From the NCBI GenBank assembly GCA_020354625.1, contig CP070651.1, positions 2,194,669-2,258,668 on the forward strand: 64,000 nt of DNA, written 5' to 3'. Positions 1 through 64,000 of this stretch are shown piece by piece. Under the pieces are notes generated by a model. That model did no database searches. It saw only the letters and a list, made by a program, of their open reading frames with translations, and was not told where the DNA came from. Both the position numbers and the translations under genes were made by a program. The DNA comes from Trueperaceae bacterium (GTDB lineage: Bacteria; Deinococcota; Deinococci; Deinococcales; Trueperaceae). Position 1 is the first letter of the stretch, and the number at the start of each line of letters is the position of its first letter.

Positions 1-610
1 CAGCACCGCCGGAGTTTCCGTGGGCGATCTTGGCGTCGGTCTTGATCCACTGCTTGCCGCCGGCCTCGAAGTCTTCGCCGAGCCAGCCGCTCATGAGACC
101 GGCGGTGAAGGTCACGGTCGATCCGGAGATGCCCGGATAGCCGACGATGGTGATGAGGTCGCCTGGGAAGAGCTCGTTCGAATCCCCGACCGTCACCGAG
201 ACGAACTGGAGCGATTCCGGGACAGGTGTTTCATCGGCAAACTCGACGATCTTGAGGATGGCGAGGTCGTGTGTCGGATCGCTGGCCACGTACCTGGCCC
301 AGTAGCTGAAGACGGGAGGTTGGTCGGTAAAGTTCGGATCGGTCGTCAAGATAGCGTGAAACTCGAAGTGTTGGCGCGTGTCGAGGTCGCCGATGACATG
401 AAAATTGGTCAGGATATACCCGTCTGGGCTGATGATGGTTCCCGATCCCGACCAGGGAGCCATCTCGCCGCTGGTGTTGTCGAATGGGATGATTTGCACC
501 ACCGCTTTGAGAATGTCTTGCCGGACCTCTTTAGAGATACTCTGGGCTGCCCCGTTCGTGAGCCATAGCATCGTTATGAGGATGGGGAGCCAATGGCGAA
601 TATGCAACAC
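1..610 (-). CDS. HtrA/trypsin-like serine protease, partial (3' end outside window)
   Basis: Secreted S1-type serine protease of the HtrA/DegP kind, acting outside the cytoplasmic membrane. I read it directly from the reverse strand: 203 codons are visible and the protein runs off the left edge. Residues 1-23 form a signal peptide ending near AAQ. The catalytic triad is complete: His71 in LTNFHVIG, Asp115 in HDLAILK and Ser200 in HGNSGGA. A PDZ domain would lie beyond the edge, so its presence is unknown. The start is GTG at 610, preceded at 5 nt by a GGAGG ribosome-binding site. It is divergent from the FMN-dependent dehydrogenase gene at 678. Family confidence is high; substrate unknown. 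Confidence 0.9.
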   Translation of the reverse strand, partial: MLHIRHWLPILITMLWLTNGAAQSISKEVRQDILKAVVQIIPFDNTSGEMAPWSGSGTIISPDGYILTNFHVIGDLDTRQHFEFHAILTTDPNFTDQPPVFSYWARYVASDPTHDLAILKIVEFADETPVPESLQFVSVTVGDSNELFPGDLITIVGYPGISGSTVTFTAGLMSGWLGEDFEAGGKQWIKTDAKIAHGNSGGA

Positions 611-665
611 GTCTGCCTCCGATCTGAGCCGTTGTAGGGTCGTGAACTCGAAGCCTCCTGCTTGA

Positions 666-671
666 TATCAT
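666..671 (+). promoter_or_regulatory. -10 box (TATCAT) for a probably leaderless mRNA
   Basis: TATCAT ends 6 nt before the GTG at 678, so transcription would begin at or next to the start codon. There is no Shine-Dalgarno sequence in between and no clear -35 box. Confidence 0.45.
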
Positions 672-677
672 AACCCC

Positions 678-1460
678 GTGATGAACGAACGAGAGATAGC
701 AGCTCTGGAGAGCTACCAGCTCTTGCCGAGGCTCATCCACGGGGTTCATACGGTCGACAGCCGTTGTGAACTCCTCGGTGTCGCTCTCGATAGCCCCTTA
801 CTACCGCTGGTGACTGCGGGGAATCAATCTCCGGGCAAAGGGCTCTGCTTGCTCGATGCCGATGTGTGTCTGGCTCACCCTGAGACGTTCTCGCCCGCGT
901 CGACGCTGCCCCTTCTTGCCACCGAGAAGATGGGAATTTTGATGCCCAAGGTGCGAAAACTCGCTGCTCTGGACGTGCCGGGTCTGGTGTTGGATGTCTC
1001 CCATTTGGCCGATACCCCCCCGTACGGTTCGCGCGACTGGCGACCCCGCACCCGAGAAGATCTCGCCGAGCTCAGAGCCGCTGCGGGGAGCCCGCTCTGG
1101 CTCTACGGCGTCTCTAGCTCGAGCGATGCAGAAGCGGCAGTCGAAGTGGGTTTGGAAGGAATTGTGGTACATGCCGGTGCGGGAGCGTATCTCGGTGGTC
1201 CTTCGACCATCGAGGTGCTACCTGAGATACTCGATGCAGTTGCCGGTATGATCGGAGTTTACGCCGGTGGGTTGGTCCGAAGTGGGATCGATCTGTTTCG
1301 CTATCTCGCCGTCGGGGCCGAGGGTGTGGTGGTCGGTAGCGACCGCTCGCTGTCCAACTTGGAGGCCGAGCTTCACTACGCCATGCGGCTCACGGGTTGT
1401 GAGACCCTGTCTGACCTGGGGTATGAAGCCTTCTTCGCTCCGCTTTTCGAGGAGTGGTGA
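678..1460 (+). CDS. FMN-dependent alpha-hydroxy-acid dehydrogenase-like (TIM barrel) protein
   Basis: 260-residue protein resembling the C-terminal two thirds of the FMN-dependent 2-hydroxyacid dehydrogenase (LldD/glycolate oxidase) and type-2 IPP isomerase superfamily. The support is the phosphate-binding end of the barrel: VYAGGLVRSGIDLFRYLA followed by GAEGVVVGSDR, which matches the GGxRxGxDxxKALALGA...G pattern. Length is short compared with about 350 residues for true dehydrogenases, so substrate cannot be assigned. The start is GTG 678 or ATG 681 right behind a -10 box. Its stop is 1 nt before the GTG of ruvA, so the two are probably co-transcribed and translationally coupled. Confidence 0.6.
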   Translation: MMNEREIAALESYQLLPRLIHGVHTVDSRCELLGVALDSPLLPLVTAGNQSPGKGLCLLDADVCLAHPETFSPASTLPLLATEKMGILMPKVRKLAALDVPGLVLDVSHLADTPPYGSRDWRPRTREDLAELRAAAGSPLWLYGVSSSSDAEAAVEVGLEGIVVHAGAGAYLGGPSTIEVLPEILDAVAGMIGVYAGGLVRSGIDLFRYLAVGAEGVVVGSDRSLSNLEAELHYAMRLTGCETLSDLGYEAFFAPLFEEW

Positions 1461-1461
1461 T

Positions 1462-2055
1462 GTGATCGTATTTGTCGATGGGATCGTAGCGGAGCTCCGC
1501 GATGCGAGCGTGGTAGTCCAGTCTGGGAGCTTTGGATTGGAGATCTTTGCGCCCAAGGCGACGTTGATGGGGTGCAACAAGGGGGCTGCGATTCGTCTCT
1601 ATACCCACCTGATCTCCAAAGAGGATCAACTCGCCCTCTACGGTTTTCACAATGAGGACCTCTACACGCTCTTTACGTTTCTGATTACAGTATCGGGTGT
1701 AGGCCCCAAGTTGGCCCTCGCCGTGCTGTCGTCCATGCCGCCAACGCTGGTTGCATCGGCCATTCTCAACGAAGACGCCGGTTTGCTCTCTAGTGCGCCC
1801 GGCGTGGGCAAGCGTACCGCCGAGCGGATTATTGTCGAGTTGAAGAACAAACTCCCTGAACATCTGATGGCAGCTCCGGGCGGTGCCAAGCCCAAATCGG
1901 TTCTCTCGGCTGCTGGGGACGATGCCGTGGAGGCCCTTCTAGCCCTCGGATATCGTGAGACCAAGGTTAAGTCTGTAGTAGCAGATCTATCGCTCAAAGA
2001 GCCCGATGCCACCGCAGAGACGCTGATACGCAAGGCGCTTTCGAAGTTGAGTTAA
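1462..2055 (+). CDS. ruvA: Holliday junction branch-migration protein RuvA
   Basis: RuvA binds four-way DNA junctions as a tetramer and loads the RuvB helicase during recombinational repair. 197 residues, the normal family length (about 200). The N-terminal OB-fold is followed by two helix-hairpin-helix motifs, VSGVGPKLALAVLS and APGVGKRTAERIIVEL, and a C-terminal UBA-like domain that would contact RuvB (EALLALGYRETKV). The start is GTG at 1462: the ATG at 1460 is followed at once by a stop, and the N-terminus from this GTG (VIVFVDGIVAELRD) fits RuvA. ruvB and ruvC are not adjacent. The stop codon TAA touches an 80-bp repeat element. Confidence 0.95.
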   Translation: MIVFVDGIVAELRDASVVVQSGSFGLEIFAPKATLMGCNKGAAIRLYTHLISKEDQLALYGFHNEDLYTLFTFLITVSGVGPKLALAVLSSMPPTLVASAILNEDAGLLSSAPGVGKRTAERIIVELKNKLPEHLMAAPGGAKPKSVLSAAGDDAVEALLALGYRETKVKSVVADLSLKEPDATAETLIRKALSKLS

Positions 2056-2134
2056 AGCAGGTATCATCTGGTCATAGACAAAGTCAGTGGGTGAAAACCT
2101 GTCCTGTAGCCCGTTTCTTGGATGATACCTGCTT
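2055..2134 (+). repeat. 80-bp element with 14-bp terminal inverted repeats, copy 1
   Basis: Begins AAGCAGGTATCATC and ends with its exact reverse complement. The whole 80 bp recurs in inverted orientation at 7340-7419 with one mismatch. About 25 bp beyond the right end is also shared (ACATAA...TTGCCAA.CGCTT). The left end overlaps the TAA of ruvA. The interior has no coding potential. It could be a MITE-like insertion or a 3'-end regulatory hairpin. Confidence 0.85.
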
Positions 2135-2154
2135 ACATAATTTTGGCAACCGCT

Positions 2155-3282
2155 TTAAACGGTTATTCCCTCGTGCTCGAGCGCCTGGCTTGGAGCTACG
2201 GTGTCGATTCCGAGCGCTTCACCGACAGCGCTGTAGGTGAGCTGTCCTCGGTAGGTGTTGAGTCCCATCTGTAGGTCGCGGTCGTTGCGGAGCGCGGACC
2301 ACTGGTTGCCTGCCAATTTCAGCACGTAAGGGAGTGTCTGGTTGCTAAGCGCTGTGGTGCTGGTATGAGGGACTGCCCCAGGCATATTGGTTACCCCGTA
2401 GTGGACGACTTCATCGACCACAAAGGTGGGATCGTCGTGGGTGGTGGGGTGGCTGCTCTCAATGCAGCCACCCTGATCTACAGCGACGTCTACGATGACA
2501 CAGCCGGGCTTCATGGTCTTGAGCATCTCGCGAGTGACGAGTTGAGGTGCTCGACCTCCCGGAACCAAGACCGCTCCGATCAATAGGTCGGCTCCCTGTA
2601 TCGCCTCGGCAATGTTGGCTGGATTGCTCGCAAGGCTCTGGAGGCGACCGCCGAAGATGTCGTCGAGGTATTGCAAGCGATCGTGGCTGATATCGAGGAT
2701 GGTGACTTGTGCCCCGAGGCCGATAGCGATCTTGGCGGCATTGGTACCGACCACCCCCCCCCCGAGGATGACGACGTTTCCTGCCTGGACCCCGGGCACG
2801 CCTCCGAGGAGAACCCCGCGGCCACCGAGAAACTTCTCGAGGTGGTAAGCGCCCACCTGGGGTGCCATGCGGCCGGCAACTTCGCTCATGGGTGTCAGCA
2901 GCGGGAGGCTGCCGTCGACGCGCTGGACCGTTTCATAGGCGATGCCAGTTGTGCCTGCAGCGAGCAGCGCCTCGGTGAGCGGTCGATCGGCTGCCAGGTG
3001 GAGGTAGGTGAACAGCAGGAGATCTTCACGGAGATACGCGTACTCTTGCTCAACCGGTTCCTTGACCTTGATAACGATAGGCTGATTCCACGCTTCGGCA
3101 GCGTTTGGGACGATGACAGCCCCTTGTTCTTGGTAGATGCTATCCGGAAAACCACTGGCGACCCCTGCTGTGCTCTCCACAAACACGCGGTGGCCTGATA
3201 AGACGAGTGCCTTGACGGCCCCGGGCGTAGCACTTACCCGGTATTCGTGAGGTTTGATCTCTTTTGGTATACCGATGTCCAT
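2155..3282 (-). CDS. ald: Alanine dehydrogenase
   Basis: NAD-dependent oxidative deamination of L-alanine to pyruvate and ammonia, reversible, cytoplasmic. 375 residues, as usual (about 371). The N-terminal signature [10 protein letters not shown] is followed by the family's conserved substrate residues Arg15, Lys74 (KVKEP) and His95 (YLHLAADRP). The Rossmann domain carries [17 protein letters not shown] around residues 168-184, with an Asp closing the adenosine site (VTILD). The C-terminal half has the conserved [19 protein letters not shown] stretch. It is monocistronic between ruvA (convergent) and truB (same strand, 85 bp upstream). Its 3' end lies next to the repeat element at 2055. Confidence 0.96.
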
Positions 3283-3367
3283 AGGTCGCCGCTTTCTCGA
3301 TCAGCATCTCGATAAGGTTTCACTCGATTTTACGCCACGATGTAAAGCTTCGGCTACCCGTGTTTGA

Positions 3368-4312
3368 CTACTTTTCTACGAAGACGCGGAGGAGTTTCAT
3401 GCCCTTGTTGTCGATGTCGACGACGGCAACCAGGCTACCGCCTTCCTCGACGAGACCCAACCTGCCTCTATTAGGTAGAGGCAGCCGCTGTCCTTGCCTG
3501 ATGCGTGCGGCATCTTCTCTGGAGATGTAGACCAGTGGATAAGGGAGAACCTCCTCGGCCCGCAAGCCGATCGATGGCCTCAGCGACTCGAGCGCTACGG
3601 CCCTATCGAGACTGCAGGTGCCAGCTCGTGTGCGCACGAGCCCACTTAGGTGCGCGGGCAAGCCGAGTCTCTCGCCTAAGTCACGGGCAAACGAGCGCAG
3701 GTAGGTGCCTGCTGCCACCTGAACAGAGAAGAGGGCTGTTGGCAGGGAGAGGAGGGCTTTCGGAAGCTGAAACCTCAGCCCGACCGGACTTGCCGACCAC
3801 ATCCCCTCAGGTGTCGGTGCGAAGGAAGTGGGTAAGATATTGCGGGAGGCAGCAAAGTCCAGTAGCGCGATGTGGTGGTATCTCGCCGGTCGGGGTGGTA
3901 AGTCGAGATCCCGGCCCTGGCGGGCGGCACGGTAACTCCTGACGCCGTCTTTTTTGACGGCGGAGTACCGAGGGGGACGCTGTTCAGTCACTTTCAGGAA
4001 GTGAGGCAAGGCCGTTTCGATCTGCGAGCGTGCCAAGCCCGTGGCATCAGCACGTTCAAGCAGGGGGCCTTCGGCATCGAGCGTCGCTGTGGTGGCTCCG
4101 AAAGAGACCCAAGCGAGGTAGTGTTTGTCGGTTCCGGTAAGAAAGGGGGAGAGCTTGGTATCTGTTCCGCTGAGAACGACCAGCACGCCCGTGGCGAGTG
4201 GATCGAGGGTGCCGGCGTGCCCGACACGCCGGGTCTCGAGCCGCTTACGGGCAGCTCTGATGACATCGTGCGATGAGAGTCCGAGCGGTTTGTCGACGAT
4301 GAATACGGGCAT
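3368..4312 (-). CDS. truB: tRNA pseudouridine(55) synthase TruB
   Basis: Converts U55 of the T-loop of tRNAs to pseudouridine. 314 residues. The catalytic motif GHAGTLDPLATG contains the nucleophile Asp37, and the N-terminal FIVDKPLGLSSHDV and the internal RPPRYSAVKKDG are diagnostic. The C-terminal region from about residue 255 looks like a PUA domain. Between residues 155 and 190 there is an insertion (LPTSFAPTPEGMW...) not found in the short E. coli type. A TAGAAT box lies 9 nt before the ATG, so the transcript may be leaderless. Divergent from the metallopeptidase gene at 4473. Confidence 0.96.
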   Translation of the reverse strand: MPVFIVDKPLGLSSHDVIRAARKRLETRRVGHAGTLDPLATGVLVVLSGTDTKLSPFLTGTDKHYLAWVSFGATTATLDAEGPLLERADATGLARSQIETALPHFLKVTEQRPPRYSAVKKDGVRSYRAARQGRDLDLPPRPARYHHIALLDFAASRNILPTSFAPTPEGMWSASPVGLRFQLPKALLSLPTALFSVQVAAGTYLRSFARDLGERLGLPAHLSGLVRTRAGTCSLDRAVALESLRPSIGLRAEEVLPYPLVYISREDAARIRQGQRLPLPNRGRLGLVEEGGSLVAVVDIDNKGMKLLRVFVEK

Positions 4313-4321
4313 CTGTCTTTC

Positions 4322-4327
4322 ATTCTA
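4322..4327 (-). promoter_or_regulatory. -10 box (TAGAAT) of truB
   Basis: TAGAAT on the reverse strand, 9 nt from the truB ATG, with no ribosome-binding site between. Part of the divergent promoter region 4313-4472. Confidence 0.4.
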
Positions 4328-4459
4328 CGCATGTGCGAGACGTGGTTGCAGGCGCTTATCATTCCGATGGTGTCGTCGCACATAAGAGTTTGAGTGGTGT
4401 CGAGGACGGGGCGCAGGTGGAGTGAGACGTTCGATCACCGAACCGGTCGCTCCGGTGGC

Positions 4460-4465
4460 TATACT
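4460..4465 (+). promoter_or_regulatory. -10 box (TATACT) before the metallopeptidase gene
   Basis: TATACT ends 7 nt before ATG 4473, which places the transcription start at the start codon. This supports ATG 4473 over the in-frame upstream ATG at 4422. Confidence 0.45.
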
Positions 4466-4472
4466 GGCGGGG

Positions 4473-7127
4473 ATGCGCCTGTCTATTTTGCTATCGGCTC
4501 TACTTCTCTTCCCGTTGGCATTCGCCACTCAAGCGTTGGTGGCGCCACGCGTTACGGTGCTCTACGACGATCCGGCGCTCTTCGATTACGCCGAGCGGGT
4601 CGCGACGGCGGCTGAGGCTGCACTCGATATCCTCACAGAGCTATTCGAGACAGTTCCTCCCCGGATTACGCTCGACATCGATGCCGGCACTGATGTCTTC
4701 AACGCGGTGGCACCACCTCTCCCACGTCCCAAAGTAGCTCTCAGGGCACTCTTTCCCCTCGGTGGCGAGCTCGGCTTCAGAGCTGAAGATCTACTCTTCC
4801 AGCTCCTTTTGCACGAGCTCACGCACAGTGTTCAGCTCACCTACACCGCCTTACCTGGAGACGACGCAGCGGGATCTCTGTTGGAGCTGGTTGGCGAGGG
4901 GGTGGCGGTGGTGCCGCCGAGCTGGTTCTTAGAGGGCCTCGCCACCTATATGGAATCCGAGTTTACCGCGGGTGGTCGCAGGGACGATGCTCGCACCAAG
5001 GGAATCTTGGGAACCGTGGCGTTGGCGGGGCGGTGGCCGGGTCTGGATGATGCCGGCCTCATTACACACGGGGCCTGGCCTGGGGATGATACCCGCTATC
5101 TCTTTGGGGCCGGTTTCGTGGAATATCTTGTGAAAGAGCACGGTTTCGAGGCCATTCGTGAGACGTTGAAGGTCTACAACGCGGGTCTTTACATCAGGTC
5201 GTTTGCCGACGCCTGGCAGCAGGTGAATGCTTCGAGTCTCTTCGATGCTTGGGAGGCGTGGCATCTGGAGGTATTGTCGGCTGCCCAGCAGCGTGAAGCG
5301 ATGGTCGACGTCGCCGAGGTGTCGGTTCTCACCTCGAGCGGTTGGCTGACGCGAGCTCCTGCTGTGAGTCCTGACGGTGCGCGTTTGGCCTGGGTCTCTT
5401 CGCCTCCCGCTATCTCCGTAGCTGAACTCGAAGAAGGGGGTCTCGGGCGGCGAAGGGTCGTTTTGAGCGGACGCTTCCCGAAGACACTCGATTGGTTGGA
5501 CAGCGATACCTTGGTCTATGCCCGGATGCTCCGCGGGCCTGAACGAGAAACCTCGGAGCTTTTCTTGCTCGAGGTGGATACGGGTCGCGAAACCCAACTG
5601 ACTCGAGGTGCGCGAGCCCACTTTCCCAGGGCCGATCGCAAGGGCTGCATCCTGTTCGTGCGCGATGTGGTTCCGGAAGGCTCGAGCTTGAGAAGGCTGT
5701 GCCTGGGAGAGGGAGATCCACAAGGAGAGCCTCTGTGGCAGGCACCACAAGGACAGCACATCGTGGGTTTGGCTGTTAGCGAGGCTGGGCGCGTAGCCCT
5801 CAGCCTTTGGCAGTCAGGCTGGACCGATCTCGCCTTGCTCGAAGGAGGCGTGGTCAGTCACTTGACCCGTGACAGAGCGCAAGATCTCGACCCCTTTTGG
5901 CAAGACGAGCGGACATTGATCTTCAGTTCGGACCGGGGAGACGTATTCGATATCTACGCAATCGATTCCGACCGCTCCCGTCTGACTCGCCTCACTGAAA
6001 GCCTCGGTGGCTCCTTTCAGGCCGTTTCGTCGAAGTCGAGACTCCTCTACGTCTCGCTTTTTTCGACCGGATACGATCTAGTGTTTCGTGATTTGGAAGA
6101 GGTGGAGCTACCAGAAGGGTACCCCATAGCCTTCGGCCAGCCGCCGGTACCCGTTGTGACTTCACGACTCGATGACGTGGTTGCTGAATCTGCCTTCGCA
6201 GTTCAGACGTACTCACCGTTACCTAGTCTTGTTCCCTACCTCGTCTTACCGGGGGTCGCATTCGATGCCACTGGGGTGGCGGCCAGCGTATCCTTGCTCG
6301 GTCAGGATGACAGCGGCGAGCACAGTTACACCCTCAAGGTCGGTTACGACGCTCGCCTGAGCGGACATCTTTCCGGTGTCGAGCTCAGTCTGAACTACGA
6401 CTTCCGCGCCAACACCCTGCTCAACAGTTTTCAACGTCGCTTCCCGCTCGGTTTCGGTCTCCAGGCAGGCATCTGGCCTCACGACCCACACCGGGCGACC
6501 CGAACCGAAACGGCGCTCGGGGCCGAGTTCAGCGTCACTGCCACCCTCCCCCTCGACCGCTGGGTGAGTCTTGCGAGGTTGCAGTTCGGTGCTTTGCACC
6601 TACAGTCTTTTGATGCCGTGCAGTTCGATGGACGAGCTGACGGGGTGATCAGCCGCCAGTTTCGTGACCGCTTCGGCTACCGTACTCGTGGACCGAGGTT
6701 TGGCGTTCGTGCCGTTTGGAGTGCTACGCCTACCGGTCCGGTCACAGGCGTCTGGTTCGACACCTCCTACTACCGGTCTCTCGCCGACGTTTCGCTTCCG
6801 GGCTACACTGAACTCGCTTTGCAATTCGGTCTGCGTCCCGCACCACCGATCCCTCTTTCGCTAGAGGACGGTGCTGGTGTGGCCACACTCGGGTACCGCT
6901 ACAGCTGGTCGACGCAGTTGCGCTACCGTGACGGGCTCTACGCTCTGGAGCGTCTGACCTTCGAGCCGAGGACTCGTATGTGGTTCGACGGTTCCTGGGG
7001 TGTGGGTGCGGATCTGGGCGTGTTTGCAGATGCGGTGGTCGCATACGGCGCCCCCGTCAGCATCGGTGGCACGGTCGGCTATGCACAGGACTGGTGGTAT
7101 CGGCTCGGCGCGCGCTTGCCGTTATAA
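4473..7127 (+). CDS. Secreted metallopeptidase / beta-propeller / beta-barrel protein
   Basis: 884-residue exported protein with three regions. Residues 1-19 are a signal peptide. Residues 25-270 form a peptidase-MA-like gluzincin domain with zinc motif HELTH (His114, Glu115, His118) and a third ligand in WFLEGLATYMESE (Glu154). Residues 290-560 contain TolB/WD40-like propeller repeats (LTRAPAVSPDGARLAWVSS, DLDPFWQDERTLIFSSDRG). Residues 600-884 are alternating aromatic/polar strands typical of an outer-membrane barrel, ending YRLGARLPL. ATG 4473 is chosen because it directly precedes the signal peptide and sits 7 nt behind a -10 box; an in-frame ATG at 4422 would mask the signal. Substrate and role unknown. 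Flanked downstream by a heptad-arm repeat. Confidence 0.75.
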   Translation: MRLSILLSALLLFPLAFATQALVAPRVTVLYDDPALFDYAERVATAAEAALDILTELFETVPPRITLDIDAGTDVFNAVAPPLPRPKVALRALFPLGGELGFRAEDLLFQLLLHELTHSVQLTYTALPGDDAAGSLLELVGEGVAVVPPSWFLEGLATYMESEFTAGGRRDDARTKGILGTVALAGRWPGLDDAGLITHGAWPGDDTRYLFGAGFVEYLVKEHGFEAIRETLKVYNAGLYIRSFADAWQQVNASSLFDAWEAWHLEVLSAAQQREAMVDVAEVSVLTSSGWLTRAPAVSPDGARLAWVSSPPAISVAELEEGGLGRRRVVLSGRFPKTLDWLDSDTLVYARMLRGPERETSELFLLEVDTGRETQLTRGARAHFPRADRKGCILFVRDVVPEGSSLRRLCLGEGDPQGEPLWQAPQGQHIVGLAVSEAGRVALSLWQSGWTDLALLEGGVVSHLTRDRAQDLDPFWQDERTLIFSSDRGDVFDIYAIDSDRSRLTRLTESLGGSFQAVSSKSRLLYVSLFSTGYDLVFRDLEEVELPEGYPIAFGQPPVPVVTSRLDDVVAESAFAVQTYSPLPSLVPYLVLPGVAFDATGVAASVSLLGQDDSGEHSYTLKVGYDARLSGHLSGVELSLNYDFRANTLLNSFQRRFPLGFGLQAGIWPHDPHRATRTETALGAEFSVTATLPLDRWVSLARLQFGALHLQSFDAVQFDGRADGVISRQFRDRFGYRTRGPRFGVRAVWSATPTGPVTGVWFDTSYYRSLADVSLPGYTELALQFGLRPAPPIPLSLEDGAGVATLGYRYSWSTQLRYRDGLYALERLTFEPRTRMWFDGSWGVGADLGVFADAVVAYGAPVSIGGTVGYAQDWWYRLGARLPL

Positions 7128-7132
7128 ACCGG

Positions 7133-7270
7133 TCATGAGTAATGCGTAATGAGTAATGCGTGGGTTACCTTCGAACGGTAAAGCGCGGTACGACACCGTT
7201 TCACAGAGGCCTAACGATCGTGTCGTTCGCAACTCCCATCACTCAACTCATTACTCATCGCTCATTACCA
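7133..7270. repeat. Heptad-armed inverted element, locus A
   Basis: Left arm 7133-7166 is built of ATGAGTA/ATGCGTA heptads and ends AATGCGTGGGT. Right arm 7226-7270 starts TTCGCAACTCCCAT and runs in reverse-complement heptads. The core of about 60 bp is unlike other copies apart from the junctions. Directly downstream of the metallopeptidase gene. Confidence 0.8.
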
Positions 7271-7339
7271 GCTAGGTATTAGGTACTGCGTTCTGAGCCT
7301 TGCCGTCTGCCTGCGTTCAAGCGGTTGCCATAGTTATGT

Positions 7340-7419
7340 AAGCAGGTATCATCCAAGAAACGGGCTACAGGACAGGTTTTCACCCACTGACCTTGTCTAT
7401 GACCAGATGATACCTGCTT
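7340..7419 (-). repeat. 80-bp element with 14-bp terminal inverted repeats, copy 2
   Basis: Inverted copy of 2055-2134, 79 of 80 positions identical. Its right end coincides with the TAA stop codon of the TPR-CPBP gene, just as copy 1 coincides with the ruvA stop. The two copies bracket ald, truB and the metallopeptidase gene. Confidence 0.85.
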
Positions 7420-9083
7420 TAGAACATGAATAGGCTTCTGACCCACGGGATGAACGAGACGCTGATCACGAGCCCGACGTGAAAAACGACTTGCGCCACA
7501 AACGGGGTGAGGCCGCTGTTGCTACGCCGGAAGATTTCGGCGAGTCCGACACCGAACGCGATCAGGATCGGTACCGGTGTTGCCAAGACGAGCGCGAAGA
7601 GGCCGGCAGAGATGAAGAGCGCCAGCAGGCGGTCGTATCGATCCTCAAGCGAGGGGAGTGCAAACGCGCGGAAGAAGAGTTCGGTGAGCGGCAAGAAAAT
7701 GATGGCCAGCACGACCAGAGGCGTGAGACGAGACAGTTTGAGGTAGAAGCTTCCCATCGCACCGCTACTCGGCAAATACGCGAGGTAGACGAGCATGATT
7801 GCGAGCATGAGGATGCCGACCGCGATTCCCAGTAGAAACTGCCTGCTGTTACCTAATAACTGCTCTACCGCGTCCCAACCGTTGCTCTGTACCTGCCTCA
7901 CCGTAAAGACGGTAAGGAAGAACGAAAAGACAATCAGAAACACTGCACGCACGTCCGTTGACTGAAGCGGGGTAAGGATCGCCAAGAAGTTCTTAAGCCC
8001 CACTACGCTATAGACGAGCGCTATAGTAGCTGACAACAACAGGCTGAGGATCAGGATCCTATAGACCTGCCCGACCGTCCAGAGCCGCGGCCCTTCGACG
8101 ACCTCGAGAGTACTGCTGTTGGGGATTCGACTTTCACCTATGAGATGGATGGCTACGAGAACGAGCAGTAAGAGCAGCCATAGGATGGTGCTGTTGAAAA
8201 AAGAGATGAGCATATTACCACGTCGCGACGCCTCGCGAAACGCCAACGCCCCGCTCTGCAAATCTCCCTGGCCGTAATAGATAAGGGCCAGCGCCCGCAG
8301 ATCTCTCGCCTGGGCATCGATCTCGCGCGCACCTCGAAGTGCCAGGGCCGTTTCCAGGTGGCCGGCTGCGGTGTCTAGTTCTCCCATAGACCAATAGATC
8401 TTGCCCAGCAGGGCACGAACCTCGGCATTGCGGATGTCACCGGAGAGCTCCTGGTACCCTTCCAATTGGGCAATGGCGCCCTTGAGGTCACCTAGCCTGT
8501 AACGGAGTTGCGCATCTGCGAGCCGGTATTCGACGTTCAGGCTGTCTACTGTGATCGCTTGCTGGTAGTGGCTACTCGCCTCGCTGAACTTTCCTCGTTG
8601 TGAGGCGAGCTGGCCTTTCAGGAAGTTGATCTTGCCGGCAAGGGCGTTGTGGAAGTGCGTTTCCAGCCTACTTTCGGCGGTGACAAGGAGTCCTTCGGCC
8701 TCTATGTACCTGTCCGTCAGGAGGGCGACTTCAGCCAATAGGACGACCGGTTCGGCGGTTGGAATCCGGTCCCGTAGGGGTTTGAGATTGGTTTCGGCAT
8801 TGATGTAGTTGCCGAGTGCCAGCTCGACCCGGGCCAGCGCCAGCTTGGCGTTGTCAAAGTTGGGGTCTACCTGTAGTGCATTGATGCAGCTCTGCCTCGC
8901 TGTTTCGAAGTCTCCCCCAGCTTCGAAGCGCAGGCACTGTTGGTAATAGGTGTTGGCATTGAACGTTTGAGAGCTTGCCCAACCCAAGCATGCTGCAAAC
9001 GCCAGTATCGCCAACGGTCGTACAAGCCGAAAGGGGCCTAACAGGGCAGAAGCGGAACGATTCATGACCAACCTCGATGTCAT
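7419..9083 (-). CDS. TPR-repeat protein with C-terminal CPBP-like membrane domain
   Basis: 554 residues. The N-terminus has a signal anchor (residues 18-38), then tetratricopeptide repeats to about residue 290 (for example YYQQCLRFEAGGDFETARQSC and NFDNAKLALARVELALGNY), presumably extracytoplasmic. From residue 300 there are about seven hydrophobic segments. The last part resembles CPBP-family (CAAX protease/bacteriocin-processing) membrane proteins: PLTELFFRAFALPSL corresponds to the EExxxR motif and VVFHVGLV to the FxxxH motif. The first Glu of EExxxR is Thr here, so catalysis is doubtful. The start is uncertain: ATG 9083 or ATG 9065, the latter with GAGGTTGGTC before it. Confidence 0.6.
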   Translation of the reverse strand: MTSRLVMNRSASALLGPFRLVRPLAILAFAACLGWASSQTFNANTYYQQCLRFEAGGDFETARQSCINALQVDPNFDNAKLALARVELALGNYINAETNLKPLRDRIPTAEPVVLLAEVALLTDRYIEAEGLLVTAESRLETHFHNALAGKINFLKGQLASQRGKFSEASSHYQQAITVDSLNVEYRLADAQLRYRLGDLKGAIAQLEGYQELSGDIRNAEVRALLGKIYWSMGELDTAAGHLETALALRGAREIDAQARDLRALALIYYGQGDLQSGALAFREASRRGNMLISFFNSTILWLLLLLVLVAIHLIGESRIPNSSTLEVVEGPRLWTVGQVYRILILSLLLSATIALVYSVVGLKNFLAILTPLQSTDVRAVFLIVFSFFLTVFTVRQVQSNGWDAVEQLLGNSRQFLLGIAVGILMLAIMLVYLAYLPSSGAMGSFYLKLSRLTPLVVLAIIFLPLTELFFRAFALPSLEDRYDRLLALFISAGLFALVLATPVPILIAFGVGLAEIFRRSNSGLTPFVAQVVFHVGLVISVSFIPWVRSLFMF

Positions 9084-9386
9084 TAGCGGCTCACCGTAGC
9101 GCTCTTTTGAAATATCGTGGCGTTCAACGGATACGCCCTCCGATACGTGCCACGCAAGAAGGGCAGGTGTCGTCCAAAGAAACCATTACCTACCCATCAT
9201 GGAGGATAGAGCAGCGCATTGAGGTTAGGTCGTTCACTTTGACGGTATGGGTCGCGTGCTGGGAGGGATCGATGCACCATGAAGATTCCTTTAGCTCCAT
9301 GCCATCTCAGCTTGCGGTTGGAGCTGGTAACATGAGACTATGGATCGCTGTCTCACGGCCTCGAGCGGATCTGGGGGGTGGCTTCG
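9084..9386. other. Intergenic, divergent promoter region, nothing recognised
   Basis: 303 bp between the divergent TPR-CPBP gene and the small secreted protein gene. A GGAGCT/AGCTCC inverted pair (around 9292-9336) is the only structure I see. No RNA gene or coding region found. Confidence 0.4.
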
Positions 9387-9761
9387 ATGATGCTTGTGCT
9401 CGTCTGGTTTTTGGTGAGCCAGATCGTCAGCGGCTTACCGGAGATGAGTCCCGGTACCGAAGTGCGTCTTGTTTCACAAGATCTCCTTACCATCTATGCC
9501 AGTGCTAGGGTGGAGGAGGGGCGACTCGCCTTTTCTGGGACGATCGAGCCCGATCAGGAGGTACGGTTGCTGATCTTTCCCCCTGGAGTTGATCCACAGA
9601 GGCAGGGAGAGGTTTTGGAGGGGGCCAGTGCCTTCCCAGGGCGCGTCTCTTCACAGGGACGAGATATCCTTGTTCGGTTCTCCGATGATGGGGATTCGGT
9701 TTCTCTGTACGACTGGCTCGGTGAAGAGCGCGGTATCCTCTTGGTTATGCCGGGGCCTTGA
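9387..9761 (+). CDS. Small secreted or membrane-anchored protein, function unknown
   Basis: 124 residues, not recognised. Hydrophobic N-terminus (MMLVLVWFLVSQIVSG) that could be a signal peptide, then a mainly beta region (TEVRLVSQDLLTIYASARVEEG, FSGTIEPDQEVRLLIF). A GGGGGGTGG stretch 6 nt upstream favours ATG 9387; a GTG at 9378 is possible. It is immediately upstream of the response regulator (24 bp) in the same direction, so it may be an accessory gene of that two-component system, for example an extracytoplasmic sensor or target. That role is inference from position only. Confidence 0.55.
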   Translation: MMLVLVWFLVSQIVSGLPEMSPGTEVRLVSQDLLTIYASARVEEGRLAFSGTIEPDQEVRLLIFPPGVDPQRQGEVLEGASAFPGRVSSQGRDILVRFSDDGDSVSLYDWLGEERGILLVMPGP

Positions 9762-9784
9762 AGGCGGATTTGTTGGTGAGTGCC

Positions 9785-10453
9785 ATGAAAAAGAAACATA
9801 TCGTGATCGTAGAGGATGACCTCGATATCAGTCGCCTTTTGACACTCGAGTTACAAGAGACGGGTTTTGAAGCGAGCGCCTTTGCAACGGGCATTAGCGG
9901 TCTTTGCGCCATCCGTGAGACAGAGCCGGATCTGGTGATTTTGGATCTCGGTCTGCCCGATATCAGCGGTGCCGAAATCGCTCGACGCGTACGCAAGACG
10001 AGTGAAATCCCCATCCTCATCCTGACGGCTGCCGATGACGTAAGTACCAAGGTCGAGATGTTGAACGTCGGTGCCGACGACTATCTGGCCAAACCCTTCC
10101 ATATCGAGGAGCTGGTCGCCAGAGTCAACGTACAGTTGCGCAAAAGGGGCGTTGGAGCCGTTCGTAAGATCGGTAGTATGACGCTCGATGCGGTGAGGCG
10201 CCAAGTCTTTTGGGACGATGAGGAGGTGCGGCTTTCGCCGAGGGAGTTCGCCTTGCTCACCTATCTCTGCAACCAGCCGGGCCGGGTTTACAGCCGTGAA
10301 GAGATCGAGGCCAACGTGTGGGGGGAGTCGTTGCCGCCATCGAGCAACGTCGTAGATGTTCACATCGCCAATATTCGTGGGAAGTTGCGGGATGCCGGTG
10401 GTTTTGGGATCATTCGTACCGTACGCGGGGTCGGCTACGCGGTGAAAGGCTGA
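9785..10453 (+). CDS. OmpR/PhoB-family response regulator
   Basis: DNA-binding response regulator, 222 residues. The receiver domain has the acidic pair Glu10/Asp11/Asp12 (VIVEDD), phospho-acceptor Asp54 (VILDLGLPD), and Lys in YLAKPF. The C-terminal winged helix (LSPREFALLTYLCNQPGRVYSREEIEANVWG...NVVDVHIANIRGK in outline) is of OmpR type, with the terminal IRTVRGVGYAV. ATG 9785 is chosen because MKKKHIVIVEDD is the expected N-terminus and GGTGAG precedes it. It is followed after 19 bp by a histidine kinase gene, so the two form a two-component operon. Target genes unknown. Confidence 0.93.
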   Translation: MKKKHIVIVEDDLDISRLLTLELQETGFEASAFATGISGLCAIRETEPDLVILDLGLPDISGAEIARRVRKTSEIPILILTAADDVSTKVEMLNVGADDYLAKPFHIEELVARVNVQLRKRGVGAVRKIGSMTLDAVRRQVFWDDEEVRLSPREFALLTYLCNQPGRVYSREEIEANVWGESLPPSSNVVDVHIANIRGKLRDAGGFGIIRTVRGVGYAVKG

Positions 10454-10472
10454 GGCCGCGGGGCAGCGTCAG

Positions 10473-11867
10473 TTGTCTCCATTGACAGGAGCCGAACCGA
10501 CCCGCAAACGGGCCCGAGATCTCTTTGATGAGGATAAGGTGCTCTCTCGACGTGGACTGCCTCTCAGGTGGCGGGTGGCCGTGCTCAGCGGTCTCGCCAT
10601 AGCGCTTTTGAGCGTCGTCGCTTCCCTCACGGCGTTCTGGGTGGTGCGGTCGAGTCTGCTCGGGGATCTTCAACGCGCCGTGCGAGAGGATGTACAAAAG
10701 GTCGCAGCTCTCTACCAGGGTGGGGGCGCGGGTGCGGCCGGCGCTACCCTCGCCGGGCCCACGGGGGGCGTGATCGTACAGCTTTACGATGCAGCGGGGC
10801 AGCTGCTCGCGTCTTCCAACCCGACCTTCGAAGCACCGGACGCGGCCATTGTGCCGGAGGTGGTGCGTACCGCGGTGGGCGGCTTGCAGGATTGGCGAGG
10901 TGTGTTGGCCGGCTATACGGTACAGGCTTCGCTCGCGCCCTTTAGTTTCGGTGTCGCCGCCGTGATCGCCGACACCGCCTTTGTGGGGCTGGCTTTGGGC
11001 CAGTTGGCGCGCGCCTTGCTGTTGACCGCGATCTTGCTCGTGCTCATCAGCGCGCTGATCGGTTATCTCGTGGCAGCTCTCGCGATAAGGCCCATCACCC
11101 AGTTGGCCGTTCGTGCGGCCGAACTCGGCCCCGGTCGCTTGCACCCGATACCCTACCGCGGGCCGAGCGATGAGGTCGGTCAACTCAGCGATGTGCTCAA
11201 CGACCTCATCGAACGGCTCAAGCGAGCGATAGAGGCGCAGCGGAGCTTTCTGGCGGAGACCAGTCACGAGCTCAGAACCCCGCTGACGAGCTTGCAGGGG
11301 TTTCTCGAGCGGGCCTTCAGGCGGGCCAGCCCGGAGGTGCAGCACGATCTCACAGATGCCCGCCGCATCGTGAAGACGATGTCTCGTCTCATCGAGGATC
11401 TGCTGCAGCTCTCGCGGGGCCAGTTGGTCCAAGAACTGACCCCGTATCTGGTCGATCCCTATCTGGAGGTTCTTGAGCCCATCGCAGAGGAGTTTTCTGG
11501 GGTGAGGCTCTCGGGAGAACCCGGCCAGATGCTTTTGGGAGATCCCGAAAAACTCCGCCAACTCGTGCGAAACCTGACAGCCAACGCCGTTCGATCTGCC
11601 CAGAGAGCAGAAGGGGTAGAGTTACGACTCGAGCAGGATGGGACTTGCCTGATGCTGAGCGTTCACGACCAGGGGCCGGGGGTCCCTGAGGATCTGCTCC
11701 CGCACATCTTCGAAAAGTTTTACCGAGGAACTGGTGGGGGCGCCGGTCTCGGGCTCGCTATCGCTCAGCAGATCGCGCACCTCCACAAGGGTGAGATCAC
11801 CGTGGAGAGCGAGCCGGGTAACACCGTGTTTCGGGTGGTGCTTCCACTGATCGAGCTACCTGAATAG
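10473..11867 (+). CDS. Membrane sensor histidine kinase
   Basis: About 464 residues if TTG 10473 is the start; this start is weakly supported and a GTG near 10539 is an alternative. Two membrane segments (about residues 35-60 and 183-208) enclose a periplasmic sensor of about 120 residues. A HAMP domain follows (AIRPITQLAVRAAELGPG), then the DHp helix with phospho-acceptor His265 (SHELRTPL) and a catalytic ATPase domain with N box NLTANAVRSA, G1 DQGPGVP and G2 GGAGLGLAIAQQ. Presumed partner of the OmpR-type regulator upstream. Signal unknown. Confidence 0.9.
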   Translation: MSPLTGAEPTRKRARDLFDEDKVLSRRGLPLRWRVAVLSGLAIALLSVVASLTAFWVVRSSLLGDLQRAVREDVQKVAALYQGGGAGAAGATLAGPTGGVIVQLYDAAGQLLASSNPTFEAPDAAIVPEVVRTAVGGLQDWRGVLAGYTVQASLAPFSFGVAAVIADTAFVGLALGQLARALLLTAILLVLISALIGYLVAALAIRPITQLAVRAAELGPGRLHPIPYRGPSDEVGQLSDVLNDLIERLKRAIEAQRSFLAETSHELRTPLTSLQGFLERAFRRASPEVQHDLTDARRIVKTMSRLIEDLLQLSRGQLVQELTPYLVDPYLEVLEPIAEEFSGVRLSGEPGQMLLGDPEKLRQLVRNLTANAVRSAQRAEGVELRLEQDGTCLMLSVHDQGPGVPEDLLPHIFEKFYRGTGGGAGLGLAIAQQIAHLHKGEITVESEPGNTVFRVVLPLIELPE

Positions 11868-11966
11868 CGATGCAAGGGGGTTTGGAAAGAGCGAAAGGAT
11901 TAACGAAGCCGGGGCTTGCCTGTTTCAAAGATGCCACCGTCAGAGCAGACGGGTTCAGCCGTTCAT

Positions 11967-12006
11967 TTCGCGGCACCCATTACGCATCACCCATTACCCA
12001 TCACCA
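11967..12006. repeat. Heptad-arm repeat, single right arm, locus B
   Basis: Starts TTCGCGGCACCCAT and continues in TTACGCA/TCACCCA heptads. No matching left arm is present upstream, so this looks like a half copy. Located between the histidine kinase gene and dcd. Confidence 0.7.
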
Positions 12007-12041
12007 TCAAGATAGCGATACCAAAAGCTCTCAAACTCACG

Positions 12042-12590
12042 TTAGAGCTTCGGTAGCGTCACCCCCGTCTGACCCTGATACTTACCTTTACGCTCGGCGT
12101 AGGTGATGTCAGGTCTCGGACCCTCGAAGAACAAGAGCTGCACGATGCCTTCGTTGGCGTAGACCTTGGCGGGCAGCGGGGTTGTGTTGGAGAGTTCCAG
12201 CGTCACATGGCCTTCCCACCCCGGTTCCAACGGGGTTACGTTCGCAACGATGCCGCAGCGGGCGTAGCTCGATTTGCCCAGCGCCACCACCATCACGTTA
12301 TCGGGTATGCGGAGATACTCCACCGAGCGGGTGAGCACGAAGGAGTTGGGTGGGATGATGCAGTGGTCTCCCTCGGTAGCCACCAGACTGTCCGGATCGA
12401 ACGCTTTGGGGTCGACCACGGTGTTGAAGGCGTTGACAAAGATGTGCCACTCGGGCGCCGCCCTGAGGTCGTAGCCGAAACTCGAGAGGCCGTAGCTGAT
12501 GACCCCGTCGCGAACCAGACCCTCTTCGAAAGGCTCGATCATTCCGCGTTTGGACTGCTCCCGGATCCACCAATCGGGTTGGATGCTCAT
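12042..12590 (-). CDS. dcd: dCTP deaminase
   Basis: Deaminates dCTP to dUTP, feeding dTMP synthesis. 182 residues. [12 protein letters not shown]...GMIEPFEEG matches the family N-terminus, and [10 protein letters not shown] plus [12 protein letters not shown] carry the conserved active-site Ser/Arg and Glu residues. The C-terminal KGKYQGQTG is also characteristic. ATG 12590 is chosen because it gives the family N-terminus and lies 7 nt behind TACACT; a longer reading frame to 12662 adds an unlikely 24-residue extension. The 160 bp between it and phnE (12591-12750) contain its promoter and otherwise nothing recognised. Confidence 0.95.
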
Positions 12591-12597
12591 GAAAAGA

Positions 12598-12603
12598 AGT
12601 GTA
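12598..12603 (-). promoter_or_regulatory. -10 box (TACACT) of dcd, leaderless type
   Basis: TACACT on the reverse strand, 7 nt before ATG 12590, no ribosome-binding site between. Confidence 0.5.
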
Positions 12604-12750
12604 ACGCACATCACCAGAGGCTTTGCCGAGGTGGTGAAGGGGAACTGCCGTGAGATCGACATCTACGAACCCCTCCTGACGCTGAGAGGCCTTCACCTCA
12701 TCGCAGCGCCCCTGGTAGCTCTCGTGAGCGGAGCGGGTGGGCTGCCGGCC

Positions 12751-14352
12751 CTATACGAGCCGCCCCCGCAGCCAAGAAGACGCGAAGTCGATGATGTTGA
12801 CTACCAAGATGATGGCCAATATGGCGACGATCATCTGGTTGTAGGTTCCCGTTCCCATCTTCTCTTGGATGAAGAACCCGATGCCCCCGGCACCGACCAG
12901 ACCGAGCACGATCGAGACGCGAAAGTTGATCTCGAAGCGGTAGAGCGTCCAGGCGATAAAGAGCGGTCCGACTTGGGGCAAGATGGCCCAGCGCACCACG
13001 TTGGTTCCTGACGCACCAACCGCCTCGAGCGCTTCGATCGGGCCACGGTCGACGTTTTCGATCGATTCGGAGTAGACCTTGCCCAGGTCGGCGATCGAGT
13101 GGATCGCCATGGCCAGGACACCGGCGAACGGTCCCAGCCCCACCGCAGCTACAAAGACCAGAGCGAGGATCAGCGTGTCGATGCCGCGATCGAGATTGAA
13201 AAATCCACGGGTCAGTCCGAAAACAGCTCGCATCAAGGGGTTGCCGAAGGTGAGGTTGCGCGAGGCCAGAAACGATAGCGGTACGGCGAACACGGCAGCC
13301 AAAAAGGTACCGACCAGGGCGATCTCGATGGTGATGAGCATCTGGCTGGCCACTTCCTGGAGCGCCCCGACGTTGGGGGGCCAAGCGCGGTCGAGAAAAT
13401 CGAGCAGAAAAGGCCAGCCTTCAACCAAGCGGTTGAAGCTGAAGTTGGTCGCTGCAAACGCCGGGGTGAGCGTACAAATTATGATGGCGAGTAATGTTCC
13501 CGTACTCAGATCTGCCCGATCTTGAAGCCGGGGGCGCCAGATCGCCATCAGGCCACCGCCTACCATCAAGCCGATCAGAAGGAAGGTAACGGTGGTTCCG
13601 TAAGCGGTGCGGTTCGGCTCGACGAGCCTGAATCCCGCTTCAGCAGCCTCTCGAGGGATCCGCTGTCCCTCGAGACCGGTGATGGTCGTGATGGGCTCGA
13701 GCAGATTGAGGCCGATCGAGCGCCGCTGGCGGTTGAGCTCTTCCAAACCGCTGTTATAGCTCTCGATGATGCTCGTCTCTGTGCCGCTGGGCGTGGAGGT
13801 GAGGAGTTTATAGTAGCCAGGAGTTTTGGGAAAGATGGCTTGTCCGCTGTTCGAGGTGAGCCCGAAAAAGATTGTCGTTCCGAGGGCGATGCCGATGAGC
13901 AGGCCAGGGAGTCTGGCGCGGGGAATCCCCCAGCTGATACCCACGATGATCGCAGTGGCGGCGATACCAGTTACGGCCTCCATCAGGCCGTAGAGGGGCA
14001 GAAGACTGGCCAGACTGGTAGGGCGTTCAGCCCAAGACAACGCCAATATCAGGGTTGTGAGCCCTGCTGTGAGCGAAGCGGTTCCGCCGATGCGCCTACC
14101 TCGAAGGGAGATTGCCAGGCTGAGCAGGGCAGCCACCAAGATCAGGCTGAAAAGAGGGTAGATCGGGAGGAAACCGAACAGGGTCGGCCGGACGGTTTCA
14201 CGGCTCAAGAAACCCGAGACCTGCCCGAAGGGCAGCGTAAAGAATGTGATGATCAATCCGACGCTTCCGGCGATCATGAGGCGGCGCATCGAGCTGTTGG
14301 CCAGCCCGAGGAGGAGCGCCAGCCCAGCGCCGACCAGGGTATAGATGAGCAT
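12751..14352 (-). CDS. phnE: PhnE-type ABC permease with extra N-terminal membrane domain
   Basis: Membrane component of a phosphonate/phosphate/phosphite-type importer. The C-terminal 240 residues are a normal PhnE permease domain, including the cytoplasmic loop SIENVDRGPIEALEAVGASG that contacts the ATPase and the GLVGAGGIGFFIQEKM stretch. The protein is about 533 residues, twice the family length. The added first 260 residues hold about six to eight membrane helices and a hydrophilic loop around residues 170-240, and do not obviously repeat the permease motif. ATG 14352 overlaps the phnC stop (TGATG), so translation is coupled. Confidence 0.82.
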   Translation of the reverse strand: MLIYTLVGAGLALLLGLANSSMRRLMIAGSVGLIITFFTLPFGQVSGFLSRETVRPTLFGFLPIYPLFSLILVAALLSLAISLRGRRIGGTASLTAGLTTLILALSWAERPTSLASLLPLYGLMEAVTGIAATAIIVGISWGIPRARLPGLLIGIALGTTIFFGLTSNSGQAIFPKTPGYYKLLTSTPSGTETSIIESYNSGLEELNRQRRSIGLNLLEPITTITGLEGQRIPREAAEAGFRLVEPNRTAYGTTVTFLLIGLMVGGGLMAIWRPRLQDRADLSTGTLLAIIICTLTPAFAATNFSFNRLVEGWPFLLDFLDRAWPPNVGALQEVASQMLITIEIALVGTFLAAVFAVPLSFLASRNLTFGNPLMRAVFGLTRGFFNLDRGIDTLILALVFVAAVGLGPFAGVLAMAIHSIADLGKVYSESIENVDRGPIEALEAVGASGTNVVRWAILPQVGPLFIAWTLYRFEINFRVSIVLGLVGAGGIGFFIQEKMGTGTYNQMIVAILAIILVVNIIDFASSWLRGRLV

Positions 14353-15101
14353 CAAAGGGCCTCCAAGCTGCCGGTGTAGATCTCTCCTTCAAGCGTATCG
14401 CTCAGTGCCTCGACGGGTCCGTCGAAGACGAGCTCGCCCTTGTTGAAGGCCAAGATTCGTTTGGCGTAGCGCTTGGCCAGCTCGAGCACGTGGATGTTGA
14501 CGAGCACGGTGACCCCATGCTCCTCGTTGTAGTCTTTCAGCAATCCCAAGATGACATCTGAAAGGCGTGGGTCGAGGCTGGCCATAGGTTCATCCGCCAG
14601 GATGAGTTGGGGCTCTTGGGTCATGGCGCGGGCGATGGCGACTCGTTGCTGCTGTCCGCCCGAGAGCTGGTCGACCCGGGTCTGTTCTTTTTCGTTCAAA
14701 CCGACTCGGTCGATGTAGTGGCGGGCCAACTCGACATCTCTTTCGGTGTAGAGCCCCAGAACGCCGCGCCATGTGGCATGGTAGCCGAGACGGCCTGATA
14801 AGACGTTCTCGATTACGCTCAAGCGGGTAACCAGGTTGAATTGCTGGAAGATAAAACCGATGGTGCGGCGGTAGCGCTGTAAGGCACGTCCACGCAGGCT
14901 GATGACATCTGTTCCATGGGCTCTGATCTCACCTTGCGTGGGCTCTACCAATCTGTTGAGACAGCGCAAGAAGGTGCTCTTGCCGGCTCCCGAGAGACCG
15001 ATGATTGCGACAAAATCACCATCCGGAATCGTGACGGTGACATTTTTCAGCGCCTCGGTGCCGTCGGGGAAGGTCTTGCTTAGATTGTTGACCTCGATCA
15101 C
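14352..15101 (-). CDS. phnC: PhnC-type ABC transporter ATP-binding protein
   Basis: ATPase of the phnDCE importer. About 249 residues. Walker [11 protein letters not shown]-loop [13 protein letters not shown], signature [14 protein letters not shown], Walker B LILADEP with the PhnC-typical [10 protein letters not shown], and the switch His in [16 protein letters not shown] 15101 gives the family start ([11 protein letters not shown]); TTG 15119 and GTG 15113 are alternatives. It follows phnD across a 160-bp gap filled with three hairpins, and overlaps phnE by 1 nt. Confidence 0.88.
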
Positions 15102-15136
15102 GAAACTAAGCACTTCCAAGTCATGTTTGCTGGCAT

Positions 15137-15158
15137 GAACCGCGGGCGGCCGCGGTTC
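15137..15158. repeat. Perfect 9-bp-stem hairpin in the phnD-phnC gap (hairpin 1)
   Basis: GAACCGCGG and its reverse complement around a 4-nt loop. Closest of three hairpins to phnC. Confidence 0.7.
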
Positions 15159-15175
15159 CTACTCGCTCCACTCGC

Positions 15176-15206
15176 CCAAAGTTTGAGGTATTGCCTCAAA
15201 CTTTGG
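15176..15206. repeat. Perfect 13-bp-stem hairpin in the phnD-phnC gap (hairpin 2)
   Basis: CCAAAGTTTGAGG, 5-nt loop, exact reverse complement. No U tract on the operon strand, so more likely an mRNA stability or processing structure than a terminator. Confidence 0.75.
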
Positions 15207-15221
15207 TGGGAGGTTTTTAAA

Positions 15222-15245
15222 ACCCCCAGGGTTCACCCTGGGGGT
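15222..15245 (-). terminator. Hairpin 3 after phnD, possible partial terminator
   Basis: Stem ACCCCCAGGG (10 bp) with a 4-nt loop, followed on the reverse strand by TTTTAAAAA. It ends 18 nt after the phnD stop. It could attenuate transcription into phnC and phnE and so favour the binding protein. Confidence 0.6.
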
Positions 15246-15262
15246 ATGAGGGGTGCGAGACC

Positions 15263-16153
15263 CTATTCCTCGTCGAGCCCGAGGATTTCGCGGGCATCGC
15301 GAACGACGGCGTAGTCGGCGCTATCGGCCGGAATCATATAATCGATCCGATAGAGATTAAAGAGCAAGTCGCTATCGGGAGACCGGATGCTGGCGATCGA
15401 GGCGGCGATCTGCAGCGTAAGAGCCGGAAAGGTATCGGCAAACTCGCGAGACACGCTAAAGGTATCGCCGGGGATAGGGCGGCTGTAGAAGATCGCGGTC
15501 AGCTGTTCGGCCTGATCGGCTTCCAGGAACTGCGTCCACGAGCCCGAGATGTTCTGATCGTCGTTGGCAAAGGTGGCAGCGGCATCGACCGAGCCGTTCA
15601 GGACCGACAATACGGCAGCGTCGTGCTGGCCCGAGAAGACCTGATTCGAGAAGAAATCGTCCGGTTCGATGCCGGCAACGGTCAGTTCGGCCCGGGGGAA
15701 TACGTATCCAGCGGCTGAGTTCGGATCGGTCCAGGCGATGGTCTTGTCCTCGAGATCGGCGACCGAAGTGATACCGCTGTCTTTGCGGACGATGATGGCG
15801 GCCCAGTAGAAGGGGTTGCCGAAGCGGACCGACTTGAGCAGTACCTGGGCATCGGCCTCGCGCTGCGCGATGACGAAACCGTCGGGTGGGAAGAAGGCGA
15901 AATCGAGATTCCCCGATCGCATCGCTTCGATGAGACCGCGGTACTCGGTCGGTAGGAACACTTCGACCTCAATGGCACCACCGAACTCAGCTTCTAAAAA
16001 ATCCGCGATGGCTTGCGCCGCAGCGGTGAGCTGTTCGGAGTTTTGTGTGGGGTTGAAGCCGATTCTGACGTTGAGGGGTGCTTGAGCGTTGGCCGCGAAC
16101 AGGAGTGCGAAAAGGATCAGGCTAAGGGCCGAGGTGAACAACCGCTTGAACAT
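15263..16153 (-). CDS. phnD: PhnD-type phosphonate/phosphate/phosphite-binding protein
   Basis: Extracytoplasmic solute-binding protein of the phnDCE importer. 296 residues; signal peptide 1-23 ending AANAQA. The mature part has PhnD-family features: RIGFNPTQNSEQL, EYRGLIEAMRSGNLDFAFFPPDGFV, IIVRKDSGI, and the anion-site segment DPNSAAGYVFPRAEL. ATG 16153 is preceded by GGGAGGTAAGT and begins the signal peptide; the longer frame upstream is not needed. First gene of a reverse-strand operon phnD-phnC-phnE. Ligand (phosphonate, phosphite or phosphate) cannot be told from sequence; no phosphonate-degrading genes are nearby. Confidence 0.88.
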   Translation of the reverse strand: MFKRLFTSALSLILFALLFAANAQAPLNVRIGFNPTQNSEQLTAAAQAIADFLEAEFGGAIEVEVFLPTEYRGLIEAMRSGNLDFAFFPPDGFVIAQREADAQVLLKSVRFGNPFYWAAIIVRKDSGITSVADLEDKTIAWTDPNSAAGYVFPRAELTVAGIEPDDFFSNQVFSGQHDAAVLSVLNGSVDAAATFANDDQNISGSWTQFLEADQAEQLTAIFYSRPIPGDTFSVSREFADTFPALTLQIAASIASIRSPDSDLLFNLYRIDYMIPADSADYAVVRDAREILGLDEE

Positions 16154-16261
16154 ACTTACCTCCCAAGGTCCACTGGCAAGGACTCGCCACAATCTACCAC
16201 GACCGGTATCCCGCCGTACCTGAACGGAGACTTGTTGCTTTGGGGGCAAGGTTGTGAGGGG

Positions 16262-16267
16262 TACACT
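16262..16267 (+). promoter_or_regulatory. -10 box (TACACT) of polX, leaderless type
   Basis: TACACT ends 5 nt before ATG 16273; no ribosome-binding site. Confidence 0.5.
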
Positions 16268-16272
16268 AGGTC

Positions 16273-17976
16273 ATGCTCAGCAAAAAAGAGCTGGCAGCTC
16301 AACTGAAAGAAGCGGCACAACTCCTCGAGGTCTTGGGGCAAGATCCTTTTCGTGTGCGTGCCTACCAGAACGCGGCCCGGCAGCTCGAGCGTTTCGAAGG
16401 CGATCTCGATGCCCTGATCCGTGAGGGGCGCCTGACCGAGATCAGGGGGATCGGCCGTGGTCTGGCTGCCGAACTCAGCGAGTGTGCCGAGATCGGCAGC
16501 CTCACGATTCTCGACAGGCTTTATCAGGAGGTGCCGGAGGGTGTCAGGGAGCTTTTCCGTGTAGGTGGGTTTGGAGCAAAAAAGATTGCGGTGCTGTGGC
16601 GGCACGGTATCGTAAGCCTGGAAAAGCTCGTGGCTGCAGCCGAAGACGGCAGTTTGGCTCGTCTAAAGGGCTTCGGTGCGAAAAGTGCCGAAACGGCGCT
16701 CGAGGCGGCGCGTTTCGCTTTGGCCGCCAGGAAGCGAATGCGGCTCGATGAGGCCGAGGTGCTGGCGGCCTACTTGCGGGAGAAGATCGCCATGGCATTT
16801 CCCGAGGCCCAACTTACGGTTGCAGGCGAGCTCCGCCGCGGCCTCGAGACGGTGGGGCTTCTCGACCTGGTGGTGACCGGCGTAACTTCGGCAGAGCTCA
16901 AAGGGGTGTTGCGAGCTGTCCTCGACGAGGTGCAGGGTGATGGCTTGTCAGGGAGGCACCTCGGTTACGAGGTGCGTTTCACCGCTGCTGAGGAGACGAC
17001 TTTCGGCGCGGTGCTGGCCTACCGGACCGGTAGCAGAGCCTACGTAGAGAGACTCCGGGAGGTGGCTACCGATCAGGCAATGACGTTCAGCGCAACCGGC
17101 CTCCGGATCGAGGATGGGTTTCTCGAGACTCGCACGGAAGCCTCTCTTTTCGAATCGTTGGGTCTCCCTTACCTGGACCCGGCTTTGCGGGAAGAACGCG
17201 CTGCAAAACCCCTTGGAAACCTCATCGATTTCAAAGATGTTCGCGGCTTGGTGCACAACCACTCCACCTGGTCCGATGGAGTCTTTTCCATCCGCGAGAT
17301 GGTGGAGGCGGCCAGGCGTCTCGGGTACCGGTATCTGGCGATGGGTGATCACTCGCGCTCGTCCGGTTACGCCAACGGGCTCAGCATCGAGAGGCTTTCC
17401 GCGCAAGCCGAGGAGATCGAGGAGATCCGGGCTGAGTTGAAGGCCGAGGGGGCCGCCTTTGAGCTCTTGCACGGAGTCGAAGTCGACATCTTATCCGAGG
17501 GAGAGCTCGACTATCCGGATGAAGTCCTCGAGAAGCTCGACTACACGGTGGTGAGCGTCCACCAAAACTTCACCCTCTCCAGCAAGGCGCAGACGGCGAG
17601 GATCGTAAAAGCGGTCAGGCACCCGCACGCGACCATCCTGGGGCACGCCACCGGGAGACTCTTGCTGCGGCGTCCGGGATACCAGGTGGATCTCGAAGCC
17701 GTCATCGAGGCCTGTGCAGAAACCGAGACGGTGATCGAGATCAACGCCAATCCCTACCGTCTCGATCTCGATTGGCGTTGGCTGCGGTGGGCCAAGGCCC
17801 TAGGATGCCTCTTCTCCATCAACCCCGATGCACACCATACCGACGGCTTCGAAGACGTGCGCTACGGGGTGATGATGGCCCGGAAAGCGGGTCTCACGGC
17901 AGAAGATGTGGTGAATACCGCCCCCACCGGAGAGGCGTTTTTAAGGCGTCTCAAGCGCAGAGACGCACCTGTATAA
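16273..17976 (+). CDS. polX: PolX-family protein (degenerate polymerase site, intact PHP exonuclease domain)
   Basis: 567 residues, standard PolX length. Order: 8-kDa-like HhH domain (1-85), fingers with FRVGGFGAKKIAVLW and LKGFGAKSAETALE, palm with LRRGLETVG, then the C-terminal PHP domain (from about 325). The PHP metal motifs are complete: HNHSTWSDG, GDHSRS, HGVEVD, VHQNF, GHATGR and INPDAH, so 3'-5' exonuclease activity is expected. The palm is not complete: the family GDxD is GLLD (Leu196 in place of Asp, Asp198 kept) and the third Asp position appears to be Glu233. Polymerase activity is therefore doubtful. Monocistronic, divergent from phnD, convergent with fhs. Confidence 0.93.
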   Translation: MLSKKELAAQLKEAAQLLEVLGQDPFRVRAYQNAARQLERFEGDLDALIREGRLTEIRGIGRGLAAELSECAEIGSLTILDRLYQEVPEGVRELFRVGGFGAKKIAVLWRHGIVSLEKLVAAAEDGSLARLKGFGAKSAETALEAARFALAARKRMRLDEAEVLAAYLREKIAMAFPEAQLTVAGELRRGLETVGLLDLVVTGVTSAELKGVLRAVLDEVQGDGLSGRHLGYEVRFTAAEETTFGAVLAYRTGSRAYVERLREVATDQAMTFSATGLRIEDGFLETRTEASLFESLGLPYLDPALREERAAKPLGNLIDFKDVRGLVHNHSTWSDGVFSIREMVEAARRLGYRYLAMGDHSRSSGYANGLSIERLSAQAEEIEEIRAELKAEGAAFELLHGVEVDILSEGELDYPDEVLEKLDYTVVSVHQNFTLSSKAQTARIVKAVRHPHATILGHATGRLLLRRPGYQVDLEAVIEACAETETVIEINANPYRLDLDWRWLRWAKALGCLFSINPDAHHTDGFEDVRYGVMMARKAGLTAEDVVNTAPTGEAFLRRLKRRDAPV

Positions 17977-18000
17977 GAAGACCGGAGCCGGCCTTCTTTT
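17977..18000 (+). terminator. Intrinsic terminator of polX
   Basis: Imperfect stem GAAGACCGG/CCGGCCTTC directly after the polX stop, followed by TTTT; it overlaps the last codon of convergent fhs. Confidence 0.65.
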
Positions 18001-19654
18001 ACTCGAGCCCTGTGATCCTTCCATCGGGGGTCACGTCGATCTGCTCCGCATTCGGAGTGGCGGGGAGGCCGGGCATGGTCAATACGTCACCCATATAGGC
18101 GACCACAAACTCGGCGCCCGATCTGTATTGGAGGTCGGTGACGGTGGCGGTGAAACCCTGGGGCCGGTTACGGAGGCGGGGGTCGTCCGATAGACTACGC
18201 GGCGTCTTGGCGATGACCACAGGTCGCTCGTTCCCACCCTGCCGGATGACGCGTTTCAAGGCCCGCTCAGCATTTCGGGTATAGGCGACCTCGCCGGCTC
18301 CATAGATCTCGATTGCAATACGCTCGATCTTGTTGGACAGGGGCAACGTCAGATCGTATAAGGGGCGTAGATGTGGTGTTTCGTCGAGTGCGTTCATCAC
18401 CGCTTCGGCCAGCTCGAGTGCCCCTTCGCCGCCTGCGCTGTAGCCCTCGGTGACCGCGAAGTGCAGGCCATGGGAGCCGACGTGCTCGGCCAGACGTTCG
18501 ACCTCGGCCCGGGTGTCGGAGGCGAAGGCGTTGAGCGCCACGACCGGCCGATACCCGTGTTGGGCGACGATATCCAGATGTTGGTCGAGGTTGGCAAGTC
18601 CGCGCTCGAGCGCCCCGAGATCGGCCTGTGTGTCCGTTTCGGCTCCACCGTGGTAGCGCAAAGCCCTCAGCGTCACCACCAGCACCACCGCATCGGGGGC
18701 GAGACCTGTGTGGGCCGCTACCACATTGAAGAACTTTTCTGCTCCCAAGTCGGACCCGAAGCCTGCCTCGGTTACGGTGATGTCGGCGTAACCGAGCGCT
18801 GTTCGCGTAGCGATGACCGAGCTTGTGCCGTGGGCGAGGTTGGCGTACGGTCCGGCGTGTACAAAAGCGGGTTGGCCTTCCGCGGTCTGAACCAAGTTGG
18901 GCTGCAGCGCCCGCATCAGAAGCGCTGTCATGGCCCCCGACACCTTCAGGTCTCGCGCGTAGACCGGCTCCCTGGTATGGCCTGTGGCGACGCGAATGTT
19001 GCCGAGACGGCGTTTCGCGTCAGCGAGGTCTTCTGCCAGCGCCAGGATCGCCATCACCTCGCCGGCGGCGGTGATCTCGAACCCCGTCTCCCTGGGAACA
19101 CCGTGCGCTCTGCCGCCGAGACCGGTGATCACGTGCCGTAGCACTCTGTCGTTCACGTCGAGAACCCTTTTGATCTCGACCTGTTTTGGGTCGATGCCGA
19201 GTTCGTTACCGCGTTGCAGGTGGTTACCGACCACGGCGGCCAGCAAGTTGGTGGCGGCACTCACCGCGTGTCCGTCACCCGTGAAGTGCAGATTGATGTC
19301 GGTGGCCGGTAAGAGGCAGGCGCGGCCTGCTCCGGTGCCACCACCCTTGAGTCCGAACACCGGTCCCATCGACGGTTCGCGCAGGGCCACGGCGGCGTGC
19401 TGCCCCAGCCGACTCAGCCCCTGGGTGAGGCCGATGGCGACGGTGGTCTTGCCCTCGCCGGCCGGGGTGGGGGTAAGGGCGGTGACCAGGACCAGGCGCC
19501 CCCGGCTTGCGGGGGGTGGGCCCTCGACCTTGGCCATGTACGGTCCGTAATGGTAGAGCTGCGATAGCGGGATGCCGATGCGCTCGGCTACGCGCTCGAT
19601 CGGCTCAGCGGTATCGGAGTGGTCGCGGGAAGGGTGGGGTTGCAAGGAGTTCAC
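17999..19654 (-). CDS. fhs: Formate-tetrahydrofolate ligase
   Basis: ATP-dependent formylation of tetrahydrofolate, supplying one-carbon units. 551 residues from GTG 19654, close to the family's 555. P-loop TPAGEGKTTVAIGLTQG; conserved blocks REPSMGPVFGLKGGGTGAG, NLLAAVVGNHLQRGNELGID, ITVTEAGFGSDLGAEKF, and the C-terminal MPGLPATPNAEQID. GTG 19654 is chosen over upstream starts because it lies 7 nt behind TACACT and gives the usual length; the reading frame continues 51 codons upstream without family similarity. Convergent with polX. Confidence 0.96.
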   Translation of the reverse strand: MNSLQPHPSRDHSDTAEPIERVAERIGIPLSQLYHYGPYMAKVEGPPPASRGRLVLVTALTPTPAGEGKTTVAIGLTQGLSRLGQHAAVALREPSMGPVFGLKGGGTGAGRACLLPATDINLHFTGDGHAVSAATNLLAAVVGNHLQRGNELGIDPKQVEIKRVLDVNDRVLRHVITGLGGRAHGVPRETGFEITAAGEVMAILALAEDLADAKRRLGNIRVATGHTREPVYARDLKVSGAMTALLMRALQPNLVQTAEGQPAFVHAGPYANLAHGTSSVIATRTALGYADITVTEAGFGSDLGAEKFFNVVAAHTGLAPDAVVLVVTLRALRYHGGAETDTQADLGALERGLANLDQHLDIVAQHGYRPVVALNAFASDTRAEVERLAEHVGSHGLHFAVTEGYSAGGEGALELAEAVMNALDETPHLRPLYDLTLPLSNKIERIAIEIYGAGEVAYTRNAERALKRVIRQGGNERPVVIAKTPRSLSDDPRLRNRPQGFTATVTDLQYRSGAEFVVAYMGDVLTMPGLPATPNAEQIDVTPDGRITGLE

Positions 19655-19661
19655 AGCTCTT

Positions 19662-19667
19662 AGTGTA
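19662..19667 (-). promoter_or_regulatory. -10 box (TACACT) of fhs, leaderless type
   Basis: TACACT on the reverse strand 7 nt before GTG 19654. It decides the start codon of fhs. Confidence 0.5.
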
Positions 19668-19828
19668 CGTTTTGAGCGCATACTGAGGCGACGTGTATCC
19701 TGAGAACGGGCGCGTGGTTGCCGGCGGGTAGAGAACTCTTTGCCTTTCGGTGAAGAGTTGAGGTTACTGAAAGCTTCGATCAACCGAGTCTGATTCTTGA
19801 GGTTCATGTGGAGAGGTCGACTTTGGTG

Positions 19829-19834
19829 TATAGT
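19829..19834 (+). promoter_or_regulatory. Probable -10 box (TATAGT) of the TRAP binding-protein gene
   Basis: TGGTGTATAGT resembles an extended -10. A GGAGG ribosome-binding site follows at about 19854, 8 nt before GTG 19866, so this gene has a normal leader. Confidence 0.35.
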
Positions 19835-19865
19835 GTACCGGCAAACTTACAATGGAGGTTAGGCA

Positions 19866-20945
19866 GTGAAACGTCGCGATTTTATCAAGAAGGCCGGACT
19901 CGTTGCGGCCAGCGCATCCTTTTCGCCCCTCATGTTCGCCAACGCCCAGTCTTCGAGGTTCCGCTTCGGCATGGTCACCTCGTGGCCGACGGCGCTCGAT
20001 ACCATCTTTGGGGGTGCCACCAACACGGCGAAATTCTTGGCTGAGATCACCCAAGGGGATGTCGAGGTCGAAGTCTTCCCTGCAGGGGCTCAAGTCGGCG
20101 GACTCGAGGTCTACGACGCCGTATCGAGCGGTGCTTTCGAGATGGGGCACACTGCCTCTTACTATTACGTCGGCAAGGATTTTGCGCACGGCTTCTTCAC
20201 CTCGATCCCCTTCGGCCTGAACGCGCAGCAGCACAACGCGTGGGTGCTTTCCGGTAATGGTCAGGCGCTCTGGGACGAGCTCAACGAGCGCGACAACCTG
20301 ATCGCGTTTCCGGCCGGCAACACCGGGGTGCAGATGGGCGGCTGGTTCAACAAGGAGATCAACAGCGCTGCTGATTTGCAAGGCCTCAAGATGCGCATCC
20401 CCGGCATCGGCGGCCAGGTGATGAGCCGCGCCGGCGCCAATGTGCAAGTGCTGGCCGGCGGTGAGATCTTCCAGGCGCTCGAACGCGGGGTGATCGACGC
20501 GACCGAGTGGGTCGGACCCTACGACGACGAGATCCTCGGCTTCAACACCGTGGCCAAGTTCTACTACGCGCCCGGTTGGCACGAGCCCGGCCCCTGTCTC
20601 GGCACCTACGTGAATCTGGATACCTACAACAGCCTGCCCGAAGATGTCCAGGACGCCATCCGTACGGCCTCACACGCCGCCAACGTGCAGATGCTGGCCG
20701 ATTACGACGCCAGGAACAACGACGCCTTGCAGCGCATCCTTGCCGGAGGCAACGTCGAGTTGCGTACCTTCCCGACCGAGTACCTCGAAACACTCGAAGG
20801 GTTTACCGACGAGATCCTCGAGGAGCAGGCCGCCAGCAACCAGCTCTTCGCCAAGATCCTCGACGATTGGCGCCCGTTCCGTGACAGCATCCGCGCCTTC
20901 CACGACATCAGCGAGAAGGCCTTTCTCGACTACGCGATTCGCTAG
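19866..20945 (+). CDS. TRAP transporter substrate-binding protein, TakP-like
   Basis: Binds a small carboxylate for a TRAP importer. 359 residues. The N-terminus KRRDFIKKAGLVAASA is a twin-arginine-type signal, cleaved near ANAQS. The mature protein closely follows the 2-oxoacid-binding TakP pattern as I remember it: SWPTALDTIFGGA, FPAGNTGVQMGGWFNKEIN, LQGLKMR, AGGEIFQALERGVIDATEWV, GPYDDEILGF and PGWHEPGP. A 2-oxoacid or related monocarboxylate is therefore the likely ligand. Start GTG 19866 with GGAGG upstream. Unusually, the membrane genes lie convergent on the other strand rather than downstream. Confidence 0.88.
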   Translation: MKRRDFIKKAGLVAASASFSPLMFANAQSSRFRFGMVTSWPTALDTIFGGATNTAKFLAEITQGDVEVEVFPAGAQVGGLEVYDAVSSGAFEMGHTASYYYVGKDFAHGFFTSIPFGLNAQQHNAWVLSGNGQALWDELNERDNLIAFPAGNTGVQMGGWFNKEINSAADLQGLKMRIPGIGGQVMSRAGANVQVLAGGEIFQALERGVIDATEWVGPYDDEILGFNTVAKFYYAPGWHEPGPCLGTYVNLDTYNSLPEDVQDAIRTASHAANVQMLADYDARNNDALQRILAGGNVELRTFPTEYLETLEGFTDEILEEQAASNQLFAKILDDWRPFRDSIRAFHDISEKAFLDYAIR

Positions 20946-20981
20946 ACCTGACCGGCTCATGCCGGAAAGTTATGACGCTTT

Positions 20982-21012
20982 GGCCCTCGTTTCGACGGGG
21001 GCCTGTTTTTTT
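20982..21012 (+). terminator. Intrinsic terminator of the TRAP binding-protein gene
   Basis: GGCCC...GGGCC stem with further internal pairing, followed by a run of seven T. Lies between the convergent binding-protein and dctM-like genes. Confidence 0.8.
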
Positions 21013-21049
21013 GCTGGTATCCGCAGAGTTGGTCGGTTGGGCCGTGTCA

Positions 21050-22417
21050 TCAATTGCGCGCCAGCGAAGGCAGGTAGGTCACGATTTTGGGGAACAGCGC
21101 GATGATGAGCACAGCGATGAGCTGGATGATGATGAAGGGGATGATGCCACGGTAGATATCGGTCGTCTTGATGCTCGGTGGCGAGACGCCTTTGAGGTAG
21201 AAGAGTGCGAAGCCGAACGGCGGTGTCAGAAAGGATGCCTGTAGGTTCATGCCGATCAATACCCCGAACCAGACCATCATGTCCTGGCCGAAGTAGCTGA
21301 GAGCGATCGGCGTGAGGAGCGGTACCACGATGAAGGTGATCTCGATGAAGTCGATGAAAAAGCCGAGCAAGAAGATCACCAGCATGGTGAAGAAGATAAA
21401 ACCGGTTTGTCCGCCGGGCAGATTCAGCAAAAAACCCTGCACCACCCGGTCGCCGTGCAGGGCGGTGAACACCATACTGAAGGCGGTGGCGCCTGTAAGG
21501 ATGATGAACACCATGCTGGTGAGCTTCACCGTCTGATCCATGGTGCTCTTGAGGTTTTCGAGATTCATGCGGCGGTTGAGGATGGCGAGCAGCATCGCTC
21601 CAACCGCCCCCATGGCCCCCGCTTCGGTCGGGGTCGCCACGCCGAAAAAGATGCTGCCGAGCACGAGGAAGATCAGAAATAGCGGTGGCAACAGGTTCTT
21701 GAGGACACGCAGCAGGAGCTGCAACCCCGCCATGGTGCGGGCCTCGGGTGGAAGGGCGGGGGCTGAAGCGGGTCGAAGAAAGGAGAAGAGGGCCACCCAG
21801 ATGATGAAGAGACCGGCCAATATAAAGCCTGGGATAAAGGCGCCCACGCAGAGGGCACCCACCGACACCCCGATCTGATCGCCCAAAATCACCAGTACGA
21901 TGCTCGGCGGGATGATCTGCCCCAGCGTACCCGAGGAGGCGACCACGCCGGTGGCCAGCCCCTTTTCGTAGTTGTACTTGAGCATGACCGGCAAGGCCAA
22001 AACGCCCATGGTGACCACCGAAGCGCCCACCACCCCGGTGGAGGCCGCTAGGAGTGCGCCCACCACCACCACCGAGATAGCGAGTCCTCCTCGCAGTCGT
22101 CCGAAGAGGATTCCCATGGTCTCGAGCAGCTCTTCGGCGAGCCCTGACTTCTCCAACATCACGCCCATGAACACAAAAAAGGGCACCGCCACCAGGATGT
22201 AGTTGTCCATGATGGTGCCGAAGATACGCTGCGGCAAGATGTTGAGCCGCGCCATGCGAAAAGCGGGTTCCCAAGGCAGGTCGATGCCGGTGAGGGTGGG
22301 CAGCATATCGCTGCCGAGCAGGGTAAAGAGCACCGCGGTGCCGCCCAGGCTGAAGGCGACGGGGTAGCCGACGAGTAGGAGCCCTACCGCGGCGGCGAAC
22401 ATCCATAGGCCGAGCAT
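21050..22417 (-). CDS. TRAP transporter large permease, DctM family
   Basis: 455 residues, the usual size for a 12-helix DctM protein of the ion-transporter superfamily. Hydrophobic throughout; family segments include VPFFVFMGVMLEKSGLAEEL, GVVASSGTLGQIIPPSIVLV, GVATPTEAGAMGAVGA and TPPFGFALFYLKGV. ATG 22417 overlaps the stop of the small permease gene by ATGA, so the two are co-translated. Works with the DctQ-like protein and presumably the TakP-like binding protein, which is encoded tail-to-tail. Confidence 0.93.
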   Translation of the reverse strand: MLGLWMFAAAVGLLLVGYPVAFSLGGTAVLFTLLGSDMLPTLTGIDLPWEPAFRMARLNILPQRIFGTIMDNYILVAVPFFVFMGVMLEKSGLAEELLETMGILFGRLRGGLAISVVVVGALLAASTGVVGASVVTMGVLALPVMLKYNYEKGLATGVVASSGTLGQIIPPSIVLVILGDQIGVSVGALCVGAFIPGFILAGLFIIWVALFSFLRPASAPALPPEARTMAGLQLLLRVLKNLLPPLFLIFLVLGSIFFGVATPTEAGAMGAVGAMLLAILNRRMNLENLKSTMDQTVKLTSMVFIILTGATAFSMVFTALHGDRVVQGFLLNLPGGQTGFIFFTMLVIFLLGFFIDFIEITFIVVPLLTPIALSYFGQDMMVWFGVLIGMNLQASFLTPPFGFALFYLKGVSPPSIKTTDIYRGIIPFIIIQLIAVLIIALFPKIVTYLPSLARN

Positions 22418-23019
22418 CAGACCGACTCCACGACCGGCTCGGCCGTCTGTTCTTTGGCGTGGATGCTGCCCGAGTTCGGGTGTCCGCGCAGGAACGCGAT
22501 GTTTTTGATCGTTTCGCTGATGGCTTGAGCGATCAACAGCGCGAAGGCGATGATGATCACCGTCTTGATCGGGTAGCGCGGCAAACCGCCCGGGTTGGGG
22601 CTGACCTCGAGTTGGCGCCAAGACCGAGCGACGTAGGACTGGCTGAAGAAGATGCCGAGGGTGCAAAAAGGGATCAGAAACAGGGTGGCCCCAGCGATAT
22701 CGATCCACGATTTGGCCCTGGCGCTGAGTCGCGAGAAGATGATGTCGACCCGCACGTGGGCATCAGCCTTGAAAACGTAAGCCGCACCGAGGAGGAAGAC
22801 CAGATCGTAGGCATATGTCTGGAGTTCCAAGTAGACATTGCCGGATAACAGGAGAGCGACCCTGTCACCGAACAGATTGGCGATCGCTCCGAAGGCGTAG
22901 CGCGTAACCACGTTGTAGGCGCCGATCAGCACCATAAAGAGCGTGAGCCACCACATCGCACGCCCGAGCGCCGTGGTCACGCTGTCGATGCCCCTTGAAA
23001 ATGCCAGCAAAAACCTCAA
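22417..23019 (-). CDS. TRAP transporter small permease, DctQ family
   Basis: About 200 residues with four predicted membrane helices; the sequences LVFLLGAAYVFKADAHVRVDI and YPIKTVIIIAFALLIAQAISE are typical of DctQ of the 2-oxoacid/mannitol type. Start is TTG 23019, preceded by CAGGAG; the frame extends upstream to 23094 but the extra 25 residues (rich in R, H, P) are unlike the family. Overlaps dctM-like gene by 4 nt. Confidence 0.85.
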   Translation of the reverse strand: MRFLLAFSRGIDSVTTALGRAMWWLTLFMVLIGAYNVVTRYAFGAIANLFGDRVALLLSGNVYLELQTYAYDLVFLLGAAYVFKADAHVRVDIIFSRLSARAKSWIDIAGATLFLIPFCTLGIFFSQSYVARSWRQLEVSPNPGGLPRYPIKTVIIIAFALLIAQAISETIKNIAFLRGHPNSGSIHAKEQTAEPVVESV

Positions 23020-23155
23020 CGTTCCAACTCCTGTATGTTCAGGGTGATTTCTCCCAGGAGTTGCATCGTATCGTCCTGCGATGAGGCGCGTCAATGCAAG
23101 TATTCGTTTGGTGGTGCGGGAGTGAGCCGTTGAAGTCTCTTTAACAGAGGCCTTT

Positions 23156-23312
23156 GGGGGATGGGGAATGGGTGATGGGTAATGCGTAGGTTCGCAGCGA
23201 AAGGAAAACGGGTTTGGAAGTTTGACTCAAAGAGACAGATCTCAGTTCAGACTGATTCCAGACACAAAATTTCGCAGAACTCATTACCCATTCCTCATCA
23301 CGCATCACCAGA
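23156..23312. repeat. Heptad-armed inverted element, locus C
   Basis: Left arm from 23156 (ATGGGGA, ATGGGTG, ATGGGTA heptads) ending AATGCGTAGGT; right arm from 23271 starting TTCGCAGAACTCAT and ending at 23312. Core about 80 bp. Confidence 0.8.
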
Positions 23313-23355
23313 ATGGTGAAAAGCCCCGCCCAAGGGGAGGAAGCGGGACTTCTCG

Positions 23356-23466
23356 GTGCGCATTGCCCAGCAAGACGTTCGTTGTGGAGGTGACGACGTC
23401 TGCGTCGCACGATAAGAGTAACGAGCCAAACCTTACAAAATTCTTACGCTCGCGTGGCGAGTTTTT
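23356..23466 (+). other. Structured interval with hairpin and terminator-like stem
   Basis: GTGCG at 23356 pairs with CGCAC at 23406, enclosing AGACGT (23373) with ACGTCT (23396). Further on, CTCGC-GTG-GCGAG followed by TTTTT (23449-23466) looks like a short forward terminator. On the reverse strand a CCCC/GGGG stem followed by CTTTT ends near 23318. A small RNA is possible; direction is unclear. Confidence 0.3.
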
Positions 23467-23527
23467 CACAAGCCCTTTACGTAAGGAGGCCGGAAGCAGG
23501 TTCTGGAAGGTTTTTGGTAGAAGCCTC

Positions 23528-23740
23528 ATGGGTGATGGGTAATGAGTAATGGGTGATGGGTACTGCTGACGTTTGTATTCAAACTCGCCTACATCTGACG
23601 AGTGTGTCTTCGAAATCGAAACATGCCAACATCACTCTCTTTCGTGGTTGCCCAACCCATTTCGCATCACTCATTCCCCTCTTGTCGTTACCCACTCATC
23701 ACTCATTCCTGTTTCCTCATCACCTTTCAAACCATCACCA
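23528..23740. repeat. Heptad-armed inverted element, locus D
   Basis: Left arm 23528-23571 of ATGGGTG/ATGGGTA/ATGAGTA heptads; right arm about 23660-23740, longer and more degenerate, ending in TCATCACC. Confidence 0.75.
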
Positions 23741-23784
23741 GGAGACGACGTCACCTATCGCCTCAGATCGGTGTGAGACGCCGT

Positions 23785-24849
23785 TTAGCGCAAGTAGCGC
23801 CGTACATCCCGGTTGTGGTCTGCCAAGTTGATGTTGGGTCGGAACACCGGTTGGTCGTTTTCGAAGCCGTGGAGGAAGTAGAGGTAGGCCTGCCCGTCGC
23901 CGTTGTGACGTTGGGGCTCGAGCACGGCTCCGAGGGCGTCGCTCCCTGGGTTGCCGATGGGGCCCAGGGGTAGCCCGCCGCGAGTATAGGTGTTCCAAGG
24001 ATGGTCGACCTCGAAATCGCCGGCCGGGGCGTTGAGCTCCGGAAGATCCTTGCCGAGACCGTAGGCGATGGTGGGGTCGGACTGGAGTAGCATGTCCCGG
24101 TCGAGGCGGTTGAGAAACACCCCGGCGATGATGGGCATCTCCTCGGAGTTGGCCGCTTCTGCCTGGATCATGCTGGCTAGCGTCACCCAGTCGTGTACGG
24201 TGAGTTCGAGCTCCAAAAGGGCAGCCGAGATTTCGCTCGTCACCTCCTGCTCGAAGCGCTCCACCAACAGGTTCAGCACATCTTCGCTGCTGCTCTTTAC
24301 GGGGATGTCGTAGCTGGCAGGAAATAGATATCCCTCCAGACCGTTCTCCACCGGGAGGTAGTCGGGAAACTCCCCTTCGGCCTCGCTGAAGAGCTCCAAA
24401 TAGGTGTCAGCGCTCCCGAGGCCGCTATTTTCCAACCTGCTGGCGATGTCGCGTGCACGGAACCCTTCGGGTATGGTGACGCGGGTGGTGCGGGGCCGGC
24501 CGCCACCGGCTAAGACCTCGCCGATTTCGATCGCGCTCATAAAGGGATCGAGGTCATATAGACCCTCGCCGATTCGCCGGTCGAGTTCCTGATAACGGAG
24601 CCACAGGACAAAGACACGGGCGTCGCGGATCAGTCCGGAACTCTCGAGTTCGCTGGCGACCCGGCGGGCGCGCCAGCCGGGCAACACTTCGAACTCGGTG
24701 GGGTTCGGTACGGTGCTGACCTGGGTGAGCTGGTACTGCAGGTAGAGCGCAGCACCAGCCAGGAGAAGCACGCCGATGAGCAGCAGCAAAAAGGCGTTGG
24801 CCAGCCAGCTCCGTTGAGACTTTTCACGTTGCTTTTCCGCTTCCGGCAC
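23785..24849 (-). CDS. mltG: Endolytic murein transglycosylase MltG
   Basis: Membrane-anchored lytic transglycosylase that cuts nascent glycan strands. 354 residues: short cytoplasmic N-terminus, one membrane helix (about 18-43), LysM-like region, then the YceG catalytic domain. The catalytic Glu lies in ASMIQAEAAN (the family pattern is VEKE, here IQAE, with the last Glu kept). SDPTIAYGLG, YNTY-type WNTYTRGGLPLGPIGNPG and the terminal FHGF-type FLHGFEND are diagnostic. It follows ruvX after 3 bp in the same direction, the common mltG-ruvX neighbourhood. Confidence 0.95.
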   Translation of the reverse strand: MPEAEKQREKSQRSWLANAFLLLLIGVLLLAGAALYLQYQLTQVSTVPNPTEFEVLPGWRARRVASELESSGLIRDARVFVLWLRYQELDRRIGEGLYDLDPFMSAIEIGEVLAGGGRPRTTRVTIPEGFRARDIASRLENSGLGSADTYLELFSEAEGEFPDYLPVENGLEGYLFPASYDIPVKSSSEDVLNLLVERFEQEVTSEISAALLELELTVHDWVTLASMIQAEAANSEEMPIIAGVFLNRLDRDMLLQSDPTIAYGLGKDLPELNAPAGDFEVDHPWNTYTRGGLPLGPIGNPGSDALGAVLEPQRHNGDGQAYLYFLHGFENDQPVFRPNINLADHNRDVRRYLR

Positions 24850-24852
24850 CCC

Positions 24853-25275
24853 TTACTCCTTTGATCGCTGGAGGTAGCTCTCCAGGATGAGAACAGCGGC
24901 CGCTTCATCGAGCCGGCCTTTTTCTCGGCGTTTACGTTTCGGCACCTCGCTCGCGAGAAGGTGGCGCCCTGCCAATTGGGTTGTGAAGCGCTCGTCCTCG
25001 AAACAGACTTCCAGACCCTGTCTCTCGAGCGCTCGAGCAAACTTGCGAACCCGTTTCGTCTGCGGTGAATCGCTGCCGTCCGTTCTCTGCGGAAGACCCA
25101 CGACGACGCGAACGGCCCCTTCGCGTTCAACGATGCGTTTGACGGCGGCGACGTCGTGGGCGGTGTCACTCCTCGCAAGGTGACCGCGCCCAAACGCGAA
25201 GCGCGATCCCAACTCTCCACGAGCGACGCCGATACGCGCGTCTCCTACGTCTAGGGCGATGACGACGTCAGACAA
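24853..25275 (-). CDS. ruvX: RuvX/YqgF putative pre-16S rRNA nuclease
   Basis: RNase H-fold nuclease thought to process the 5' end of pre-16S rRNA. 140 residues. Metal motif ALDVGDARIGVA, VVGLPQRTDGS, and C-terminal DERFTT and LDEAAAVLILESYL are all present. No ATG or GTG fits; TTG 25275 is chosen because GAAGGAG precedes it and it gives LSDVVIALDVG. It overlaps the end of the HAD phosphatase gene by 8 bp, and mltG follows after 3 bp, so three genes form a tight unit. Confidence 0.93.
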   Translation of the reverse strand: MSDVVIALDVGDARIGVARGELGSRFAFGRGHLARSDTAHDVAAVKRIVEREGAVRVVVGLPQRTDGSDSPQTKRVRKFARALERQGLEVCFEDERFTTQLAGRHLLASEVPKRKRREKGRLDEAAAVLILESYLQRSKE

Positions 25276-26065
25276 CCCCGGCTCCTTCGGGGGTGATCCA
25301 ACGCTCCAAGAATCGCGCGACACCCTCGTCGTCGTTGCTGCTGGTGAGAGAATCTGCGGCGGCCTTCGCCTCCTCGCTGGCGTTCGCCATCGCCACCCCG
25401 AACCCGACCCAGCTAAGCATTTCGGCGTCGTTGTGCTGGTCCCCGAAGGCAGCGATCTCATCCTGCTTTACGTCGAGGGTCTTTGAGAGAAGCTCCAGCG
25501 CCCTGCTCTTGTTGGCCAGCGGGTGCAGTACCTCGAGCAGATTGTCCGAGGTCCAGGTCGTATAGACGGGCAGCTCAGCCAGCGCGCGGCTCATGGTGCT
25601 GGCGATCATGGAGGGGTGTCTGAAGAGAAGCTTGATGACGCCCTCTTGCACGAATGTTTCGACGTCGCCGACCCCATCGGGTCGCTGCCCGTTGCGGAGC
25701 TCAAACAGTTTTTGGTCCAAGTACCAACCGGTTGTGGCCTCTACCCCTGCCAGCACGTCTGGAAAGCGGTTGCGCATGACTCTGATCACTTCCAGCGAGA
25801 CCGTGCGATCGAGTTGGTAGAGATGGGTAGGTAGCTCGCGTCCAAAGTCGTAGAGGCTGGCGCCTTGGTAGACCACTGTCGGCCCGGTAAGACCGAGTTG
25901 GGTTGCGTATCGTCTGACCAGTCGTGGCGGACGGCCCGTGCAGAGCACCACACGAACGCCCTGGCGCATGAGCGTTTTCACGGTTCGCTCGGTTCGCGCG
26001 GTGATGTCTTTGTCGCTCGTCAGCAGCGTACCGTCTAAATCGAGCGCTACCAGCTTCGGTCTCAT
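25268..26065 (-). CDS. Cof-type HAD-IIB phosphatase
   Basis: 265 residues. Haloacid-dehalogenase hydrolase of the Cof/YbiV type, usually acting on sugar phosphates or FMN-like compounds. Motif I ALDLDGTLL with the nucleophile Asp, motif II VVLCTGRP, motif III Lys in LANKSRALELL, motif IV FGDQHNDAEML. The cap domain between residues 85 and 190 is of C2B type. 8-bp overlap with ruvX, 8-bp gap from alaS. Confidence 0.93.
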   Translation of the reverse strand: MRPKLVALDLDGTLLTSDKDITARTERTVKTLMRQGVRVVLCTGRPPRLVRRYATQLGLTGPTVVYQGASLYDFGRELPTHLYQLDRTVSLEVIRVMRNRFPDVLAGVEATTGWYLDQKLFELRNGQRPDGVGDVETFVQEGVIKLLFRHPSMIASTMSRALAELPVYTTWTSDNLLEVLHPLANKSRALELLSKTLDVKQDEIAAFGDQHNDAEMLSWVGFGVAMANASEEAKAAADSLTSSNDDEGVARFLERWITPEGAGVV

Positions 26066-26073
26066 CGTTGTCG

Positions 26074-28758
26074 TTAAGAGGCGGAGACCTCGGTGAGAAT
26101 CTCTGGCAGCGCGCTGAAGGCTTCCTGCAGCTTGTTGGGGTCTTTGACACCGGCTTGGGCCATATCCGGCCGTCCTCCTCCCCCTCCTCCGGCTCGCTTG
26201 GCCAGTTCCCGGATAATCGTTCCGGCGTGGGCGCCCCGCGCTTGACCCGAGGGGCCGACCTTGGCGACCAACAAGGTGCCGCTGCCGAGCACTACCAGAT
26301 CGGCTTGAGATTGTTGCAACAGGTTGTCCGCCGCCTTGCGGAGTGCGCCGGCATCGATGCCGTCGAGGAGCGCTGTCGTAAAGCTGAATCCCCCCGCTTC
26401 TCGGAGTTCGCTCGGGGTTGCACCCGTCGTCTGAGCGGCGGCGAGTCTGTCTCGCAAGGTGCTGATGTCGCGCTGGGCCGACTTGAGGTCGGTCTGAAGC
26501 TTACCGATTCGCTCGCTCAGCTCGTCCGGTTTGACCCCGAGTTGGTAGGCGAGCGCCGAAGTGGAGCCTCGCAGCTTCTGAACATAGTCGATGGCAGCTG
26601 TACCCGCTAACGCCTCGACCCGGCGTACGCCGGCAGAGACGGCCTCCTCACTCACGATCAGGAGGCTGCCGATCTCTCCGGTACGACCTACGTGCGTCCC
26701 GCCACAGAGCTCGATCGAAACGCTCTCCCTAGGGTCACGATCCTCGCCAACGGTGACCATGCGCACGTCGTCGCCATACTTTTCCCCAAAGAGCATCATG
26801 GCACCCTTCGCCCGCGCTTCGGCGATACCGACCACCTGCCACGAGACCGTAAAATCTGCCTGGATCCAGCGGTTCACAAGACCTTCGATGGCTTCGATCT
26901 CCTCGTGGCGGAGCGCAGCCGGGTGGGAGAAGTCGAAGCGGAGCCTGTCAGGCGCCACCAGTGAACCCGCCTGAGCTACGTGGCTGCCGAGTACGCTGCG
27001 AAGGGCAGCGTGGAGGAGGTGGGTGGCGGTGTGGTGTTTCTCTGTTTCGCTCCGGCTCGGGTCGACCACGGCCCGGACACGCTGACCCGGAAGCAGCGTA
27101 CCGCGAAGTACCTTCACCTGGTGGAGCGTCAGTCCCTGAGGGCTTCGGGTCGTATCGGTGACCAGGGCGCCGCCACCCTGCCACTCGAGCTTGCCGCTAT
27201 CGCCGATCTGCCCGCCCCCTTCGGGATAGTAGGGGGTAGGGTCGAGGACGACCCTGCCGGTCTGTTGTTCGGTGAGTTCGCTCAAAAGTTCGTCGTCACC
27301 GATGAGCGCAAGAACCTCTGCGTCTGCTTCGCGCTCGGTGTATCCACAGAACGTTGTTTCACCGTGTTGATCTGCGATGTTGCCGAGCATGTCCTTGCCG
27401 CTGATAAAGTGCGGGCCGCCGCCGCCGCTCCCCCGAGAGATGGCGCGCGCCTCTTCGCGAGCGGCCTCGTATCCGGCGCTGTCGACGCTGATACCACGCT
27501 CGGCTGCCATCTCCTGTGTCAAATCGAGCGGGAAGCCGTAGGTCTGCCACAAGTCGAACGCCACCCTACCGGAGAGCTCACGTCCCTCTAGCTCATCGAG
27601 CAGGCCGGCCACTCGCTGGATGCCGGCCTCGAGCGTCCGCAAAAACTGTTCCTCTTCGGTTCGAATGATGCCTTTGACCCGCTCTCGACCGTCGATCAGT
27701 TCCGGGTAGGCCGAACCCATGGCGGTGATGACCTGGTCGACGAGCGCGTGCAGGACCGGCTCGCGCAAGCCGAGCAGCCAGGCGTGGCGAGAAGCGCGCC
27801 TGAGCAGCATCTTCACCACGTAGCCGGCGCCGTCGTTGGCCGGCATGACCCCATCGGTGATCGCGAAGGTGATGGCACGTACGTGATCGGCGATGACGCG
27901 GTGAGAGACGCTTTGGGTGCCCTGGTACGCCTTGGCAGTCAGCTCGGCCACCCGTTCGATGGTCGGGAGAAAGAGCGGTGTGCTGTAGGCATCTTCCGCT
28001 CCGGTCATGACCGCAACCAGCCGCTCGAATCCCAGCCCGGTGTCGATATTCTGCTGCGGTAACGGCTCGAGCACGCCGCCTTCTTGTCGGTCGAACTGCG
28101 TGAAGACCAAGTTCCACACCTCGACGAACCGATCGCCCGAGCCGGTGTTGGGACCGGTCTCGTCGGGGGTTCCAAACTCGGGACCGCGGTCGTAGAAGAT
28201 CTCCGAACAGGGACCACAAGGCCCGTTGGGACCCTCGGTCACCGCGTTGGCCGGCCAGAAGTTTTCATCTTCGCCCCAGCGGGAGATCCGGTCGGCGGGA
28301 ACGCCGACATGTTCTGTCCAGACCTCGAACGCCTCGTCATCGTCGGTATAGATCGTCACGTAGAGCCGTTCGGGATCGAGGCCGAGCCACTCGTTGCTGG
28401 TCATGAACTCCCAGGCCCAGGCCGACGCTTCTCGCTTGAAATAGTCACCGAACGAGAAGTTGCCGAGCATTTCGAAAAACGAGTGGTGCCTGAGGGTGCG
28501 GCCGACATTTTCGATGTCGTTGATCCGCAGGCATTTCTGAGCGGTCGTCACGCGGTGCCACACACCCTGGTAACCGGCGAACTTGGGGGTCGCCCCCAGA
28601 AAGTAGGGTTTGAACTGAACCATGCCCGCACTGGTAAACATCAGCGTCGGGTCGTCGCTCTTCAGCGACGCAGAAGGGTAGGCAAGGTGCGTCTTCGCCT
28701 CGAAGAACTCGAGGTACTTCCGTCTCAGCTTGTCGATGTCCAACTCTGTCGTCTCCAC
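26074..28758 (-). CDS. alaS: Alanyl-tRNA synthetase
   Basis: Charges tRNA-Ala and edits misacylated Ser/Gly. 894 residues, standard full length. N-terminal class II core with motif 1/2 (FTSAGMVQFKPYFLG, RHHSFFEMLGNFSFGDYF), central tRNA-recognition region, editing domain with HHTATHLLHAALR and CGGTHVGRTGEIG, coiled-coil linker, and the C-terminal Gly-rich DHHA1 motif AGGGGGGRPDMAQAG. Start GTG 28758 with AGGAGG upstream and a TATAAT box at 28788. First gene of a probable reverse-strand unit with HAD, ruvX and mltG. Confidence 0.98.
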   Translation of the reverse strand: METTELDIDKLRRKYLEFFEAKTHLAYPSASLKSDDPTLMFTSAGMVQFKPYFLGATPKFAGYQGVWHRVTTAQKCLRINDIENVGRTLRHHSFFEMLGNFSFGDYFKREASAWAWEFMTSNEWLGLDPERLYVTIYTDDDEAFEVWTEHVGVPADRISRWGEDENFWPANAVTEGPNGPCGPCSEIFYDRGPEFGTPDETGPNTGSGDRFVEVWNLVFTQFDRQEGGVLEPLPQQNIDTGLGFERLVAVMTGAEDAYSTPLFLPTIERVAELTAKAYQGTQSVSHRVIADHVRAITFAITDGVMPANDGAGYVVKMLLRRASRHAWLLGLREPVLHALVDQVITAMGSAYPELIDGRERVKGIIRTEEEQFLRTLEAGIQRVAGLLDELEGRELSGRVAFDLWQTYGFPLDLTQEMAAERGISVDSAGYEAAREEARAISRGSGGGGPHFISGKDMLGNIADQHGETTFCGYTEREADAEVLALIGDDELLSELTEQQTGRVVLDPTPYYPEGGGQIGDSGKLEWQGGGALVTDTTRSPQGLTLHQVKVLRGTLLPGQRVRAVVDPSRSETEKHHTATHLLHAALRSVLGSHVAQAGSLVAPDRLRFDFSHPAALRHEEIEAIEGLVNRWIQADFTVSWQVVGIAEARAKGAMMLFGEKYGDDVRMVTVGEDRDPRESVSIELCGGTHVGRTGEIGSLLIVSEEAVSAGVRRVEALAGTAAIDYVQKLRGSTSALAYQLGVKPDELSERIGKLQTDLKSAQRDISTLRDRLAAAQTTGATPSELREAGGFSFTTALLDGIDAGALRKAADNLLQQSQADLVVLGSGTLLVAKVGPSGQARGAHAGTIIRELAKRAGGGGGGRPDMAQAGVKDPNKLQEAFSALPEILTEVSAS

Positions 28759-28787
28759 GATCAGCCTCCTGCTCGCGCTGAAAAATG

Positions 28788-28793
28788 ATTATA
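28788..28793 (-). promoter_or_regulatory. -10 box (TATAAT) of the alaS unit
   Basis: Consensus TATAAT on the reverse strand about 29 nt before the GTG start, with AGGAGG in the leader. No clear -35. In the 158 bp up to rbsK, an ACGCCGG/CCGGCGT stem (about 28828-28857) may end rbsK transcription. Confidence 0.5.
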
Positions 28794-28916
28794 CCCGAGC
28801 AGGGCAGGTTTTTTGTGGAAGGGTTTACGCCGGAGGTGGATGATCGCTTCCACCGGCGTGATAGATCTGGTGCCGTGGGTGTAGGGAGTGCCCCTGGGAA
28901 AAACGCAGCTGTCGAG

Positions 28917-29834
28917 TTAGAGGCTCATCAACGCTTCGATGTCGTTCCGTAGCGGCAAGCTCGGCTGAGCCCCCTCGCTGGTGGTCGCCAGCGCCCCGGC
29001 AGCGTTGGCAAAACGCACTGCCTCCTCGAGTTCTGCACCCTCAGCCAACCGTACCGCCAGCGCCCCGCAGAAGGCGTCACCGGCGGCGGTGGTATCGACC
29101 ACGGTCACCTGGTGGGCCGGCAGTTGGCCACGGGATCCAGTCCCCTCCCAGACGACGCCTTGACCCCCCAAGGTCACCACCACGTTGGCCGTGCCGCGCG
29201 CCCGCAGGAGCCCAGCCGCGACCTGTGCGCCGGCGATATCGCTCACCACCTGGCCAGAGAGCAGGGCGGCCTCGCTTTCGTTCACCACCAGGTAGCTCAG
29301 CCGCTTCAGGAGCGCGTCGTCGAGCGGCCTCCCCGGTGCCGCGTTCAGCATGACCGGAACGCCTATCTGTTCGGCCAGCTCAGCAACCCGCTGCACGGTT
29401 TCCAGAGGGTTTTCGAGCTGCATCAACACGATGCCGACGCCATCGAACAGTTCCGGGGTCACATCTTCGGGGGAGAGGTGCCGGTTGGCTCCCGAGCTGA
29501 CCACGATCATGTTCTGTCCGCTAGCGTCGACCGTGATAAACGCCATGCCGGTGGGGCCGGGCTGTTCGAGGAGCTGGCGCGTGTCGACGCCTACCTCAGC
29601 CAGCGCATCCTTGAGGCTCTGGCCGTACGCGTCGGTGCCGACCCGGCCGAGCATGCACACCTTACCTCCTGCCCTGGCAGCCGCCGCCGCCTGGTTGGCC
29701 CCTTTGCCTCCCGGGAAGGTACGCACGTCTTCGCCCAACACCGTCTCGCCGGGGCCCGGGTGCATTTCGACCTGTACCACGAGGTCCACGTTCAGACTCC
29801 CGACAACCAACACTCGTGTGCGCTGTACCGTCAT
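28917..29834 (-). CDS. rbsK: Ribokinase (PfkB family)
   Basis: Phosphorylates D-ribose at O5. 305 residues. N-terminal VVGSLNVDLVVQVE and GGKGANQAAAAARAGG, and the C-terminal anion hole with catalytic Asp in VVDTTAAGDAFCGALAV, are ribokinase-like (ANQAAA is typical of RbsK). No ribose transporter is adjacent, so physiological substrate is inferred. Start ATG 29834 lies 5 nt from a TAGAAT box. Confidence 0.88.
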   Translation of the reverse strand: MTVQRTRVLVVGSLNVDLVVQVEMHPGPGETVLGEDVRTFPGGKGANQAAAAARAGGKVCMLGRVGTDAYGQSLKDALAEVGVDTRQLLEQPGPTGMAFITVDASGQNMIVVSSGANRHLSPEDVTPELFDGVGIVLMQLENPLETVQRVAELAEQIGVPVMLNAAPGRPLDDALLKRLSYLVVNESEAALLSGQVVSDIAGAQVAAGLLRARGTANVVVTLGGQGVVWEGTGSRGQLPAHQVTVVDTTAAGDAFCGALAVRLAEGAELEEAVRFANAAGALATTSEGAQPSLPLRNDIEALMSL

Positions 29835-29839
29835 GCATT

Positions 29840-29845
29840 ATTCTA
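29840..29845 (-). promoter_or_regulatory. -10 box (TAGAAT) of rbsK, leaderless type
   Basis: TAGAAT ends 5 nt before the ATG; no ribosome-binding site. Confidence 0.5.
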
Positions 29846-29861
29846 CGGGCAAACTAAGAAA

Positions 29862-29967
29862 GGTAATGCGTGATGAGTGATGAGTAATGCGTAGGTGACG
29901 TGCAACGGAGTGGTTGAACCCCTACCTTTCGAAACACCCATTACCCATCACCCATTACCCATCACCA
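29862..29967. repeat. Heptad-armed inverted element, locus E
   Basis: Left arm 29862-29891 ends AATGCGTAGGT; right arm from 29931 preceded by TTCGAAACACCCAT. Core only about 40 bp, the shortest clear example. Located between divergent rbsK and the DinB-like gene. Confidence 0.8.
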
Positions 29968-30038
29968 GATCTTCCTAATTGCTAGGGTTTGTAGAGGCTA
30001 TGCTAGTAAGCGACAAACTTCGCCTTTTAGGAGGGAGT

Positions 30039-30563
30039 ATGTTTTCAGAACACTACCTAGAGACGGTGATGGGGATCTTTGCGAGGCAGAAGCGGCTTGC
30101 CGAGCGGGCACTCGCCCAGCTCGAGCCCGCCGATTATCACCGGACGCTCGACCCCGAGAGCAACTCGCTGGCGATCATCATCAAGCACATGGCGGGCAAC
30201 ATGCGCTCGCGCTGGCGTGACTTTCTGACCAGCGACGGCGAGAAGCCCGACCGGAACCGCGACGGCGAGTTCGTCGATGACGTCGCCTCCGCCGAGGCGC
30301 TCACGGCGCTTTGGGAGGAGGGTTGGGAGCAGGTGTTTGGGGCGGTCGGGGCGCTCACGCCGGACGATCTTCTGAAGACGGTGACGATTCGTGGAAAGCC
30401 GCACAGCGTGGTAGAGGCGATCGAGCGGCAGGTCGATCACTACGGGCAGCACGTAGGGCAGATCATCATGCTTACCAAGCACTTCAGGGGAGAGAGCTGG
30501 CAGACGCTGTCGATTCCCAGGGGTCAGTCGGAAACGTTCGATTCCAAACAAGCCGGAAGGTGA
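30039..30563 (+). CDS. DinB-superfamily protein (DUF1572-like)
   Basis: 174 residues, four-helix-bundle DinB/YfiT-like fold. Likely metal ligands: His in IIIKHMAGNM (about residue 50) and the two His in QVDHYGQHVGQI (about 135-139). Related proteins are thiol-S-transferases or of unknown function. ATG 30039 is preceded by AGGAGG. The stop codon TGA forms the first bases of a heptad-arm repeat. Confidence 0.8.
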   Translation: MFSEHYLETVMGIFARQKRLAERALAQLEPADYHRTLDPESNSLAIIIKHMAGNMRSRWRDFLTSDGEKPDRNRDGEFVDDVASAEALTALWEEGWEQVFGAVGALTPDDLLKTVTIRGKPHSVVEAIERQVDHYGQHVGQIIMLTKHFRGESWQTLSIPRGQSETFDSKQAGR

Positions 30564-30664
30564 TGAGTGATGAGGAATGAGTGATGAGTACAGCGAAGGG
30601 TCGAGGTTGAGTCCGGGCGTTTGCACGGCTACTACTCATTACTCATTACTGTTTACCCATCACC
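30561..30664. repeat. Heptad-armed inverted element, locus F
   Basis: Left arm 30561-30590 starts at the stop codon of the DinB-like gene; right arm 30631-30664 (TACTCATTACTCATTACT..CATCACC). Core about 40 bp. Confidence 0.75.
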
Positions 30665-30699
30665 TAATGCCCTTGAATTCAAACCCTCGGCATCTGTAA

Positions 30700-31581
30700 T
30701 CAGCGGCGCCTTGCCATGGCGCCATCCAGACCAGCCCGCTCGGTTGCTTCGCGCAACACCAGCAGCGGCTCCCGCTCGATGCCGTGCTGCCTGAACGACT
30801 TGCAGAGCGAGGTCACGTCGCGCTCGAGCAGTTGCCGGGCGTAGCGGTTCCTGTCGAGATCGACCATCTGGGGCAGGTCGATGAGGACGATCTGATCTTC
30901 CCACCAGAGCAGGTTATAGGTCGAGTAGTCTCCGTGGACCTTGCCGAGTTCGAGCAGTCGGATGAGGAGTTCAAAGCTCTGCTGCCAGGCGCTCGCCGCT
31001 TCTTGCGGATCTAGCGTTACATCAGAGAGCCGTGGGGCGGCGCCTTCGTCGTCACCGACGAACTCCATCAGGACCACCCGGCCGGCGCTGATGAGGTCGT
31101 CGAGCTGCGGCCCGATGGTGGGGCGTGGCACCGGGAGGCCTTCACGGTGGAGTTCGTGTAGCATCTGATACTCGTGCAATACCCATAAAGCGAGCTGCGG
31201 ATCGAGACCCATACGGCTGCTCCGATCGAGCGCCCGCTTGAGGCGTTTGCTCGAGATGGAGCGTCCCTGGCGGTAGTGACGGTCCTCTTTGAAAGAGCGA
31301 ACCTCGAGGTCGCTGTACACCTTTGCCGCGAGGCGTCCTACCGGGCTTTCAGCGAGATAGACAGTCGCTTCTTTACCGCTCTTGAGTTGCTCTTTGAGGT
31401 CTGTAAGCAGCCCGCGTTCGTAGAGATTTTGCAGGCCCGGATCGTCGAAGGCGTGGGCGCTCGAGTACGCCGTTCTGGCATCGGTTTTCAGCTCGGTAAC
31501 GGTGCGCCTGCCTTTGGGTCGGCGCCGGTCTTTGCGTTTGCTGAAACGCTCTTTGGGTGCTGAGGTGTCGTCGTATCTCAA
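30700..31581 (-). CDS. RIO-type serine/threonine protein kinase
   Basis: 293 residues. Basic N-terminus (KERFSKRKDRRRPKGRR), then a RIO kinase domain: nucleotide loop GKEATVYLAES, Lys in LAAKVYSD, catalytic loop VHGDYSTYNLLWW with Asp and Asn, and the metal Asp motif VLIDLPQMVD. RIO kinases are universal in archaea and eukaryotes (ribosome maturation) and patchy in bacteria, where the role is unclear. Start TTG 31581; no strong ribosome-binding site, so the start is provisional. Confidence 0.88.
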   Translation of the reverse strand: MRYDDTSAPKERFSKRKDRRRPKGRRTVTELKTDARTAYSSAHAFDDPGLQNLYERGLLTDLKEQLKSGKEATVYLAESPVGRLAAKVYSDLEVRSFKEDRHYRQGRSISSKRLKRALDRSSRMGLDPQLALWVLHEYQMLHELHREGLPVPRPTIGPQLDDLISAGRVVLMEFVGDDEGAAPRLSDVTLDPQEAASAWQQSFELLIRLLELGKVHGDYSTYNLLWWEDQIVLIDLPQMVDLDRNRYARQLLERDVTSLCKSFRQHGIEREPLLVLREATERAGLDGAMARRR

Positions 31582-31888
31582 GCGCTGATTCGCAATTCTT
31601 TCAAGGCGATCTCCTAACGTAGCGGCCCCATGCGGGACCGGGCGTTGTGATGTGGAGGACTCACCCTACGCGGTTCAGCTCGCTACCGCATCACGTAGGG
31701 TGGTTCTGTTTTGCCGATATCTCACGGCCTTCACCCCCTTCACGTGAGCAACCTCAGTATGCGTGTAATCAGAGGCTCGTGTCAAACGAAACGGTACAAC
31801 TCTGACGATCGCTACCTACTCGAGTCGTCAAATTTTTGAGGTGCGGGTCTGCGATGAACCGAAGCGGTTTCGATGGTCTATGAGGCTT
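31582..31888. other. 307-bp intergenic region with one large hairpin
   Basis: Apart from the hairpin at 31662-31702 I see no gene, RNA or repeat. Presumably holds the RIO-kinase promoter and the 3' end of the receiver/DUF4388 transcript. Confidence 0.4.
31662..31702. repeat. Hairpin, 9-bp outer and 5-bp inner stem
   Basis: CACCCTACG pairs with CGTAGGGTG, enclosing GCGGT/ACCGC. No U tract on the reverse strand; a weak T-rich stretch (GTTCTGTTTT) follows on the forward strand. Confidence 0.6.
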
Positions 31889-32788
31889 CTATCGCCCTCG
31901 TGGTTGGCGAGTGCTCGCACCGACTCTGCCAGCTGGCGGTACGCGTTTGCGGTTCGCGAGGGCCTCTTTCAGAAACTCGGTTCTCGAGATCTCTGGTGAG
32001 GGTGAAGCGTTCTTGCGGTGTTCGTCGAGGCTGACAGCCACCTTGAGCAGGAGCTCTTTGACAGGGGTGCGGATGATGGTAAACGCGTCGAAATTGGCTT
32101 CGCTCAGCTCGATATCGCGCTTGAGAATGAACTCGGTATCGCTATTGTCCTCAGCGGCGGTGAAGATCTTCAGCACGGCATCTTCGGCATGGTAGCTACC
32201 GAACTCGGCGAGGATGAGCACGCCGTCGACGAAGATCATGTGCGCCTCTTGTCCGTCGGTGATGACCTTGAGCTGTCCTGTTTTCTTGCCCTGAGCGAGG
32301 AGTACAGCGAGGTCGAAAAGACCTAGTTCATCGAAGACCCCGCTCAACGCGACGTCGCCTTTTGGACCACCGGCTCTGGATCGCTGCTGCTCGTGCAGCT
32401 GCTCGAGCTCCGAACACGCCACTTCGACGATCTCTTTGGGGGCCGCCTTGCTCCGTAACGCCAAGGTGGCACGCTTTTCGACGAACCTCTTGGGGGCTCG
32501 GGAGTCTAAGAGCACGAAGAGAACCTCTTCGGTTGAGAAGCGGCGTCTGACCGTGTTGTGGAGATCGAACCCGCTCAGGTCGGGGAGCCTGCGGGGACAC
32601 ACAACGACGTCTGGGCGGTGTTCCTTGAGGAGTTGCAGGGCATTGTCACCGTCGCGCGCGTGTTGGATATCGAATCCGGCCCGTTGGAAGCGCCTGCGTA
32701 GCCTCGCTGCCCGCAGGCGGGCGGGCATGACGATCAGCGCGGTCTTTGGGGGTGTTTTTTCGGCGGCTGGTGTGTCGTTCTCGTGCAT
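31889..32788 (-). CDS. Degenerate receiver domain plus DUF4388 (PATAN) protein
   Basis: About 299 residues. Residues 15-135 resemble a receiver fold (TALIVMPARLRAARLRRRF... HRPDVVVCPRRLPDLSGFDL), but the phospho-acceptor Asp position is Pro (VVVCPRRLPD) and the N-terminal acidic pair is absent. Residues 150-270 are DUF4388/PATAN: SGVFDELGLFDLAVLLAQGKKTG then MIFVDGVLILAEFGSYHAEDAVL. The family occurs with signalling and gliding or polarity regulators. Start ATG 32788 is chosen with GGAGCG upstream; the frame runs to 32911 and earlier starts are possible. Convergent neighbours none; divergent from the small gene at 32955. Confidence 0.7.
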   Translation of the reverse strand: MHENDTPAAEKTPPKTALIVMPARLRAARLRRRFQRAGFDIQHARDGDNALQLLKEHRPDVVVCPRRLPDLSGFDLHNTVRRRFSTEEVLFVLLDSRAPKRFVEKRATLALRSKAAPKEIVEVACSELEQLHEQQRSRAGGPKGDVALSGVFDELGLFDLAVLLAQGKKTGQLKVITDGQEAHMIFVDGVLILAEFGSYHAEDAVLKIFTAAEDNSDTEFILKRDIELSEANFDAFTIIRTPVKELLLKVAVSLDEHRKNASPSPEISRTEFLKEALANRKRVPPAGRVGASTRQPRGR

Positions 32789-32954
32789 CGTTCGCTCCGC
32801 TTCGATTCCCTTCAAGATCATCATCGCGAGGTAGGCTTTCGCCAACAGCGGTACAGAGTCCGAGTCCTCACCGGTCAGTGTTGACGCTCGACTATTACAA
32901 GAGACTGACACAGCTGCCGGCGTCTACCCTGGCAACTGTTATGATGGGCGTCAG

Positions 32955-33215
32955 ATGGAGCCCGAAAAACCCGACTTTCGCCGGTACTGGCTGAAGCTCT
33001 CCGTAGACGGTGAAAAGGAGCGTTTTGTCCTTTTTGATATGACGCTCGAGGACTACTGGCAACGGGTTCCGTTCGAGGTCAGGGAGTACCTCCGCCTCCA
33101 CTACGGACTCCCGCTGAATGCGCTCGAGGCTGCAAACAACTGGCGCAGGAGTGCGACTGAGCCGGAAGGCCAGAGCATCGCTGCTTGGCTGAGCCAAGAG
33201 GGGGGGGATGAGTGA
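32955..33215 (+). CDS. Small conserved-looking protein, function unknown
   Basis: 86 residues, acidic, soluble, not recognised (PDFRRYWLKLSVDGEKERFV, FEVREYLRLHYGLPLNALEA). A TATGAT box lies 9 nt before the ATG. Codon use and base composition fit the neighbouring genes and no other frame is better. It ends 30 bp before the convergent mutS stop. Confidence 0.55.
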   Translation: MEPEKPDFRRYWLKLSVDGEKERFVLFDMTLEDYWQRVPFEVREYLRLHYGLPLNALEAANNWRRSATEPEGQSIAAWLSQEGGDE

Positions 33216-33245
33216 ACGACCGGCTGAAAGCCGGATCTCGTGCTA

Positions 33246-35759
33246 TCAGTCGGTCAGCCCGCGCGCTTTCTCCTGAAGCCGCTGGAGCAGCCGCAGGGCT
33301 TCTAATGGCGAGAGCCGGTCGAGGTCGTGCTCCAACAGGTCCTCGAGTACCTGTCCACTACCGCCGTTCCGCTGAGATTCGAGCCCAGCGAAGACCGCGC
33401 GGGCGCGGTGTAGAACCTGTTTGGGGATACCGGCGAGCCTGGCGACTTCGAGACCGTAGGCCTTGCTGGCCGGCCCTGGAAGCACCTGATGATAAAAGAC
33501 GAGGTGATCCTGCTCTTCCTCGGCGGCCACGTGCAGGTTGTGGGCGGCCGGGAGATGACTCGGCAGCTGGGTCAGCTCGAAATAGTGGGTGGCGAAGAGC
33601 GTAAACGCCTTGAGCGGGTCGTGGAGGTGCTCGACCGCAGCCCAGGCCAACGCCAAGCCGTCGAAGGTGCTGGTCCCCCTACCGATCTCATCGAGCAGCA
33701 CCAGACTTCGAGGGGTGGCGCTCTGAAGGATGCGGGCGAGTTCATCCATTTCGACCAGGAAGGTACTGCGCCCACCAGCGATGTCGTCGCTGGCGCCGAT
33801 GCGGGTGTAGATGCGGTCGAAGATGGGCAAGCTCGCTGCGGCAGCGGGCACAAACGAACCGCTCTGTGCCAAAAGGCTGATGAGGGCGGTCTGGCGCAGG
33901 TAGGTACTCTTACCGCTCATGTTGGGTCCCGTAAGGATGACAACGCGCTCGTTACTTGAGAGCCGGGTGCCGTTGGGGATGAAGCGTTGATGCCGTTCGA
34001 CCACGGGGTGCCGCCCCGCGTCGATATGCAGACACTGTTCGCTGTTGAAGGTGGGCCGGCAGTACCCCTGCTCGACCGCAATGTGCGCCAGGCTTGCGTA
34101 CACGTCGAGTTCGGCCAGCGCGGCACCCGCATCCCCGATCGTCTGTGCGTAGGGGGTAAGGTCTTTGCGTAGCGTGTCGAAAACGGTGTATTCCCGTCGC
34201 TTGGCGGCCCCTTCGGCACGCAAGATTTCGCGCTCCTTGTCGCGGAGGTCGCTCCTGGTGTAGCGCTGGCGGTCCTTGAGCGTCTGAAGGGGACGGTACT
34301 CGTCCGGAACGCGCTGGTAGTAGGGGCGGGTGATTTCGAAGTAGTAACCGAAGACGCCGTTGAAGCCGATCTTGAGGGTAGGGATGCCTGTGGTAGCGCG
34401 CTCGGTGGCCTCTAACGTCTCGATCCAGCTCCGCCCCTCTTTCACGGTGCTTCTAAGAGTATCGAGCGTCTGATCGAAGCCGTCGCGTAGCAGCCCACCC
34501 TCGGTGATCTTTTGGGGCGGATCTTCGACCAAGGCGGCGCTGATGAGCTCTCGCATCTGTTCAAGCTCCTGTCCTACACGAGAGAGCCTTTGCAGTGCGG
34601 GCTCCGAATGTCCGTGCAGGGGGTCGGTCAGTTGCGGGATCGGGTTGAGGCTTCGGGCCAACGCGGTGAGATCTCTGGCGCTGATCCTGCCGGTTACCAG
34701 CCGGGTGGCCAGCCGCTCGAGGTCGTACATGCGGTGGAGGCTTTTGCGCAGCTCCTTGCGAAGTCTGTCGTCGTGTGCGAACGCCTCGACCGCGTCGAGG
34801 CGGTGACCGATCAAGGTGGCGTCCAAGAGGGGATGGCGCAGCCACGCCTTGAGGAGCCGCCGCCCTGGCGCAGTGCGGGTCTCGTCGATGGTACGAAAGA
34901 GGGTGTGCCCCGTACCTTTACGGGTGGTGAAGATCTCCAAGGTCTCCAGGGTGATCTCATCGAGCTGCATGGAGGCGCCGGGATCGTAGTCGAGAAAGGT
35001 GGTTACCTGGGGTAGCCGGCCGTGTTGGGTCGCCAACGCGTAGGAGAGCACCGACCCGGCGGCACGAATGAGCGCCGGGCTCCTCATTCCCACCGGTACG
35101 GCCCCGAACTGCGCTTCGAGGACGCTACGGGCCTGCCCCGCTTCGGAATGGACCTCGGTCAGCATCACCGGAAACCGTCCCTTGAAAGCCTGACGAAAGT
35201 CCTGCTGTTGGTAGAGTTCGGTCGTCAGCAGCAGCTCGACTGGGCGGTAGCGCTGCAGCTCGTCGTAGAGGCTCGAGCGCGCGTAGAGGTGCGTTCCGCG
35301 AAACTCTCCGGTGGTGATGTCTAGTAGCGCCAGGCCGTAGCCGTCGCCGGTCGCCACCGCCGCCAGGTAGTTGGCGTCCGGTTTGAGAAGCGTCTCGCTG
35401 GTCACGGTGCCGGGAGTGATGAGCTGGGTGATGTCGCGCCGGACGAGGCCCTCAGCCTCTTCAAAGCTCTCCACCTGGTCGGCCACCGCCACCTTCAGCC
35501 CGAGGCCGAGGAGCCGTTCGATGTAGGACTCCGCGCTGCGAAGCGGGATGCCGGCCATAGGCGTCGTGAAGTCCTTGCTGGTCTTATGGGTCAACACCAG
35601 GCCGAGGACTCGAGCGAGCCTTTCGGCGTCTTCGCCGAAACACTCATAGAAATCCCCCACCTGAAAGAGCAGCAGGTAGTCGGGGTGGCGCTCGACCAAC
35701 TCGACGTACTGGCGGAGGAGCGGTGGGAGCGGGCCCTTCCCTTCACCCTTCAAGGTCAT
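33246..35759 (-). CDS. mutS: DNA mismatch repair protein MutS
   Basis: Recognises mismatches and starts repair. 837 residues. Mismatch-binding motif FQVGDFYECFGEDA (Phe-x-Glu wedge), connector and lever domains, and a C-terminal ABC ATPase with Walker A GPNMSGKSTYLRQ, signature STFLVEMDELA and Walker B LVLLDEIGRGTSTFDG. The C-terminal tail after residue 800 is short. Start ATG 35759 sits 8 nt behind TATCAT. mutL is not adjacent. Confidence 0.97.
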   Translation of the reverse strand: MTLKGEGKGPLPPLLRQYVELVERHPDYLLLFQVGDFYECFGEDAERLARVLGLVLTHKTSKDFTTPMAGIPLRSAESYIERLLGLGLKVAVADQVESFEEAEGLVRRDITQLITPGTVTSETLLKPDANYLAAVATGDGYGLALLDITTGEFRGTHLYARSSLYDELQRYRPVELLLTTELYQQQDFRQAFKGRFPVMLTEVHSEAGQARSVLEAQFGAVPVGMRSPALIRAAGSVLSYALATQHGRLPQVTTFLDYDPGASMQLDEITLETLEIFTTRKGTGHTLFRTIDETRTAPGRRLLKAWLRHPLLDATLIGHRLDAVEAFAHDDRLRKELRKSLHRMYDLERLATRLVTGRISARDLTALARSLNPIPQLTDPLHGHSEPALQRLSRVGQELEQMRELISAALVEDPPQKITEGGLLRDGFDQTLDTLRSTVKEGRSWIETLEATERATTGIPTLKIGFNGVFGYYFEITRPYYQRVPDEYRPLQTLKDRQRYTRSDLRDKEREILRAEGAAKRREYTVFDTLRKDLTPYAQTIGDAGAALAELDVYASLAHIAVEQGYCRPTFNSEQCLHIDAGRHPVVERHQRFIPNGTRLSSNERVVILTGPNMSGKSTYLRQTALISLLAQSGSFVPAAAASLPIFDRIYTRIGASDDIAGGRSTFLVEMDELARILQSATPRSLVLLDEIGRGTSTFDGLALAWAAVEHLHDPLKAFTLFATHYFELTQLPSHLPAAHNLHVAAEEEQDHLVFYHQVLPGPASKAYGLEVARLAGIPKQVLHRARAVFAGLESQRNGGSGQVLEDLLEHDLDRLSPLEALRLLQRLQEKARGLTD

Positions 35760-35767
35760 AGCTGCCT

Positions 35768-35773
35768 ATGATA
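35768..35773 (-). promoter_or_regulatory. -10 box (TATCAT) of mutS, leaderless type
   Basis: TATCAT on the reverse strand 8 nt before the mutS ATG. Confidence 0.45.
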
Positions 35774-35864
35774 CCGCGAGTATCTTGTCCTAATTGCTTG
35801 GCTGGCCAAACAATATGGCGGGTACAAAATAGCAGGTGCAGATAGGGGACGTCTAAGTTTCAGA

Positions 35865-36818
35865 TCACGACCAGTCGAGGGCGAGGAGCATCAGGTGTTC
35901 CTCGCGTTTGGCCAGCCGCTCATACGCCGAGGCCGCTTCTTCGGCAGCTACCACCTGGCTGATGAGAGGTTTTACGTCGATGCGCCGGGCAGCCATGAGC
36001 GCCAAGGCGGTCTCTTCATCCTCGAAGTCGCTATGGAGCCGGTGGATCTCGTGGGCGCCGATTACGGTGAGGCCCTTTTTATGCACGTCGCTGTAGAAGT
36101 CGACTTCTGCCGTCGGGCCCCGGGGGGAGCCGAGCAAGACGACCCGGCCTCTCGGCCCGGCGAGCTGGAAGGCCGCCGGGATCACTTCGGGGTGGCCCGA
36201 CGCCTCGATGACCACCTCAAACGTTCCAACCCGGTCAGAAACTGCTGCTGCGGGTGTGGCAGCGTCCAGGCCACAGGCGAGCGCAAGATGCCGGCGCCAG
36301 TCGAGCGGATCGATCCCTTCGACGTAGCCGGCTCCGGCGGCGCGCGCGAGCTGCCCCGCCAGCAGGCCGATGGGGCCGAGGCCGGTAATGGCTACGCTGC
36401 TGCCGAGTCGGATATCCGCTCGGTGGATTCCCTGGAGCGCGATCGAGACCAGGCGAAAGGGAGCGACTTCGGCAGGTGACAAGCGATCATCGACCGGATG
36501 ACAGGCCTCTGCCGCGAGCACCGCATGAGAGCTGTGGGGGATGTTGAGCGCCACCAGCTGACCGACATCGAGCTGGGTGACCGCTTCGCCACGTTCCACC
36601 ACGCGGCCACAGGCGGAGTACCCGGGGTAGAGAGGGTACTGGCCGGGAGTGGTCGGTTTGTGCTGGATGAAGGCCAGTTCGGTGCCGGGGGAGATGGCGG
36701 AGGTGTGCGTCTGGACGAGCACCTGGTCGGCTTCGAGTGGCGGGAGTGTGAACGCTTCGAGGCCGATCTCGTTGCGGGCGCTGACGACGACGCGCCGGCT
36801 GTTCAGAGGAGGGTGCAT
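35865..36818 (-). CDS. Medium-chain (zinc-type) alcohol/polyol dehydrogenase-like protein
   Basis: 317 residues. N-terminal GroES-like fold with the pattern SAISPGTELAFIQHKP...YPGYSACGRVVERG, and a Rossmann domain with VAITGLGPIGLLAGQLARAAGA. The catalytic-zinc Cys and the four structural-zinc Cys of classical ADHs are missing, as in the BchC/threonine-dehydrogenase-like subgroup often found with sugar transporters. It is the last gene of a reverse-strand unit, 16 bp after the MalG-type permease, so a role in oxidising the imported sugar or polyol is inferred. Confidence 0.75.
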   Translation of the reverse strand: MHPPLNSRRVVVSARNEIGLEAFTLPPLEADQVLVQTHTSAISPGTELAFIQHKPTTPGQYPLYPGYSACGRVVERGEAVTQLDVGQLVALNIPHSSHAVLAAEACHPVDDRLSPAEVAPFRLVSIALQGIHRADIRLGSSVAITGLGPIGLLAGQLARAAGAGYVEGIDPLDWRRHLALACGLDAATPAAAVSDRVGTFEVVIEASGHPEVIPAAFQLAGPRGRVVLLGSPRGPTAEVDFYSDVHKKGLTVIGAHEIHRLHSDFEDEETALALMAARRIDVKPLISQVVAAEEAASAYERLAKREEHLMLLALDWS

Positions 36819-36834
36819 AGGTGGGGTAGCGAGA

Positions 36835-37890
36835 TCATTTGATCCCGGTGGTGGCGATGCCGGTGGTGATGTAGCGCTGCAAGAAGGCGAACACGAAGGT
36901 GATCGGCAAAAGCGTCAGCACGGTCATGGCCAACACGAAGTGCCACTGGATCTGCAGCTCCCCCTGGAAGGCGTTGAGCCCCACCTGGAGGGTGAACAGT
37001 TCGGTACGGCTGAGCACGATGAGCGGCCAGAGGAAGTCGTTCCAGCGCCACATCACCGAGAAGATGGCCAACACCGCCAGGGCCGGAGCGGCCAGCGGCA
37101 GCACGATCTGCCAGTAGATGCGCCACTCCGAGGCCCCGTCGATGCGGGCCGAAGCGAGCAGCTCGTCCGGAAGCGTCAGCATGTACTGGCGCAGCAAGAA
37201 GACACCGGTTGGGGTGGCGGCGCCGGGGATGATCACGCCCCACAAATTGTTGACCCAGCCGATCTTGGCGATGACCAGAAAGACGGGCACCAGGATGACC
37301 GAGATGGGGATCATCAGGGTGCTGATGATGATGATGAAGATCGTGTTGCGCCCCTTGAACTCGTACTTCGAGAGCGCGAAGGCGGCCATGCTGTTGATGA
37401 TGAGGGTGATGAGGGTGGCGGTGACGGTGACCACCACGCTGTTTCGCAGGTAGGTCAGGAAGTTGAACTGCTCAAGCGGTTCGGTGTAGTTGCGCCAGGC
37501 GAACTGGATCGATCGCACCTCTTGGCGCTGATCGGCGTGTACCTTGATGATCTCCCCCGGCGCCGCGGGGTCGACCAACTGCGCCTCCAAGCCGATGCGG
37601 CGAACCTGCGCCAACCGCACCACGCTGCCATCCTCCATGGTGACGTCGTAGAGCGGCAGTGGTTTGTCGAACCCCTCGACGGGTGCCGTTTGCTGACTAA
37701 ACGGTAGGAAGGAGGGAGGGAACTCGACCAGGGCGGCCTGTGTTTTAAAGGAGGACAATGCCAGCCAGACCACCGGGCCGAACATCAACAGCACGCCGAA
37801 AAGGAGGTAGGCGTAGGTGAGGACATCGGTCACGTGCAGCCGGCGCCGGCCACGCGTACGTGTCAAGAACTTTGTAACGGTTGACATCAC
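36835..37890 (-). CDS. Sugar ABC importer permease, MalG type
   Basis: 351 residues, six predicted helices. The EAA loop contacting the ATPase is ASARIDGASEWRIYWQIVLPLAAP. Between helix 1 and 2 there is a large extracytoplasmic insertion of about 100 residues (DKPLPLYDVTMEDGSVVRLA ... FAWRNYTEPLEQ), known from some CUT1 importers. The C-terminus is RYITTGIATTGIK. Works with the MalF-type permease 23 bp upstream and the binding protein before it. No ATPase gene lies in the operon. Confidence 0.88.
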   Translation of the reverse strand: MMSTVTKFLTRTRGRRRLHVTDVLTYAYLLFGVLLMFGPVVWLALSSFKTQAALVEFPPSFLPFSQQTAPVEGFDKPLPLYDVTMEDGSVVRLAQVRRIGLEAQLVDPAAPGEIIKVHADQRQEVRSIQFAWRNYTEPLEQFNFLTYLRNSVVVTVTATLITLIINSMAAFALSKYEFKGRNTIFIIIISTLMIPISVILVPVFLVIAKIGWVNNLWGVIIPGAATPTGVFLLRQYMLTLPDELLASARIDGASEWRIYWQIVLPLAAPALAVLAIFSVMWRWNDFLWPLIVLSRTELFTLQVGLNAFQGELQIQWHFVLAMTVLTLLPITFVFAFLQRYITTGIATTGIK

Positions 37891-37913
37891 CAGCCCTCCC
37901 TATACATGGCGTC

Positions 37914-38942
37914 TCACACGGCCTCGCTCGAGCGTCCGAGGCGGAGTTGGATCAGGGTGAAGATGAGCAGTGCGATGCCCAGCACCACAGAAGCAGATGC
38001 TGCCAGTCCGAACCGCTGGATCTGGCTTGCGAAGCCCGTGGTGTAGATGTACTGCACGATCAGCTGCGTGGCGGTCCCTGGGCCACCGCCGGTGAGCACG
38101 AACACCTCGTCGAAGGTCTGCACCGCTCGAATGAGCCCGAGCACCAAGACGACGAGCATCGAGGGCATCAGCAGCGGCATGGTGATGTTGCGGAAAGCCT
38201 GCCAATCGCCCGCTCCGTCGATCGATCCCGCGTCGTAGAGCTCTTTGGGGATCGCTTGCAGGCCGGCTAAGAGGATCAAGGTGTAAAAGCCCATGTGCGC
38301 CCAGATGGTGATGAAGATGGCCCAGAACATGGCCCAGCGGGCGTCGAGCAAGAAGACGATCCTCTCGCCCCCCAGAGCCACCAGAAGGGCGTTGAGGACG
38401 CCGTCGCGCTGCAGGATCCACTTCCAGAGCAGCGCCACCACCACGGGTGAGAGCAGCACCGGGTAGAAGTAGACGCTGCGAAAAAACCCCCGCGCTCTGA
38501 TCTTTCTATTGAGGACCAGGGCCGTAACGAGCGAGAAGAGCACCATCCCGCCGACTTGGAAGATGACGAAGGTAAAGGTGTTGAATACCGCGCGCCAGAA
38601 GCGGTCCTCGTTGCAGCTGTTCGGGTCCAAGAAGTTGTCGCAGTCGAAGAGGAGTTGGTAGTTCTGTGCTCCCGAGAAGGTGCGGTCTTGGGGGAAGAGG
38701 GCGGTACCGGTGGTGAAGGCGTAGTAGAAGTTGAGTGCCATGGGGAAGAGCACGAAGATGCCGAAGATGAGCAGGTTCGGCAGCAAAAAGATATAGGCCA
38801 TGCGCTGCACGCCGATCCGGTTTTGCAAAGGCTCTAAGATGAGCCCCAGCGTGTTCATTACCAGGCTGAAAAGCCCGCTGAACAACCTACTGAGCAGCGG
38901 TGTGCTTTTGGCCCTCTCACCAACCGGCCCGGGTTTGGACAT
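37914..38942 (-). CDS. Sugar ABC importer permease, MalF type
   Basis: 342 residues with an N-terminal cytoplasmic stretch and six helices. EAA loop ELYDAGSIDGAGDWQAFRNITMPLL; VLTGGGPGTATQLIVQYIY is the CUT1 signature near the C-terminus. The extracytoplasmic segment FDCDNFLDPNSCNED contains two Cys that could form a disulfide. Second gene of the unit binding protein - MalF - MalG - dehydrogenase. Confidence 0.88.
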   Translation of the reverse strand: MSKPGPVGERAKSTPLLSRLFSGLFSLVMNTLGLILEPLQNRIGVQRMAYIFLLPNLLIFGIFVLFPMALNFYYAFTTGTALFPQDRTFSGAQNYQLLFDCDNFLDPNSCNEDRFWRAVFNTFTFVIFQVGGMVLFSLVTALVLNRKIRARGFFRSVYFYPVLLSPVVVALLWKWILQRDGVLNALLVALGGERIVFLLDARWAMFWAIFITIWAHMGFYTLILLAGLQAIPKELYDAGSIDGAGDWQAFRNITMPLLMPSMLVVLVLGLIRAVQTFDEVFVLTGGGPGTATQLIVQYIYTTGFASQIQRFGLAASASVVLGIALLIFTLIQLRLGRSSEAV

Positions 38943-38965
38943 CGATGACCTAATATCCCCTCTAT

Positions 38966-38997
38966 AGGGTACTGCCGCCTTGTGGCGGCAGTACCCT
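38966..38997. repeat. Perfect 14-bp-stem hairpin between binding-protein and permease genes
   Basis: AGGGTACTGCCGCC, loop TTGT, exact reverse complement. No U tract. Located 46 nt after the binding-protein stop, in the place where many ABC operons carry an mRNA-stabilising hairpin that raises binding-protein output. Confidence 0.75.
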
Positions 38998-39043
38998 GAA
39001 AACAGCCGGCACCGATCCGATATTCAGGTGGTGCCAATAGAAC

Positions 39044-40321
39044 TTACTGTGACGCCTCGGCGATCTGCTCTTCGATATCGACCTGCATACGCTCGATCGC
39101 TTCGTCCAAGTCGATCTCGCCTACCATCGCTTGGGTGAGACGGTCCCTGGCGACGTTAAACACGACGCGGTTGAACACGTACCCTTGCAGTTTGAACGAG
39201 AGGGGATCGAGCTTGGGCACCTGGCTCGAGAAGGCGCTGAGCGCGTCTGAGGCGAGTCGTTGGTCGGTGTCGAAGTCGATCCCCTTTGCCGCCAGGCCGA
39301 GGTGACCGGGGATGAACAGCGTGCGGCCGTAGAACTCTGCCAGGACCTCTTCGCTGGAGAGGTACTCCATGACCCGCACCACCTCTTCGGGGTGCTCGGT
39401 CTCGGCGATCGCTACCAGCGCTGCGCCGCCGGGCATGCCGGTGCAGGCTGCCGGGCCGCAAGGGTTGGGGACGGCCACCCAGTCGAAGGTATCGCCGATC
39501 TGTGCGGTGAACTGACCGATCTGCCAGCTGCCACTCATATAGAACACGATCTGGCCGTTATTGAACTCCGCGTTGGCGCCGGCGTAGCCTCCGCCCGAGG
39601 CGAGCCAGGTGTCGGGGATCATGGTGCCGTCGGCGTGCCAGTCCGCCATCAGCTGCATCATGCGCCGGAAGCCCTCGTCGGTCACGATCGGGTTACCGTC
39701 GTCGTCGAAGAAAAGGGCACCCTGGCTGATAGCCGGACCCGCCACCCGGTGTCCGCTGCGGTCCATGGCCATGGCGAAGGGGGTGCCGGTGGCCTCGGCG
39801 ACCTGACGGGTGACGGCCGCCCACTCTTCCCAGGTGGTGTCACCTTCAGGCACGGCGATGCCCGCTTGGTCGAAGAGCGTCTTGTTGATAAAGGGACCCG
39901 TCACCGTAAGCTGGGTCATGAAGCCGGGGATGGCGCTGGAGCCTTCCGGTCTGAGCCAGTTGAGGAAGGAGCCGAAGTTGCTCTCCCAGTAGTCCGGGTC
40001 GCTCACCAGGGGCTGCATGTCCAAGTAGAACTTCGACAGGCCTCCGAGGTCTGTCACCCGGGCGATGTCAGGGCCCTCTCCCGCTGCCAATTGTACCGGC
40101 AGGGTTTCCAGGATACCGCTCGAGTAGGGCACGGTGTCGACCACTACCTTGATGTCGGGGTTGTCGGCCTCGAAGCGGTCGAGCAGATCCCGAAGTACCT
40201 CTCCCTCGTTGCCGTCGTTGTACCAGGTGATGCGCAGCTCCACCTGGGCGAAGGCGAGCGAGCTGAGTAGCAGGGCGAGCAGCGGTAAGAGCTTGATCGT
40301 GGCAGAGAATTTTCTGTTCAT
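39044..40321 (-). CDS. Sugar ABC importer substrate-binding protein (CUT1 family)
   Basis: 425 residues with a signal peptide (1-25, ending LAFAQ). Family-1 solute-binding features: VELRITWYNDGNEGEVLRDLL, LAAGEGPDIARVTDL, GAALVAIAETEHPEEVVRVMEYL. Two Cys at CGPAAC may form a disulfide. First gene of the reverse-strand operon. Sugar specificity cannot be read from sequence. Ribosome-binding site GGGAGT before ATG 40321. Divergent from a second binding-protein gene at 40839. Confidence 0.88.
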   Translation of the reverse strand: MNRKFSATIKLLPLLALLLSSLAFAQVELRITWYNDGNEGEVLRDLLDRFEADNPDIKVVVDTVPYSSGILETLPVQLAAGEGPDIARVTDLGGLSKFYLDMQPLVSDPDYWESNFGSFLNWLRPEGSSAIPGFMTQLTVTGPFINKTLFDQAGIAVPEGDTTWEEWAAVTRQVAEATGTPFAMAMDRSGHRVAGPAISQGALFFDDDGNPIVTDEGFRRMMQLMADWHADGTMIPDTWLASGGGYAGANAEFNNGQIVFYMSGSWQIGQFTAQIGDTFDWVAVPNPCGPAACTGMPGGAALVAIAETEHPEEVVRVMEYLSSEEVLAEFYGRTLFIPGHLGLAAKGIDFDTDQRLASDALSAFSSQVPKLDPLSFKLQGYVFNRVVFNVARDRLTQAMVGEIDLDEAIERMQVDIEEQIAEASQ

Positions 40322-40838
40322 GTTTGTAATGACTCCCTATATGTAAAGTTTATGTCGAGAACTCAGGGCGATGATTCGATCACGCAGCTTTATTCGGCAA
40401 GAATCCTCTCAGTGTCTCTCTTCATGTGCTCGGATTTGGATACGGTTGCGTTACGGTTAAAACCCTCCCTTCTGATGCTGTCCGGTGTCGCACTTGGAAA
40501 ACTTGGGCCGAGTATACCTTACCGATAGTTCACACCAAAACAGACTCGCGGAGAGGACGATGTCGGTCGCGGTTTGAAAGCTTGCCGTCTTTTCCGGGAA
40601 CGTGGTACGTTGGCTGCAATCGGTCGTGTAAGCCGTGTGAGGGAAGTTGGCCAAGCGTGGAGCGTCGTGCGTGGTAGCCGGATGTAGGCCGGTTTGCCCG
40701 AGAATCGAGCAGCACAGTACCCTTGGTATACGGTTGTGTACACGGCAGCGGCCGTGGAGGCGGAACTCGACACGCAGTTTCTGTCAGGACCGGTCTCCGA
40801 TCTACAGAGCAGGTCTTAAATCGTTTAAGGAGGATCTT
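40322..40838. promoter_or_regulatory. 517-bp divergent control region of the two sugar importers
   Basis: Separates the two divergent binding-protein genes. A motif occurs twice in the same orientation: TTGGATACGGTTGCGTTAC at 40436 and TTGGTATACGGTTGTGTAC at 40723, the second running into the palindrome GTGTACAC. These could be operator sites for one sugar-responsive repressor. No regulator gene or RNA gene is seen in the region. AAGGAGG precedes ATG 40839. Confidence 0.4.
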
Positions 40839-42095
40839 ATGAAACGCATCGGTCTCTCAATCATCGTCCTCGCCCTGATCGGCTCGCTGGCCACGGCGCA
40901 GGTCCAGCTCAAAGCCTTTGTCGGCTCGAGGCAAAATCCCGATCTGCTGAACCAGCTGGTGGAGCCCTTCGAGGCAGAAACCGGCATCGACGTGGTGTTC
41001 GAAGTGGGCGGCAACACCAGCGAGGTCCAGCAGCAGTACTTGAATACGGTTCTGCAGAGCAAGAGTAGTGAGCTCGACTTGATCATCATCGACGTTGTCC
41101 GTCCGGCCCAGTACGCGGCGGCCGGTTGGGCCGAGCCCCTGAACGCCTACTTCGAGAGCGACGCGGAGCTGCAGGCGCTGCTCGAGGAGTTCCTGCCCGG
41201 CCCGGTCGAGGCGGACTACATCGACGGCACCCTCTGGGCCATGCCCGCCTACACCGATGCGCAGTTCCTCTACTACCGGAAGGACCTGCTCGAGCAGTAC
41301 GGCTTCGACCCCCCTACCACCTGGAGCGAGATGATCTCGCAGGCGCAGGCCATCATGGAGGGGGAAGGCGACCCCAATCTGCAGGGGTTCAACTACCAGG
41401 GTGCCGCGATTGAAGGGGCCAACTGCACCTTCCTCGAGCCGCTGTGGACCGCCGGTGGCGACTGGCGTGACGCAGACGGGAACGTCACCGTCGACTCCCC
41501 TGAAGGACGCCGCGCCTTCGAGTTCCTGCTCAACACCATGGACATAGGCGTCACCAAGCCCAACATCGCCGAGACTGCCACCGACGACAGCCGCAAGGAG
41601 TTCCAGGCCGGCGATGTCATCTTTATGCTCAATTGGGGCTACGTGTGGGCGCGGGCAAACAACGACGCCGACTCGCAGGTCGTGGGGAAAGTCGGCGTGG
41701 CCCCGCTCCCCGCCTTCGAAGGTTTCGACTCCGCCACCTGCATCGGTGGTTGGCAGTGGGTTATCAGCGCCTTCAGTGACAACAAGGATGAGGCCTTCCA
41801 GCTGATCCGCTTCCTCACCAGCGAGGATGTCTTGACCGTTCAGGCCGCCCAGGATGGGCGTATTCCTGCCCGCTACAGCATCTACCAGAACCCCGAAGTG
41901 CTCGAGGCCGCCCCGCACTACGGTCAGTTCTTCGACGTGATCGTCAACGCCCGCTCGCGGCCGGTCACGCCCTTTTACGACGAGGTCAGCCAGCTGATCC
42001 GTACCACCGTGAACGCGGTGCTGGCCCGTTCGATGAGTATCGATGAGGCGCTGGAGACCATGCAGTTCGGCTTGGAGGATATCGTCGGCAACTGA
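40839..42095 (+). CDS. Second sugar ABC importer substrate-binding protein (CUT1 family)
   Basis: 418 residues; signal peptide 1-20 (ending ATAQV). Resembles trehalose/maltose-type binding proteins: FEAETGIDVVFEVGGNTSEVQQQYL, DLIIIDVVRPAQYAAAGWAEPL, GTLWAMPAYTDAQFLYYRKDLL, CIGGWQWVISAFSDNKDEAF. ATG 40839 with AAGGAGG 6 nt upstream is clear; the frame extends upstream without similarity. Its permease genes follow after a heptad-arm element. Confidence 0.9.
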   Translation: MKRIGLSIIVLALIGSLATAQVQLKAFVGSRQNPDLLNQLVEPFEAETGIDVVFEVGGNTSEVQQQYLNTVLQSKSSELDLIIIDVVRPAQYAAAGWAEPLNAYFESDAELQALLEEFLPGPVEADYIDGTLWAMPAYTDAQFLYYRKDLLEQYGFDPPTTWSEMISQAQAIMEGEGDPNLQGFNYQGAAIEGANCTFLEPLWTAGGDWRDADGNVTVDSPEGRRAFEFLLNTMDIGVTKPNIAETATDDSRKEFQAGDVIFMLNWGYVWARANNDADSQVVGKVGVAPLPAFEGFDSATCIGGWQWVISAFSDNKDEAFQLIRFLTSEDVLTVQAAQDGRIPARYSIYQNPEVLEAAPHYGQFFDVIVNARSRPVTPFYDEVSQLIRTTVNAVLARSMSIDEALETMQFGLEDIVGN

Positions 42096-42166
42096 GTCGG
42101 CGATGGTGCGGGGGGTTTGCTCCCCGCACCAAAGCGTACCTTCGGAAATGACTCCCATTGAAACCT

Positions 42167-42364
42167 GGTGAGTGATGAGTAATCAGTGATGAGTAATGAG
42201 AAAGAGAAAGCGGTCATGCGCAATGGGAAATGGATAATGCGTGAGACTACATTGGAAAGAAAACAGAACGGAACTCGCTTTCTCAGAAGTCACGAATGCC
42301 GGAGTAGATAGCGCCTGGCATGAATTTCGCAGCACCCATCACCCATTACCCATCACTCATCACC
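42167..42364. repeat. Heptad-armed inverted element, locus G (fills a 331-bp gap)
   Basis: Long left arm 42167-42244 (two heptad runs split by GAAAGAGAAAGCGG) ending AATGCGTGAGA; right arm from 42325, TTCGCAGCACCCAT, to 42364. It separates the binding-protein gene from its permease genes. The rest of 42096-42426 holds no gene; a TAGATT box lies 9 nt before ATG 42427. Confidence 0.8.
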
Positions 42365-42426
42365 TTATAAGACCTTGAGGACAAGACTTCTAAAACCCGT
42401 TTTATCTTTTGTAGATTGACTCTATT

Positions 42427-43608
42427 ATGGCAGCCCATTCGAAACCCTCGCGGCCGGTGGCTCCCTACCGGAAGCCCGGCTTCTGGAGGCGCCTGAGGTC
42501 GGGTAACCCGAGCGATGTGCAGCTCGGGTATCTGCTTTTGGCGCCGGCCCTGCTCACCTTGGCGCTGGTGATGCTCTACCCGGTCTTGACCGTGCTGTGG
42601 CAGGCGGTTCACGGCGAGCACCTGTTGCGCCCCTGGCAGGGGAGTCCTTTCGTGGGACTCGAGCACTTCCAGAAGATGCTGTGGGGCCGCAACATGACTT
42701 GGGACCTCGGCCACTTATCCGGACTGCGCCTGCTCGCGCTCGCGGTGGTGGCGGTCCTCTGGTGGCAGGTGTCTCGCGGCCGCCTCGGCCGTGGGGTTGC
42801 CCTGGGCTGGTCTCTCGGCTTGCTGCTGGTGTTCGGCGTCCTGATGGGTTTCCATCCGGGCGAAGGGGGGCGCTGGGGGGATCCCCGCTTCTGGAACGCC
42901 TTCAATATCACCTTGATCATCATGGTGGTGAGCGTGATCGGCTCCTTCGTGGTCGGCTTGCCGCTCGCGCTCCTCGCCAACGTCGAGTCCCCCTTGCGCT
43001 GGCTGGGGCGGGTGGCGCTCCTATTGCCCTGGGCCATGCCACGCGCCTTTACGGGCTTGACCTTCGCCTGGCTGTTCCAGAGCGACTACGGAGTGGTCAA
43101 CGATCTGTTGGGACGCTTGGGTGTGACCGCGCTATTGCAGGTGCTGCTCGACAGCCAGCTCTTCGGCAACCAGGGGCTCCTCTGGCTCTCCCGGGAGATG
43201 CCTGCGATCGTCGCTGTCAACATCACCCTCATCTGGAAGACGTCCTCGTTCGTGGCGTTGATCTTGCTCGCAGGCCTGCAGTCGATCGACCGGAGCCTCT
43301 ATGAAGCGGCCACGGTGGACGGCGCCAACGCCTGGCAGCGCTTCTGGCGCATCACCTTGCCGCTGCTCCGTCCGGCGGTGGCGGTGGCGCTCATCTTCCG
43401 GACGCTGACCGCCATCCAGACTTTCGACATCCCCTTCGCCATGACCCGGGGCGGACCGGGGCGGACCCTGGAGACCCTGGGGCTCTACGTCTACAACACC
43501 GTCACGGCCTCGAATATCGGCTACGCGGCGGCGCTGTCGGTCTCCCTTTTTGTCATCAGCCTGCTCATCACCATCTTCTACCTCCGCTGGATCTTCACCG
43601 ATGAGTAA
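42427..43608 (+). CDS. Sugar ABC importer permease, MalF type (second system)
   Basis: 393 residues, longer than most MalF homologues. After helix 1 there is an extra pair of hydrophobic segments ([18 protein letters not shown] and [20 protein letters not shown], about residues 98-145). EAA loop [39 protein letters not shown] near the end. The last 8 bp overlap the MalG-type gene. Starts a forward operon permease - permease - isomerase - kinase. Confidence 0.88.
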
Positions 43609-44518
43609 GCGCCCATCACGCGGCAATACCGTGCTGCTCCATCTCGGGCTGGTGGTGCTGATTCTGGGAGGGATCTTCCCGGCGGTCTGGCTCTTTCTGA
43701 CCTCGTTGAAGCTCGACGGAGAGCTGATCCGGCTGCCCATCACCTACCTACCTGACCGGCCTACCCTGCTGAACTACGTCGCGGTCTTCAGGGACAACCC
43801 CTTCGGTCGCTTCGTGCTCAACTCGCTGGTGGTCTCGCTCGGAGCCACCCTGATTTGTGTCCTGTTCGCTGCCCTCGCTGGGTATGCGCTGGCGCGCCTG
43901 CGCCTGCCCGGGCGCAAGGCGATCATGACCGGGATCGTGATGACCAGCATGTTTCCGGCGCTGGTGTTGCTCGTCCCGCTCTACCGCCTCTTTGTGGGGG
44001 AGGAGGTCGGTTTCTTGAGCGCCCTCTTTGGGTATCTGGAGCAGCTCGGCTTCGGCTTTTTGCCGAGTGTGGTGTCGACCCCGAACCTGCTCAATACCTA
44101 CGCGGCGCTGATCATCCCGTATGTGGCCCTGTCACTCCCCATTGCGACCTTGATCCTCACTAGCTTCTTCCAACTGATTCCCATCGACTTAGAGAGCGCC
44201 GCCATGGTGGACGGTAGCTCCCGGACCGGGGCGCTCTTTCGCGTGGTGGCGCCGCTTTCGGCGCCAGGCATCGTGACAGCCGGCATCATCGTGTTCGTGA
44301 ACTCCTGGAACGAGTTTTTGCTGGCCTTTACCTTCAACACCACCCTGAACATGCGCACCATCCCGGTCGGCATCATCTTGTATCAGGGTGAGTTCTCGTT
44401 CGACTGGTCGATCATCAGCGCGGCGCTGACGCTCGGCATCGTGCCGCTGGTGGTCCTCATCATCTTTTTCCAGCAGCGCATCATCAGCGGTCTGACTGCG
44501 GGTGGGGTGAAGGGGTAG
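43601..44518 (+). CDS. Sugar ABC importer permease, MalG type (second system)
   Basis: 305 residues, six helices. EAA loop [20 protein letters not shown]; typical [14 protein letters not shown] and [12 protein letters not shown] near the N-terminus and C-terminal [16 protein letters not shown] 43601 is inside the end of the preceding gene (8-bp overlap). Its stop TAG shares one base with the GTG start of the isomerase gene, indicating coupling. Confidence 0.9.
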
Positions 44519-45918
44519 TGACGCTCCGCCTCGGTTTCTTCAGCGTGATCAGGCCCGTCTTCAAAGGGGACAGCCAGGGGGCGGCCCAGCGTACTCTGCA
44601 GCACCTGCGCGCCCTCGGTGAGTCGTGGGGTTTCGAGGTCTTCGCCGCTTCCCTCGCCGCCACCGATGTGGAGACGGCGCAACGGGTTGCGCAGGAACTC
44701 AAAGCCCAAAAACTCGACCTGCTGCTGATCCAACACACCACTTTCGCTACCGGCGATCTGCTGGCGCCGCTCCTCCACGCCGCTAGCCGGGTCGGATTGT
44801 GGGCCTTGCCCGAGTCGTCCGGAAGGGGAGGGGCCTCGGGTCCGCTCCCCTTGAACGCCCTCTGTGGGCTCAACATGACCTTGAGTTTTCTGGATCACCC
44901 CGAGGTCGCCAAAAAGGGACCGGTCAAGTGGTTTTACGGCGAGGTCGATGATCCCTTCTTCAAAGAGAGGCTCGAGCCCACCCTGGCGGCGCTGCGTGGG
45001 CTCCGGGCAGTGGAGACTGCCCGCATCTTGCAGATCGGCGGCACCGCCCCCGCGTTCTACGGCATCGAGGAGCTGCCCGCGTTGGATTCGGTTGTGGTGG
45101 AGCGTAGGGAGCTAGAGGATCTGTTCGAGCGAGTAGCGGCCGTGCCGGCGAGCGAGGCGCAGGCGCTGGCAAGAGACTGGGGGCAGCAAGAAACCCTCGA
45201 AGCCCCGGCAGAGCACCTCGAGCGCGCCGCCCGTATCGAGCTCGGTTTGCGCGCCTTGGCCGCGGAAGTAGACGCTGACGCCTTGGCGGTTCGCTGCTGG
45301 CCGGAGCTGCCCGAACGTTGCGGGGCGATGGCCTGCGCGTCCCTGGGCCGGCTCGGTGACACTGAGATCCCAGCGGCCTGTGAGGGAGACGTAATGGGTG
45401 CGCTGTCGATGCTGGCGCTCCAGGGCGTCAGCGGACAGCCCACCATCTTGATGGATCTGTCCGATGTGGACCTCCAAGATGACACCGTACAGGTCTGGCA
45501 CTGCGGTAACGCCCCGCTGCAGTGGGCTACCCGGACGAACGGCGAGCCGAACACCCGCCTCACCACCCACTTCAACCGCGACGGCGTGGGGGTGGTGCGC
45601 GACATGATCTTGAGGCCCGGTGCCGCTACGGCTTTCCGCTTGCTCTCGGGGGGGAGGCGGGCGGTCATCGCTTCGGGGGCCTTCACCGGCCCCGGGAAAG
45701 CGAGCTTCGACGGCGTTCGGGGCTGGCTCGGCGAGCTCGTTTGGAACAGAACGCCTCTCGATGCTGCCGCCTTCCTCGCCAACGTGCTCGAGTCCCGTAT
45801 CCCGCACCATTTCGCCTTCGGCAGCGGGGATCTCACCGCGCCCTTGAGCGAACTGTGCGCCTGGCTCGGGGCGGTACCGCTCCCCGCCAGAGCTGCTACC
45901 ATGAACCTCTCGCCATGA
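44518..45918 (+). CDS. L-fucose/L-arabinose isomerase-like protein
   Basis: 466 residues. Overall pattern of the FucI/AraA-type superfamily: N-terminal Rossmann-like domain (LRLGFFSVIRPVFKGDSQGA, LDLLLIQHTTFATGDLLAPLL), middle domain (ALAVRCWPELPERCGAMACAS ... PAACEGDVMGALSMLALQ), and a C-terminal domain (GVGVVRDMILRPGAATAFRLL). The ACEGDVMGA Glu/Asp and the His in DDTVQVWHCGN are plausible metal ligands. Such proteins convert an aldose to a ketose. Coupled by an ATGA overlap to a YihV-like kinase gene, so an isomerase-kinase pair is inferred. Substrate unknown; sulfoquinovose isomerases are one possibility. Confidence 0.72.
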   Translation: MTLRLGFFSVIRPVFKGDSQGAAQRTLQHLRALGESWGFEVFAASLAATDVETAQRVAQELKAQKLDLLLIQHTTFATGDLLAPLLHAASRVGLWALPESSGRGGASGPLPLNALCGLNMTLSFLDHPEVAKKGPVKWFYGEVDDPFFKERLEPTLAALRGLRAVETARILQIGGTAPAFYGIEELPALDSVVVERRELEDLFERVAAVPASEAQALARDWGQQETLEAPAEHLERAARIELGLRALAAEVDADALAVRCWPELPERCGAMACASLGRLGDTEIPAACEGDVMGALSMLALQGVSGQPTILMDLSDVDLQDDTVQVWHCGNAPLQWATRTNGEPNTRLTTHFNRDGVGVVRDMILRPGAATAFRLLSGGRRAVIASGAFTGPGKASFDGVRGWLGELVWNRTPLDAAAFLANVLESRIPHHFAFGSGDLTAPLSELCAWLGAVPLPARAATMNLSP

Positions 45919-46847
45919 CGACCCCCGCACCCACCCGCGTTCTTATGGTCGGCCTCTCCTGTTTGGATCACATCTGGCAGGTAGAACGCTTCCCCCCGTT
46001 GAGTTCTCGGACCACAGCCCACGCTTACCGTACCCAAGGGGGTGGCCCGGCGGCCACCGCAGCGGTGACCGCTGCCCGGCTCGGGGCCGAGGCGACCCTT
46101 TGGGCGGTACACGGGGGCGATTTCAGCGGCCAGTATGCGCTGAGCGATCTTCAGAAAGAGGGGGTAGAGACGGGCAACGTACGCTCGGTGCCCGGCGCTA
46201 CCACCTTTGTGAGCGCGATCCTGGTCGATCCCCAGGGCGAACGCCATATCTTTCCTTACCGTGGTGCGGGTCTGACCGACACGATCGACGGGCTCGATCT
46301 AAACAGCATCGGTTCGTTCGATGCGCTGCTGGTCGACGGGCGCCACCCGGTCATGGCGGAGGCCGCCCTGCAAGAGGCGAGGCGGCGAGGTGTCCCCACC
46401 GTGGGGGATTTCAGCGACACGCGCAATTGGCACCTCACCCCACTACTCGACTATCTGCTCGTCTCCGAAGAGTGCGCCGAGGAGGCACTCGGGCGCAACG
46501 AACCCGAGGCGGCGCTCGCCACGCTGCGCCGGCATCCGAAGCAGCTGGTCGGCATCACCTTGGGAGAGGAGGGGTTCCTGTATGACGATGGCGACACGGT
46601 GCGCCACGTGACAGCTCTGCCGGTCGAAGTGGTCGATACCAACGGCGCCGGCGACGTCTTTCACGGAGCCTACACCTACGGGGTGGCCCGGGGTTGGTCG
46701 GACGAACGCTGTGGCCTCTTCGCATCGGTCACCGCAGCCCTGTCGTGTACCGGCATCGGTCGCTCGGCCATTCCGAGCGCGGCAACGGTCGACCGGCTGC
46801 TCGAAGAGCGTACCGCCCAAGAGATGGAGGAGATGCGCTGGACCTGA
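45915..46847 (+). CDS. PfkB-family sugar kinase, YihV-like
   Basis: 310 residues. Ribokinase fold with TQGGGPAATAAVTAARLGA and the anion hole/catalytic Asp VVDTNGAGDVFHGA. Both stretches, and CTGIGRSAIP near the end, match the sulfofructose kinase YihV of E. coli as I recall it more closely than ribokinase or fructokinase. That suggests a 6-modified ketohexose as substrate, though general PfkB kinases cannot be excluded. ATG 45915 overlaps the isomerase stop. Confidence 0.75.
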   Translation: MTTPAPTRVLMVGLSCLDHIWQVERFPPLSSRTTAHAYRTQGGGPAATAAVTAARLGAEATLWAVHGGDFSGQYALSDLQKEGVETGNVRSVPGATTFVSAILVDPQGERHIFPYRGAGLTDTIDGLDLNSIGSFDALLVDGRHPVMAEAALQEARRRGVPTVGDFSDTRNWHLTPLLDYLLVSEECAEEALGRNEPEAALATLRRHPKQLVGITLGEEGFLYDDGDTVRHVTALPVEVVDTNGAGDVFHGAYTYGVARGWSDERCGLFASVTAALSCTGIGRSAIPSAATVDRLLEERTAQEMEEMRWT

Positions 46848-46951
46848 ACGATCTTCCCAGCTTCAGTGTCGGGCTTGTGAGTGACGCTTTCGACAGTGCG
46901 GGTCGTAAGGGGACCGGTACGCTCGGGGGCGTGGAGGAAACTTTGAGGTGT
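46844..46951 (+). pseudogene. Possible remnant of an RraA-like aldolase/regulator gene
   Basis: In the gap after the kinase gene one frame reads LPSFSVGLVSDAFDSAGRKG then TGTLGGVEETLRC. This resembles the N-terminus of RraA/HMG-aldolase-family proteins (the VSDALDRLG motif). There is no usable start codon and similarity ends after about 36 codons, before a purine-rich leader for the next gene. Chance resemblance is possible. Confidence 0.25.
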
Positions 46952-47019
46952 AGAGGGGCCAGCAACCCAATAGACCCGAGTCCTGCGACGCGATTTTTTT
47001 TGAAGGAGCGCTGTAGCAC

Positions 47020-48057
47020 ATGAACGAGTTGGGCGTCGTCGTCATCGGCGCTGGGGACATGGGTTCGCGCCACGCTACGAATTGGATCGAAGCTGGGGCG
47101 CGGCTGATTGGAGTGTACGATCCCGATCAGAACCGGGCGAGGCGGGTGGCTGGGCGCTTCGAGGCCGAGGCCTTTACCGCAACCGAAGTCTTTCTGGGCC
47201 GCTCGGATGTGCATATCGTCTCGGTCTGTACCCCCACTCATCTGCACGCTACCTATACGGTAGAGTCGCTCGATGCGGGAAAACACGTGCTCTGTGAAAA
47301 GCCTGCAGCCCTGACCCTGCCCGATGCCCTGCGGATGAAAGAGGCGGCCCTGCGCAACGGCCGGGAGCTGCGGATCGGCTTTATGCGCCGTTTCGACCCT
47401 GCCTCCCACCAGCTGATGGCGTTCCGGCAGAAGATCGGCGATCCCGTGATGGCACAGACCACCCTGGCAGCCGGGGTACGGCCCAAACTACTGATGCACG
47501 ATGCCGCGGCCAACGGTGGGCCGATCATCGACATGTGTTGCCATATCTTCGACCAGTGGGCAGCCCTCTTCGGCGAACAACCCGACACGGTGCGGGCGCA
47601 CGGCTACACCTTCAGCGAGAACAAGATCGAGCTCGCCAGCATCCAGCACAAAGCCCTGGACAGCGCCCATATCACGCTGACCTATCCGAGCGGTGCTGTA
47701 GGGCACATCCACGTCTCTTGGGGTCTGCCAGGCGGTATCAAACCGCTCGAGTACCACACCTATATGGCGCCTGAAGGGTTGATCACGGTGGATTGGCCCA
47801 AGCAGGTCACCCTGATGGATGCCAGCGGCACCAACCATTGGAAGGGTCGCGCCAGCGACCCCTGGCTTACCCAGATCAGTCAGTTCTACCGCGAGCTCCT
47901 CGATGGGGAGCCGCGCCACCTGGCCACCATCGATGACGGTATCGAGGCCTTGCGCACCTCTCTGGCGGTGCTCGAGTCGGTAGCGCAGGGGCGCGAGGTG
48001 CGCCCTGTCGAGATTACCGGTGAGATGCCCTCGCTAGTCGAGAGGGCTCTAGGCTGA
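47020..48057 (+). CDS. Gfo/Idh/MocA-family NAD(P)-dependent oxidoreductase
   Basis: 345 residues. Rossmann motif VVVIGAGDMGSRHA, conserved VSVCTPTHLHATYTVESLDAGKHVLCEKPAALT with the EKP Lys, and C-terminal barrel with DMCCHIFDQW supplying the usual Asp/His pair. Enzymes of this family oxidise or epimerise sugars, inositols or glycosides through NAD. ATG 47020 has GAAGGAG 10 nt upstream. It follows the isomerase-kinase genes in the same direction, so it probably belongs to the same sugar pathway. Confidence 0.88.
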   Translation: MNELGVVVIGAGDMGSRHATNWIEAGARLIGVYDPDQNRARRVAGRFEAEAFTATEVFLGRSDVHIVSVCTPTHLHATYTVESLDAGKHVLCEKPAALTLPDALRMKEAALRNGRELRIGFMRRFDPASHQLMAFRQKIGDPVMAQTTLAAGVRPKLLMHDAAANGGPIIDMCCHIFDQWAALFGEQPDTVRAHGYTFSENKIELASIQHKALDSAHITLTYPSGAVGHIHVSWGLPGGIKPLEYHTYMAPEGLITVDWPKQVTLMDASGTNHWKGRASDPWLTQISQFYRELLDGEPRHLATIDDGIEALRTSLAVLESVAQGREVRPVEITGEMPSLVERALG

Positions 48058-48068
48058 AGGTGAGTAGC

Positions 48069-49073
48069 GTGCGCGCCGCTCTGATCGGGGCCTGACGCTG
48101 GGCCGAGGTACACCGCCTGGCGCTGGCCGAACTCGGCGTCGATCTCGCAGGCGTCTTGGTCGCCAGCGAAGGCTCCAGGCAGCGGGTGCAAAGCGAGTGG
48201 GGTGTCGCTGCGACCACTGGGTTGCAGGAGTTTCTGAGCTGGCCTTGCGAGGCGGTGATCGTCGTCAGCCCCAACTATCTCCACACAGCGCACGGCGTGG
48301 CGGCGCTCGAGGCCGGCAAACACGTGCTGGTCGAAAAACCTTTGGCAACAACTCTGGAAGACTGCGACCGTTTGTTGGATGCCGCCGCTCGTTCGGGCAA
48401 GGTGTTGGCGGTCGGTTTGGAGATGCGGGTCTTCAGCCTCTTTTCAGCGATAAAAGCCGTGTTGGACAGTGGCGAGATCGGCCGGCCTCTCCACCTCAAG
48501 TTGGATCTCTGGCGCAGGCCCTACCGGGCGGGTGCGGGCGGTTGGAAGAGCGACCCCGACAAGCTGGGCAGCAGCGTCTTGGAGGAGCCGATCCACTACC
48601 TCGACCTGGCCCGCTGGTATCTCGGTGAGCCCACGGCTTTGCAGGCTTGGGCGAACAGCCGGCCCGGCCGTGAGGTGCTCTGGGAGAACTTGGACGTGAG
48701 ACTCGAGTTCGAAGGTGGCGCCAGCGCCCTCGTCACGCGCAGCATCGCGGCTTTCGAGCACCACGTCGCCCTAGAGTTGGTGGCCGAAGAGGGTGCGCTC
48801 CGCGCCTCCTGGGACGGCATGATGGACGTCGATCTTGAGCCGAGTGTGGCGCTCACGCTGCACAGCGAGCGTGGAACCAGGGTAGTGGAGGTCCCACAGC
48901 AGACCGGCCACGCCTTCGACGTGCCCAGGCAGACGGCTGCCTTTTTAGAGGCCATCGCCGGCCGGGCTCAGCCGGCCGCCACCGGCCAGGATGGCCGCGC
49001 CGCGGTCGCGCTCTGTCTGGCGGTCGAGGACTCGCTCAGGGCAGGTTCTCGCCGTATCGTTTTGAGTGGGTGA
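48069..49073 (+). pseudogene. Second Gfo/Idh/MocA oxidoreductase, interrupted by in-frame TGA
   Basis: The frame starts GTG 48069 (or GTG 48060) as VRAALIGA, then TGA at 48093-48095, then RWAEVHRLALAELGVDLAGV and so on to a normal end at 49073. The stop falls at the second Gly of the dinucleotide motif GAGRWA, and a single base change from GGA would explain it. The rest is intact: VIVVSPNYLHTAHGVAALEAGKHVLVEKPLATT, SVLEEPIHYLDLARWYLGEP. A restart at TTG 48156 would lack the nucleotide motif. Either a recent nonsense mutation or an assembly error. Confidence 0.82.
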
Positions 49074-49106
49074 AGGGTTTTTTCGCGTCAAATCTCGTGC
49101 ATACCC

Positions 49107-49403
49107 CTACCGATTTTGCGCGTTGAGCTTGCTCCAGCCGACGAGGTCGTCGATGAGCTGATGGCTGGCCAGGTTGAGGGTGATCCCGGGGGGGTCCTGC
49201 CCTTCGCGAAGCCGGTACACCTCTGCCAGGTGCGCCTTGACCAGGCTGCGGTAGGCATCGACTTCGAGGACTTCGAGATCGTTGGTCTCTTCACCTGCCC
49301 AGCAGGCTTCAAACCCTCCGCGCTCAGCCAGGTTCAATTCCGAACGGTCGAGCCTTACCCGTACCGGGCCCGGTGGCAGCGCCACCAGGTGTTCAAGCGC
49401 CAC
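49107..49403 (-). CDS. Small protein, function unknown
   Basis: 98 residues, acidic, no signal peptide or membrane segment, not recognised (MALEHLVALPPGPVRVRLDR, GEETNDLEVLEVDAYRSLVK). The ATG at 49403 overlaps the end of the hydroxyacid dehydrogenase gene by 11 bp in another frame, so it is the fourth gene of the reverse-strand cluster. TGG/NLNLAS-like ending gives no clue. Real coding is supported by overlap and codon use. Confidence 0.5.
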   Translation of the reverse strand: MALEHLVALPPGPVRVRLDRSELNLAERGGFEACWAGEETNDLEVLEVDAYRSLVKAHLAEVYRLREGQDPPGITLNLASHQLIDDLVGWSKLNAQNR

Positions 49404-50364
49404 TGGGCACCTCGCTCAGGGGTCTTTGCCCGCTTAGGACCAGCAGCACATCTTCGGCGACGTGCAGCGAGCTGCGGCGGCTCGCCTCTTCAGTGAGTCC
49501 GGCCACGTGGGGGGTGAGCGTCACGTTGGTGAGGCCACGGAGCGGATCTTGCTCGCCGGGGGGTTCGTGCTCTCTCACATCGAGCGTTGCCGCAGCGAGC
49601 GTGCCGTTTTGCAGGGCCGCAGCCAGCGCCGTCTCATCGATCAGGCCGCCCCGGGCGGTGTTGATCAGCAGAGCGCCCGATTTGAAGTGCTGGAGGGTGC
49701 CGGCGCCGATCAGGTGGTGGGTACTGGGAACCAAGGGTACGTGGAGAGATACCACATCGGCCCGGCCGAGAAGATCGGTCAGCGAGGTGAGTTCGACCTC
49801 GTACTCCTGCACTGCGAAGCTGCTGTGATGAACGAGTGGATCCGAAGCCAGAACCCGCATACCGAAGGCGCGGGCGCGCTTGGCGAGGCGGCTGCCGATA
49901 TCGCCCAAGCCTACGATGCCGAGCGTCTTACCGTAGGCCTCGACGCCGATGGCGGCTTGACGGTTCCACTCTCCTCGGTGGAGCCGGGCCGAGGCTGTTG
50001 CGAAGCGGCGGAAGTGCTCGAGCATCGCTCCCATCACGTACTCGGCGACGCTCACCGCGTTGGTGCCGGGCGCCCAGGTGGTGGTGACCCCCCGGGCTCG
50101 CAAGGCGGTGAGGTCCAAGTTGTCGAGCCCGACCCCGACCCGGCCTACGACCCGGAGCTCAGGAGCACGGGAGAGTAGGGCGTCGTCGACTCGGGTCTGG
50201 TTGCGAACGATGAGCGCGTCGGCATCTTTTAGCTCGCTGGTTAAGGCGTCGAATTGATGGTACAGCTCGGGCCGGTAACGCACTACTGCTTCGATCCGTT
50301 GGCTCCGCTCTTCGAGCAGCGCTACGGCGGCCTGGTGCAGGTATTCGCTGATGACGATCTTCAT
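49393..50364 (-). CDS. D-isomer-specific 2-hydroxyacid dehydrogenase
   Basis: 323 residues, similar to phosphoglycerate/hydroxyacid dehydrogenases. NAD site LGIVGLGDIGSRLAKRA; catalytic Arg in LINTARGGLIDETAL, Glu in LDVREHEPPG and His in TLTPHVAGLTEEA. No C-terminal ACT domain, so it is not the long SerA form. ATG 50364 overlaps the racemase stop by ATGA. Substrate unknown; in context a D-2-hydroxyacid connected with D-amino-acid use. Confidence 0.9.
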   Translation of the reverse strand: MKIVISEYLHQAAVALLEERSQRIEAVVRYRPELYHQFDALTSELKDADALIVRNQTRVDDALLSRAPELRVVGRVGVGLDNLDLTALRARGVTTTWAPGTNAVSVAEYVMGAMLEHFRRFATASARLHRGEWNRQAAIGVEAYGKTLGIVGLGDIGSRLAKRARAFGMRVLASDPLVHHSSFAVQEYEVELTSLTDLLGRADVVSLHVPLVPSTHHLIGAGTLQHFKSGALLINTARGGLIDETALAAALQNGTLAAATLDVREHEPPGEQDPLRGLTNVTLTPHVAGLTEEASRRSSLHVAEDVLLVLSGQRPLSEVPSGA

Positions 50365-51098
50365 GCCGGTTGGGTTTCCGGGAGCGCTTCGGCGCGCGTG
50401 GCGTAGCGGATCGTGCTCGCCACCAGCACGTCGGTGGAGTTGATGAGCGGGCAGGGGAGATCCCCTTCGAAAAGGACCAGCGGCACTTCGGTGCAACCTG
50501 CGATGACGACCTCGGCCCCCCGTTCGATGAGGGTGTGGGCGATCTCCTGCATACGCTTGCGCACGTCGGCACTCTTGTCGCCGGTCTTGATACGGTAGAG
50601 GAGCTCCATGAAGGCATCGCGGTCTTCCGCCTGTGGTTCGAGCACCCCGATGCCGCGGTGGGCGAGCGACTGGTGGTAGAGCCCGGCGTCGAGGCAGCCG
50701 CTCGAGGCCAGGATACCGGCGGTTTCGAGGTGGGGAACGCGTGCCAAGGTCGCTCTGGTGGTCTCGTCGATGATGCTCACTACGGGCAGTCGAGTGGCTC
50801 CGGTGATGGCTGGTAGAAACGCGTGGGCGGCGTTGCAAGGCATCACCAGGAAATCGGCACCAGCCCCCTCGAGTCGTCTCGCCATCGCTGCAAGCTGGGG
50901 CGCTGGGGAGGGTCCGGTGCCCGCCACGGCTTCGTTCCGGTTGGGTACTTTGGGGTTGTTGTCGATGAGGAGGTGCAGATGATCCTGATCCCGTTGAACG
51001 GGGGTGGCGGCGATCACCTTGCCGAAGAAGTCGAGCGTGGCTTCGGGCCCGAGTCCTCCGAGAACTCCTACGGTCAGTTGGGATTTTGCTCCGTTCAC
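50361..51098 (-). CDS. Aspartate/glutamate racemase family protein
   Basis: 245 residues, YgeA/aspartate-racemase type. N-terminal GVLGGLGPEATLDFFGKVI; catalytic Cys pair in VMPCNAAHAF and VIAGCTEVPLV; DNNPKVPNRNEA binds the substrate carboxylate. PLP-independent racemisation of Asp, Glu or a broad amino-acid range. 39 bp downstream of the D-cysteine desulfhydrase gene and coupled to the hydroxyacid dehydrogenase gene. Confidence 0.9.
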   Translation of the reverse strand: MNGAKSQLTVGVLGGLGPEATLDFFGKVIAATPVQRDQDHLHLLIDNNPKVPNRNEAVAGTGPSPAPQLAAMARRLEGAGADFLVMPCNAAHAFLPAITGATRLPVVSIIDETTRATLARVPHLETAGILASSGCLDAGLYHQSLAHRGIGVLEPQAEDRDAFMELLYRIKTGDKSADVRKRMQEIAHTLIERGAEVVIAGCTEVPLVLFEGDLPCPLINSTDVLVASTIRYATRAEALPETQPA

Positions 51099-51137
51099 GG
51101 GGCGCCTTTCGGACGCGGTGCTCGGAGGCCGAGCTGC

Positions 51138-52136
51138 TCAGTCAAGGATAGTCTCCTGGTAGTGGTAGAGTGCCGGCGATCCTCCTGTGTGCATGAAGAG
51201 GACCTTCTCGCCCCTTTCGAAGCGACCCCGCCTTACCAGGTCGATCAACCCTGCAGCAGCTTTGCCGGTGTAGACCGGGTCGAGCAACAGTCCTTCGAGT
51301 CTTGCGAACACCTGGATGGCTTCTACCATCGCTTCGGTCGGCAGCGAGTAGCCGGGTCCGACGTAGTCGTCGAGCACGACTACGGATTCACGGGGTACAG
51401 GTGTAGTAACCCCGGTCAGTTCCGAAGCCTCCTCTGCCAGCGCGTGAATTCTCTCTGCTTGTCTCTCCTTATCGAACCGCACGCTGATTCCGGTTACCGG
51501 GATACCGGCGCTGTTGCCGTGCATCCCTGCCACCAACCCTGAGTGAGTCCCTCCGCTACCGCTCGAGGTCACGATGTGATCGAGCTCGAGACCCATGTCG
51601 AAGGTCTGGTGCAAGATCTCTTCGGCGCAGGAGACGTACCCCAGGGCACCGAGCGCGTTCGAGCCCCCACCGGGGATCGGGTAGCCCTTGCGACCCTCGG
51701 TCTCGAGTTCTTGTACTACGCGCTGCATCGCGGCCGAGAGGTCGGTACCGTCTGAGACGACCTCCAGCTGCTCGACGCCGAGCAACTTGAACAGGAAGTT
51801 GTTGCCGCTCGCGTTGGGGTGGTAGCTTCCGGGAACGCGTTCTTCGATGACCAGGCGGCACTTCAGACCCTCTTTGACAGCAGCTGCTAGGGTTAGGCGG
51901 CAGTGGTTCGACTGAACTGCTCCTACGGTGATGAGGGTATCAGCCCCTATCGCCAGTGCGTCGGCCACCAAAAACTCCAGCTTGCGCGTCTTGTTGCCAC
52001 CGGCGGCGAGACCCAAGAGGTCGTCCCGCTTGACGTAGATCTCGGGACCTGCCAGGTAGCTGCTCAGGTGCTCGAGCTTTTCGATGGGGGTGGCAAAGGG
52101 GGTGTAGCGGCGTCTCGGAAAGCGTGCCAGGTGCAT
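51138..52136 (-). CDS. dcyD: D-cysteine desulfhydrase (PLP-dependent)
   Basis: Converts D-cysteine to pyruvate, ammonia and sulfide. 332 residues. Close along its length to DcyD of E. coli as I recall it: LARFPRRRYTPFATPIEKLEHL, VKRDD, the PLP Lys49 in GGNKTRKLEFL, GAVQSNHCRLT, GGSNALGALGYVSCAEEI, SSGSGGTHSGL, and LDPVYTGKAAAGLIDL. ACC deaminase is a relative, but the match favours DcyD. ATG 52136 has GAGGAG upstream. First gene of the reverse-strand D-amino-acid cluster. Confidence 0.85.
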   Translation of the reverse strand: MHLARFPRRRYTPFATPIEKLEHLSSYLAGPEIYVKRDDLLGLAAGGNKTRKLEFLVADALAIGADTLITVGAVQSNHCRLTLAAAVKEGLKCRLVIEERVPGSYHPNASGNNFLFKLLGVEQLEVVSDGTDLSAAMQRVVQELETEGRKGYPIPGGGSNALGALGYVSCAEEILHQTFDMGLELDHIVTSSGSGGTHSGLVAGMHGNSAGIPVTGISVRFDKERQAERIHALAEEASELTGVTTPVPRESVVVLDDYVGPGYSLPTEAMVEAIQVFARLEGLLLDPVYTGKAAAGLIDLVRRGRFERGEKVLFMHTGGSPALYHYQETILD

Positions 52137-52199
52137 GGTCGACTCCTCAGGTGCAAACTGCCTTGCATCATAACGTGAAGCGCCACGTATCACCTGGAG

Positions 52200-52382
52200 T
52201 GATGAGTAAACAGGAATGGGTAATGGGAAATGGGTAAAGGGGAATGCGTGGGTCTACTGTGAACCGTAAGCGAGCCGGCCTCCTAAGTCTCTAATCTCTA
52301 AAAGATGCGAACACCAGAGCAGGGTGGGTCGAGCACGACCCTTCGCAACACCCATCACGCATTACTCATTACCCATCACCTT
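52200..52382. repeat. Heptad-armed inverted element, locus H
   Basis: Left arm 52200-52254 ending AATGCGTGGGT; right arm from 52342, TTCGCAACACCCAT, to 52382. Core about 87 bp. Lies in the 357-bp gap between divergent dcyD and deoC; the remainder of that gap holds the deoC promoter and leader. Confidence 0.8.
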
Positions 52383-52424
52383 ATTTAAAGGCAAACGGTT
52401 GGCACCGGCCTGAAGCAGAGCATG

Positions 52425-52430
52425 TACACT
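52425..52430 (+). promoter_or_regulatory. -10 box (TACACT) of deoC
   Basis: TACACT about 64 nt before the deoC ATG, so unlike its neighbours deoC would have a leader. The leader contains a short upstream reading frame. Confidence 0.4.
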
Positions 52431-52458
52431 AAAGACCGAGTAGCTGTTCGAGCGTAGA

Positions 52459-52503
52459 GTGGAAAAGAAGGCACTCATGAAAAGGGCTGAATCATGTCTG
52501 TAA
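52459..52503 (+). CDS. Possible upstream leader peptide overlapping deoC start
   Basis: GTG 52459 or in-frame ATG 52477 opens a frame of 14 or 8 codons (MKRAESCL from the ATG) whose stop TAA at 52501 lies within the second and third codons of deoC. Termination there would place ribosomes on the deoC start. No strong ribosome-binding site for the short frame, so it may be chance. Confidence 0.3.
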   Translation: MEKKALMKRAESCL

Positions 52504-53486
52504 CCGAAAAACCTACGGTTGGTCAGCAGGAGGTCCAGCAGCTTCGAAACGGTGGCGTGCCGTTCGAGCCGGGCTGGTTCGAGGACGCGCGGGTCAACCT
52601 TTCGGCAGTCGAGCGCCGCTCGGCGACGCTGACGACCCGGCGAACGGTCAAAAAAGCGTGGCAGGCGGCCTGGCTCCTCAAAGCCGTTACCCTCATCGAC
52701 CTCACCACCCTGGCCGGTGATGACACTCCGGGGAGAGTGCGGCGGCTCTGTGCCAAAGCGCGACAACCGGTTCGCGAAGATCTGCTCGAAGCGGTCGATA
52801 TGGTGCAAGCAGGTCTGACCACGGCCTCGGTCTGCGTCTATCACGAGATGGTGCCCGCCGCTGTTTCGGCGCTGCAGGGGAGTGGGATTCCGGTGGCGGC
52901 GGTGTCGGCAGGGTTCCCGGCTGGTCTCAACCCGTACCCGCAGCGCCTCGCTGAGATCCGTGCATCGGTTGAGGCCGGCGCCGAGGAGATCGACATCGTC
53001 ATCAGCCGTCGGCATGTCCTCACCGGTGACTGGCAAGCGCTTTACGATGAGATCAGAGCCTTTCGACAGGCCTGCGGCGAAGCGCATCTCAAGACGATTC
53101 TCGCCACCGGCGAGCTCGGGACGCTCCGCAACGTCTACAAGGCCAGCATGGTCGCCATGATGGCTGGGGCTGACTTCATCAAGACCTCGACAGGAAAAGA
53201 GAGCGTCAATGCCACCTTGCCGGTGAGCCTGGTGATGGTGCGCGCCATACGTGACTACGCTGAACGTACCGGCTGCCAAGTCGGTTTCAAACCCGCTGGG
53301 GGGCTCCGCAGCGCCAAGGACGCCCTCGCCTGGTTGATCCTCATGAAAGAGGAGCTGGGGCGTGCGTGGCTCGAGCCGGAGCTTCTCCGTTTCGGTGCCA
53401 GCTCTCTGCTCGGAGATATCGAACGCCAGCTCGAGCACTTCGTGACGGGGCGTTACTCTGCCTCGTTCCGGCATCCGCTCGCTTGA
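52494..53486 (+). CDS. deoC: Deoxyribose-phosphate aldolase (long form)
   Basis: Class I aldolase cleaving 2-deoxyribose 5-phosphate to acetaldehyde and glyceraldehyde 3-phosphate. 330 residues, the long type. Schiff-base Lys in FIKTSTGKES, proton-relay Asp in LIDLTTLAGDD and Lys in VGFKPAGGLRS. The N-terminal 60 residues are an extension typical of the long form. Downstream are a GNAT gene (1-bp gap) and an ALDH gene that could oxidise the acetaldehyde. It could also serve the sugar island as an aldolase, which is speculation. Confidence 0.94.
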   Translation: MSVTEKPTVGQQEVQQLRNGGVPFEPGWFEDARVNLSAVERRSATLTTRRTVKKAWQAAWLLKAVTLIDLTTLAGDDTPGRVRRLCAKARQPVREDLLEAVDMVQAGLTTASVCVYHEMVPAAVSALQGSGIPVAAVSAGFPAGLNPYPQRLAEIRASVEAGAEEIDIVISRRHVLTGDWQALYDEIRAFRQACGEAHLKTILATGELGTLRNVYKASMVAMMAGADFIKTSTGKESVNATLPVSLVMVRAIRDYAERTGCQVGFKPAGGLRSAKDALAWLILMKEELGRAWLEPELLRFGASSLLGDIERQLEHFVTGRYSASFRHPLA

Positions 53487-53487
53487 G

Positions 53488-54045
53488 ATGTTTTCTCTGA
53501 CGATCGACGAGGAGATCGTGCTCGGCCTGCTCGAGGACCGCCACGCCGAGCTCTTGTACCGCTTGGCTGATCAGAATCGCGAGCACCTCGGCCGCTGGCT
53601 CCCCTGGGCTTGGGAGGCGTCGGTGGAGAATCAGCGGGCCTTCATTTCACGGGCGCTCAGGCAGTTTGCCGCGAACGACGGCTTTCAGGCAGGGATCTGG
53701 TACCGCGGGGTGTTGGTCGGTGGCGCCGGTCTACGTTATATCGACTGGCCAGCCGGTACGACCGAGCTCGGGTACTGGTTGGATACCCGAACGGAAGGCA
53801 AAGGTGTCGTGACGCGGGTAGTCCGGGGTCTTTGCAGGCTTCTTTTCGAAGACCACGGGCTCAACCGGGTTGAGATTCGCTGCGATCCCGCCAACCGGCG
53901 CAGTTGTGCCGTACCGGAGCGGTTGGGATTCAAGCGAGAGGGGGTGCTCAGGCAAGTGGGCACGAATCGGGGCGTATTGTTCGATCACGTGGTTTACGGC
54001 CTGTTGGCCGACGAGTGGCACAGGTGGGAGGAGGGTGGCTCGTGA
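53488..54045 (+). CDS. GNAT-family N-acetyltransferase, RimJ/RimL-like
   Basis: 185 residues. Pattern of RimJ/RimL ribosomal-protein N-acetyltransferases: LPWAWEASVENQRAFI, ELGYWLDTRTEGKGVVTRVV with the CoA-binding loop, LNRVEIRCDPANRRSCAVPERLGFKREGVLR. ATG 53488 is 1 bp after the deoC stop; the stop overlaps the ALDH start (GTGA), so it is inside the operon. Target unknown. Confidence 0.85.
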   Translation: MFSLTIDEEIVLGLLEDRHAELLYRLADQNREHLGRWLPWAWEASVENQRAFISRALRQFAANDGFQAGIWYRGVLVGGAGLRYIDWPAGTTELGYWLDTRTEGKGVVTRVVRGLCRLLFEDHGLNRVEIRCDPANRRSCAVPERLGFKREGVLRQVGTNRGVLFDHVVYGLLADEWHRWEEGGS

Positions 54046-56438
54046 CGGTGAAAGACATCTTCGATCATATGACTTACGGCCCTGCGCCTGAGAGCGACGA
54101 GTATGCGGTGCAGTGGCTCGAGCGCCATCAGCGCCGTTTCGATCACTTTATCGGTGGGAAGTTCGTCAAGCCAGTTGCTGGGAAGGTTTTCGAGACGGTC
54201 AATCCCGCTGAGGTAACGGTATTGGCCGAGGTGGCTTACGGTGACGCCAAAGACGTCGACAAAGCGGTAAAGGCTGCTCGTAAGGCACAACCCGCATGGG
54301 CCGGTCTCTCCGGGCACGCCAGGGCGCGCTACCTCTACGCCCTCGCCCGGCAGGTGCAAAAACACGCCCGCTTGCTGGCCGTGCTCGAGTCTCTCGACAA
54401 CGGCAAGCCGATCCGTGAGACGCGCGATATCGATATCCCGTTGGTGGCGCGGCACTTCTATCACCATGCCGGTTGGGCCCAGCTGCTCGAGACAGAGTTT
54501 CCCGGCTACGAACCGGTCGGGGTGGTGGGGCAGATCATACCCTGGAACTTCCCGCTTCTCATGCTCGCCTGGAAGATCGCTCCGGCGCTCGCTGCCGGCT
54601 GCACCGTGGTGCTCAAACCTGCCAAGTTCACGCCGCTGACGGCGCTCGCGTTTGCTGAGATCGCTCAGGAGGTAGGGCTCCCTCCCGGGGTGCTGAACAT
54701 CGTGACCGGAGACGGCGCTACCGGTGAGTTGATCGTCCGGCACCAGGGAATCGACAAACTGGCGTTTACCGGGTCGACCGGAGTGGGCCGGCACATCCGT
54801 GAACTCTCGGCCGGGAGCGGGAAAAAGCTCTCTTTGGAGCTCGGTGGCAAGTCGCCTTTTATCGTCTTTGAAGACGCCGATCTCGACAGTGCGGTGGAGG
54901 GTGTGGTCGACGCCATCTGGTTCAATCAGGGGCAGGTCTGTTGCGCGGGCTCGCGGCTGCTGGTGCAAGAGGGGGTCGCCGAGCGAATGACCGACAAACT
55001 GCGGGCGCGTATGGAGACGTTGCGCGTCGGCGCGCCGCTCGACAAGGCCGTCGATATCGGAGCTATTATCGCACCTTTCCAGCTCGAGAAGATCGAGCGC
55101 CTGGTCGCCCAGGGCCAGCAGGAAGGTGCTCAGTGCTACCAACCGAGTTGGGGGGTGCCCGAACAGGGGTACTTCTATCCACCCACCTTGTTCACCGACG
55201 TCTCTCCGGCGTCGACGATCGCTCAGGAAGAGATCTTCGGACCTGTGATCGTCAGCATGACCTTCCGCACGCCGGCGGAAGCGATCGAGCTGGCTAACAA
55301 TACTCGCTATGGCCTCGCGGCCAGCGTGTGGACCGAGAGCGTCAACCTGGCACTCGACGTTGCGCCGCAGCTCAAAGCCGGGGTCGTATGGGTCAACTCG
55401 ACCAACCTCTTCGACGCCGCCTCCGGTTTCGGTGGCTACCGCGAGAGCGGCTACGGTCGCGAAGGAGGCAAAGAAGGCCTCTATGAATACCTGATACCCG
55501 CTTGGGAGAGGTCACTGGCTGCTTATGGGGTGGATGAGTTCGCGGCGCCAGCCGGGTCTAGCGGCCTTTCTGATGACACTTCTGGCCTGCCGAGCATCGA
55601 CCGAACTCCGAAGATGTACGTGGGTGGAAAGCAGGCCCGGCCGGATTCGGGCTACAGCTATCCCGTCGTTTCAGCAGACGGGAGGCGGCTGGGAGAGGTG
55701 GGCCTCGGAAACCGCAAAGATATTCGTAACGCTGTCGAGGCAGCCCGTAAGGCAGGTGGTTGGTCGAAGGCGACCGGGCACAACCGTGCTCAGGTGCTCT
55801 ACTACTTGGCCGAAAACCTGGCGGCTCGAGCGCCCGAGTTCGAGCAGCGACTTCAAGCGATGACGGGTGCGACTCGTAAAAAAGCTGTTCTCGAGGTCGC
55901 CACCTCGATCGAGCGACTCTTTTACTACGCCGCTTATGCCGATAAGTACGATGGAGACGTCCACCATACACCTGTTCGCAACGTCACCCTCGCCATGCCC
56001 GAGCCTTGGGGTGTGATGGCGATCTGTTGCCCGGATGAGACCCCTCTCCTCGCGTTCATCTCGCTGGTGATCCCCGCCATCACCATGGGTAACCGGGTGG
56101 TGGTGACCCCTTCACCCCGTCATCCCTTGGCGGCGACCGACCTCTATCAGGTGTTCGATACCAGTGACGTCCCCGGGGGAGTGATAAATATCGTGACGGG
56201 AGAGCGTGATGAACTCGCCAAGACCCTTGCCGAGCACGACGATATCGCTGCTATGTGGTTTGTCGGCTCTGCGCAGGGGAGTGAGCTGGTTGAGAAGGCC
56301 TCGGTGGGCAACCTCAAGGCCACTTGGGTGAACCACGGTAAGAAACGTAACTGGTTCGATGCCAGCCAAGGTCAAGGGACGGAGTATCTGCGGCGTGCCA
56401 CTCAGATCAAGAATATCTGGGTTCCCTATGGTGAATAG
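54042..56438 (+). CDS. ALDH16-like double aldehyde dehydrogenase
   Basis: 798 residues, two ALDH domains. Domain 1 (about 35-500) is complete: PWNFPLLMLAWKIAPALAAG, Glu in LSLELGGKSPFIV, catalytic Cys in QGQVCCAGSR, and EEIFGPV. Domain 2 (about 525-798) is shortened and lacks the catalytic Cys and Glu (IPAITMGNRVVVTPSPRHP, NIVTGERDELAKTLAEHDD). This is the architecture of ALDH16, whose second domain is a pseudo-enzyme. It probably oxidises acetaldehyde from DeoC or a related aldehyde. GTG 54042 overlaps the GNAT stop; the frame extends upstream without similarity. Confidence 0.88.
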   Translation: MTVKDIFDHMTYGPAPESDEYAVQWLERHQRRFDHFIGGKFVKPVAGKVFETVNPAEVTVLAEVAYGDAKDVDKAVKAARKAQPAWAGLSGHARARYLYALARQVQKHARLLAVLESLDNGKPIRETRDIDIPLVARHFYHHAGWAQLLETEFPGYEPVGVVGQIIPWNFPLLMLAWKIAPALAAGCTVVLKPAKFTPLTALAFAEIAQEVGLPPGVLNIVTGDGATGELIVRHQGIDKLAFTGSTGVGRHIRELSAGSGKKLSLELGGKSPFIVFEDADLDSAVEGVVDAIWFNQGQVCCAGSRLLVQEGVAERMTDKLRARMETLRVGAPLDKAVDIGAIIAPFQLEKIERLVAQGQQEGAQCYQPSWGVPEQGYFYPPTLFTDVSPASTIAQEEIFGPVIVSMTFRTPAEAIELANNTRYGLAASVWTESVNLALDVAPQLKAGVVWVNSTNLFDAASGFGGYRESGYGREGGKEGLYEYLIPAWERSLAAYGVDEFAAPAGSSGLSDDTSGLPSIDRTPKMYVGGKQARPDSGYSYPVVSADGRRLGEVGLGNRKDIRNAVEAARKAGGWSKATGHNRAQVLYYLAENLAARAPEFEQRLQAMTGATRKKAVLEVATSIERLFYYAAYADKYDGDVHHTPVRNVTLAMPEPWGVMAICCPDETPLLAFISLVIPAITMGNRVVVTPSPRHPLAATDLYQVFDTSDVPGGVINIVTGERDELAKTLAEHDDIAAMWFVGSAQGSELVEKASVGNLKATWVNHGKKRNWFDASQGQGTEYLRRATQIKNIWVPYGE

Positions 56439-56463
56439 ATCTCTCTTGAGCTGATGCCATCGG

Positions 56464-56494
56464 CAGCTTCGTTCGGAACAGCCGAACGAAGCTG
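56464..56494. terminator. Perfect 13-bp-stem hairpin between convergent genes
   Basis: CAGCTTCGTTCGG, loop AACAG, exact reverse complement. It fills the gap between the convergent ALDH and acyl-CoA-dehydrogenase-like genes, ending 1 bp before the latter's stop codon. No U tract on either side, so a U-less bidirectional terminator is inferred. Confidence 0.6.
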
Positions 56495-56495
56495 G

Positions 56496-57632
56496 CTAGA
56501 CGCCCAGCACGTTACGCCCTACGAACTCGAGCGCGGCGTCTCCAGACGGCGGGTGCATGGGAGCGGCTCGTACATCTCGGAAGTAACGTTCGAGCGGCAA
56601 GCCTCGCTCGAGAGCCGCGGCGCCGGCGAGCTGCAAGGCGGTATCGGTTACGTTTCTGACGGTGACGTCGGTGAGGTGCTTGGCCGCTGTTGTTTGTGGA
56701 AGGTAGGCTCTGGCGTCGGCCGGATCGCCCGACCAATCGCTGGCGGTAGCTAGTAGAAACTGTTTTGCGGCTTTCAAGGCGATATCGATGCCGCCGATCT
56801 CCCTTTGGATCTTGGGGAGGGTGGCGATCGGTTTGCCGAGGGCTGTGGGGGTGCGTTCGAGCGCGTAGCGGATCACCGCGTCGCGGGCGGCCAATGCTAT
56901 GCCTAAGTAGGTGGCGGCGATGAGGAGGGGGAACCAGACGTTGGGGACCGCTTTCCCCGGCTTGTCTTCCATCAGGTGGGACCGGGGCACGGTGACCTGT
57001 TCCAAAAAGAGGTCGTTGCTGTTGCTCGCTCGTAGGCTGAGTCCGTCGCCCCAAGTCCGTTCCCAGCGGATCCCTTCTGTGGTGGACGGTATCCAGGCAA
57101 TCGCAGCATGTGCTTCGAAACGGAGCCGGACCAACAGGTGGTCGAGCGCGTCTCCGCCGGTGATCCAGGTCTTGTGACCGTTTATGAGCAGGGTGCCGTC
57201 TTCGCTCGGTACCGCCTCGGTAAGTGGTAGACCGCCGCGCGCGGGGCTGCCGAGTTTCGGTTCGCTTGCGGCGAAGTTGAGGAGTGCTCCCCCGGCAACG
57301 TCGCTGCACAGCCGATCGAAGAGAGCCTCGGGCCAGCTTCGCTGTTCACGTTCGTGACCGATGGCGTGGAGCGTCATGGCCGCGATCAGGGCGGTGGAAC
57401 CGCTCCCTTTGGCGAGCTCGAGCTGAGCTGCCACGCAATCGGCCAAAGGGAGTTCCGATCCGCCGTAGGCTTTGGGCACGCTAAAGGCAGCAAAGCCGGA
57501 GCTGTGTAGGGCTGAGATGTCTTCGGGTGGAAGCCGACCGAGCCGGTCCGCTTCCTCGGCTCGGCTGTCGAACTCCACAGCCAGCCGTTGGGCAATCTCA
57601 AGGGGGGGTGACGTTTGGGGTGCTGCTGACAT
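56496..57632 (-). CDS. Acyl-CoA dehydrogenase-fold flavoprotein (possible monooxygenase type)
   Basis: 378 residues of the acyl-CoA dehydrogenase superfamily: ALHSSGFAAFSVPKAYGGSE, FAASEPKLGSPARGG, GHKTWITGGDALDHLLV, C-terminal helical bundle with TDTALQLAGAAALERGLPLERYFRD. The TE(P/T)xxGSD motif and catalytic Glu of true dehydrogenases are altered (ASEPKLGSP), so it may be closer to the DszC/SfnC-type flavin monooxygenases that act on sulfur compounds. Start ATG 57632; a terminator hairpin and candidate RNA lie 90 bp upstream on the same strand. Confidence 0.75.
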   Translation of the reverse strand: MSAAPQTSPPLEIAQRLAVEFDSRAEEADRLGRLPPEDISALHSSGFAAFSVPKAYGGSELPLADCVAAQLELAKGSGSTALIAAMTLHAIGHEREQRSWPEALFDRLCSDVAGGALLNFAASEPKLGSPARGGLPLTEAVPSEDGTLLINGHKTWITGGDALDHLLVRLRFEAHAAIAWIPSTTEGIRWERTWGDGLSLRASNSNDLFLEQVTVPRSHLMEDKPGKAVPNVWFPLLIAATYLGIALAARDAVIRYALERTPTALGKPIATLPKIQREIGGIDIALKAAKQFLLATASDWSGDPADARAYLPQTTAAKHLTDVTVRNVTDTALQLAGAAALERGLPLERYFRDVRAAPMHPPSGDAALEFVGRNVLGV

Positions 57633-57725
57633 GCGTCAGTGTAAACCGCGCAAGCCAGATCTGTCGTAGAGGAGATGTTATCTACGACGTTGCGGTCGAT
57701 CGGCCGGTATAGCCAGACAGGCGTC

Positions 57726-57755
57726 AAAAAAAAGATCGCGGTGTGATCGACCGCG
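57726..57755 (-). terminator. Intrinsic terminator on the reverse strand
   Basis: CGCGGT/ACCGCG stem with a 7-nt loop, then three bases and eight T. The best canonical terminator in the window. No protein gene ends before it on this strand, which points to a non-coding transcript or a leader. Confidence 0.8.
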
Positions 57756-57890
57756 TTTACGGGCAATATAACGAACAACCCTCGCTTACCTTCTCTCATG
57801 CTCTTTCGGTTCTCCCTTCATAAAGGGTGATACTCGCTCGAGCCTCTACTGGTATGGAGGGTTGTCGTTTTTGGAGTGTTCGTTATCTAT
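57726..57890 (-). ncRNA. Candidate structured RNA or regulatory leader
   Basis: On the reverse strand, before the terminator, the sequence folds as a rod. ATAACGAA (ends at 57886) pairs with TTCGTTAT (57768-57775). After a 5'-side bulge, CAACCCTC (57857-57864) pairs with GAGGGTTG (57776-57783). TACC/GGTA, GCTC/GAGC and an apical CCCTT/AAGGG hairpin follow inside. A TATAGT box near 57918-57923 could be the promoter. It is either a small RNA of about 160-190 nt or the leader of the flavoprotein gene at 57632. I do not recognise the family; 57633-58151 otherwise has no gene. Confidence 0.4.
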
Positions 57891-58096
57891 TTCTATAAGA
57901 GACCTCCTTTCCCCCTTACTATACTCCCTGTTTCGCAGTCGAAATGAAGCCGAATTACTAGCTCAGGCCAGCTTTTAGCTGTATAATGATACTTTGGGTG
58001 TAATTCACCGACGATGATATCACGCCCCCTGATCTCTGGTTAAAAAGTGTGAAAGTCCGTTTCCAACGGTGTTCGGCGCTTGCAAGTTCGCCGTTT

Positions 58097-58132
58097 TCTC
58101 CGCCCGGTCTGTTATAACAGACCGGGCGGAGA
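58097..58132. repeat. Perfect 36-bp palindrome downstream of hppA
   Basis: 18-bp arms (TCTCCGCCCGGTCTGTTA and its reverse complement) with no spacer. 20 bp after the hppA stop. There is no U tract on the hppA strand (AAAA follows), so it is not a classical terminator; it may act as a U-less terminator or protein-binding site. Confidence 0.75.
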
Positions 58133-58151
58133 TCGGCTTGTATCCAGCAGG

Positions 58152-60236
58152 TTACAAGAGAATCCCGCCCACGCTCGCAATCATGCTGGCGAAGATCAAC
58201 GATACCGTGTTGATCACTTTGATCAGCGGGTTGATGGAGGGACCGGCTGTGTCCTTGTAAGGGTCGCCTACGGTATCGCCTACCACCGAAGCGGCGTGCG
58301 CTTCGCTGCCCTTACCGCCGAGATTTCCATCTTCGATGTATTTCTTGGCGTTGTCCCAAGCTCCGCCGCCATTGGACATCATCAAAGCCATCATCAGGCC
58401 GCTGGCGATCACGCCGATGAGGAGTCCACCCAGGGCGAGCGGGCCGAACAGAAAGCCGACTATCAGCGGTGCCACCACCGCGATGATGCCGGGCAGGGCC
58501 ATCTCGCGCAGGGCAGCTTGCGTTACGATGTCGACCGCACGACCGTACTCAGGCCGAGCGGTACCTTCCATGATCCCCGGGATATCACGAAACTGCCGCC
58601 GCACCTCTTCGATGACGCTGCCTGCAGCTTTGCCGACCGATTCCATCAGGAAAGAGCTGAACAAAAATGGCAACATGGCGCCCGTGAGGAGCCCGATCAA
58701 GACGATGGGGTCGTTGAGGCGGAAGGCACTCTCCCCCAAGTCGAGGCGCTCGCTGTAGTCGGCAAAGAGGACCAGCGCTGCCAGTGCAGCCGAACCGATG
58801 GCATACCCTTTGGTAACTGCCTTGGTGGTGTTGCCGACCGCGTCTAGCGCGTCGGTGTTCTGGCGCACTTCTTCAGGGAGGTCGCTCATCTCGGCGATCC
58901 CTCCGGCATTATCCGTGATCGGACCGTAGGTGTCCATGGCGACGACCATACCGGTTACAGACAGCATGGCGACCGCCGCTACTGCGATGCCGTAGAGACC
59001 GGCAAACTGGAAGGCGATAAAGCTTGCAATGACCAAGACGATGACGGGGAGGGCCGTGCTCTGCATACCGACGGCGAGCCCGCTGATGATGTTGGTGGCA
59101 CTCCCGGTGACAGAGGCGTCCGCGATACGTCGTACCGGCGAAAAGCGGGTGCTGGTGTAGTACTCGGTGATGAACATGATCAAGATCGTCACCACGATCC
59201 CGAGGATGCTGGCGCCAAATATATTCAGCCAACCACCGGCGCTGTTGAGGAGGTTGAAGTCGAAGTCACGAAACATCGCAAAGGTGGCGATGCCGAAACC
59301 GATCACGCTCAGAATCGCGCTGGCGAAGACGCCCCGGTAGAGCGCCGCCATGATGTTCCCGTCTTCGCCCAGCCGGACAAAGAAGACCCCGATGATGCTG
59401 GCCAAAATGGCGATGGCCCCCAGGACAAGCGGGTAGATGACCAAGCTGGTCACTCCGCCGGTGTGGGGCAGCAAGAACCCGAGGAATACCGCGCCGATGG
59501 CGGTGACGGCATAGGTTTCGAACAGGTCGGCGCCCATGCCGGCGCAGTCTCCAACGTTGTCCCCAACGTTGTCGGCAATGACCGCCGGATTTCGAGGATC
59601 GTCTTCCGGGATTCCGGCCTCGACTTTCCCCACCAGGTCAGCACCGACGTCGGCCGCCTTGGTGTAGATGCCCCCACCGACCCTGGCGAAGAGGCTGATT
59701 AGGCTCGCGCCGAAAGCGAAACCGACCAGTGGCTCGACCGGATTGGAGATCTTGAAAACCACGAAGAAGAGGTAGAAGAAGCCGGCGACGCCGAGCAGTG
59801 CCAACCCGGCCACAGCGAGTCCGGCGACCGCTCCACCGTTGAAGGCGATCTTGAGCGCGCCGGTGAGGCTACTGCGAGCTGCCTGGGCGACGCGTACGTT
59901 GGCTCGCACGGCGATATTCATTCCGACGTAGCCGCTAATCGCCGAGAAAAGTGCGCCTACAGCGAAACCGACTGTGGTCCACCACCAGAGAACGCCGTCT
60001 GATCCTCGACTCGCCATCGCCACCACCGCAAAGATGACAGTGATGATGACGCCGACGATCAGGATGGTGCGGTACTGGCGGTTCATATAGGCTGACGCGC
60101 CCTGCTTCACCGCGTCGGAGATGTCCACCATGCGCTCGTCGCCGGTTTCTGAGGCGAGGATGTTTTGCCCGAGCAGAGCAGCCGCGATCAAGGCGACGAT
60201 TGCAGCGAGTGGGATAAGGATAATCAGACCGTCCAT
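58152..60236 (-). CDS. hppA: Membrane-bound proton-translocating pyrophosphatase
   Basis: Couples pyrophosphate hydrolysis to H+ export across the membrane. 694 residues, about 16 helices. The substrate motif [21 protein letters not shown] and the acidic motifs [19 protein letters not shown] and DNAGGIAEM are intact. [15 protein letters not shown] has Lys and Thr at the positions that distinguish K+-independent enzymes, so it should be the K+-independent H+-pump. Ribosome-binding site GGAGG before ATG 60236. Divergent from pgm across 192 bp. Confidence 0.97.
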
Positions 60237-60428
60237 TTAACCTCCAAGCGTGTGACCCCTGTGATGCCCCGATTTGTGCACTTGAACAAGAGAACCTAGT
60301 GGGCCACAGCCGTATCGTGCATACAAGACGCAAGTCTAACACGCACGTCATTAGGGTGGGCGAGTGTAGGTGATGATCGCGTCTTGTGAAAATTGGGTTA
60401 AGCTGATGGTTGCCGAAGGAGGCCTCGC

Positions 60429-62078
60429 ATGACGCTCCATCCGCTAGCTGGGAAGCCGGCTCCCAACTCCGTGCTCGTCAACGTGCCCCGACTGATGGCT
60501 AGCTATTACACCCTACAGCCTGATGCGGATATCGGGGAGCAGCGAGTCACTTTTGGCACCTCGGGACATCGGGGATCCTCGTTTACGAGGAGTTTCAACG
60601 AGCACCACATTCTGGCGGTCAGTCAGGCTGTCTGTGACTACCGCAAACACCGTGGTTTCGACGGACCGCTCTTTTTGGGCATGGATACCCACGCCCTCTC
60701 CGAAGCCGCGCTCCGGACTGCGATCGAGGTGTTTGCCGCCAACGGCGTTACCCTGCTCGTGCAACAGGGTCTCGGTTATACGCCCACGCCGGTGATCTCC
60801 CGTGCCATTCTCGCGCATAACCGTAGTGAGAGCAGAAAGGCAGATGGGGTTGTGATCACCCCGTCTCACAACCCTCCCGAGGACGGCGGTTTCAAGTACA
60901 ATCCGCCGCACGGTGGTCCGGCCGGTACCGATGTGACCGACTGGATCGTGAAGCGTGCCAACGAGCTGCTTGAGCAGGGCCTGGCGGCGGTGAAGCGCCT
61001 CGCCTTCGCAAAGGCTCTGGGTGCGGACTCGACGCACCAGCTCGATTTTGTTATCCCCTACGTCGACGATCTCGAAGCTGTCGTCGACATGGAGGTCATC
61101 CAAGCCTCTGGGCTCAAGATCGGTGTAGATCCCCTCGGGGGTGCAGCGCTCGAGTACTGGGATCCCATCGCCGAACGGTACGGTCTCGATCTCCAGGTTG
61201 TCAACCGTCGTCTCGATGCGACCTATTCCTTCATGACCTTGGACGGGGATGGGAAGGTGCGCATGGACTGTTCTTCACCCCATGCCATGGCCGGTCTTAT
61301 CAAGCTCAGAGATGAGTTCGATATCGCCTTCGGCAACGATCCCGACGTCGACCGACACGGAATCGTTACCAGCGCCGAGGGGCTTTTGAATCCGAACCAC
61401 TACCTCAGCGTGGCAGTGGATTACCTATTCCGGCACCGACCGGATTGGCCGCAAGCTGCAGCGGTCGGAAAGACGCTCGTCTCCAGCTCTATGATCGACC
61501 GTGTCGCCTCTCACCTCGGGCGGTCTGTGAATGAGGTTCCGGTCGGATTCAAATGGTTTGTAGACGGTCTTCTGGAGGGGCGCTTCGGCTTTGCGGGGGA
61601 GGAGAGCGCCGGTGCATCTTTTCTGCGTAGGGACGGTGGCGTTTGGACCACCGATAAGGATGGAGTCATTATGAATCTACTCGCCGCCGAGATGACTGCG
61701 AGGACCGGTAAGGATCCGGCCGAGCGCTATAAAGAGCTCACCGCGCTACACGGCGCACCTGCGTACCGGCGCTCCGAGGCGCCCGCAACCAGCGAGCAAA
61801 AGGCTGTGTTGGCTGCTCTATCTCCGGAGCACGTTACGGTTTCGCAGCTAGCAGGAGATCCGATTACGGCTGCGCTGACAAGAGCGCCAGGGAATGGTGC
61901 CCCTATTGGTGGGCTGAAGGTGGCTACCAAGAACGGCTGGTTTGCCGCCAGGCCCTCCGGGACCGAGATGGTCTATAAGATCTACGCCGAGAGCTTCGAG
62001 GGAGAAGCACATCTCGAGCGGCTTTTGGATGAGGCCCAGACGATCGTTCGATCGGCCTTCGAAGCGGCGGGGATATAG
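60429..62078 (+). CDS. pgm: Phosphoglucomutase (alpha-D-glucose-specific)
   Basis: Interconverts glucose 1-phosphate and glucose 6-phosphate. 549 residues, like E. coli Pgm. N-terminal [19 protein letters not shown]; phospho-Ser loop [20 protein letters not shown]; metal loop DPDVDRHG (Asp triad); sugar loop [15 protein letters not shown]-terminal phosphate loop [24 protein letters not shown] precedes ATG 60429. The AhpD-like gene starts at the base after its stop. Confidence 0.97.
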
Positions 62079-62684
62079 ATGAGGAGCTGGATCGAACTCG
62101 TTTTCCCCGCCGAGTCCAGGGGGCGGTTGAAGAAGATCTATGAGCGGATTGCTGGTCCCAAGGGCGCTATCGATAACATCCTCATGGTCCACAGCTTACG
62201 TCCACACACCTTGGAAGGGCATATGGCGCTCTACAAGAGCGTATTGCATCATAGCCGCAACACGCTCCCCCATTGGTTCCTCGAGGTGGTCGGTATCTAT
62301 GTCAGCCACCTCAATAGATGCGACTACTGCGTCCGGCATCATAGCGAAGGTCTCCGGCGCCTTTTGGATGATGAGCGTGCCGAAGAGCTCCTGCGGGCGC
62401 TTGAGAGCGATACGGCATCGTCGGTCTTGTCCGGCCGCGAGTCGGCTGCTCTGGACTACGCTCGAGTCCTTACGCTTCAGGCTGATCAGATCGATGACAC
62501 GTTTATCGCTGCCTTGCGTGAGGCCGGTCTCGATGATGGAGAGATTCTAGAGCTAAACCAGGTCGTCAGCTACTTCGCCTACGCCAATCGGACGGTGCTC
62601 GGCTTGGGAGTTACCACAGAAGGAGATACACTGGGGCTGTCTCCGAGCGACGCCTCCGATCCTGATAACTGGCATCACCATTAG
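62079..62684 (+). CDS. AhpD-like (carboxymuconolactone decarboxylase family) protein
   Basis: 201 residues, peroxidase-related AhpD fold. Redox motif NRCDYCVRHHSEGLRR gives the CxxC and downstream His of alkylhydroperoxidases; ILMVHSLRPHTLEGHMALYK is the usual N-terminal helix pair. Likely a thiol-dependent peroxide or disulfide-handling protein. Directly follows pgm with no gap. Confidence 0.85.
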   Translation: MRSWIELVFPAESRGRLKKIYERIAGPKGAIDNILMVHSLRPHTLEGHMALYKSVLHHSRNTLPHWFLEVVGIYVSHLNRCDYCVRHHSEGLRRLLDDERAEELLRALESDTASSVLSGRESAALDYARVLTLQADQIDDTFIAALREAGLDDGEILELNQVVSYFAYANRTVLGLGVTTEGDTLGLSPSDASDPDNWHHH

Positions 62685-62742
62685 GCTGGATGACGATTAG
62701 TTCATGTTTTGGGTCTGCACCCCTATTCTATGCTGGGTTGGG

Positions 62743-63027
62743 ATGCAGGAATCAGCAGCGATAAAACAGGGTGACTCCGGCGCAAATACCAGGTTCAGCG
62801 ATATCGTGATAGACGATATCAAGTTGAGCCTGGCTGCCAAGGGAGTCTTTGTCACCATAGGTTTGCTCGGTAGCGGCTGCAAGATCAGTATGCTTGAACG
62901 CCGCTGTACCGACACGAGCGAAACGGTCATGAGCGCCCTGCAGGAACTTGTCGATGGAGGCTACGTCTCGATCGAGCAGGATACGGTTTTGGTACATAGC
63001 AGGACGAGCTTCGGTATCACCAGCTAA
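62743..63027 (+). CDS. Small winged-helix-like protein
   Basis: 94 residues from ATG 62743 (an upstream ATG 62704 adds an unlikely MFWVCTPILCWVG). The stretch IKLSLAAKGVFVTIGLLGSG followed by CTDTSETVMSALQELVDGGYV looks like a winged helix-turn-helix of the kind seen in replication-initiator-like and MarR-like proteins. Not assigned to a named family; DNA binding is inferred. Confidence 0.5.
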   Translation: MQESAAIKQGDSGANTRFSDIVIDDIKLSLAAKGVFVTIGLLGSGCKISMLERRCTDTSETVMSALQELVDGGYVSIEQDTVLVHSRTSFGITS

Positions 63028-63030
63028 GCC

Positions 63031-63139
63031 GTAATGGGTAATGGGTAAGCGGTCATGGGTAATGCGTGAGTAGACCGCAAGTTTTTGGTTCAACCGCGAC
63101 CTGTAGAGCACCCACTTTACCCATTACCCTTTACCCCTC
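63031..63139. repeat. Heptad-armed inverted element, locus I
   Basis: Left arm 63031-63070 (ATGGGTA heptads, one break) ending AATGCGTGAGT; right arm 63107-63139 (CACCCACTTTACCCAT and so on). Core about 36 bp. Abuts the 76-bp tandem array. Confidence 0.8.
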
Positions 63140-63401
63140 AGTTGAGGCTCGAGAACCTGAGCGCGATTCGGCCCAGTCGGTTTTTTGCCGGGCGCAGCTA
63201 GACCAAACGGAAGTCAGTTGAGGCTCGAGAACCTGAGCGCGATTCGGCCCAGTCGGTTTTTTGCCGGGCGCAGTCAGACCAAACGGAAGTCAGCTGAGGC
63301 TCGAGATATTGAGCGCGATTCGGCCCAGTCGGTTTTTTGCTGGGCGCAGCTAGACCAAATGGAAGTCAGTTGAGGCTCGAGATACTGAGCGCGATTCGGC
63401 C
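63138..63401 (-). repeat. 76-bp tandem repeat, about 3.5 copies, including the EAL gene 3' end
   Basis: Units start at 63138, 63214, 63290 and 63366 (period exactly 76). The last partial unit is the final 36 bp of the EAL coding region including its stop codon. Each downstream unit repeats that tail plus 40 bp containing GCCCAG...TTTTTTGC.GGGC, which can form a hairpin. Units nearer the gene are more alike in the codons before the stop. Confidence 0.9.
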
Positions 63402-64000
63402 GCTCTTGAGGTCTTGAGTGGGGAGCAGCACATCGACCTCGTAGGGAGAGAGGGGTCTGGAGAAAAAGTATCCCTGAACGATGTTGCATCCGAAGGTACG
63501 GAGTACGCCGAGCTGCTCTTTTGTCTCGACTCCTTCTGCGATCACCGACATGCCGAGGGTTTTGGCGAGGCGGATGACTGTCTCTACCAGGGTGTTGCCG
63601 TAGGTTGCATCCGGTCCCGGATCGTTCGTCAATTCTTGGATGAAACTCTTGTCGATTTTCAGTCCGTCGATCGGCAGTTTTTGCAGGTAGCCGAGCGAGG
63701 AGTAACCGGTTCCGAAGTCGTCGAGCAAGACGCTGATGCCGAGGGTACGCAAGTGGCTGAGCTGCTCGACCGATGTCGGATCGAGGACGATGCTTTCGGT
63801 GACTTCTAGTTCGAGCTGATTGGCCGCGAGCCCGCTTGCCGAAAGTGCCGATTTGACGACTTCGACAAAACCGGGTTCGGATAGCTGTAGTGCTGAAATG
63901 TTGACGGCGACGTGCAGAGAGATGCCGGTGATCTCCTGCCATACCTTGACTTGCCGACAAGCCTTTTCCAACACCCATGCGCCGAGTTCACCGATCAACC
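63366..64000 (-). CDS. EAL-domain protein, partial (5' end outside window)
   Basis: C-terminal part (211 codons) of a cyclic-di-GMP phosphodiesterase-type EAL domain. Visible: VNISALQLSEPGFVEVV (Asn metal ligand), LELEVTESIVL (Glu), LLDDFGTGYSSLGYLQKLP (DDFGTG, both Asp), LKIDKSFIQEL (Lys), VIAEGVETKEQLGVL (Glu), and IVQGYFFSRPLSPYEVD. The catalytic set seen here is complete; the EAL triplet itself and any GGDEF or sensor domains lie beyond the edge. Its 3' end is part of a 76-bp tandem repeat. Confidence 0.93.
   Translation of the reverse strand, partial: LIGELGAWVLEKACRQVKVWQEITGISLHVAVNISALQLSEPGFVEVVKSALSASGLAANQLELEVTESIVLDPTSVEQLSHLRTLGISVLLDDFGTGYSSLGYLQKLPIDGLKIDKSFIQELTNDPGPDATYGNTLVETVIRLAKTLGMSVIAEGVETKEQLGVLRTFGCNIVQGYFFSRPLSPYEVDVLLPTQDLKSGRIALSISSLN

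Follow-up and report, generated by a model that had tools for sequence, protein, structure and literature searches.

The locus described here raises the question of what kind of RNA is encoded on the minus strand between hppA, the membrane pyrophosphatase gene (58152-60236, minus strand), and an acyl-CoA dehydrogenase ORF (56496-57632, minus strand), within a stretch of 64,000 nucleotides of a Trueperaceae genome (contig CP070651.1), referred to below as the window. A first-pass annotation described a rod-like fold followed by an intrinsic terminator and, 90 bp further on, by a flavoprotein gene, and considered either a stand-alone RNA or an attenuating leader of that gene. The acyl-CoA dehydrogenase ORF was indeed found to start ca. 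95 nt past the T run of the terminator, on the same strand. The accompanying statement that no protein gene precedes the terminator on this strand is incorrect, since hppA ends ca. 240 nt upstream of the element. The region between hppA and the element also holds a perfect long hairpin (CTCCGCCCGGTCTGTTATAACAGACCGGGCGGAG; 58090-58137, minus strand), just 3' of hppA and lacking a strong T run, which probably is the hppA 3' end, and a second promoter-like site, TTAACC-18-TATCAT (58043-58014, minus strand), which could be the source of a longer transcript in the window's genome.

The proposed rod-like fold is borne out by prediction, as 57960-57700 (minus strand) folds with z = -2.6 (2 of 200 shuffles as good) and a 144-nt core with z = -3.9 (1 of 200 dinucleotide shuffles as good). 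The features needed in the following, all on the minus strand and listed from the 5' side, are:

57918-57923, minus strand: -10 box TATAGT of the element's own predicted promoter, kept as TANNNT in homologues
57901-57910, minus strand: perfect Shine-Dalgarno AAAGGAGGTC, at the predicted RNA 5' end and partly paired in hairpin P1
57873-57907, minus strand: P1, the 5' hairpin around the Shine-Dalgarno, weak in the window sequence and clear in most relatives
57846-57896, minus strand: putative micro-ORF with AUA start, 16 codons IEIDNEHSKNDNPPYQ (first residue fMet if initiated) and stop UAG at 57848-57846
57857-57867, minus strand: 5' arm of P2 (CGACAACCCTC), within the micro-ORF
57789-57852, minus strand: inner pairs of P2, CC (57852-57851) with GG (57790-57789), and the P2/P3 internal loop holding the stop codon
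57800-57843, minus strand: core P3/P4, comprising GCUC/GAGC, a 3x3 internal loop, a covarying P4 and an apical loop
57772-57783, minus strand: 3' arm of P2 (GAGGGTTGTTCG), with a U-rich tail next to it
57728-57755, minus strand: intrinsic terminator CGCGGTCGATCACACCGCG-ATCTTTTTTTT with a T8 tail, stem 57755-57737

A DNA search of relatives yielded two diverged homologues (L003 and L004) with different genomic surroundings, whose predicted folds share the outer helix P2 with that of the window element. A first covariance model, built from the window element and L003, found matches in 18 genomes, and a second one, built from 20 sequences, matched 31 of 39 Trueperaceae genomes (30 at E <= 6e-8 and one weakly) and none of 72 other Deinococcota genomes. 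An exact-motif scan of 84,980 species genomes returned six matching contigs, all of Trueperaceae/Deinococci, and the same scan of viral contigs none. Rfam 15 matched no family at the gathering score in the window, nothing relevant at E <= 10 in the element region and nothing at the element at E <= 0.5 in 15 homologous loci, in agreement with the earlier judgement that this is neither an SRP, RNase P or tmRNA nor a known riboswitch. An open-access literature search found no paper on small RNAs of Trueperaceae or Truepera, and none on RNA elements with membrane pyrophosphatase. The element thus belongs to a previously uncatalogued RNA family, confined to Trueperaceae as far as searched; a branch of the Deinococcota that is mostly uncultivated and has received little study thereby gains a well-supported RNA family. 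The RNA is missing from some Trueperaceae, including a finished 3.26-Mb genome (G013), hence it is not essential. In G002 and G003, inspection by eye of the stretches between hppA and the adjoining genes did not reveal the element.

Concerning the fold, covariation across homologous loci, named at the outset as one way to check it, is strong. The 29 distinct sequences show 92 double-change cells, compared with 26.6 +/- 4.9 in shuffles and 6-19 with the partner slid, and P2 and P4 covary, with changes on both sides in 9 of 11 and 4 of 5 pairs, respectively. In both L043 and L044 the inner P2 pairs CC/GG are replaced by GC/GC, a switch from C-G to G-C, and the P3 pairing GCUC/GAGC is invariant in 29 of 29. 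Standard pairs occupy 90.5% of the cells of the 22 pairs, a percentage inflated by the fitting of the alignment to the covariance model; the signal is nevertheless clear in the slid controls and in the exchanges within individual helices.

The ends of the transcript are marked as well. The right end given to the element by the first-pass annotation, 57923, is the first base of the conserved -10 box, and TANNNT precedes AAGGAGG in all 29 distinct homologues, by 13-15 nt in 28 and by 18 nt in one. From this spacing, the RNA is predicted to start at ca. 57911-57912, i.e. about at (G)AAAGGAGGU. The terminator reported after the fold was found in place, and in the homologue set the tail following P2 is 41% T compared with 15% further downstream, being a plain T run in L004, L007 and L012. 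Its length as a stand-alone RNA would be about 150-185 nt. Upstream of the -10 box, ca. 60-30 nt before the element (A6 loci), there is a further conserved block, roughly GAcGTGngnacCAc.tC and without TTGACA, for which an activator site or an unusual -35 is possible.

Own promoter, conserved covarying fold and own 3' end, the marks of a stand-alone structured RNA, were thus all found by sequence analysis, and we regard this assignment as almost certain. It is the half of the earlier alternative that stands, on the conserved promoter, the covarying helices, the presence in 30 of 39 genomes and the lack of a shared downstream gene. The other half, a cis-regulatory leader or attenuator of the downstream gene, has on its side the strand and position of the acyl-CoA dehydrogenase start, ca. 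95 nt past the terminator, and a GNAT gene next on the same strand in a few relatives. The acyl-CoA dehydrogenase lies downstream in the window only, and no conserved position upstream of one gene family, as a leader or riboswitch would occupy, was found across the homologous loci. Downstream genes vary in identity and orientation, and most relatives end facing unrelated convergent genes, which contradicts a leader role for the RNA family and makes it very unlikely here. A leader of the acyl-CoA dehydrogenase was rejected as not syntenic.

The neighbour on the other side is more constant, as hppA lies within ca. 2.6 kb of the RNA in 23 of 28 loci, which could suggest a 3'-UTR or partner RNA of hppA. 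The gene is found upstream on the same strand, divergent, or downstream and convergent, and it comes from two subfamilies ca. 46% alike; moreover, one genome (G012) holds two diverged copies of the RNA (L007, L004) and no hppA. Three orientations, two subfamilies and two copies without hppA argue that the proximity is best read as synteny and not as cis-regulation. Together with the element's own promoter, they make an hppA-bound role even slightly less probable than a leader of the gene downstream, and hppA leader and 3'-UTR RNA were both rejected on orientation, subfamily change and the genome with two copies and no hppA. In two genera (L046, L049, L052, L053, L068-L071) the hppA beside the RNA is of the other subfamily, ca. 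46% identical to the window's, and lies divergent or convergent to the RNA, with tandem pairs in L052/L053; this is possibly an in-place replacement of the membrane pyrophosphatase.

A rod-like, stand-alone RNA also recalls 6S RNA, and a diverged 6S RNA of the Trueperaceae lineage would fit with the absence of any RF00013 match in a search of the whole window genome, control genomes being matched. We consider this the least probable of all the readings weighed here, given the other topology (a 5' hairpin ahead of the P2 rod, with a small internal loop), the 5' Shine-Dalgarno and micro-ORF, the absence of the RNA from several complete Trueperaceae genomes and the lack of even a sub-threshold 6S match. 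As a candidate, 6S RNA was rejected because its model matches neither the element region nor the homologous loci.

The 5' part of the RNA holds two features that the first-pass annotation missed, the Shine-Dalgarno and the putative non-AUG micro-ORF. AAGG(G)AGG is present in all 29 distinct homologues, with a mean pairing probability of GGAGG of 0.55-1.0 in each of them, and is followed 5-9 nt on (ca. 10 in L004) by AUA or AUC, never by AUG, in 29 of 29, a count that includes L004, where AUC was picked by us as the start since the first AUA gives a longer frame. From this codon the frame is open for 13-21 codons in 29 of 29. Its stop, in most cases that of CC-ACUAG, falls where P2 ends on its inner side, within a span from 10 nt before to 13 nt after the invariant AGGCUC. 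Interior stops number 0 in the AU[A/C] frame compared with 11 and 7 in the other two frames (29 sequences), or 0 compared with 8 and 4 in 12 genus representatives, and shuffled interiors are open in all 12 with a probability of ca. 0.02, which is modest support. Where the CC-ACUAG stop was lost, as happened in four lineages, the frame always closes at another site, with CGC-UAG, UGG-UAG, UAA or UGA (Fisher p = 0.006, with the lineages as counted by us); in L044 UAA replaces the usual UAG, and L042, frame-shifted by the deletion of one base, again uses CAC-UAG. Separate tests give moderate support for translation, at p about 0.006-0.02, the permutation at genus level not being significant, and on this sequence evidence the micro-ORF is probably translated.

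The peptide itself is unlikely to be the point of that translation. Codon differences in the micro-ORF are 11 synonymous compared with 56 non-synonymous, on which a conserved peptide was rejected, and no amino-acid constraint was seen among the distinct homologues, whose peptides of 13-21 aa share almost nothing beyond I-[ED]. A dual-function small RNA, in which the small protein is made and acts beside the RNA, would explain the own promoter, the perfect Shine-Dalgarno and the conserved stop, and is nevertheless unlikely in view of peptides so little shared and so freely changed. Small RNAs with a short reading frame are known from SgrS/SgrT, VcdRP and Spot 42, which are likewise independent transcripts. 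Their frames have canonical starts and conserved acting peptides, whereas in the Trueperaceae RNA AUG is never used as the start and no conservation of the peptide is seen.

It should be noted that AAGGAGGU and AU[A/C]GA could be conserved for a reason other than translation. They might be RNA motifs of a stand-alone trans-acting or protein-binding RNA with an incidental open frame, and the Shine-Dalgarno might bind ribosomes, or act as a decoy, by docking on the 16S rRNA 3' end. Strong structure and covariation, the lack of amino-acid conservation and the absence of AUG in all 29 sequences are what such an RNA would show, and the frame property is mostly kept in chimeras: with swapped 5' halves the stop window is kept in 92%, and a permutation reaches the real value in 170 of 20000 (all rows; not significant for the 12 genus representatives). 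The chimera test is a weak one, since stops are available to more than one frame within the conserved core. The pattern AAGGAGGTN{4,8}ATMGA, occurring once in the genome, near chance expectation, adds little. Mere RNA motifs would not readily account for a spacing of 5-10 nt between Shine-Dalgarno and AU[A/C], which is that of start sites, for a codon set matching that of infC in the same genomes, for the missing of interior stops from the AU[A/C] frame only, or for stop loss that tracks frame use. We therefore hold this account to be possible, at clearly less than even odds, and prefer translation from a non-AUG start.

The infC parallel suggests what such a start may serve. infC is the classic IF3-autoregulated gene, and in every Trueperaceae genome with a readable start (L102-L133) it begins with AUA, AUC or AUU after GGAGGTG, AUA being used in the window's genome. 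A start other than AUG, GUG or UUG after a Shine-Dalgarno is thus conserved in the RNA, as AUA or AUC in 29 of 29, and has its counterpart in infC. An infC AUC is mostly paired with AUC in the RNA, and an infC AUA or AUU mostly with AUA, an agreement that may be due to descent, the genomes being related. The two differ in that infC is a full protein gene, whereas here a non-conserved frame of 13-21 codons lies inside a structured RNA. IF3 represses non-canonical starts of the infC kind in E. coli and Streptomyces (PMC5472188), and the GTC start of Streptomyces sigR, presented as a first documented case of an IF3-controlled non-canonical start beyond infC, is also repressed by it (PMC5472188). 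sigR offers a precedent for a conserved non-canonical start outside infC and for IF3 control of another gene; unlike the present case, it encodes a sigma factor and involves no structured RNA. By this analogy, gating of the RNA by IF3 comes close to an even chance without reaching it.

The best explanation, to which we give a probability of roughly 0.45 on sequence grounds, is an RNA unfolded by a translating ribosome, with initiation restricted to conditions of weak IF3 discrimination. The conserved non-AUG start would place translation of the micro-ORF under IF3 codon discrimination, as for infC of the same genomes. With normal IF3, initiation would be rare, and P1 and P2 would form, giving a compact rod with its 3' end at P2 or at the next terminator. 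When discrimination is weak, with IF3 scarce or with an excess of ribosomes, a ribosome would initiate at AUA/AUC, cross P1 and the 5' arm of P2 and terminate at the P2/P3 loop, leaving the rod opened, with a presumed change in 3' end, stability or partner binding. The ORF takes in the 5' arm of P2 and has its stop in the P2/P3 loop, so that a translating ribosome and P2 are mutually exclusive; because the peptide is not conserved, the signal is likely the act of translation and not its product. Structure, start codon and this exclusion are read from the alignments and folds, and from them we infer the IF3 response and its consequence. Leader-peptide attenuators such as trp and erm resemble this scheme, in that a helix with one arm in a short ORF would not form while a ribosome occupies that ORF, and differ from it in that the Trueperaceae RNA has no consistent downstream gene and its input would be initiation, not codon stalling.

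More tentatively, this may represent a new class of regulatory RNA that takes initiation stringency (IF3 activity) as its input, a non-AUG micro-ORF opening the main helix when IF3 is limiting. If true, initiation fidelity would be turned into an RNA signal read by a non-coding RNA; beyond infC, known genes with non-canonical starts for IF3 control are very few (PMC5472188). Gene callers assuming ATG/GTG/TTG would miss the micro-ORF. A final point concerns P1, whose 3' arm in some genera (L018, L016 and relatives) reads GGAUCAC-UCCUUUC. In these sequences it resembles the 16S rRNA 3' end.
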